IMG/VR virus record: IMGVR_UViG_3300030406_001266
Span: 1 to 34,119 of that record
DNA: 34,119 bases
DNA from: a virus
Strand: one strand, 5' to 3'
The position numbers were made by a program, and so were the translations under genes. Each line of letters opens with the position of its first letter. The first letter of the stretch is position 1. The notes beneath the pieces were generated by a model. That model was not told the origin of the DNA. It saw only the letters and a list, made by a program, of their open reading frames with translations, and did no database searches. Positions 1 to 34,119 of the stretch are shown piece by piece.

Positions 1-2
1 TC

Positions 3-2108
3 GTTATATCAAAGACTGGGCAAATCGGAGAAATCCTTGAAATCCAAGGGCTGCAAATCGCATTGCCGCGCGTGCCCGCCTCTAATGTGTTTAAACATAA
101 AAAAGACAAGTGGGTAAAGGCTGAATATCCAAAAGAGCTTAGCCGTATAAAAAATATATTCGACTGGAGAGACTATCCAGATGAGCAAAAAGAAAAGTGG
201 TATGACTACATTGACGAAGAGTTCAAGCGTAGAGACGAAGGCTTTTGGTTTACAAATAAAGGCGTACCGACATATATAACAGGTGCACACTACATGTATC
301 TGCAATGGAGTAAGATTGACGTTGGAGCTCCAGATTTTAGAGAGGCAAACAGACTATTCTTTATATTCTGGGAAGCCTGTAAAGCTGATAAGAGATGCTA
401 TGGGATGTGCTACCTTAAAAACCGTCGTTCAGGTTTCTCGTTTATGTCATCAGCCGAAACAGTTAACTTAGCCACTATATCGAGTGATAGTAGATATGGG
501 ATACTTTCTAAGTCTGGAGCCGATGCAAAGAAAATGTTTACTGATAAGGTTGTGCCTATATCTTTAAACTATCCTTTCTTTTTCAAGCCAATACAAGACG
601 GTATGGATCGTCCAAAGTCTGAGCTTGCGTATAGAGTTCCGGCTAGTAAGTTTACTCGTAAGAAAATACAGAGTAACGAACAGCTTGAAGAGATAGTAGG
701 TCTTGATACTACGATTGACTGGAAGAATACTGGTGATAATAGTTACGATGGTGAAAAGCTAAGTTTACTAGTTCACGATGAAAGTGGTAAGTGGGAAAGA
801 CCTGATAATATATTAAACAACTGGCGAGTTACTAAAACCTGTTTAAGGCTAGGTAGTAAAATCGTTGGTAAGTGCTTAATGGGTAGTACCAGTAATGCAC
901 TTGACAAGGGTGGAGATAACTTTAAAAAACTATACAATGATTCTGACGTCACACGACGAAATCGTAATGGACAAACGAAGTCTGGGCTTTATTCTCTCTT
1001 TATCCCAATGGAATGGAACTATGAAGGATTTATTGACGAATACGGACTTCCAGTCTTTGATAGTCGAAGTGATGATGTACGACATGGACCAGACGGTGAA
1101 TTAATAGACGTAGGTGTTATAGATCACTGGGAAAATGAAGCAGAAGGTTTAAAAGATGATCAAGACGCTTTAAACGAATTTTACAGACAGTTTCCTCGCA
1201 CTGAAGAACATGCGTTCAGAGACGAGACTAAAAACAGTATATTTAATTTAATTAAGATTTATGAGCAAATTGATTTTAACGAGGGTAGTAGGCATAATGC
1301 GCATACTACGACAGGCTCTTTTGGTTGGGTTAATGGTGTACGTGATACACAAGTTGTTTTTCACCCCGACCCTGGAGGCAGATTTAAAGTAAGCTGGGTA
1401 CCACCAAGTCATTTGCAAAATAAACAAATAATAAAAAATGGAATTAAATATCCCGGTAACGATCATGTTGGCGCCTTTGGTTGCGATAGTTACGATATCA
1501 GCGGTACGGTTGATGGTCGCGGTTCTAAAGGAGCTTTACACGGGTTAACAAAATTTTCTATGGAAGACGCACCATCAAGCACGTTCTTTCTAGAGTATAT
1601 AGCAAGACCACAAACTGCAGAGATGTTCTTTGAGGACGTTCTAATGGCATTAGTATTTTACGGGATGCCTTTGCTTGCGGAGAACAATAAACCACGTCTA
1701 TTGTATTATCTACGCCGTAGAGGATACAGAGGTTATAGTATGAACAGACCAGATAAGTCTTGGAAGAAGTTATCAACTGCTGAAAAAGAAGTTGGTGGTA
1801 TACCAAACTCAAGTGAAGATATTAAGCAAGCTCACGCCGCTGCAATTGAAATGTATATTAACGATCATGTCGGACATTTAGGCGATGGTGATTTTGGAAC
1901 AATGTATTTTAACGATACGCTACTTGATTGGGCTAAGTTTGATATAAACCGTAGAACAAAACACGATGCATCAATTAGCTCTGGTTTAGCCATCATGGCT
2001 TGCAATAGACATTTATACGCACCAAACCCTAAACAAGAGCGAACACCAGTTAATTTGAATATAGCAAAATACGACAATAAAGGGTTTACATCCCAGATAA
2101 TTAAATAA
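3..2108 (+). CDS. terL: Terminase large subunit (ATPase/nuclease DNA packaging motor), 5'-truncated
   Basis: This is the motor that pumps phage DNA into the prohead and cuts it. The reading frame is open from base 3 with no stop, so the true start lies upstream; a TTG at 63 is a possible but less likely start, because the codons before it (KTGQIGEILEIQGLQIALP) read like the family's N-terminus. The N-terminal ATPase half has an atypical Arg-rich Walker A region (YLKNRRSGFS, nt 411-440) and a Walker B motif LSLLVHDES with Asp-Glu at nt 777-782, followed by a coupling-motif-like GSTSNALDKGG. The C-terminal RNase H-like nuclease half begins near FGCDSYD (Asp codon 1485-1487), with further acidic residues downstream. 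From memory the sequence matches a terminase family common in marine uncultured phages. The portal starts 2 bases after the stop, as is usual for this pair. Family confidence is high; the individual catalytic assignments are inferred by eye. Confidence 0.9.
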   Translation, partial: VISKTGQIGEILEIQGLQIALPRVPASNVFKHKKDKWVKAEYPKELSRIKNIFDWRDYPDEQKEKWYDYIDEEFKRRDEGFWFTNKGVPTYITGAHYMYLQWSKIDVGAPDFREANRLFFIFWEACKADKRCYGMCYLKNRRSGFSFMSSAETVNLATISSDSRYGILSKSGADAKKMFTDKVVPISLNYPFFFKPIQDGMDRPKSELAYRVPASKFTRKKIQSNEQLEEIVGLDTTIDWKNTGDNSYDGEKLSLLVHDESGKWERPDNILNNWRVTKTCLRLGSKIVGKCLMGSTSNALDKGGDNFKKLYNDSDVTRRNRNGQTKSGLYSLFIPMEWNYEGFIDEYGLPVFDSRSDDVRHGPDGELIDVGVIDHWENEAEGLKDDQDALNEFYRQFPRTEEHAFRDETKNSIFNLIKIYEQIDFNEGSRHNAHTTTGSFGWVNGVRDTQVVFHPDPGGRFKVSWVPPSHLQNKQIIKNGIKYPGNDHVGAFGCDSYDISGTVDGRGSKGALHGLTKFSMEDAPSSTFFLEYIARPQTAEMFFEDVLMALVFYGMPLLAENNKPRLLYYLRRRGYRGYSMNRPDKSWKKLSTAEKEVGGIPNSSEDIKQAHAAAIEMYINDHVGHLGDGDFGTMYFNDTLLDWAKFDINRRTKHDASISSGLAIMACNRHLYAPNPKQERTPVNLNIAKYDNKGFTSQIIK

Positions 2109-2110
2109 GT

Positions 2111-4483
2111 ATGGCGGAAAACGTATATGTAAATTTTCCTTCTCAAGCTGTTTCTGATCTCGAGAAGATGAGTCCAGAGTATGGGCTTAAAGTAGCTCGT
2201 GCTATTGAGACAGAGTGGTTCAAGGATTCTTACAATAATAGATATAGATCTTCTCAACACAAATACCATCAACTAAGGTTGTACGCTAGAGGTGAGCAAG
2301 CTATACAAAAATATAAAGATGAGTTGTCTATTAACGGCGATTTGTCTTATCTTAACTTAGACTGGAAGCCTGTACCTATTGTACCGAAGTTTGTAGATAT
2401 TGTTGTAAACGGTATGTCAGAGCGTATGTTCAGCATAAACGCATACTCACAAGATCAGTACGGCGTAAACAAAAGAAATGAATATATGGAAGCTATGTTG
2501 AAAGACATAGAAAACAAAAAGTTCAACGATCAAACAAAAGCTGTATATGGAATAGATCTTTACAATAATCCTGAAGATAAGAGATTAGAGACTAAAGAAG
2601 AATTAGACATACATATGCAGCTTGACTATAAGCAAGCGGTAGAAATAGCAGAAGAGCAAGCTATCAACGTGCTGCTTGATGGTAATAACTATGACTTAAC
2701 TAGACGTAGACTAATATACGATTTAACAGTTTTAGGAATAGCTTGCGTTAAAACTAACTTCAATTGGAGCGATGGCGCAACGGTTGAGTATGTAGATCCA
2801 GCTAATATTGTTTATTCATTTACTGAATCACCTTATTTTGATGATATATACTACGTCGGTGAGGTTAAGACTATACCTATTAATGAATTAGCTAGAGAGT
2901 TTGATCATTTAACAGAGTCTGACTTAGAAGATATATACGCTACATCTAGTCAAAGATACTTAAGAGGTAGAAGAATACACGAAGTAGATAAAAACAAAGT
3001 TCAAGTTTTATATTTTAATTATAGAACCCATATGAACGATGTTTATAAAATTAAAGAAACTAAGTCTGGAGGATACAAGGCTATTGAAAAGCCAGACACT
3101 TTTAATCCACCAGAGGATAAACAAACCAACTTTACTCGAATACAAAGATCTGTAGAGTGTATTTTTGAAGGAGCAGTTATACTAGGTACGGATAAACTAC
3201 TAAAGTGGAATAAAGCTGAAAACATGATGCGTAGTAAGTCTGACTTTAATAAAGTTAAGATGAACTATTCTATTGTAGCACCTCGCATGTACGAAGGTCG
3301 TATTGAATCTTTAGTTAGTAGAATTACTGGGTTTGCTGATATGATTCAGCTAACACATTTAAAGTTACAGCAAGTCATGTCGCGCATGGTACCAGATGGA
3401 GTGTACCTTGATGCGGATGGTCTTGCTGAAGTTGATTTAGGCAACGGCACAAACTACAACCCGCAAGAAGCGCTTAATATGTTCTTCCAAACTGGTAGTG
3501 TTATTGGTAGGAGCTTTACGTCTGAAGGAGAGCAAAATCCTGGTAAAGTGCCTATTCAACAGATATCAAACAGCGCTGGTCAAGATAAAATAGGTACGTT
3601 AATAAACACGTATAACTATTATCTTCAGATGATAAGAGATACTACAGGTCTTAACGAAGCTAGAGACGCTAGTGTTCCAGACCCTAAATCTCTTGTTGGT
3701 GTTCAGAAGCTGGCGGCAGCTAACTCTAATGTAGCTACTCGTCATATACTTTTAGGCTCTCAATATCTAACAGTACAGGTAGCAGAAGCTTTATCGTTGA
3801 GAATATCTGATATATTAGAATACTCGCCTACGGCTGATGCTTTTGTGCAAGCTGTTGGAGCTCACAATGTAGCTACGTTAAAAGACATGGCTGATTTGTA
3901 CCTGTATGACTTTGGTATATTTATTGAGCTAGAGCCTGACCAAGAAGAAAAAGCTATGTTAGAAAACAATATTCAAACTGCTCTTTCTCAAAAGTTAATT
4001 GACTTAGATGACGCTATAGACATAAGAGACATAAAGAACGTTAAGCTAGCCAACCAACTATTAAAAATAAAACGTAAGAAAAAACAGGAAAGAGATCAAG
4101 CAATCCAACAACAAAACATGGAAGCGCAAGCGAAAGCAAATGCGCAAGCTCAACAAGCCGCTGCTCAAGCTGAGATACAAAAAAATCAGGCAAAAGCTCA
4201 AACAGAGATTCAAATAGAAGCAACTAAAGCAGATGCTAAACTTAGACATCTTCAGGAAGAAGCTAGAGTAAAGAAAGAGCTAATGCAATTTGAGTTTGAC
4301 TTGAACATGCAAGCGCAACAAATGTCTCGCCAAGATATGATGAATATCGAGCAAATGAAAGAGCAGGGTAAAGATAGGCGAGAAAACATGAAGCAAGACA
4401 CTAAAAAGTTTGAATCTTCAGGTAATGATGTATTAGAAGGCGGAATGAGATTAAGTGATTTCAACCCACAAATAGGACAATAA
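2111..4483 (+). CDS. Portal protein (head-tail connector dodecamer)
   Basis: The portal forms the ring at the capsid vertex through which the terminase packages DNA and to which the tail attaches. At 790 aa it is long, in the size range of podovirus (P22-like) portals. The body (about residues 30-640) has the alternating wing and stem pattern of the family, with conserved-looking stretches such as PKFVDIVVNGMSERMF and YVDPANIVYSF. The final 140 residues (from about residue 650) are a charged, Gln/Ala-rich coiled coil (KIKRKKKQERDQAIQQQ onward), which would form the barrel extending into the head. It lies between terminase and scaffold, the standard position. There is no Shine-Dalgarno box; the start follows AAATAAGT. 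The assignment rests on position, length and coiled-coil tail. Confidence 0.87.
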   Translation: MAENVYVNFPSQAVSDLEKMSPEYGLKVARAIETEWFKDSYNNRYRSSQHKYHQLRLYARGEQAIQKYKDELSINGDLSYLNLDWKPVPIVPKFVDIVVNGMSERMFSINAYSQDQYGVNKRNEYMEAMLKDIENKKFNDQTKAVYGIDLYNNPEDKRLETKEELDIHMQLDYKQAVEIAEEQAINVLLDGNNYDLTRRRLIYDLTVLGIACVKTNFNWSDGATVEYVDPANIVYSFTESPYFDDIYYVGEVKTIPINELAREFDHLTESDLEDIYATSSQRYLRGRRIHEVDKNKVQVLYFNYRTHMNDVYKIKETKSGGYKAIEKPDTFNPPEDKQTNFTRIQRSVECIFEGAVILGTDKLLKWNKAENMMRSKSDFNKVKMNYSIVAPRMYEGRIESLVSRITGFADMIQLTHLKLQQVMSRMVPDGVYLDADGLAEVDLGNGTNYNPQEALNMFFQTGSVIGRSFTSEGEQNPGKVPIQQISNSAGQDKIGTLINTYNYYLQMIRDTTGLNEARDASVPDPKSLVGVQKLAAANSNVATRHILLGSQYLTVQVAEALSLRISDILEYSPTADAFVQAVGAHNVATLKDMADLYLYDFGIFIELEPDQEEKAMLENNIQTALSQKLIDLDDAIDIRDIKNVKLANQLLKIKRKKKQERDQAIQQQNMEAQAKANAQAQQAAAQAEIQKNQAKAQTEIQIEATKADAKLRHLQEEARVKKELMQFEFDLNMQAQQMSRQDMMNIEQMKEQGKDRRENMKQDTKKFESSGNDVLEGGMRLSDFNPQIGQ

Positions 4484-4500
4484 TTATATAATATTTTATC

Positions 4501-5685
4501 ATGGAAAATAACCAAACAGATCTTGAGGAGGTAATCCAAGAGGTCGAACAAGAGAACACTGCAGAAGAAACAGTAGAGCAAGACCTAAGTAAATTTCAAA
4601 GCGCTGATGACCCAGAGGTTATCAAAGTAGATTTATCAAAACCACCAACTAATGAAGTTGAAGAAAACAACACTGACGACACAGGAGTGGCTGGAAGCAA
4701 TGAAAACTCCGAGCCCACACAAGGTGAAGACGAAGTACAAGCGCAAGCCGAAACACAAGAATCAACTGGAGTACTAGAAGAAGTAAACGAAACAGTTGAA
4801 GAGCTTAAAGAAGAAGTAAGCGAGGCTATAGATAAAGCACAAGAAGCTGGAACTCCACTACCAGAGAACGTGCAAAAGCTCATTGACTTCATGGCTGATA
4901 CTGGTGGCAGCTTGGAAGACTACGTTCGTTTAAACAGAGACGTTAAAGATATAGACGATCAAGACGCGTTGCGTGAGTATTATCAAAGAACTAAACCGCA
5001 TCTATCTTCAGACGAAGTAGAATTTTTAATGGAAGATAAATTCTCTTATGACGAAGAGCTAGATGAAGCTAAAGATATTAAAAGAAAGAAACTGGCCCTC
5101 AAAGAGCAAGTTGCCGAGGCCAAAGCCTACTTAGACAGGCAAAAGTCTAAATACTACGAAGAAATTAAAGCTGGAAGTAACCTCACTCCTGAGCAACAGA
5201 AGGCAATTGATTTTTTCAACCGATACAATAAAGAGTCAGAGCAGACAAGAAAAGTAGCTGACAAACAGAAAGCTGAGTTTACAGATCAAACAAACCGAGT
5301 TTTCAACGACAAGTTCAAAGGTTTTGAATACAACGTCGGAGAAAAAGTATACAGGTTTAATGTTAACAATGTAGATGAAGTTAAAGAAACTCAAAGCGAT
5401 ATTAGTAATTTTGTCAAAAGGTTTTTGAACAAAGAAAACACTATGTCAGATGCTAAGGGTTATCACAAAAGTTTGTTTACAGCTATGAACGCGGATGCTA
5501 TTGCTCAGCACTTTTACGAACAAGGTAAAGCAGATGCTATTAAAGATGGTGTCGCTAAAGCTAAAAACATAAACACTGAAGCCCGTAGTTCACATACAGA
5601 GCCTCAGTTTCAAAATGGTATTAAAGCTAGAGTGTTAGGCGATGATTCAGATTCTTTACGTTTCAAAATTAAAAGAAAAAAATAA
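4501..5685 (+). CDS. Capsid scaffolding / head assembly protein
   Basis: This protein probably serves as the internal scaffold on which capsid protein polymerises, then leaves or is degraded. It has 394 aa. The first 115 residues are extremely acidic and low in complexity (Glu/Asp/Gln/Thr), followed by a predicted helical, charged region (SYDEELDEAKDIKRKKLALK, and LTPEQQKAIDFFNRYNKE near residue 235). The C-terminus is basic (LRFKIKRKK), as expected for a capsid-contacting tail. There are no enzyme motifs. It sits directly between portal and capsid genes, where scaffolds are found in T7, P22 and related phages. The leader TTATATAATATTTTATC before the ATG is pure A/T apart from its last base. 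A prohead protease role is unlikely because no catalytic motif is seen. Confidence 0.8.
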   Translation: MENNQTDLEEVIQEVEQENTAEETVEQDLSKFQSADDPEVIKVDLSKPPTNEVEENNTDDTGVAGSNENSEPTQGEDEVQAQAETQESTGVLEEVNETVEELKEEVSEAIDKAQEAGTPLPENVQKLIDFMADTGGSLEDYVRLNRDVKDIDDQDALREYYQRTKPHLSSDEVEFLMEDKFSYDEELDEAKDIKRKKLALKEQVAEAKAYLDRQKSKYYEEIKAGSNLTPEQQKAIDFFNRYNKESEQTRKVADKQKAEFTDQTNRVFNDKFKGFEYNVGEKVYRFNVNNVDEVKETQSDISNFVKRFLNKENTMSDAKGYHKSLFTAMNADAIAQHFYEQGKADAIKDGVAKAKNINTEARSSHTEPQFQNGIKARVLGDDSDSLRFKIKRKK

Positions 5686-5704
5686 CATTTAAAAAAAATT
5701 AAAA

Positions 5705-7213
5705 ATGGCAATTTCAAATCCAGGTGGTAATTTAAATAGTGTAGCTGCACCAACTAAGCAGACACTAGAAACAAATTACCTAGATTTAGCGTCATCAGCT
5801 GGACAAGGCTGGGCGCAACAATACGTTCCAGATCTAATGGAAGCAGAAGCTGAGGTGTTCGGTCCAAGAACAATCTCTGGTTTCCTTGCTCAAGTTGGAG
5901 CTGAAGAATCAATGACGGCTGACCAAGTTGTTTGGTCTGAACAAGGTCGTTTACACCTTTCATACAGAGGACATATCGCAAACGCTACTCAGCAAACTGG
6001 TAACAGTAACGAAGAGGGTGGTACTTTCGAGATCGACACGGATATCGATGGTAACGCTGTAGGTACTTCTGCAATTGATCACGGTGTTAGAGTTAACGAT
6101 ATGGTGCTTGTAGCTGATAACAGCGCAACAGCACAAGGTATCGTTACTGCTGTATCAAACGATCAGATTAGTATCGCTCTTTACAATGCTGGTAACACTA
6201 CTGCTACATTCGCAAACGCGGGTCTAGCTGCTGATACTGGTGATACAGCTACGCTATTAGTTTACGGTTCAGAGTTTAAGAAAGGAGATAACTACAACGG
6301 TAGTTCTTCTCGTCAAGCTAACGAGCCACAGTTTAAGTCGTTTAACAACAAGCCTATCATTCTTAAGGACTACTACGAAGTATCAGGATCTGATGCATCT
6401 CGTATTGGTTGGGTTGAAGTAGCTGCTGAAGACGGACAGTCAGGATACCTATGGTACCTAAAAGCGCAGTCTGACACTCGTGCACGTTTCGTTGACTACC
6501 TTGAGATGGCTATGCTTGAGTCAGTTAAGACTGTAGCTGCTAACTCTAAAGTTGATGCGTTCTTAGGAACTGACGGTACTACTCTTACTGGTACTGAAGG
6601 TTTATTCGCAGCTATCGAAGATCGTGGTAACATTACTACTGGTATCACTGGTGTTAACGCTGCTACTGACCTTGCGGAGTTTGACGCTATCTTAGCTGAG
6701 TTTGATAAGCAAGGTGCTATTGAAGAGAACATGCTTTTCCTTAACCGTTCTACATCTCTAGCTATTGATGATATGCTTGCTTCAATGAACTCGTACGGTG
6801 CTGGTGGTACTTCATACGGAGTGTTTGATAACGACGAAGACATGGCTCTAAACCTTGGCTTCTCAGGTTTCCGTCGCGGATCTTACGACTTCTACAAGTC
6901 TGACTTCCGTTACTTAAACGACAGAGCTACTCGTGGTGGTATTAATGATAGAGACACTGTAAACGCTATCCGCGGAGTTATTATTCCTGCTGGTACTTCT
7001 ACTGTGTACGATCAAACACTAGGTAGAAACCTTAGACGTCCGTTCTTACACGTTCGTTTCAGAGCTTCTGCTACTGATGATCGTCGTATGAAGACTTGGG
7101 TAACAGGTTCTGTTGGAGCTGCTACATCTGCTCTAGACGCAATGCAACTACACATGCTTTCTGAGCGTTGCTTAGTTGTACAAGGCGCAAACAACTTCAT
7201 GTTGATGAAGTAA
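5705..7213 (+). CDS. Major capsid protein
   Basis: This is the main shell protein, presumably of HK97 fold, 502 aa. The N-terminus (MAISNPGGNLNSVAAPTKQT) leads into helix-rich sequence with YVPDLMEAEAEVFGPRTISGFL, typical of phage capsid proteins. A middle segment (about residues 95-205) is Gly/Thr/Ala-rich beta sequence that may be an inserted surface domain. Position directly after the scaffold and before a strong terminator supports the call. Codon use differs from neighbouring genes: Arg is mostly CGT rather than AGA, and Phe, Tyr and Asn often end in C (for example GACTTCTACAAG), as expected for the most highly translated phage gene. The leader CATTTAAAAAAAATTAAAA is A-rich with no Shine-Dalgarno sequence, a Bacteroidetes-style initiation region. 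Confidence 0.88.
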   Translation: MAISNPGGNLNSVAAPTKQTLETNYLDLASSAGQGWAQQYVPDLMEAEAEVFGPRTISGFLAQVGAEESMTADQVVWSEQGRLHLSYRGHIANATQQTGNSNEEGGTFEIDTDIDGNAVGTSAIDHGVRVNDMVLVADNSATAQGIVTAVSNDQISIALYNAGNTTATFANAGLAADTGDTATLLVYGSEFKKGDNYNGSSSRQANEPQFKSFNNKPIILKDYYEVSGSDASRIGWVEVAAEDGQSGYLWYLKAQSDTRARFVDYLEMAMLESVKTVAANSKVDAFLGTDGTTLTGTEGLFAAIEDRGNITTGITGVNAATDLAEFDAILAEFDKQGAIEENMLFLNRSTSLAIDDMLASMNSYGAGGTSYGVFDNDEDMALNLGFSGFRRGSYDFYKSDFRYLNDRATRGGINDRDTVNAIRGVIIPAGTSTVYDQTLGRNLRRPFLHVRFRASATDDRRMKTWVTGSVGAATSALDAMQLHMLSERCLVVQGANNFMLMK

Positions 7214-7226
7214 ACTATATTTATCG

Positions 7227-7256
7227 AAACTACCTCACCTTCGGGTGGGGTAGTTT
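7227..7256 (+). terminator. Strong rho-independent terminator after the capsid gene
   Basis: A 13-bp stem (left arm 7227-7239, right arm 7244-7256, one G-T pair) is capped by the extra-stable loop C(TTCG)G and followed by TATATTATTTAATTATATT, a U-rich though interrupted tail. It begins 13 bases after the capsid stop codon. In T7 a terminator lies right after capsid gene 10 and lowers expression of tail genes relative to capsid; the same role is inferred here. Confidence 0.85.
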
Positions 7257-7280
7257 TATATTATTTAATTATATTATATT

Positions 7281-8114
7281 ATGGCTAAAAAGAAAAAAGA
7301 AGAGGTTGTAGAAGAACCTCAAACACAAGAAACTGTAGTGGTAGAAGCACCAAAGCCAAAGCCAGCTCCAGTTGTGAAAGAAGAACCAAAAGATACTTGG
7401 GAAATAAAAGATAGAGTTTACTATTTAAAGAATAATAAAAAACCTTTATCTTATATTCTAAAAGGTTCAGACATATATTACTTCGACGAAGATTTAGGCT
7501 ACGAAAGAGAGCTTAGATACACTGCTAACCAAAAAACACCGTTTGTTGATGAAATGAAAGGTGATCAAAGGTTAGAGCACATGGTGTTTAGAAACGGAGC
7601 TTTATTTGTTCCTAAAAATAAACAAACGCTACAAAAACTACTTTCGTTATATCATCCTCACAAAGACAGAGTTTACTACGAGTGGAAACCTGTTGAAGTT
7701 GCAGCAAATCAAATTGATATTTTAGAGATGGAAGCGGATGCTTTAATCGCTGCTAGAGATATTGATGTTGATCTTGCGGAGGCAATTATGAGAGTAGAGC
7801 TTGGTTCTGAAGTTTCTTCAATGAGCTCTAAAGAATTACGAAGAGACGTATTGCTTTTTGCTAAACGTAATCCTACGCTGTTCTTAGAGTTAGTAAACGA
7901 TGATAACGTAGTATTACGTAACTTTGGAATTAAAGCTGTTGAACTAGGTATTATCAGATTATCTAACGATCAAAGACACTTTATGTGGGGATCGAACGAT
8001 AGAAAACTAATGACAGTACCATTTGACGAACATCCATACTCAGCGCTTGCCGCTTGGTTTAAGACTGACGAAGGTATGGAGATCTATAAGAATATAGAAA
8101 AAAGATTAAATTAA
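7281..8114 (+). CDS. Conserved head-region protein of unknown function
   Basis: This 277-aa protein is not recognised as a named family. The first 45 residues are a Lys/Glu/Pro-rich flexible segment (MAKKKKEEVVEE, then APKPKPAPVVKEEPK). The remainder appears to hold an N-terminal beta-rich part (DRVYYLKNNKKPLSYILKG) and a helical C-terminal part (SSKELRRDVLLFAKRNPTLF and HPYSALAAWFKTDEGMEIYK). No catalytic or metal-binding motif is seen. It lies alone between two related UUCG hairpins, so it may form its own mRNA segment with a level intermediate between capsid and tail genes. Position after the capsid gene suggests a head completion, decoration or DNA-contact role, which is inference only. 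The start ATG follows an all A/T leader. Confidence 0.7.
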   Translation: MAKKKKEEVVEEPQTQETVVVEAPKPKPAPVVKEEPKDTWEIKDRVYYLKNNKKPLSYILKGSDIYYFDEDLGYERELRYTANQKTPFVDEMKGDQRLEHMVFRNGALFVPKNKQTLQKLLSLYHPHKDRVYYEWKPVEVAANQIDILEMEADALIAARDIDVDLAEAIMRVELGSEVSSMSSKELRRDVLLFAKRNPTLFLELVNDDNVVLRNFGIKAVELGIIRLSNDQRHFMWGSNDRKLMTVPFDEHPYSALAAWFKTDEGMEIYKNIEKRLN

Positions 8115-8122
8115 TAATCACT

Positions 8123-8160
8123 TAGTTGGGCGGTCACCCTTCGGGGTGATCGCTAAACTA
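8123..8160 (+). terminator. Second UUCG hairpin, weak terminator or mRNA processing/stability element
   Basis: A 10-bp stem (8130-8139 with 8144-8153, one G-T pair) is closed by the loop C(TTCG)G. It extends, past a 2x2 internal loop, through a further 5 pairs (8123-8127 with 8156-8160). It lies between the stop at 8114 and the start at 8173. No clear U-tract follows (TATAAAAACG), so termination may be partial, or the element may be a 3' stability hairpin. Its core closely resembles the hairpin at 7227-7256. Confidence 0.6.
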
Positions 8161-8172
8161 TAAAAACGAATT

Positions 8173-8907
8173 ATGGCAGTAAGTATAGACACGGTTTATC
8201 AACGAGTATTAGCAATAGCTAATAAAGAGCAGAGAGGTTATATCACTCCTCAGGAGTATAACTTACTTGCCAACCAGGCTCAGATGCAAATATTTGAAAG
8301 CTACTTCTACATGCTAAACACAAGAGAAAGAGCTGAGCCTGATAAAAAAATAGAAGTAGACGAAACAGATATTACAGAGTTGATATCTGCAAAACTAGAT
8401 CCATTTAGGTCTATAGCGCCAGTAAATGGTGGCACTAATTTTCAAAGCACAATATCAGTAGATGGAACTGAACACGAGGTGTTTCAGACAGGTAGAGTAT
8501 TTCATAATGGAGACGTATGCCAGAAGGTAGATGTAAACGAAGCTAGACGATACACAAGATCAATAAGACATCTTGCTACTACTGCTAATCAAGGTGCTAT
8601 TTACTGTGATAGTACTACTAGTGGTCAAGATATAAACGTGTTTGCTGGATCATCTACAATAGAGTCTAACGTAACAGCAGAGTACTTTAGAGTACCTACA
8701 ACCGTTGATTGGGCGTACGTTGTTGTTAGTGACGTAGCTCTATACAATGCTAACGTAGCTGTAAACTTTGAGCTGCATAGATCAGAAGAAGATACACTAG
8801 TCAACAAAATTCTTGAATTAGCTGGAATTACTATCGCTAAGCCAGGTTTATCTCAATACGCAGCCGGTATGCAAGCTGGCGAAACAGCTATTCAAAACAT
8901 AATGTAA
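8173..8907 (+). CDS. Probable head-tail connector/adaptor structural protein
   Basis: This 244-aa protein begins MAVSIDTVYQRVLAIANKEQ, followed by YITPQEYNLLANQAQMQIFE, an N-terminal helical segment I recognise from marine phage virion clusters, where it sits near connector genes. The rest is mixed beta sequence ending in helices (VNKILELAGITIAKPG). There is no enzyme motif. It is separated by one base from the next structural gene, so the two are almost certainly co-translated. Its place between capsid and nozzle genes suggests an adaptor below the portal (T7 gp11 / P22 gp4 position), but the following gene is an equally good candidate and the two may form successive rings. Exact function is inferred from order. 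Confidence 0.65.
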   Translation: MAVSIDTVYQRVLAIANKEQRGYITPQEYNLLANQAQMQIFESYFYMLNTRERAEPDKKIEVDETDITELISAKLDPFRSIAPVNGGTNFQSTISVDGTEHEVFQTGRVFHNGDVCQKVDVNEARRYTRSIRHLATTANQGAIYCDSTTSGQDINVFAGSSTIESNVTAEYFRVPTTVDWAYVVVSDVALYNANVAVNFELHRSEEDTLVNKILELAGITIAKPGLSQYAAGMQAGETAIQNIM

Positions 8908-8908
8908 A

Positions 8909-9847
8909 ATGGGTATATTAAGAACAGATCCGTATACGTATTACGACAATACAAGTCCTGATTTTGGTAGATACCAATTTATCAGTTTAACAGAAATTAT
9001 AGATTCTTTTTCAGCAACATACGTAGGTAAAGATAAAATCTGTGATAATGTCACTTTAAACGATATTACTTTTCACGCTATACGTGGTTTGCAGGAATTA
9101 AGCTACGATACTTTGAAGTGTACTAAAAGCTGGGAAGTAGAGATACCTTCTAGCTTAGTTTTAGTTATGCCTATAGACTATGTTAATTATGTAGGTTTAT
9201 ACTGGGCTGATGATAGTGGAGCGTTAAGAAGAATATATCCAACATCTAAAACAGCTAATCCGTTTGACGTTAGTCAAACTGTACAAGGTTTTGGTGGCTT
9301 TGATACAGGCGGAGCAAGTCAAGACTTGACTAGAACAGCCGCTGATTCAGATGGTAACTTTGGCTCTACTACTTTTGAAAACTATAAGTCAAACACAACT
9401 TCCGATATTGGCGATCAAGACGCAGATGAAATAGACGATCAGTACGGCGAGTTGTTAGGAGGTAGATACGGTCTTGATCCTCAATACGCTCAAGCTAATG
9501 GAACATTTTTTATTGATGAAGAGCAAGGTAAATTTCATTTTAGCTCTAGCTTGAGTGGAAAAACTTTAGTTTTAAAATACATTAGCGATGGTATAGCAAG
9601 TAACGCTGCGGGTACTGCTTTAGATTTAAGCAACTCTTTAGTACCTAAGTTTGCTGAAGAAGCAATATATCAACACATATTGTATGGCGTGCTTTTCGCT
9701 AAGAAAGATACTAACCAAGGTTTATTATCAGAGATTAAAAGAAGAAGATTTGCTGAAACAAGAAAAGCAAAAATAAGACTATCAAATTATAAGCTTGAAG
9801 AGCTTACGCAAGTATTAAGAGGAAGTTCTAAAATTATTAAGCACTAA
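8909..9847 (+). CDS. Probable head-tail adaptor (tail tubular A-like position)
   Basis: This 312-aa protein starts one base after the previous stop. The N-terminal half contains a helical segment (LNDITFHAIRGLQELSYDTL) followed by a beta strand region (WEVEIPSSLVLVMPIDYVNY), the arrangement of small adaptor proteins that bind the portal. The middle is Asp/Gly-rich and probably loop-like. The C-terminal part is helical and basic (LSEIKRRRFAETRKAKIRLS). It precedes the giant nozzle gene by 2 bases, matching the T7 order of tubular A then tubular B. No sequence-level proof is available by eye; confidence in a virion role is good and in the precise ring moderate. Confidence 0.62.
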   Translation: MGILRTDPYTYYDNTSPDFGRYQFISLTEIIDSFSATYVGKDKICDNVTLNDITFHAIRGLQELSYDTLKCTKSWEVEIPSSLVLVMPIDYVNYVGLYWADDSGALRRIYPTSKTANPFDVSQTVQGFGGFDTGGASQDLTRTAADSDGNFGSTTFENYKSNTTSDIGDQDADEIDDQYGELLGGRYGLDPQYAQANGTFFIDEEQGKFHFSSSLSGKTLVLKYISDGIASNAAGTALDLSNSLVPKFAEEAIYQHILYGVLFAKKDTNQGLLSEIKRRRFAETRKAKIRLSNYKLEELTQVLRGSSKIIKH

Positions 9848-9849
9848 GC

Positions 9850-12800
9850 ATGCCAGAATTAAAACGTACATTTTCTAAAGCCAAGATGAACAAGGACATG
9901 GACGAACGTCTTGTTCCTAAAGGTGAGTATAGAGATGCATTAAATATAGAAATAGCAACGTCTGAAGGATCAGATGTTGGCACAGCTCAGTCGCTGCTAG
10001 GCAACACGTTGCAGAATACTATGCACTCGTCTGACGGCGTTTATTTTAGCGCTGATGACGTGACTTCAACTGCTACATGCGTTGGGTCTATAGCTGCAGA
10101 TGATAGAGATTGTATATACTACTTAGTTTCTGACGGTGATCTTAACAACGCACACGGTTATCCTACTATAAGAAAAGATTATATATTAGAATATAACACT
10201 GTTTCCGAAAATTTAAAGTACGTATTTGTAGATATATTTGAGGTTAACACATCACCTAACGCAAACGTTAATGGATCTACTACAATACCGGTAGAGCTTG
10301 GAGCTAGTAATACTACAAATATAACTGGTATTAGAGAGGGTATGTACATTACTGGAACGTTTAATAACGTTTCTGGCAGTAGCCAAACTATTCTTGGTCA
10401 AACTGTAGCTAATGGAGCTACTTATACTGTAACAAAAAGTGACAACGTTAGAGTTATTTCTCAAACTTACGAAAGTAATACACGTAAATATACTCTTAAT
10501 AAGACTCTATACTTAGCTGATGCAAACGTTATAACATTTAACGCAGAGCGAGTTCTTGAGTTTAATAAGAACACTGTTATAACAGGTATAAATATACTTG
10601 ATGATTTTTTATTTTTTACAGACAATCATCATGAACCAAAGAAAATAAATATAGTAAGATCTATATTAGGAACTGGAGGTACAACAGAAGATTTAATTGG
10701 TGGAACTACCACTGCTACTTTCAATGGTGAAACACCTTATTTTCAGACTAGATTAGTTAAACCATATCCGTATCCATCTTCTGGCGATATTGATAGTTAT
10801 GAGGTTGCTATTACCCAAAACACATCTGGTGACGTCGCGCCTATATACGTAGGCTTAGAAGATATTACTGTAATTAAAGAAGCTCCAACACAGCCTTTAG
10901 AGCTTGAAATGTTTAGAACTTCTTTAAAACGCGTACAAGATGATGGAACTGAAAACCCTCCTTTTGGCATACAAACAAATGTTACTTATACAGAATCCGG
11001 CAATACACCTATAGCTGTAGAATCTGAGGTACCAATAACCTTTGATAATCCTGTTGATTTTAGAGTTAATGATATATTACTTATAGCTCCTCAACAAGAC
11101 ACGTATTCTCCGGACGATTTTGATGACTACGATATAAGAGCTGAAGTTATACAGTCTAATGTAACTGGACCAAACCAGTTAGCTACTACTGGCTTTGTCA
11201 TTAAAATACTTTCTATTAATGCTAATATTCAAGGCACAAACTGGTATGTAAGACTAGAAGATAAAGATCCTTTATTTAAGTTTAAGTTTCCTAGATTTTC
11301 TTATAGGTATAAGTACTGCGACGGTGAATATTCTCCGTTTGCACCGTTTTCACAAATAGCTTTTTTACCAGATTACTTTGAGTATAAACCTAAAAAAGGT
11401 TATAATCTAGGTATGGTAAACCAGCTTAGAGGTCTTAGGTTAAATTACTATAAGCATAGAGACTACGAAGAAAACGCATATGACGCACCTGTATTTCCTC
11501 AAGATGTTGTAGAAATAGATATACTATATAAAGAAACAAATAATCCGGTAGTATATACTGTAAAAACTATACGTAAAAACGACGGAGATCCTATGTGGCC
11601 GTCAAACGAGGTTACAGAACTAGGCAACGCAAGAGGTTCTTTTGAGGTTACTACAGATATGATTCACAATGTAGTTCCTGCAAATCAACTTATAAGGCCT
11701 TATGACAATGTACCAAGAAAAGCACTTGCACAAGAAATAAGTGCTAGCAGATTAATATATGGTAATTATCTTCAAAACTACACTGTGCTTAGAGATCCTA
11801 TTATACAGCTAGGTATAGATTCTACTGCTATAGAAGATTATTCTAATGGATCAGAAATAAACTACGCTTTACCTTCAGTTAAAACTATGCGTAAGTATCA
11901 AGTAGGTGTAGTGTTTAGCGATAGGCATGGTAGAGAAACTCCAGTGCTAACTTCTGAAAAAGCTAGTATCGAAGTTCCAAAAACTTTATCTGAGTTTAGA
12001 AATAGACTAGTATGCAACATAGATACGAAGTTTGGTGAAGTACCTTCTTGGGCAGAATACATGTCTTGGTACGTAAAAGAAATAAGTTCAGAGTATTATA
12101 CTATTGCTATGGATCGTTGGTATAATGCAGCTGATGGTAATATATATATATCATTTCCTTCTGCGGATAGAAATAAACTTAGTGAAGAAGACTATTTAAT
12201 ACTTAAAAAAGCTCACGGAAGTAATCAAGCCGTAGATGAAAAAAGTAGATATAAAATATTATCTATAGATAACGAAGCTCCTGATTATATTAAAAGCAAA
12301 AGAACAGTTGTAGGAAAGCTATTTAACGAAGGCTTTGTAGGTAATAACGTAGAAGGATATCCAATAGAAGATACAAACTTTATAGACATAGACAATGGTA
12401 TTGATGAAGATGGGCCTTTTAACTCTGTGTTTGGTGAAGTTAGTGATTTTTCTGATAGCGAATACGAGTTAGTAATTACAGGAGGCTTACCTGTTGAAAG
12501 AGCCGTGTATCAAGTGCAGCAAATTACTACTTTTGGTAACTCAGCTAGAATAATTATAGTTGGAAGTTTTGGCCCAGAAATAAGTTTTACTTCTAGTAAC
12601 GGTTTGTTTTCTGGAGCTGTAGATAACTTAACTGTATCGTTAATAAAATTAACTCCTGTAAATAGACCAGAGTTTGACGGTAGATTTTTTGTAAAAATAT
12701 TTAGAGACGAAGCGTTAGAAAAATTTGTACTTTCTCAATCAAACGAATCAGAGCAGTACGTAGTAAATGATTCTATAGGTGTAAGATATATAAACAACAA

Positions 12801-15800
12801 CGCTTATACAAATATTTATTCTCCTGACCAGCCTATACCTGTAGACTTGCAGTATATAAATTCTTGGGCAACTAACTCTGGTGTAGCTAGCGAAAGATCA
12901 AAGCACCCTACAGAGTATAGCCATATTGTAGCTGCGGATGGACAATACTATTGGGGTGGAGCTAGTTCAGCTAACGGTGATGGTGATGCGTTTGGATTAA
13001 CCACTAAAGCTGTTAACGGTAATCCTATGCTAGCTTTAAACTACGCACAGTTTCAAATTGAAGACTTTAATGACGGTTGCTCTCAATTTTGGGGAGCAGT
13101 AGCTGAAGATTACGATGTATTTATAGACTGTTGTACGGCTTATACTTTAACTGGCAAAAGAGCATATTACAATCCTGATACATACGAGGCTGCGGGCGAC
13201 ACATTCGATCACATAATGTGCGACGCTCCAGGTAGTAGATATCAAAACAACTTACCATGGCACGATATTAGCGACGAAAGTGGTATACTTGACAACGGTT
13301 CACTTGGTTCAGAATCTGAAAGAAGTCCATATCCTTATGCTGGTATATATAGTGGTAGTAATTTTTCTTCTAACGGTTTTGGCATATATAATGAAGGTAA
13401 AGGGCATCCTAGTAGAGGTATATGGGGCGACGATGGAGATGGTAATCCTATATATATGGATTTATCTTATTCAGGCATATATAGTAATTACACTACTTGG
13501 AATGGCGAGGATTTAGATGATGAGCAAGTTCCCGCTCATACTGTTCAAAACGGTTCTAGTGGAATCCAACAGAACGCTGTTAGAGAAATTATGGAAAAGC
13601 TAGGAACTCCTGGCACAAGATTTAGATTTAGAGACGATCCTGATCAAACAGTATACATAGTTCAAGGTGAAATGCATACGCCTGGAGGATATCAAAATAT
13701 TGGCTCAGCAGCCGATAACTATTATCTTGGCTATGACAACGAGTTTTGGACAGCTACAAGTAAGCTTGAAGGAGTTTGGGGTATAAGAAACTTTGTTTAC
13801 GACGTGCAGCAGTATTTTGATAGTAATTTTGAGCAATGGAGTGATGAGCTTAATACAGTAAGATGCTTAAGGCAGCGATGGACTATTGTATGTAGAACAG
13901 CAGCAGGTGGCGGTATAGGTAGCGGACCAAGTGGCTATAATCCTATTAGAGGTACTAAGTCTCATGTTCCATTTGGTGATAGTAAATTTAGAAGAGCTCT
14001 GCATCATGACTATACTGATAAAATTGTTCTTGATGTATTAGACTCTGACGTAGAAAGCTATGATGTTGGTTCATACACTGAAAATCCTGCTATATGGGAA
14101 ACGGAGCCTAAAGAAAGTGTAGATGTAGATTTATATTATCAAGCTAGTGGCTTAATACCTCTAACATTAAAATCTTCTAACAATGAAGAGTTAATACCTA
14201 TTGGCACTACTTTTGAGTCTAGTCTTAATTCTACAACTATTGTACAACCAACAACACACACCGTCACTAAAGTTGATAACGAAACTATAACATTTACACC
14301 TGCTATACCTGTAGTAAATTTACCTATAAACGATGGCGATACAGTAAGGTTTACTAAGCGTAATCATTATTCTTTTAATAATGTCATAAAAACAGGTGCT
14401 GCTGTAGGAGGTACAACAATGACTTTGGAAGGAGGTGCTGATACAATAGTTCCGCAAAATAAATTGTATACTCAAAGACATTATTTAGACTGGAATAACT
14501 GCTGGTGTTTTGGTAATGGCGTAGAATCTGATAGAGTTAGAGATGACTTTAATGGTACTCAAATGGATAATGGAGTTAAAGTTTCTTCAACAATAACAGG
14601 TAGAGTCAGAGAAGAGCGTAGAGAGCATGGTATGATATATTCAGGCTTATACAACTCTACTACTGGTGTAAACGAGCTTAATCAATTTATTGCTGGAGAA
14701 AATATAACAAAAGATCTTAATCCAGTACACGGTAGTATACAAGCTCTTTTAAACAGAAATACTAGATTAATTATGTTCTGTGAAGACAAAGTTCTTAGAG
14801 CAGATACTAATAAAGATCTTATATTCAATGCTGATGGTAACTCTCAACTTGTAGCTAGCAATAAAGTTATAGGTAGTACTGTACCATATAAAGGCAAATA
14901 TGGTATAGGTACTAATCCAGAATCTTTAGCTGTAACACCTTATGCCGTTTATTTTACAGACGCTATGAGAGGCGCGGTGTTACGACTTACTAATGAAGGC
15001 TTAGTAGCGGTATCAGACAAAGGCATGAAAGATTACTTTGCTGATCTATTTTCTTCATACGTAGATAAAGTTGTTGGTACGTATGATGATCGTAAAAAAG
15101 AATATAATATTACTGTATCAAGTAAATATGAAATAGGAGATGTATTACCATATAACAACATTACAGTTTCATATAGTGATATTGCAGGTGGGTTTACTAG
15201 CTTTAAATCTTTTTATGCAGAAAGTGGTGTAAGTATAAACAATCAATATTATACTTTTAAAAGAGGCGAGCTATATAAGCATCACGATAATTCTTCAAGA
15301 AATAATTTTTACGGAGTAGCCGCATCAAGTCAAACAGTTAACACTGAATTACCTTTTGCTACTAGCAATGCCACTAATGGCGAGTCATCTATAACAGTTT
15401 TATTTAATGATCAACCGTCAGACGTTAAAGCTTTTACAACTATTAATTATGAAGGTAGTGAAAATAGAATACAAGAGTTTGATACTCAGGCCGCGAACTT
15501 TTACAATAATGATTATAGCGTAAATAATGGATTAATAGCTACGTCAGTTACCGATGGTGAGTATTATAACTTAGATGCTCAAGCAGGCTGGTATGTAGAT
15601 AACATACAAACAAACTTACAAGATACTGGAAACATATTCTTTAAAGACAAAGAAGGTAAGTATTTTGCGTACCCTACCGGTACGACAACTGGTTTTGAAA
15701 GCGTGCTTTCATATGACAATACTACTGGTACATCGCAACCAAATATTACAGAAGTGTCTTTAAATAAAAACGCTAAAGATATTACTGTTCAAGGATTAGG

Positions 15801-18063
15801 TAATGCTAACATATTACATAGCGATGCTAATGCTAAGGGCCAAATATTTATTGGTGTATTTAACAATGTATCAACTACATACCAAGGATCTGACGGCGGA
15901 GGTGGCGTTTGGGATTCTACTGCAGACTCAACCAACTGGACTGTAGATAGTACTGTTTTCCCTTATTGGTTTGGGCTAGATGATACGCCTATACCATCAG
16001 GTCAATATATTGATTTAATTATAACTCCTGTAATAGCAGGAGTATATAGCGGTATACCTTTATCAGCCTCAAACTTCGCTATAGGTGGAGCAACAGAAAG
16101 CCCAGATAATACTTGGACTGGCGGTAATGTCGATGCACCTGTTTTAAAGGTAGAGTTTAGTGACATTGATTACGATGGTGGACCTGGAGTACCTGGTAGC
16201 TCGAGTAATAGAGTTAAGGCTAGAGTACATTTAGATCCATCGTATACGACTGATGGTAACGTGACAGCTTTTATAGACATTGATCAAACAATAGTAGATT
16301 TAGGTCGACAGAGATCTGGAGGTGTAAAAACGATATATCAAATATACGGTTCTGATGTACAGACTGATCCAACCGTAGCTAATGGCAGAGTGTTTGATTT
16401 AACAGATATTACAGAATCTGGATATCAAAACGGACCTAATCCTCCAGCTAATCCTTTGGTAGGACCTTTAGATCAAGCGCAACCAACTAGTATTATAAAT
16501 AGTCATATAGCAAATAATACTTTAGTTAATAATCAGACAAGCGAGATAGCTAAAATACGTTTTACAGCAGACGAAGATTACTATTACGAAAATAATGGCA
16601 CGGCTGCGCCGCATGTAGTATTTGATATACCTGAAGGAAGTCCACTAGAGCCTTATTATACTTATGAGATAACTGATCAAGTATATACCACTGTTTTAGG
16701 ATATCCACTGTTAACTGATTTTACAGCAAGAATATACTTTGAACCTCCTATGACTTCAGAGTTATTTGAAGACTTTAGCACTATACAATATCTTGCTCAT
16801 ATTGCAAATATAATTTACACACCAGTTGCTTTACCTAGAGCAGCTACTGGTTTAGCTTCTATTGATTACAATGAAAGAACTAGCTGTAGCGCTGCAGAAA
16901 AAACTATATGTCTATACGGCGTTAAAGATTCTACTTATGAAATAAGAATTGAAAAGAAGTCAAGTCTTACTAGTGACACTGCTAGTCAATATTATAATTT
17001 TGAAACAAAAGCTTTCCAAACAGACATTGCTTTTGAATCAGGAACTATAGGCGCAAAAGGCGTAAACAAACATTACGTATGTTTGCCAGAGGTAACTTCA
17101 GATACTAGATATGATATAGTTATAAACCCAGGAACAACAACTGTTTCTTCTTCAATACCTGTTCTTAGAGGACAAGCTAAGATTTTGCAATATGGTAAAA
17201 GAACATTAAGTATAAAACCACAAACAGAAGGAGGTGGTAGCTACGGAACTATGCCAACTTTTGAAATAACTAGGCCTTATAGTAAAAAGTATAGTTACAA
17301 AGGATACTCTAATGATACTAATATTACTGGAGGTAATGGCGGCGTAAGTTCTACAAATATTACGCTAACTAAAGTTAGTTCTAGATTAGAAGAAGGTATG
17401 TTTATATGTGATCCTTTTGGAACTAGTACTATACCTCATTTAACTAAGATAAACAAAATACGAAATACAAGAATAACTTTATCTACAGCTTGCACTGTGG
17501 CAGACAATACTAATCTGCTAGCATTTCGCGATAATGGCTCTGTAGTTCCGTTTAATTTATCTGTGCCACCAGCTTCTGGCAAAACGATTTCTTTAAAACA
17601 AGATCTTGACTTTAGAAAAGCTTTATCTAATCCAACCAAAGTTACTGCAACTAATACTACTACGGCTGGAACTAGCGTTAGATTTGGAACAAATAGCATG
17701 AGAGGCATAGTTGAAGGCATGATATTTACTGGTAACGGTGTTGTTGGTGCGCCTGGAGATGTTTTGCCTAATGGTGTTGTCTTTGCAAGGGTTTCATCAA
17801 TTAATCTTGAAGCTGGAGAATTTACAGCTAATGTAGCTCAAAATCTTACTGGAGTAAATTTAACTTTTATTTCAGAAGAAATTACAAATGACGTTTCAGA
17901 TGATTTTGCTAGTACCGACACTCGCAATATCTTTGCGACTAAACATTTAAACGCAAGTTTAGAAAGTGGTAATCTAAAAATAGAAGGTTATTTAAATATA
18001 AATATTTTAGGCAAAGATTCAGATGTATTTATATATCTTGATGATTTTGCTTCAACAAATTAA
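9850..18063 (+). CDS. Giant tail nozzle / stabilisation-type protein with long C-terminal extension
   Basis: At 2737 aa this is far longer than T7 gp12 (about 800 aa). The N-terminus has the signature MNKDMDERLVPKGEYRDALN (residues 14-33), which I recognise from tail nozzle/stabilisation proteins of marine and crAss-like podoviruses. Other familiar blocks are AMDRWYNAADGNIYISFPSA (about residue 755) and KGKYGIGTNPESLAVTPYAV followed by DAMRGAVLRL (about residues 1680-1715), consistent with beta-propeller-like blades. A Tyr/Gly/Asp-rich stretch (about 1030-1400) with several Cys may be an inserted host-contact domain. The last 250 residues hold at least two copies of a beta module with an EGM-(I/F)-x-(T/C) core, also present near residue 150. 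It probably forms the tail tip channel and may carry receptor-binding parts, since no separate tail fibre gene is visible in the window. Confidence 0.78.
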   Translation: MPELKRTFSKAKMNKDMDERLVPKGEYRDALNIEIATSEGSDVGTAQSLLGNTLQNTMHSSDGVYFSADDVTSTATCVGSIAADDRDCIYYLVSDGDLNNAHGYPTIRKDYILEYNTVSENLKYVFVDIFEVNTSPNANVNGSTTIPVELGASNTTNITGIREGMYITGTFNNVSGSSQTILGQTVANGATYTVTKSDNVRVISQTYESNTRKYTLNKTLYLADANVITFNAERVLEFNKNTVITGINILDDFLFFTDNHHEPKKINIVRSILGTGGTTEDLIGGTTTATFNGETPYFQTRLVKPYPYPSSGDIDSYEVAITQNTSGDVAPIYVGLEDITVIKEAPTQPLELEMFRTSLKRVQDDGTENPPFGIQTNVTYTESGNTPIAVESEVPITFDNPVDFRVNDILLIAPQQDTYSPDDFDDYDIRAEVIQSNVTGPNQLATTGFVIKILSINANIQGTNWYVRLEDKDPLFKFKFPRFSYRYKYCDGEYSPFAPFSQIAFLPDYFEYKPKKGYNLGMVNQLRGLRLNYYKHRDYEENAYDAPVFPQDVVEIDILYKETNNPVVYTVKTIRKNDGDPMWPSNEVTELGNARGSFEVTTDMIHNVVPANQLIRPYDNVPRKALAQEISASRLIYGNYLQNYTVLRDPIIQLGIDSTAIEDYSNGSEINYALPSVKTMRKYQVGVVFSDRHGRETPVLTSEKASIEVPKTLSEFRNRLVCNIDTKFGEVPSWAEYMSWYVKEISSEYYTIAMDRWYNAADGNIYISFPSADRNKLSEEDYLILKKAHGSNQAVDEKSRYKILSIDNEAPDYIKSKRTVVGKLFNEGFVGNNVEGYPIEDTNFIDIDNGIDEDGPFNSVFGEVSDFSDSEYELVITGGLPVERAVYQVQQITTFGNSARIIIVGSFGPEISFTSSNGLFSGAVDNLTVSLIKLTPVNRPEFDGRFFVKIFRDEALEKFVLSQSNESEQYVVNDSIGVRYINNNAYTNIYSPDQPIPVDLQYINSWATNSGVASERSKHPTEYSHIVAADGQYYWGGASSANGDGDAFGLTTKAVNGNPMLALNYAQFQIEDFNDGCSQFWGAVAEDYDVFIDCCTAYTLTGKRAYYNPDTYEAAGDTFDHIMCDAPGSRYQNNLPWHDISDESGILDNGSLGSESERSPYPYAGIYSGSNFSSNGFGIYNEGKGHPSRGIWGDDGDGNPIYMDLSYSGIYSNYTTWNGEDLDDEQVPAHTVQNGSSGIQQNAVREIMEKLGTPGTRFRFRDDPDQTVYIVQGEMHTPGGYQNIGSAADNYYLGYDNEFWTATSKLEGVWGIRNFVYDVQQYFDSNFEQWSDELNTVRCLRQRWTIVCRTAAGGGIGSGPSGYNPIRGTKSHVPFGDSKFRRALHHDYTDKIVLDVLDSDVESYDVGSYTENPAIWETEPKESVDVDLYYQASGLIPLTLKSSNNEELIPIGTTFESSLNSTTIVQPTTHTVTKVDNETITFTPAIPVVNLPINDGDTVRFTKRNHYSFNNVIKTGAAVGGTTMTLEGGADTIVPQNKLYTQRHYLDWNNCWCFGNGVESDRVRDDFNGTQMDNGVKVSSTITGRVREERREHGMIYSGLYNSTTGVNELNQFIAGENITKDLNPVHGSIQALLNRNTRLIMFCEDKVLRADTNKDLIFNADGNSQLVASNKVIGSTVPYKGKYGIGTNPESLAVTPYAVYFTDAMRGAVLRLTNEGLVAVSDKGMKDYFADLFSSYVDKVVGTYDDRKKEYNITVSSKYEIGDVLPYNNITVSYSDIAGGFTSFKSFYAESGVSINNQYYTFKRGELYKHHDNSSRNNFYGVAASSQTVNTELPFATSNATNGESSITVLFNDQPSDVKAFTTINYEGSENRIQEFDTQAANFYNNDYSVNNGLIATSVTDGEYYNLDAQAGWYVDNIQTNLQDTGNIFFKDKEGKYFAYPTGTTTGFESVLSYDNTTGTSQPNITEVSLNKNAKDITVQGLGNANILHSDANAKGQIFIGVFNNVSTTYQGSDGGGGVWDSTADSTNWTVDSTVFPYWFGLDDTPIPSGQYIDLIITPVIAGVYSGIPLSASNFAIGGATESPDNTWTGGNVDAPVLKVEFSDIDYDGGPGVPGSSSNRVKARVHLDPSYTTDGNVTAFIDIDQTIVDLGRQRSGGVKTIYQIYGSDVQTDPTVANGRVFDLTDITESGYQNGPNPPANPLVGPLDQAQPTSIINSHIANNTLVNNQTSEIAKIRFTADEDYYYENNGTAAPHVVFDIPEGSPLEPYYTYEITDQVYTTVLGYPLLTDFTARIYFEPPMTSELFEDFSTIQYLAHIANIIYTPVALPRAATGLASIDYNERTSCSAAEKTICLYGVKDSTYEIRIEKKSSLTSDTASQYYNFETKAFQTDIAFESGTIGAKGVNKHYVCLPEVTSDTRYDIVINPGTTTVSSSIPVLRGQAKILQYGKRTLSIKPQTEGGGSYGTMPTFEITRPYSKKYSYKGYSNDTNITGGNGGVSSTNITLTKVSSRLEEGMFICDPFGTSTIPHLTKINKIRNTRITLSTACTVADNTNLLAFRDNGSVVPFNLSVPPASGKTISLKQDLDFRKALSNPTKVTATNTTTAGTSVRFGTNSMRGIVEGMIFTGNGVVGAPGDVLPNGVVFARVSSINLEAGEFTANVAQNLTGVNLTFISEEITNDVSDDFASTDTRNIFATKHLNASLESGNLKIEGYLNINILGKDSDVFIYLDDFASTN

Positions 18064-18068
18064 TTAAC

Positions 18069-18458
18069 ATGCCGTACGCAGAACTAACATTTACAGCTCC
18101 ACTTAATGTATCTTGTCAAGTAGGAGACACTGCTTACTATTGTAGCACTAGCTCAGGCACAAGTGCTGACGGTGGTTTTACTAATCAATCAGGTAACATT
18201 GTAGAAATTGGTGAAATAAGAGAAATAAATAATAGAACTAGCAACACACCTACTATGAAAGTAGAAACTAGCTTAGGATATTCTGATCTAGGTAGCGCTA
18301 ATGGATTATCTGATAAGTTCATATTGTTTAATAAAAACAACAAAGCAAACTTAAGTACACCATCAGGGTATTATGCAAAAGTTAAGCTAGCCAACAACTC
18401 TACATCTGAAGCAGAACTATATAGCGTAGCTATGGAAACGTTTGCTAGTAGTAAATAA
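18069..18458 (+). CDS. Small tail-associated beta-rich protein, function unknown
   Basis: This 129-aa protein starts 5 bases after the giant nozzle stop. It begins MPYAELTFTAPLNVSCQVGD and is Ser/Thr/Asn-rich with alternating strand-like sequence, three Cys in the N-terminal part (CQVGDTAYYC, and one more upstream-facing set by residue 26) and no enzyme motif. The composition suits a small structural or decoration protein of the tail. No signal peptide is visible. It probably belongs to the same transcript as the nozzle gene; the following 45-bp gap is one of the few spaces in the window. Function not recognised. Confidence 0.6.
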   Translation: MPYAELTFTAPLNVSCQVGDTAYYCSTSSGTSADGGFTNQSGNIVEIGEIREINNRTSNTPTMKVETSLGYSDLGSANGLSDKFILFNKNNKANLSTPSGYYAKVKLANNSTSEAELYSVAMETFASSK

Positions 18459-18487
18459 ATAGTAAAAAGTGTAACTATATATTAGTA

Positions 18488-18503
18488 AAATTTAATTAAA
18501 TTT
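18488..18503. promoter_or_regulatory. Perfect 16-bp A/T palindrome touching a start codon
   Basis: The sequence AAATTTAATTAAATTT is its own reverse complement and ends exactly at the base before the ATG at 18504, in a 45-bp gap between genes. It could be an operator, or a weak hairpin over the start region. In A/T-rich DNA such palindromes also arise by chance, so the regulatory reading is tentative. Confidence 0.25.
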
Positions 18504-18998
18504 ATGGCTAATAATAGTTTAAACAAAAGCGATAGTCAACTAGTAAAAAACTTTAGATCTTCTATAACAGAATTAGAAAATAAATTTAAAGAAGCTGCTG
18601 ACGGCGAAAACATAATTGTAGGTACTAGTGATAATCCTATAATACCTAATAGCGATCTATGTTCAACTGAATCTATATTTGCTGACGGTGTTTATGCTAG
18701 GGAAATGTTTGTTAAACAAGGCTGCGTTGTCATCGGCGCTATACACAAGCATGAGCATATAAGCTTTCTTATGTCAGGTCATTTAACAGTTGTAGACGAA
18801 AACGGAGCTTCAGAACATAAGGCTCCAAGCGTAATAGTCGCTGGGGCAGGGATAAAGAGAGTTGCGTACGCGCATGAAGATACTATATGGTACAACGTGC
18901 ATGGCAATCCTACAAACACTGAAGATCTTAAAGAATTAGAAAAAGAAATAATTGTAGCTAGTTATGAAGAATATGAAGAATACATTAAAAATAAATAA
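18504..18998 (+). CDS. Cupin-domain protein in the virion gene cluster
   Basis: This 164-aa protein has a helical N-terminal extension (residues 1-50) and one cupin beta-barrel (about 65-135). The metal-site pattern is visible as HKHEH at residues 81-85 followed by SGHLTVVDENG, then APSVIVAGAG and a second His in AYAHED (residue 124). Cupins bind a divalent metal in a small barrel and range from enzymes to sugar-binding and structural proteins. Similar single-cupin proteins occur within phage structural operons, where their role is not established. It starts beside a perfect palindrome and is followed after 3 bases by an ejection protein gene. Whether it is a virion part or an enzyme acting in the infected cell cannot be decided from sequence. 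Confidence 0.75.
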   Translation: MANNSLNKSDSQLVKNFRSSITELENKFKEAADGENIIVGTSDNPIIPNSDLCSTESIFADGVYAREMFVKQGCVVIGAIHKHEHISFLMSGHLTVVDENGASEHKAPSVIVAGAGIKRVAYAHEDTIWYNVHGNPTNTEDLKELEKEIIVASYEEYEEYIKNK

Positions 18999-19001
18999 AC
19001 T

Positions 19002-19736
19002 ATGAGTTGGGCAGTAGTTGTGGCCGCTGGTATTACGGCTACGGTAGAGATAACTAAAAGCGTTCAAGCAAATAATAGGGCCAAAGAGCAGGCTCAGTTA
19101 GCAAAAGAAGCTCAAGAAGAGCTAGATAAAGCTAAAGATCAGTTTGAAGCTTTAGACACTAGTAATCCGTACCTAAACATGGAAAACGTGTATGAAGATT
19201 TAACCGTAAATAAGCAAGCCGCAGAGTTTGAAAGATCTCAGATGCTACAGTCTCAAGCGAATACTATGAATCAAATGAGGGCTGCTGCTGGATCGTCTGG
19301 CATAGCCGCGTTAGCACAAACGCTAGCTAATACAGGTGCTATAGCAGCGCAAAAAACAAGTGCGTCTATAGCTGCCCAAGAGCAACAAAACATGCTTAAA
19401 GAGCGTGCCGAAGAATCTAGACTGCAAGGGCTTGAGCGTGAAGGAGAAATTATTAGTAGACAAGCTGAAATGGGTATTATACAGTCTATGATGGGTATGT
19501 CGGCTGATGAAATTAACGTTGCTAGACAAGCTGAAATGCTAGCAATACAACAGGCTCAACAAGCTCAAGCTCAAGCTATACAGTCTGGCGGTCAAGCCGT
19601 AGCAGGTACATTGAGAGCGGAAGACGTAATAGATCAGCAGCAGTATGACGCTGCTATGCAGCAGTTAGGCGGCACTGGCTCTGCGTCTCAGTACGAGTTG
19701 TTTAATCAGTGGTTAGCAAGCACAGGAAATTTATAA
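19002..19736 (+). CDS. Internal virion (ejection) protein, T7 gp14-like
   Basis: This 244-aa protein has a short hydrophobic N-terminus (MSWAVVVAAGITATVEITKS) and then an Ala/Gln-rich, almost wholly helical sequence. The segment NPYLNMENVYEDLTVNKQAA (residues 55-74) followed by RAAAGSSGIAALAQTLANTG resembles a pattern I know from gp14-like ejection proteins of podoviruses, which leave the capsid with the DNA and build a channel across the host envelope. The small size and first place in a run of three progressively larger genes (244, 452, 3420 aa) match the T7 order gp14, gp15, gp16. The C-terminal third is mostly Gln and Ala. The next gene starts 3 bases after the stop. Confidence 0.75.
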   Translation: MSWAVVVAAGITATVEITKSVQANNRAKEQAQLAKEAQEELDKAKDQFEALDTSNPYLNMENVYEDLTVNKQAAEFERSQMLQSQANTMNQMRAAAGSSGIAALAQTLANTGAIAAQKTSASIAAQEQQNMLKERAEESRLQGLEREGEIISRQAEMGIIQSMMGMSADEINVARQAEMLAIQQAQQAQAQAIQSGGQAVAGTLRAEDVIDQQQYDAAMQQLGGTGSASQYELFNQWLASTGNL

Positions 19737-19739
19737 GAC

Positions 19740-21098
19740 ATGTCTAATCACACAACAACACGATCAGCAAGAACTTTAAACTACTCTTTAGACTCTAGCC
19801 TTTTAAATAGAATCAAGGAAGCTAACTTAATGACTGCTAAGGTAGGTTCCATGAAAGCGCCTGGTGAAGGGTTTGGTAAAAACATATCACCTGATATTTT
19901 AAATGCTACTAAACTAGTCGCTGCTGGAACTATAGACTTTAAAAAAGCTTTAGAAGAAGGTAAAGAAGCAACGCGTCTTCTTGAAGAAAAGTTTAAAAAT
20001 GCAGAGCTTACTGAAGGGTGGAATACAGTAGAACTAAAAGATCAAGTTACTAAAGCAGAAACCGAGCGCCAAACTCGCTATAATGAAGCTGTAAGAAATG
20101 GTGATAAAGCCTTACAGGAAAAAATACTTGAAGAGCAGCAGGTGGCTGTTGCAGCATTTGCTAAGCACGATGCTTTGGGTAAAACTGTTTTAGACACTAA
20201 GAAAAACGTAGGCTTTATTGATAATGAAAACGCTTTTTCGACAGCTGATAAATATTTTTTAGGTGAATATGCTGATCCTAGAAACTTAATGATTATAGAT
20301 ACTAATGTAGACGGTGAAAAAGACGGTATTACTCGCATGGGCGTTAAGTATCAAACAACTAACCCTGATGAACCAGGTTATATAGATCCAGCTGAGGCTG
20401 AAAAGTTACTAAAAGATCCTAATAGTGGTTATAGAAAAATGCCTAAGATGGGTCCATTCGACGAAGGTGAAAGTGAATTTACAATAGTAAGAGCATTAAC
20501 CACATCTGATGTAACTGACATGCTTGGTAATGCTACACTACCCACTGTAGAAGCTAACGAAATAGAAAAGCAGATACAAAGATTAGAAAAAGAAAAGGCT
20601 AAGTATGGCAAAGACGCCGCTGATGGCGGTGCTGAAGGTACATACAACTTCAATAATGAAACGATAAGTAGTTCTTTTGGTTCTATGATAAACGAAGGTA
20701 ATAGCAAGAAGATGATGTATGGTGATTTAAGTATGGGCACTACTTTTGCGCAAGACTTTTTATTACACCCTGATTTTAACGCAATGGCTATAAACGCAGA
20801 CGGGTTTAAAAATATATCTATTACAGTACCTGAAGGTACACTTGGTGATACAGGCGATGGTATACTTACAGTAGAAGAAATGCAAGCTGTTGATCCGGAT
20901 AGTGATGTAAGAAAGCTGATATTAAAAGAATTAGAAAAGCCTGAAAATATTGAAACATTAAAAGCTTACTGGGGTGAGTGGGCTATGCTAAAAGCAAAAC
21001 GAAGAGTTGATCCAGTTAAGTTTGGTGGAGTAGCGAACGTGCAAACCAATGTCAGTGTAAATCTTGATGGCACTAACAAAGGAAACAATAGACAATAA
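19740..21098 (+). CDS. Probable internal virion (ejection) protein, gp15-like position
   Basis: This 452-aa, charged and mostly helical protein has coiled-coil-like parts (LKDQVTKAETERQTRYNEAV, and VEANEIEKQIQRLEKEKAKY near residue 270). No transmembrane segment or enzyme motif is evident. Near residue 369 the run GDTGDGILTVEEM resembles a calcium-binding EF-hand loop, but the first coordinating position is Gly rather than Asp, so calcium binding is doubtful. It sits between a gp14-like protein and the giant ejection protein, with gaps of 3 and 9 bases, so it probably belongs to the same ejected complex. The assignment rests mostly on gene order. Confidence 0.62.
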   Translation: MSNHTTTRSARTLNYSLDSSLLNRIKEANLMTAKVGSMKAPGEGFGKNISPDILNATKLVAAGTIDFKKALEEGKEATRLLEEKFKNAELTEGWNTVELKDQVTKAETERQTRYNEAVRNGDKALQEKILEEQQVAVAAFAKHDALGKTVLDTKKNVGFIDNENAFSTADKYFLGEYADPRNLMIIDTNVDGEKDGITRMGVKYQTTNPDEPGYIDPAEAEKLLKDPNSGYRKMPKMGPFDEGESEFTIVRALTTSDVTDMLGNATLPTVEANEIEKQIQRLEKEKAKYGKDAADGGAEGTYNFNNETISSSFGSMINEGNSKKMMYGDLSMGTTFAQDFLLHPDFNAMAINADGFKNISITVPEGTLGDTGDGILTVEEMQAVDPDSDVRKLILKELEKPENIETLKAYWGEWAMLKAKRRVDPVKFGGVANVQTNVSVNLDGTNKGNNRQ

Positions 21099-21107
21099 TA
21101 AAATAAT

Positions 21108-24100
21108 ATGTCATTAGAAAATTTAGGTACAGATGTAAAGCAGCTGTTAGTAGATTTTACAACTACAGCTAAAGCAGATAACTTTGATTTAAATATTACG
21201 CTTACAAAGTTTCCAGAGTTACAGCACGTTGATAAACAGCTTTTAGTTGATTTTATCACAACAGCTCAAGCTGACAATTTTGATTTAAACGTTACTCTTC
21301 CGAAGTTCCCAGAAATTGTAGGACAAGATGTTAGCAATGTGGGAAAGCGACAAGACCCAACAGTGTATTACGGGACACCAGTTGTTGGGTTAGACAAGTC
21401 AGAATCGCCTACGGTGTCCAAAGAGGAAGATGTTTCTTCAGATCCTATAAAGAAAGCGCTTGACGAAGAAGCTAAAGAAAAAGACGCTGTTAAAAAACAG
21501 GCGGAAAGAGAGGTAGCTAATATGTCTCCCGAGAAGCAAGAGGAGCTTTTTGGTGCTAATTGGTATATGATGCAAGAAGCTTTTAAGGTTTCTACAGTTG
21601 CAGATTTAATTAAATCAGGTGAGTACAAAAGTGAGTTACCACCTGAAACAACCGCTAGTATAGATGACGTACCAGAAAGAGGGGATGAAGGTGAGCTTGG
21701 ATTAAACTACGACTCACCTGTAATTGATCTAACTGATTTTTCCACAGTTATAAATAAAAGCGCTGCAGACGTTAGACTAGCGTTTGATAAAAGTGGTGAC
21801 TACCCTGGTCTTAGAATTATAGAAACTGGAGGTATAGGTGAAGCAGTAAGATTTATATTGCCTGACGGTACTGAGATACCTATAGATTTATACCCTACCA
21901 AGGATACTGGTAGAGGTGTTAGAGAATGGTTGTACGAAGGCACTCAATTAGGTGAAGCACAAGCCGCAAGTAGACAGCGTGTGTTAGATGAGCAGATGAA
22001 CAAGCTCAAGCAAGTAAAAGAGTGGTACGACAAAAATGATTCAAGAGAAGACATTGGACTGTTTAGAATATTAGGTAAGCGAGACGATGCATTTCATTTT
22101 TCTTTTGAAAATACTGAGTACGATGATTTAGACTCTATCAACAGGGAGCTAGAAGTTATAGGTTACGAAGTAAAAGCTCCTATTCCAGGTAGATATTTAA
22201 TATATAATAAAGAAGGAGAAGTTGTCTACAAAGGTGATGGTGCTCAAGGAGTTCAAAACTTTTTTTGGGAAAATTTAACTGAAGGGCAAATTAGCGCTCT
22301 AAAAGATAGCACAACCGAAGCTACTATTAATGCAACTAACGTATATAGAGCAAATAGAAACGAGCTATATGACAGCGTAATATCTCAAGATCCAGAAGAG
22401 CTTCTTAACTGGGGTTTAAATAATATCGTAGGACAAAAGGCTTGGCAAGGAACTGTAGTTAAAGAAGGTTCTATTTCAGCATCAAGCTTAATTCGTAATG
22501 CCGCTGAGAAAGCTGGAGTATCTGATGCCACTATAGATTTATTGCTTGGTGAAGAGTGGATGGGAAATGGAGCACGTGTAGGCACTAAAGATGGAGATGA
22601 AGCGGTTAGATTTAATCTTAGAACTTTACTTGACGATAAAGATCGCTACGGTAGAGACAAAGGTACTGGTTTAAGTATTCCTCTTGCGTTAAAAAATAAA
22701 ATACCTGAAGACGAGTTTAATATACTTCAGAACCTGTTTAACGCAGATGAAAATGGCTATACAGGTATAGTAACAGAAGATATAATTAAAGAAGAGGCTT
22801 TTCGTCAAGCCGACGAGAAGACTGCTACGTATATGTCAACACTATCGTCGCTAGATGACGCTAATGGCCCTCAATTTATACCGCTATATGATGGTAACGG
22901 TAACCCTGTACTAGACGAAAACGGTGTTCAGAAAAAACAAGAGTTTAGGCCTGAGGCTCTTTCGGCTACTATAGATGAATTACGAAGAGGATCTAATTAT
23001 CTTGATGATATAGCTAGTCAAAATGATAACTACTTAAACATGACAGGTAGTTATAAAGAACTTTTTGATGCTTATGGCTTGAAAGGAACGCAAATACAAG
23101 CTGAGTCTAAAAAAGAATTAGACGAGGTTTTGAAACAAGTTGCTGAAGCTGGATTAGGATACGAAGTAAAAGACGGTATAGTTACTGTTAGTGGACTCGA
23201 CGAAGATAAAGTTAACAAATATCAAAGATTAGTTAATGATCAAATATACAAGTCAAGAGAAGCAGCTTTACAGTGGACAGAAGGATACGACGCTTTAATG
23301 GGCGAGTACAAAACTTTTGCTAGCGACGCTCTTGATCTTGGCGTTATAACAGATAGAGAATACAACTTCGCGGATAACTTACGCGCTGATTTTTGGGGAG
23401 GTTTTAATGATATAGGTCTTAATATATCTTCTTTCTTTGGTAGCGAACAAGCTATGCGTATGAAAGAAAGCAGGCAAAGAGGCGGTGAAGCTAGAGAGCA
23501 GTTAGGTTCATATGACGAAATGATTGACGCTGGTCTTGGTTGGAGGTTTGCTGGTAGAACTATAGCTCAACAAGGAGCTAACGTGGCTGTTGCTATTGGT
23601 ACAAATATTATTTTGCCTGGAGCAGGTAGCTGGCTTGTACCTACTATGTTTGGTTTGAGTGCAGGTGGTGAAAAAAGATTTCAACTTGAGCAACAAATAG
23701 ACGCCGGAGAGTTTGCGCAGCTAGAATTATCAAGTTTAGAAAATGCTTATAAAAATGGTTTAGTAGGAAAAGCTGAGTACTTAGAAAGAAAGTCTAATCT
23801 TCACGAGACTATAGCACTAGGAGATATTGATAGAGGCACGCTGTATGCAGCTGTTGGTACCGCTGCTATCATTGAAGGTGGTATATCATACGCTATAGGT
23901 ACGAACCCTAACGCCAGAAGCGCTATTGACGCGCTTAAAGGAAGTGTAGATGATATAGCTTCAGCTATAACTACAACATCTGGTAGTAGGTTTCTTCAAA
24001 TGACTGGTAAAACTTTGAAAGAGATCGGTGGAGAGGTACTTGAAGAAGAGTTAATATACGTTGGTAATAACTTAGCAGATGGTTATTTACTAGGCGCTGA

Positions 24101-27100
24101 TGTAAAGTGGGATCAGTTTGACGATATAGCAGTTACTTCATTGCTTACAAGTGGGCCAATGAACGGCCCAGCTAACGCTATTAACTTTATAAAAACCAAC
24201 TATGTCACACGCGAAGCTAGGCAAAGTTATTTTGAAGGTAAAGCTGAGTTAGAAACGTTAAAAAAAGCGCTTACTAATGTAGACCCTAATGATACTCAAA
24301 CTATAAACTTATACCACGAAAAGATCCGTGATGTTGTTAGAACTAAGATAGCTTATGCAGACAACAACATGGAGGCTAGCGCTATAATAAATGGTACTAG
24401 AGGTTTAGAGCAATTAGTTAGAGCCGGATCTATTGAAAGTAATATAAATAGAGAGGCTGGTATTAAACCAGAAGATAGCCCTCAAAAAAAGAAAGAGAAA
24501 CTAGATTTATATAGAAAAAAATTAAGCTCTGAAAAACAACAAGAACTAGATACTAAGCTAAGCTTAATACAAGAGACGCGAGATAACATTACAGCCTCAA
24601 CTGACGTGAAGTTTCAAAAAGAAGCTCTTGGTGAGAACGGGCTTATAAAAGAACATCTTGGCGACAGAGGCCTTCGTATTGCTGATAGATTAGCTAGAAC
24701 TAACCCTGAGTTTAATTCTATGTCTAATAAAGACAAGTTCATAGCGGTTCACGACGCGTCTAAAAAACAATTTCAACAGTCTGTTGTTAATGAAATGAAA
24801 AACGACAGTGATGTTAAAAAGTTTGTTGAAGAAAAAGTATATGGTAAAGGTGGTTTTGAAGGCTCTGGAAGAACTAATAGAAAAAGAAAATTAGAAAACT
24901 CTTATTACGAGGCCTTAGGCTCTATGCTTACTGCAAAAAGAACAAAAGCAAGAGTAACATACGACAGTCAGTATCTTAATGCTAAAGATATACTTAGTCA
25001 AAAAGAACTTAGTGAAGTTCAGATTATTGAAAAAGCAAATATAAAAGAAATACAACAATACCATATTGACAACTGGGAAGATATGGGTTATACTTCTATT
25101 GAGCAAGCAGAAAAAGAAGTAAGAGACTTTGTTGACAAAGACGGTAATCCCGTAGTAGATGACTTTGGTAGCATTACTATAGGTAAAAACGGTAAGCCTA
25201 CATACTTAACTCTTAATGCTGAAAAAGTAAAAGAAAAATTAAGTCAAGGTAAGATTCTACAAGGAACAGTTTTTTCACACGAAATAAGTCACGTGATTAC
25301 TGACATGGCTATGAATGAAGCTGAGATTGTAGAATTAGCTGAAAACCTACATGATTCAATGCAAAGAACGCCTCAACTTCGACGCATCAATGCACTAGCA
25401 ATAGGCCAAATGACTAATCCTACTATCGTGGAAGATGCTAGATTAAAGGTTAAAGATCCGTCTAAACCGTACAACGCGGAGACTAATCCAATACTACCTA
25501 TGAAACAGCAGACACCACTAGCTGCTGAAGAGTACGTTCATAGAGTACAAGACTTATTGCAAGACCCTGATAATGAAGTAGCGCTAGAACAAGCTAGAAA
25601 ATCAGGTCAAGGTTTAGGTAACTTGTTTAGAAGCCTGTATGGAGGTGACTTTACTTTTAATGCAGCTGGATCTGGTTTAAACTATGTTGTAGGTTATATT
25701 GACGCCTTTAATAAGGGAGAAATATCTAGACAGGCTAAAAGAAAAATATCTAACAACATTAAATCTGACGAAGAATATTCAGAAGATATAAAGTCTGGTA
25801 AGAAAAGCTCTCAAGATGTATCAAGAGAAAAAGCAGAGGCTAGCAATAGAGTTCAAGAGTTATGGGAAAAAGGCGATGTAGCTAGCATTATTGACGAGTT
25901 TGACGGCATAAATACAGATGATGCAGCTATAGCTAAACGTAAAGGTCAAAACGTAGAAAGAAAAAAATCTTTACTAGAATCAATATTAAAGCCATACTCT
26001 AGAGTTGCAGGCTTTAATATGGAAGATGGTAAGATGGCGCTAATGACGCATCCTAGAGGGTTCTTAGGTCTTGTGCAAGAATACAATATAGAAAAAGGTG
26101 TACCACTTGCAGCGTGGTTAAACAAGTATTTACCAGAAAGAGTTAAAGAAATAGTAGGAACTATAGGCGCAGACGGTCAGTTTACTGTAGATATAGACTC
26201 GCCAGCAGTTGTAGCTGTAGCTGATGACAATGACGGCGTTTCACATGAGATGGAACGTAAGGGTAAAGGTGTAAAGCTTTGGACGAGGTTTGGAAGCAAA
26301 GGTAACAGCATACATAATAGTATAATGGCTGATGTCATTAGCGGTGATATCAAGGTTGATGGTAAAAACTACAAAACATTAGGTGGCAAAAGATTCTACG
26401 AGGTTATGGATATGATGGGTATAAACCCTGTTAATAAAGCTGGTAAGCCTAAGACCGGTAACCTAGATCAGACTGATGTGTCAAACGCTCAGCGTTGGAT
26501 ACAGCAACATATTAGCGAGATACGTAACGCTATAATACCTCAACACTCTACAACTAAGATGGTTAAGAACCCTAATACAGGGAAGCTCGAACCAAGACCA
26601 GATAAAGCTATAGGCATACCTCAAGTATTACTTAACTCAGAGCTATTTACTAAGCATACTAGAAAAGATAATCTCACTGGTTATTCTTTTAATGACGGCT
26701 TAACAGACGCTGAGATATTGTCTATGTTTGGTGTAACTAAAAGAGGCGAGCCGAATATTAAGCTTAAAGATGACAGAAACATTGGCCAAAGAATAAAAGC
26801 CTTAGTAAAGCTAACTGACATGGCTATGACTAACCAAGGTGCTAGAGTAGCTATGGAAAACAGAGGTGATCACATCTCAGAAATACTACACTTAGCAGAT
26901 GGTAGATCGTTAAACCTGTATTCTCAAGACGTTGATCCTACTGGTAAGGGTATTATTGACATGTTAGTTGGAGATACTATAGAAGGTTTCCAAGATGAGG
27001 CCAAGCTAGTTGCCGATATAGCTCTTGATGTTGGTTATAACACACCAAAGTTTCATCAAAGAGTTGCAGAAGAAGGTATATCAATATCTGTGCTCCAATA

Positions 27101-30100
27101 TTTAGAGTCTATTAACTTTGAAAAATATTTTGCTAAAGGTGATCAAGGTTTAAAAGATCCTTTACGTAGTGCTATAGGTACTGGTAAATTCAAGCCTGGC
27201 GCAGAGGCTTTGCTTGGCAAGTTTTTTGAAAATAAAATTGACGCTGATGACGTGACTGCTAACAAGCAGCTTGCAGCGGGCGCTAAAAGCTTAATTAAAA
27301 GTTTACCCGCGCCTTTAGTAAAAGCGTTAGGCTCACAATTCTTTGGCTTATTAGGTAGCAACAGAGGTTTAAATAAAAACAAAAACCAAGACGTATACGA
27401 CGCTTACGAAGCTAAAACAAAAGGAGTAGTAGCTCAACCTGGAATAGTGCTGTTAAATGCTAATACAGGTTTAATGCTAAAAATACAAAGAATATTAGTA
27501 GATCCTAATTTAAACGCTAAGCAAAAAGAAGCTAGAGTTAAACAGCTTTACGGAAAAGATATTGATGCTGCTAATGAAAACAATGCTGTGGCTTTGAAGC
27601 AAGTGTTAGAAGCTATGTCTAAAACCACTGATACCAATGCTAGACTTGGTATTATGCGTATGTTTGAAATAGGTTCGAACAACACTCTTGGCATTAGAGG
27701 TTTAACAACTCTTGACGCTATACAGTACACAGACGTTTCTCAGGCTAGATATATAGGCACGCATAAGAAGACAGGTAAAGTAGTTCATTTTGCTAGTAAT
27801 CCTGATGCTAAGCAAAAAAATATTTATGATATAGATCTTAATACTAAGCACCCTAATTATGCTGCGGCTGAGTCCTATGCAGACAGAAAATCTATAGCTG
27901 CTAGCCTTACTGAAAAAGGTAATCGTAAGAAAAACTATACAGACGAGAAAATACAAAAGCATAAGCAGAAAATACTAGAAGACGCTTTAAAGTTTAAAGG
28001 AGAGCACGTTACACCTAGCGCTAATACTCAACGCCTCATGGTTGAAGCGCTGCTTCAAGCTTGGTACGACGGTGGTTTTGACATGGCTACAGCTAGTGAA
28101 GAGCTAACCGCAAACTTTGCTCAAACATTAGGCGCTAAAGTTTTTAGTGATCTTCAAGACGATGCTTTAGGTACTACTAGCACGGCGGATCAACTGCGTA
28201 TGCTAGCTATACAAAATGACGTTAATATAGACGAGTTTGTAGATACTAGAGAAGGTCAAGCTTTTTCTAGTTACGTTAGAAGCTTTATAACTAACAAAGA
28301 AACTTTAAGGCAGGTACAAGAAAATATATCTAAAGATAAATCTGCTAAGTTCCCTGAGTTAAAAGAAAGATTAAGCTCTATACTAGATGATAGCGTATCA
28401 GATATTGAGTTGCAAAAAACTGCAACAGATATTCGTAAAGCAAACAACAAACGCTCTCAAGATACTTCTCCAAAAGGCATGACTGCTTGGGACTTTGATG
28501 ATACTCTAGCTACTACAAAGTCTAATGTTATATTTACTAAAGATGGTGAAACTAAAATAGTAAGCGCTGAAGATTTTGCTACACAAGGTGCTGACTTAGT
28601 AGCTGAAGGTTGGACACCAGATTTCTCTGAGTTTAACAAAGTAACTGGTGGTGAGCCAGGTCCTATGTTTGACAAAGCTATGGAGCGTGCTAGAAAATAT
28701 GGTACAGAAGATACATATATACTTACAGCTAGAGCACCTGAAGCTGCGCCAGCTATTAAAGAGTTTTTAGATGCGCTAGGTTTAAACATACCACTTGAAA
28801 ATATTACAGGTTTAGGCAACTCAACTGGTGAAGCAAAAGCTAGATGGTTATTAGATAAGCACGCTCAAGGATACAACGACATTGCATTTGCTGATGACGC
28901 TATGCAAAACGTTGAAGCTGTTAGAAAAGTCTTTGACGAAAATGATATAAAGGGTAAAGTTGAACAAGCTAAAAAGAAGTTTAGTCAAGACGTTGAAGCT
29001 ACGTTTGTAGATCAAATGCTATCAGAAGGTCAATCTGAAATTGACATGCAGTTCCAAGAGGTTCTTGAAGAAACAAAAGGTATAGACAGACGTAAAACTT
29101 TCTCCGCAGTTAAGGCTAGACAGCGTGGTAAAAACAAAGGTAAATTTAAGTTTTTCTTACCACCTTCGGCAGAAGACTTCAAGGGTCTTATGTACTCGTT
29201 TATGGGCAAAGGTGAGATAGGTGAAAAGCATCACGCTTGGTTTAAAAAGAATTTATTTGATCCTTATTCAAAAGGTATGATGAGAATAAACTCTTTAAAT
29301 CAAGAAATATCTAACAATATAAGATCACTTAAAAAATCTATACCTGGTATAAAAAATAAACTACGTGATAAAGTTGGTGACACAAACTTTACAAACGAGC
29401 AAGCTATAAGAGTTTTTAACTGGAATAGGAACGGAGTTGAAGTACCTGGTTTGTCACGAGCTGATTTAAACACGCTTGTAAAAGCTGTTAACAACGATGC
29501 TGATTTAAAGATATTTGCTGACAACGCCTCAGACATAGCTAATAAAATAGGTGTTGATCAAAACCCAGGCGTAGCTTGGTTAGCTGGATCTGTTTCTTCT
29601 GACATGAATGATATGTTACAGGACTCTAGAGCGGCGCTGCTGCAAGAGTTTAATAGTAATGCTGACGCTGTTTTTAGCGACAAGAACTTAAATAAAATTG
29701 AAGCTATATACGGTAGTAATTTTAGAGAAGCTCTTGAAGACGTCTTGTATCGTATGAAAACTGGTAGCACTAGGCCGCAAGGACAAAGTAGAATCATGAA
29801 TAACTTCATGAACTGGATTAATGGTTCTATTGGTACGACTATGTTTTTTAACGCTAGATCTGCAATGTTGCAGATGGTATCTAACGTTAACTTTATAAAC
29901 TGGCATGACAATAATCCACTTAAAGCGGCTAAAGCCTTTGCGAATCAAAAGCAATATTGGTCTGACGTTGCAATGATATTTAACTCGGATTATCTTAAAC
30001 AACGTCGTGGTGGGTTAGGTACTGACTTAAACGCAGCTGAGTTACTAAAAGACTTACAGCAAGGTGATAAGCCTATGAAGACTGCTATAGCACACTTGTT

Positions 30101-31370
30101 GCAATTAGGTTTTACACCTACTCAAATTGCTGACAGCTTGGCTATCGCTACTGGTGGTGCTACTATGTACAGAAACAGGGTTAATTCCTATATAGAGCAA
30201 GGTATGAGTCAGCAAGAGGCTGAGTCGAAAGCTTTTGAAGATATGAAAGAGATATCTGAAGAAACTCAACAGTCTACTAGACCAGATAAAATATCTCAAC
30301 AACAAGCTTCACCTCTTGGTAAGTTGATATTAGCTTTCCAAAACACACCTATGCAGTATAATAGAATTATTAAGCGAGCTGCTCAAGACTGGGTTAATGG
30401 TAGAGGCGATTGGAAACAGCACTTATCTAAGATAGCTTACTATGGCGGTGTTCAAAGTATGATATTCTACGGGCTTCAAACAGCGTTGTGGTCTAGCTTA
30501 TTTGGCGATGACGATGAAGAAGATCTAGAAGAAAAACAAGGTAGAGTGCTTAATGGCATGACAGACAGTTTACTACGTGGTGGTGGTATTGGTGGCGCGG
30601 TTCTAGCTACTGCAAAGAATACCATATTAGAGTTTATAGAGCAAGATGCTAAGAACGATGACGGTATATTCTACACAGATCCTAACCACGCATACACTAT
30701 AATCGAAGCCCTTAACTTGTCACCGCCAATTGGTATTAAAGCTAGAAAGTTATACAGCGCTACGCAGACGTGGCAGTTTAATAGAGATGTAATTGATCAT
30801 ATGTCTAAAACAGATATTGATAATCCTATTTATGACGCTACATTTTCGGCTACAGAAGCTTTAACTAATATACCGCTTAGTAGATTATATAACAAGTATC
30901 AAAATATATCTGAGGCTATGAACTCTGATAATGAAACTTGGCAGCGTGTAGCTATGTTATTAGGTTGGAGCCGCTGGAGTTTTGGTATACAGAATACCGA
31001 CGTTATGACAGCTAAGCAGGAGGTTAAAGAAATTAAAGCTAAAGAAGCAGAGGAAAGAAGAGAGCAAAAGAAACAAGAGAAAGAAGCTGAAAGGCAAGCT
31101 GAAAACGAGGCTGTAATTCAAGGGCACATTGAAGAACAAAAGCAACAACGTGAAGACGGTATATCAGAAGATAAAATCACTTGTGCCGCTGTTAAACGCA
31201 ATGGCGAAAGATGTGGTAAGACGGTTCTGCCTGGTCAAACATACTGTACTGTACACGAACAAGTTGAGCAACAAGACAATGAAGTTCAATGCTCACATAT
31301 AAAATCAAATGGCGATCGCTGTAAAATGAAAACAAAAAATAAATCAGGAAAATGTTACTACCACGATTAA
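21108..31370 (+). CDS. Giant polyvalent ejection protein with zincin-like and HAD-like domains
   Basis: This 3420-aa protein takes the place of T7 gp16. Visible in order: a 32-aa tandem repeat at residues 11-70; two hydrophobic helical regions (about 820-855 and 910-932) that could insert in membranes; a zinc metallopeptidase motif HEISH (His1391, Glu1392, His1395) with a possible third ligand at Glu1474/Glu1475; a segment FLGLVQEYNIEKGVPLAAW (about 1652-1670) reminiscent of sigma region 2; and a complete HAD phosphatase set (DFDDT at 2462-2466, Thr2540 in ILTAR, Lys2577, DD at 2596-2597). A long C-terminal region (about 2890-3280) includes LGKLILAFQNTPMQYNRII, which I recognise from giant proteins of marine phages and tentatively relate to the large polyvalent protein-associated domains. 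Two Cys/His knuckles end it (C3359, C3369, C3380, H3383; C3395, C3405, C3416, H3419). It is probably packaged in the capsid and injected with the DNA. No lytic transglycosylase motif was seen. Confidence 0.8.
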   Translation: MSLENLGTDVKQLLVDFTTTAKADNFDLNITLTKFPELQHVDKQLLVDFITTAQADNFDLNVTLPKFPEIVGQDVSNVGKRQDPTVYYGTPVVGLDKSESPTVSKEEDVSSDPIKKALDEEAKEKDAVKKQAEREVANMSPEKQEELFGANWYMMQEAFKVSTVADLIKSGEYKSELPPETTASIDDVPERGDEGELGLNYDSPVIDLTDFSTVINKSAADVRLAFDKSGDYPGLRIIETGGIGEAVRFILPDGTEIPIDLYPTKDTGRGVREWLYEGTQLGEAQAASRQRVLDEQMNKLKQVKEWYDKNDSREDIGLFRILGKRDDAFHFSFENTEYDDLDSINRELEVIGYEVKAPIPGRYLIYNKEGEVVYKGDGAQGVQNFFWENLTEGQISALKDSTTEATINATNVYRANRNELYDSVISQDPEELLNWGLNNIVGQKAWQGTVVKEGSISASSLIRNAAEKAGVSDATIDLLLGEEWMGNGARVGTKDGDEAVRFNLRTLLDDKDRYGRDKGTGLSIPLALKNKIPEDEFNILQNLFNADENGYTGIVTEDIIKEEAFRQADEKTATYMSTLSSLDDANGPQFIPLYDGNGNPVLDENGVQKKQEFRPEALSATIDELRRGSNYLDDIASQNDNYLNMTGSYKELFDAYGLKGTQIQAESKKELDEVLKQVAEAGLGYEVKDGIVTVSGLDEDKVNKYQRLVNDQIYKSREAALQWTEGYDALMGEYKTFASDALDLGVITDREYNFADNLRADFWGGFNDIGLNISSFFGSEQAMRMKESRQRGGEAREQLGSYDEMIDAGLGWRFAGRTIAQQGANVAVAIGTNIILPGAGSWLVPTMFGLSAGGEKRFQLEQQIDAGEFAQLELSSLENAYKNGLVGKAEYLERKSNLHETIALGDIDRGTLYAAVGTAAIIEGGISYAIGTNPNARSAIDALKGSVDDIASAITTTSGSRFLQMTGKTLKEIGGEVLEEELIYVGNNLADGYLLGADVKWDQFDDIAVTSLLTSGPMNGPANAINFIKTNYVTREARQSYFEGKAELETLKKALTNVDPNDTQTINLYHEKIRDVVRTKIAYADNNMEASAIINGTRGLEQLVRAGSIESNINREAGIKPEDSPQKKKEKLDLYRKKLSSEKQQELDTKLSLIQETRDNITASTDVKFQKEALGENGLIKEHLGDRGLRIADRLARTNPEFNSMSNKDKFIAVHDASKKQFQQSVVNEMKNDSDVKKFVEEKVYGKGGFEGSGRTNRKRKLENSYYEALGSMLTAKRTKARVTYDSQYLNAKDILSQKELSEVQIIEKANIKEIQQYHIDNWEDMGYTSIEQAEKEVRDFVDKDGNPVVDDFGSITIGKNGKPTYLTLNAEKVKEKLSQGKILQGTVFSHEISHVITDMAMNEAEIVELAENLHDSMQRTPQLRRINALAIGQMTNPTIVEDARLKVKDPSKPYNAETNPILPMKQQTPLAAEEYVHRVQDLLQDPDNEVALEQARKSGQGLGNLFRSLYGGDFTFNAAGSGLNYVVGYIDAFNKGEISRQAKRKISNNIKSDEEYSEDIKSGKKSSQDVSREKAEASNRVQELWEKGDVASIIDEFDGINTDDAAIAKRKGQNVERKKSLLESILKPYSRVAGFNMEDGKMALMTHPRGFLGLVQEYNIEKGVPLAAWLNKYLPERVKEIVGTIGADGQFTVDIDSPAVVAVADDNDGVSHEMERKGKGVKLWTRFGSKGNSIHNSIMADVISGDIKVDGKNYKTLGGKRFYEVMDMMGINPVNKAGKPKTGNLDQTDVSNAQRWIQQHISEIRNAIIPQHSTTKMVKNPNTGKLEPRPDKAIGIPQVLLNSELFTKHTRKDNLTGYSFNDGLTDAEILSMFGVTKRGEPNIKLKDDRNIGQRIKALVKLTDMAMTNQGARVAMENRGDHISEILHLADGRSLNLYSQDVDPTGKGIIDMLVGDTIEGFQDEAKLVADIALDVGYNTPKFHQRVAEEGISISVLQYLESINFEKYFAKGDQGLKDPLRSAIGTGKFKPGAEALLGKFFENKIDADDVTANKQLAAGAKSLIKSLPAPLVKALGSQFFGLLGSNRGLNKNKNQDVYDAYEAKTKGVVAQPGIVLLNANTGLMLKIQRILVDPNLNAKQKEARVKQLYGKDIDAANENNAVALKQVLEAMSKTTDTNARLGIMRMFEIGSNNTLGIRGLTTLDAIQYTDVSQARYIGTHKKTGKVVHFASNPDAKQKNIYDIDLNTKHPNYAAAESYADRKSIAASLTEKGNRKKNYTDEKIQKHKQKILEDALKFKGEHVTPSANTQRLMVEALLQAWYDGGFDMATASEELTANFAQTLGAKVFSDLQDDALGTTSTADQLRMLAIQNDVNIDEFVDTREGQAFSSYVRSFITNKETLRQVQENISKDKSAKFPELKERLSSILDDSVSDIELQKTATDIRKANNKRSQDTSPKGMTAWDFDDTLATTKSNVIFTKDGETKIVSAEDFATQGADLVAEGWTPDFSEFNKVTGGEPGPMFDKAMERARKYGTEDTYILTARAPEAAPAIKEFLDALGLNIPLENITGLGNSTGEAKARWLLDKHAQGYNDIAFADDAMQNVEAVRKVFDENDIKGKVEQAKKKFSQDVEATFVDQMLSEGQSEIDMQFQEVLEETKGIDRRKTFSAVKARQRGKNKGKFKFFLPPSAEDFKGLMYSFMGKGEIGEKHHAWFKKNLFDPYSKGMMRINSLNQEISNNIRSLKKSIPGIKNKLRDKVGDTNFTNEQAIRVFNWNRNGVEVPGLSRADLNTLVKAVNNDADLKIFADNASDIANKIGVDQNPGVAWLAGSVSSDMNDMLQDSRAALLQEFNSNADAVFSDKNLNKIEAIYGSNFREALEDVLYRMKTGSTRPQGQSRIMNNFMNWINGSIGTTMFFNARSAMLQMVSNVNFINWHDNNPLKAAKAFANQKQYWSDVAMIFNSDYLKQRRGGLGTDLNAAELLKDLQQGDKPMKTAIAHLLQLGFTPTQIADSLAIATGGATMYRNRVNSYIEQGMSQQEAESKAFEDMKEISEETQQSTRPDKISQQQASPLGKLILAFQNTPMQYNRIIKRAAQDWVNGRGDWKQHLSKIAYYGGVQSMIFYGLQTALWSSLFGDDDEEDLEEKQGRVLNGMTDSLLRGGGIGGAVLATAKNTILEFIEQDAKNDDGIFYTDPNHAYTIIEALNLSPPIGIKARKLYSATQTWQFNRDVIDHMSKTDIDNPIYDATFSATEALTNIPLSRLYNKYQNISEAMNSDNETWQRVAMLLGWSRWSFGIQNTDVMTAKQEVKEIKAKEAEERREQKKQEKEAERQAENEAVIQGHIEEQKQQREDGISEDKITCAAVKRNGERCGKTVLPGQTYCTVHEQVEQQDNEVQCSHIKSNGDRCKMKTKNKSGKCYYHD
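21138..21314 (+). repeat. Tandem 32-aa repeat at the N-terminus of the giant protein
   Basis: Two copies, with a period of 96 bases, begin at the Lys codons 21138 and 21234. They share KQLLVDF, a (T/I)TTA step, ADNFDLN and KFPE at the same spacing. The DNA has drifted at silent sites (for example CTGTTAGTA against CTTTTAGTT), so the duplication is old and the protein pattern has been kept. Confidence 0.85.
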
Positions 31371-32395
31371 GTTTATTATTAACCTTACTGTTTAGCTGCA
31401 CAGTACTGCAAGCTCAAGAGTTAAAGAAGGCGTTTAAGTTTTCTACGTTCTACGCTGCTGTCAACGGAGGTAACTCTGTATCAGATCAGACTATATATTC
31501 TGTTACTGACGGGTTGACTCAAGAAACTATAGCAACACCTTTTGATTATAGCTTATCTATGGGCGTGCGTAAGATCGCTAGATTTGGTTACGAAAACAGA
31601 GCTAATGCTTTTTATGATGGATCAGAAACATCTTGGTCTGCTGATGCTAATATAGGTAAACGCAATGGCATAGAGTTTCTTGGAGAGGTTACATACGAAA
31701 GACAGCAGGGCCGAGAGTTCTTTAATCAACACCACTTTTTTCGCTACATCGGAGACAAAGTTATGGCAAAGGTTGAATATCTTGAAGACGGGTTTGCAGA
31801 CATTGAGTACTTTGAAGGATCGCAAAGATTTAGACTTAAGCTCGGCAACAAGTTTTCTTTGCACGCAGGTGTTGCACAACGTATCTCAGAGCCTTACGGA
31901 TATGATCCACTTGAAGAGTGGAAGCTGGCAACAGGAGACATACACTATACTTACCTCGCAATTGAAGAAGGATATTCACACAACCTTACTACAGGCGAGT
32001 ACCTCGCTCCTGACGGAACAGTCGTTGCCACAAACACTGAGGTCTGGGAAGCAGTCACTATCCCTAACATCTTATCTGAATACACTGCTAGAAAAAGAAG
32101 TGAACTCTCTCGTCAATGGAATTACTCAGTGGTTGCCGGCTTCGACTTCTATCACTTTACAGACGATTTCTGGTTCCACACATGGGGAAATATTTTACCC
32201 TATCATTACGACACTGGAGGTGAATATATGTATCACAATACAGTAGATGGTCAATGGCTTGATTACTCGGGAGGTTTAATCTTTGGTAAAAGATTTAACA
32301 AACATCTAGGTGTATTTCTTGAAGGTAGATATTATAAGTACTGGAATAGAGAGTGGTACAATTTTAAGTGTGGAGCAAACTATGTAATCTTTTAA
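31352..32395 (+). CDS. Phage-encoded outer-membrane beta-barrel-like protein with signal peptide
   Basis: This 347-aa protein starts with a clear signal peptide (MLLPRLSLLLTLLFSCTVLQ) and a probable cleavage LQA|QE after residue 21, typical of Bacteroidetes. The mature part alternates aromatic and polar residues in strand-like blocks (WNYSVVAGFDFYHFTDDFW, EGRYYKYWNREWYNFKCG) and ends in Phe, the terminal aromatic of outer-membrane barrels. The start overlaps the giant gene's last 19 bases in another frame. Codon use shifts in the middle and end (more C-ending Phe, Tyr, Asn and Thr codons than neighbours), which may mean high expression or acquisition from a host. From memory, similar proteins recur in marine Bacteroidetes-type phages. 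Possible roles are surface remodelling or superinfection exclusion, as for other phage-encoded outer membrane proteins. A lipoprotein reading (LLFSC) is less likely. Confidence 0.78.
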   Translation: MLLPRLSLLLTLLFSCTVLQAQELKKAFKFSTFYAAVNGGNSVSDQTIYSVTDGLTQETIATPFDYSLSMGVRKIARFGYENRANAFYDGSETSWSADANIGKRNGIEFLGEVTYERQQGREFFNQHHFFRYIGDKVMAKVEYLEDGFADIEYFEGSQRFRLKLGNKFSLHAGVAQRISEPYGYDPLEEWKLATGDIHYTYLAIEEGYSHNLTTGEYLAPDGTVVATNTEVWEAVTIPNILSEYTARKRSELSRQWNYSVVAGFDFYHFTDDFWFHTWGNILPYHYDTGGEYMYHNTVDGQWLDYSGGLIFGKRFNKHLGVFLEGRYYKYWNREWYNFKCGANYVIF

Positions 32396-32397
32396 TC

Positions 32398-32423
32398 ATG
32401 GCTTACACTCAAAAAAATAATCC
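32398..32423 (+). repeat. Copy 1 of 26-bp start-codon repeat encoding the MAYTQKNNP tag
   Basis: These 26 bases, beginning at the ATG, are identical to 32654-32679. The two genes diverge completely after the tag, so the repeat marks a shared N-terminal peptide rather than a gene duplication. Confidence 0.9.
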
Positions 32424-32652
32424 GTTTAAAAAAAATAGACCTGATAAAATTAATATTTTAAAACGAAAGATTCAGCAGCAAAGAGCGTTACAAGACCCTA
32501 ATTTAGAAGGTGCAAGTCAAAAAGATTTAGATAAAGCATTGAATAAAGAACTTAAGTATTTAAAAAAGCTTAATAAACTTGAGAGCAAGGAAGGTTTAGA
32601 GATAACTAAGCATAGTCACGATTACGAAGGAGAATCAAATATAAGAATATAA
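32398..32652 (+). CDS. Small basic helical protein with MAYTQKNNPF tag
   Basis: This 84-aa protein starts at the ATG 2 bases after the barrel gene stop; an earlier in-frame ATG at 32368 lies inside that gene and is rejected. The first ten residues, MAYTQKNNPF, are identical to those of the next gene. The rest is Lys-rich and helical, probably a short coiled coil (NILKRKIQQQRALQDPNL, then LDKALNKELKYLKKLNKLES). No catalytic motif is seen. Two bases, counting only one free base, separate it from the next ATG. It may be a minor virion or DNA-associated protein; function not recognised. Confidence 0.7.
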   Translation: MAYTQKNNPFKKNRPDKINILKRKIQQQRALQDPNLEGASQKDLDKALNKELKYLKKLNKLESKEGLEITKHSHDYEGESNIRI

Positions 32653-32653
32653 A

Positions 32654-32679
32654 ATGGCTTACACTCAAAAAAATAATCC
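32654..32679 (+). repeat. Copy 2 of 26-bp start-codon repeat encoding the MAYTQKNNP tag
   Basis: Identical over 26 bases to 32398-32423, including the codon choices, and beginning exactly at the start codon. Perfect DNA identity inside otherwise unrelated genes points to recent copying or gene conversion of the tag. Confidence 0.9.
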
Positions 32680-33037
32680 TTTTTCAGTAACATCATGTGG
32701 TAGGCGTAGAGCCGGTGGTATAGGCTCTGGCTTTAAAATGGTCGATGACTCTCCACTTGAAAAACGAAAGCGTAAGCGCAAGCGTAAACCCGACGTACGT
32801 AAAACTACTAAAGGTAAAAATCGAAACTTTCGTACCGTAAAAGAAGGAGCTGGTATGACAGCTGCTGGTGTACGTAAATACAGAGCTAAAAACCCAGGAA
32901 GTAAATTAAAGACAGCCGTTACAGGTAAGGTAAAACCAGGTAGCAAGGCTGCTAAACGTAGAAAATCGTTCTGCGCTAGATCAAAAGGCTGGACCGGAGA
33001 AAGAGGTAAAGCTGCTAGACGTAGATGGAAATGTTAA
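32654..33037 (+). CDS. Small Lys/Arg-rich protein with MAYTQKNNPF tag
   Basis: This 127-aa, strongly basic protein has the MAYTQKNNPF tag, then SVTSCGRRRAGGIGSGFKMV, a highly basic patch (RKRKRKRKPDVRK) and a conserved-looking C-terminal half: GMTAAGVRKYRAKNPGSKLK, SKAAKRRKSFCARSKGWTG and a terminal RRRWKC. I recognise that C-terminal pattern from small proteins spread through marine phages (tentatively the DUF6321 family). The two Cys (in FCAR and the last residue) recur in that family. Charge and size suit DNA or RNA binding, for example condensing DNA in the head, but this is inference. The start follows the previous stop by one base. Confidence 0.75.
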   Translation: MAYTQKNNPFSVTSCGRRRAGGIGSGFKMVDDSPLEKRKRKRKRKPDVRKTTKGKNRNFRTVKEGAGMTAAGVRKYRAKNPGSKLKTAVTGKVKPGSKAAKRRKSFCARSKGWTGERGKAARRRWKC

Positions 33038-33048
33038 AATAAATAATC

Positions 33049-33072
33049 ATGGCATTTAAAATGAAATCACCT
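33049..33072 (+). repeat. Copy 1 of 24-bp start-codon repeat encoding the MAFKMKSP tag
   Basis: These 24 bases from the ATG are identical to 34047-34070, while the following codons differ. They encode MAFKMKSP. Confidence 0.9.
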
Positions 33073-33222
33073 ATGACAGGTAAGATCAGCGGCCCATGCA
33101 AGGCTGCTGCAAAGCGTAAGTTTAAAGTATGGCCTAGTGCTTATGCTTCTGGTTGGGGTGTACGTTGCACGAAAGCTGGTGGCCCTGGTAAAATGGGTAA
33201 AAGTAAGAAAAAGAAAAAGTAA
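33049..33222 (+). CDS. 57-aa basic protein with MAFKMKSP tag and VWPSAYASG motif
   Basis: This short gene was found by reading from the ATG at 33049 to TAA at 33220-33222. The product starts MAFKMKSPMTGKISG and continues CKAAAKRKFKVWPSAYASG, then VRCTKAGG and a Lys-only tail. The VWPSAYASG block flanked by two Cys is a pattern I recognise from small marine-phage proteins of unknown function. The stop overlaps the next start (TAATG at 33220-33224), so translation is probably coupled to the phosphatase gene. The first eight residues are shared exactly with the gene starting at 34047. No function is assigned; a nucleic-acid or virion role fits the charge. Confidence 0.78.
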   Translation: MAFKMKSPMTGKISGPCKAAAKRKFKVWPSAYASGWGVRCTKAGGPGKMGKSKKKKK

Positions 33223-33806
33223 TGTCTAAGTTCCTAAAAGGATACAGCGTAGATAAGTTTAAAAGCAAAAAGCCACCTAGCAATAACTCTTTTGATACGG
33301 CTCAAGAGATCAAGCAGCTGGCTAAAATACCTATGAACAAAAAGTTTGTGGTAGAAAAAGACAATGTGTTTTCTACATTTAAGAAGGTATCTAAATCAAA
33401 GGGTGTTGAATACCCTGGTGAAGATGTTAAACAGCTTATCGACGAGTCTGAGCCTTTTATTATGGAGCTTAAGAACCACTTTGACAGACCTAGACCTAAA
33501 GTTATAGCTAAAAAAATGAATATTGAGCTTGATGATATTGAGCTTAAAACAATGAAGACACCGTCATATCCTTCAGGTCATTCTATACAAGGTCATTTAA
33601 TTGGTAATTATTTAGCGGCTAAAAACCCAAGGGCTAAATCAGCTTTTATAAAAGCAGCTAAAGATATATCTTATAGTAGAAATGTAGCGCATGCTCACTA
33701 CAAGTCTGATTCAAGGTTTGGAGACGAGATAGGTAGAGACATGTTTAAATTTATAAAGCAAAATGGCAATATACAGAGCAACACCAACAAAAAAGAAAAA
33801 GACTAA
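33222..33806 (+). CDS. Soluble PAP2-type (acid phosphatase/haloperoxidase superfamily) phosphatase
   Basis: This 194-aa protein carries the complete three-part PAP2 signature K-x6-RP / PSGH / SR-x5-H-x3-D: Lys84 with Arg91-Pro92 (KNHFDRPRP), PSGH at 117-120 (PSYPSGHS), and Ser152-Arg153 with His159 and Asp163 (SRNVAHAHYKSD). His159 would be the nucleophile that forms a phospho-histidine and His120 the acid. Unlike lipid-phosphate phosphatases it shows no transmembrane segments and no signal peptide, so it is probably a cytoplasmic or virion enzyme similar in size to the soluble class A acid phosphatases. It starts inside the TAATG overlap with the previous gene, and its last 44 bases overlap the next. 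The substrate is unknown; phosphate salvage or removal of phosphates from nucleotides or lipids is possible. Confidence 0.85.
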   Translation: MSKFLKGYSVDKFKSKKPPSNNSFDTAQEIKQLAKIPMNKKFVVEKDNVFSTFKKVSKSKGVEYPGEDVKQLIDESEPFIMELKNHFDRPRPKVIAKKMNIELDDIELKTMKTPSYPSGHSIQGHLIGNYLAAKNPRAKSAFIKAAKDISYSRNVAHAHYKSDSRFGDEIGRDMFKFIKQNGNIQSNTNKKEKD

Positions 33807-34047
33807 AAAGTCTATTGAGTGGAACGACTCAGATGCTCCTGATGCCAAAGGTAAATTTAAAGAGTTATCGCCATCAGCGCTAGCGTCGTGGTTAATTAAA
33901 ACTAGAAAAGGTAATTTATCTAAGATCATTAGTAGCCTTAATCAGCAGTACGTTTTTAACAGACAAAAGAAACCTAGCTACGCTCGCAAAATGAAAACAG
34001 TAATGAACATTGTTCGTAAGCGTTTAGGTAAAAAGAAAGATAAGTAA
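33763..34047 (+). CDS. Conserved small basic hypothetical protein
   Basis: This 94-aa protein starts MAIYRATPTKKKKTKKSIEW and contains NDSDAPDAKGKFKELSPSAL, then ASWLIKTRKGNLSKIISSLN and YARKMKTVMNIVRKRLGKKK. I recognise this series from marine phage genomes but know no function. The 44-bp overlap with the phosphatase gene is unusually long for this window; because the protein reads well from the first Met (RATPTKKKKTKK is family-like), I keep that start. No later in-frame ATG occurs before the conserved SIEWND segment. The stop overlaps the next ATG (TAATG at 34045-34049). The charge and the helical C-terminus suggest binding to nucleic acid or to another virion protein. Confidence 0.68.
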   Translation: MAIYRATPTKKKKTKKSIEWNDSDAPDAKGKFKELSPSALASWLIKTRKGNLSKIISSLNQQYVFNRQKKPSYARKMKTVMNIVRKRLGKKKDK

Positions 34048-34070
34048 TGGCATTTAAAATGAAATCACCT
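34047..34070 (+). repeat. Copy 2 of 24-bp start-codon repeat encoding the MAFKMKSP tag
   Basis: Identical over 24 bases to 33049-33072, beginning at the start codon; the next codon is TTA here and ATG in the other copy. Confidence 0.9.
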
Positions 34071-34119
34071 TTAACTAAAAAGTCAAAGGTTAAAGGCGGT
34101 GGAACAAAGAAGACGTGTT
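34047..34119 (+). CDS. Small basic protein with MAFKMKSP tag, cut by window end
   Basis: Only 24 codons are visible: MAFKMKSPLTKKSKVKGGG followed by TKKTC. The first eight codons are identical in DNA to those of the gene at 33049, and the visible part is Lys/Gly-rich. Its ATG shares the A of the previous stop. It is probably a further member of the tagged basic protein series; length and function are unknown. Confidence 0.65.
   Translation, partial: MAFKMKSPLTKKSKVKGGGTKKTC

Follow-up and report, generated by a model that had tools for sequence, protein, structure and literature searches.

Why should a run of otherwise unrelated small viral proteins begin with nearly the same few residues? 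This question is raised by the end of a linear IMG/VR record (IMGVR_UViG_3300030406_001266), analysed from position 1 to 34,119 and called here the window, in which four genes within 1.7 kb carry one of two short N-terminal peptides, MAYTQKNNPF (type 2) and MAFKMKSP (type 1). The initial annotation had likened these tags to the targeting peptides of phage T4 internal proteins, and it had raised both cleavage on maturation and a translation-start element as further possibilities.

Tagged Genes at the End of the Window

The tags and the genes around them are listed below.

32398..32427, plus strand: type 2 tag MAYTQKNNPF, beginning an 84-aa gene; 26 nt identical to 32654
32398..32652, plus strand: small basic protein of 84 aa with tag; body of no confident family (Pfam and PHROG matches all weak)
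32654..32710, plus strand: extended type-2 peptide MAYTQKNNPFSVTSCGRRR, kept in 37 tag-blind homologues while synonymous sites drift
32654..33037, plus strand: tagged DUF6321 protein, 127 aa (Pfam PF19846, 1.5e-10)
32750..32764, plus strand: SPLEK, internal copy of the core motif before the DUF6321 body; this motif class is enriched in tagged bodies
33049..33075, plus strand: type 1 tag MAFKMKSPM, beginning a 57-aa gene
33049..33222, plus strand: small basic protein with tag; body of the WPSAYASG type (weak matches to DUF5872 and phrog_27331)
33222..33806, plus strand: PAP2 phosphatase-like gene, no tag, TAATG overlap with its neighbour (Pfam PF01569, 3.2e-07)
33763..34047, plus strand: DAPDAKGKF-family basic protein, tag degenerate or absent (MAIYRATPTKKKK)
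34047..34073, plus strand: type 1 tag MAFKMKSPL, KGGGTKK family; gene truncated at the window end

Both pairs have been confirmed at the positions and lengths first reported, with 26 identical nucleotides (ATGGCTTACACTCAAAAAAATAATCC) at 32398 and 32654 and 24 (ATGGCATTTAAAATGAAATCACCT) at 33049 and 34047; within each pair the DNA identity begins at the ATG and ends after the tag. The window contains 54 plus-strand ORFs with an ATG start and 24 aa or more, and no further pair of them agrees at five or more of residues 2-9, which excludes chance as the origin of the window tags. Given the background codon usage, full synonymous identity would be expected by chance at ∼10% for the MAFKMK pair and ∼2% for the MAYTQKNNPF pair, so that recent local copying is possible for these pairs. 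The tagged series is interrupted by genes 33222 and 33763, which lack a clear tag. For the PAP2 gene this is general, as the tag is absent from all 26 tag-blind homologues of 33222. DAPDAKGKF homologues elsewhere bear a type 1 or a type 2 tag, and the N-terminus MAIYRATPTKKKK of 33763 may be a degenerate form. TAATG overlaps join genes 33049/33222 and 33763/34047 and suggest translational coupling. Rfam and tRNA scans were empty.

The 32654 body scores 42 bits against the DUF6321 Pfam profile (curated cut-off 28.5), and the 33049 body reaches 18.3 bits against DUF5872, below the curated cut-off of 27.5. With AlphaFold2, the 32654 protein has a pLDDT of ∼60 in the tag and of 82-90 from residue 51 on, and it is predicted to have a disordered tag and helices confined to its C-terminal half.

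Phage Lineage and Late-Gene Organization

The TerL of the window is 65% identical to that of a Manatee Spring metagenomic podovirus, and since this is the closest TerL in the comparison with Pervagoviridae and Elemovirus, the window phage represents a distinct lineage. Its capsid protein shows 44-46% identity to those of the Manatee Spring podovirus and Maribacter phage Panino; identity falls to 38% for Flavobacterium elemo phages and to 35% for Cellulophaga phi38:1. The TerL, portal and capsid genes are homologous and in the same order in the Pervagoviridae and Elemovirus relatives. Tag-bearing IMG/VR contigs have TerL proteins ∼72-90% identical to that of the window. One gene of the structural region recurs in the argument below:

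4501..5685, plus strand: acidic protein encoded between the portal gene and the major capsid gene; possible scaffold and possible docking partner

It has been found in 17 of the 18 contigs searched, and a family search gave no match.

A 66.9-kb relative has early genes on one strand and the late genes on the other, in the order tag array 2, TerL, portal, capsid, tail genes, giant gene, 31352 homologue and tag array 1. The scan recognised 7 tags in it, every one in the two late clusters that precede TerL and follow the giant gene, and none among its early-strand genes. Tag array 2 includes GroEL- and GroES-like genes: virus-encoded GroEL-like and cpn10-like genes lie within the array that precedes TerL at L542-L545 (G002), at 13.0-14.9 kb of the reversed contig. 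Two further observations concern late genes. The 3420-aa late protein of the window (21108-31370), in which Pfam detects no domain, ends in two zinc-ribbon-like repeats of a C..C..H pattern (CAAVKRNGERC...CTVH and CSHIKSNGDRC...CYYH). The major capsid gene match falls in two pieces in G003:C1:16378-17887 and G046:C1:35140-36655, which may reflect an insertion, an intron or an assembly error.

Distribution of the Motif

Judged from their sequences, the two tags are variants of one motif, approximately M-A-[FY]-x-[MQ]-K-x-[SN]-P-[FLM]-x-K, and the resemblance noted between them at the outset is borne out by chimeras that bridge both, such as MAFKQLNNPF and MAYKMKNSPL. Tags have been defined by regular expressions on ORFs called with a simple script, and the tagged genomes are all metagenomic contigs, many of them incomplete. 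Hundreds of tagged ORFs were returned by pattern scans, which used the tag itself. For an unbiased sample, loci were fetched with the untagged 31352 protein and the tag was not used. In the loci that reach 66% identity, a tag is present on 46 of the 234 unique ORFs, as compared with a mean of 1.5 and a maximum of 7 in 500 shuffles, so the enrichment that the initial annotation had proposed to look for in related marine phages is indeed found; in distant loci of the same sample, 3 of 451 ORFs are tagged (1.6 expected).

The motif is restricted to the late strand. Where a locus includes virion genes as well, 187 of 187 tags lie on the strand of the TerL, portal, MCP or giant gene and none on the opposite one. 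The type-1 DNA pattern gives 69 matches across 27 whole contigs, on one strand per contig, and its reversed control gives none in the same 27 contigs. The expectation that equivalent genes of relatives would carry the tag holds for many marine metagenomic relatives and fails for some lineages and for the cultured relatives examined, in which no tagged gene of this kind has been found. A tblastn search of isolates with three tagged proteins as queries returned no tagged match, and no exact match to the type-2 DNA pattern extended past the tag was found in bacterial genomes. An elemo head protein starting MFKMKLEGSEY has been taken as a chance resemblance.

The giant-protein tree shows tags in more than a single clade (11 changes). 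A weak correlation links the number of tags to capsid-protein relatedness (Spearman 0.35, p 0.016, without correction for phylogeny); with giant-protein relatedness it is not significant (rho 0.23). In view of the weak capsid correlation, a dependence of the tag on the capsid gene has been set aside.

Selection on the Peptide

Is the conservation that of a peptide or that of its coding DNA? A DNA- or RNA-level element, serving as an efficient translation start or as a short homology that aids gene shuffling, would leave the peptide itself without a role, and it would agree with the identical DNA of the window copies, with the lean of tag codons towards A/T endings and with the frequent GCA at codon 2. 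GCA is equally common at codon 2 of untagged MA-starting ORFs (161/229), however, and the 20 nt upstream of the tags are identical only at background level. In relatives, the synonymous-site likeness of tags is 0.67 within a genome and 0.72 between genomes, so the DNA identity of the window pairs is not the rule there. The 37 tag-blind homologues of 32654 conserve the peptide [YF]xQxx[NH]PFxVTSCGRRR: its Gln and Pro show no residue change, its Ser differs synonymously in 70% and non-synonymously in 5% of pairs, and downstream residues mostly differ in 80-90% of pairs, a divergence overstated by the ungapped comparison. In 12 of the 37, the type-2 peptide (MAYxQxNNPF form) lies ∼20 residues in, behind another N-terminus and without an adjacent start codon, which excludes an effect of start-codon context. 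Synonymous drift, the codon-2 control and the internal peptide thus rule out a translation-start or RNA element, and we give the whole DNA-level reading, including the translation start suggested initially, a very small probability. Descent of the tagged genes from recent duplicates, with only the first codons retained through divergence, appears just as remote. The tandem layout and the identical DNA of the window pairs would fit it, but the tags are common to a lineage in which giant proteins are down to ∼40% identity, the bodies belong to distinct families that are untagged elsewhere, and the synonymous divergence of the tags speaks for long-term selection. As within-genome DNA identity is not in excess, recent duplication or gene conversion has been rejected as the general cause, and it is still possible for the window pairs. 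The comparison of synonymous changes, which had been proposed to separate protein from RNA selection, has therefore come out for the protein: residues hold while synonymous sites drift, and from these sequences selection is seen to act on the peptide.

A third recurrent N-terminus, MPGSxxQNxMF, stands ahead of the internal type-2 peptide on most of the DUF6321 proteins of these 12 loci, for example L003, L004 and L309.

Cargo Proteins, Swapping and Internal Copies

The tagged bodies comprise DUF6321, WPSAYASG, KGGGTKK, DAPDAKGKF and KDYDH proteins, a small HExxH protein and many unassigned bodies. The description of the tag as borne by varied basic cargo near virion genes stands as far as unrelated late proteins are concerned; most of these are basic but not all, and in one family the median net charge is -12.5. 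The HExxH protein, a putative metallopeptidase, shows a weak fold match to minigluzincins (abylysin, selecase; E 0.2). A structure search with DUF6321 gave no match, and it is mentioned nowhere in the literature searched (DUF5872 occurs there in one paper, on an algal virus). AlphaFold2 predicts the tags with low confidence, hence as disordered, and the cargo bodies with good confidence, hence as ordered. A type-2-tagged protein of 336 aa at L301:4270-5280 contains a hydrophobic GMIPGIGEVADGIN...AAMIPGAGWAAGG stretch that looks pre-toxin-like by eye, with similar stretches in L192 and L213; this reading has no backing from any Pfam or PHROG family and has been dropped.

A single cargo family can bear either tag, the SP[FLM]xK core alone, or nothing. 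The 37 tag-blind members of the KGGGTKK family carry type 1 (8), type 2 (9), or a chimera, an SP core or nothing (20), and tag types are also mixed among DAPDAKGKF and KDYDH members. Cargo families within a genome agree on motif presence or absence in 158 of 216 pairs (mean 135, maximum 155 in 2,000 shuffles, relatedness uncorrected), and presence is mixed in 28 of 78 loci, so that it appears partly concerted. Certain lineages have the same cargos untagged, and therefore the presence of these cargos does not depend on the tag. The core also recurs within the bodies: past residue 14, [SNT]P[FLMIV]x[KR] is found 27 times in 4,064 aa of tagged array-1 proteins (shuffle mean 1.9, maximum 7), 22 times in 37,593 aa of untagged late neighbours and 5 times in 10,517 aa of window structural proteins. 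A second motif count is partly inflated by TP[VI], a motif conserved in the metallopeptidase family.

Indirect virion evidence exists for one cargo family. Gp080 of phi40:1 is annotated as a 'structural protein' by 'experimental MS/MS proteomics analysis', and it is homologous to the KDYDH cargos, which are tagged in L108 (MAFKMKSPLKRQ...) and L273 (MAYVQSNNPFKKQ...). Thus at least one cargo family is likely virion-associated in the wider phage group. The N-termini of the phi40:1 and phi38:1 copies are untagged (MAPPKKKGALSKS), so the family can reach virions by other means, and gp080 supports the virion association of the cargo rather than the role of the tag.

A Proposed Docking Tag for Late Proteins

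With roughly even confidence, we read the motif as a modular and probably multivalent docking tag that would load late proteins into or onto the virion. The tag-blind enrichment, strand restriction, synonymous drift, swapping, internal copies, concordance, predicted disorder and the gp080 homologue argue for docking; the untagged virion copy of gp080, the tagless cultured relatives examined, the weak capsid correlation and the untagged cargo lineages argue against it. Mechanistically, a motif attached to, swapped among and repeated on many unrelated late proteins of a marine phage lineage would, through the disordered N-terminus and the internal SP[FLM]xK copies, bind one shared component of virion assembly, for which the acidic 4501-5685 protein, the capsid protein and the portal are candidates. 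DNA-binding-type and enzyme cargos would thereby be loaded into or onto the particle with the tag uncleaved, and would then be delivered to the host. In its full form the proposal is held more tentatively, at somewhat below even confidence: marine flavobacterial-type phages would use a modular multivalent loading code, in which one swappable [FY]x[MQ]KxSP[FLM]xK peptide recruits unrelated proteins, the putative metallopeptidase included, into the virion for host delivery, and new cargo is gained by adding the tag.

Two other roles for the peptide are less probable. The tag may direct late proteins to a structure or protein of the host in late infection (e.g., nucleoid, membrane or a host machine) rather than to the virion, as the mostly basic cargos with their putative metallopeptidase and uncharacterised domains might suggest; every tag found lies on the structural-gene strand beside virion genes, however, and one cargo family has a virion homologue, which makes this destination unlikely. 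The SP[FLM]xK core could instead be a processing site, recognised by a protease of phage or host that would cut behind the tag as well as at the internal copies and so free small mature proteins. Internal cores are frequent at the module junctions of fused proteins, and the minigluzincin-like HExxH protein is itself tagged, yet conservation is strong on both flanks of the core (YxQxxNPFxVTSCGRRR), more than a cut site needs, and on single-domain cargos, which the tag begins, a cut would only remove the tag. We consider such processing rather improbable. Cleavage of the tag on maturation, as first envisaged, is possible but finds no support: the motif contains no acidic protease site and can be internal, and Pfam and PHROGs recognised no prohead protease in the window proteins scanned.

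If the docking proposal is true, the tag lists, by sequence alone, the proteins loaded with the genome in a widespread uncultured marine phage lineage, most of them of no known function. It would provide a simple address code for loading of the phage head or tail, comparable to the T4 and encapsulin codes yet also swappable and repeated; the discovery of cargo and heterologous loading could then be tested directly.

Comparison with Known Systems

The T4 internal proteins and Alt carry an N-terminal capsid targeting sequence (CTS) on otherwise unrelated late proteins (PMC3012670, PMC7411985). The likeness drawn initially holds in that diverse late proteins, of which several are small and basic, share only a short targeting-type N-terminal peptide; it breaks down in that the type-2 motif is also internal and the core is repeated in bodies. 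The phage tag further lacks a gp21-type cleavage site (no Glu site) and belongs to a different phage group, and packaging of its bearers is a prediction.

Encapsulin cargo-loading peptides are short and disordered, occur on unrelated cargos and bind an HK97-fold shell. The dedicated cargo-loading mechanism of encapsulins has been described (PMC8346489). The tag shares the short disordered form and the unrelated cargos, a likeness by description rather than by formal peptide comparison, but sits on phage late genes without a known receptor.

Among podovirus-type Bacteroidota phages, crassviruses store cargo proteins in capsid and tail (PMC10172136); the likeness to phicrAss001 gp45, gp46 and the RNA polymerase subunits is drawn from life style. 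These cargos are large ejection and polymerase proteins, unlike those of the window lineage, and the parts of that paper considered here note no shared terminal tag. Homology links the KDYDH cargo to gp080 of phi40:1 and phi38:1, a small basic virion protein of Pervagoviridae, itself untagged. The tag is placed here in none of these classes and is best read, by analogy, as working like the T4 CTS, the encapsulin peptides and the cargo storage of crassviruses.
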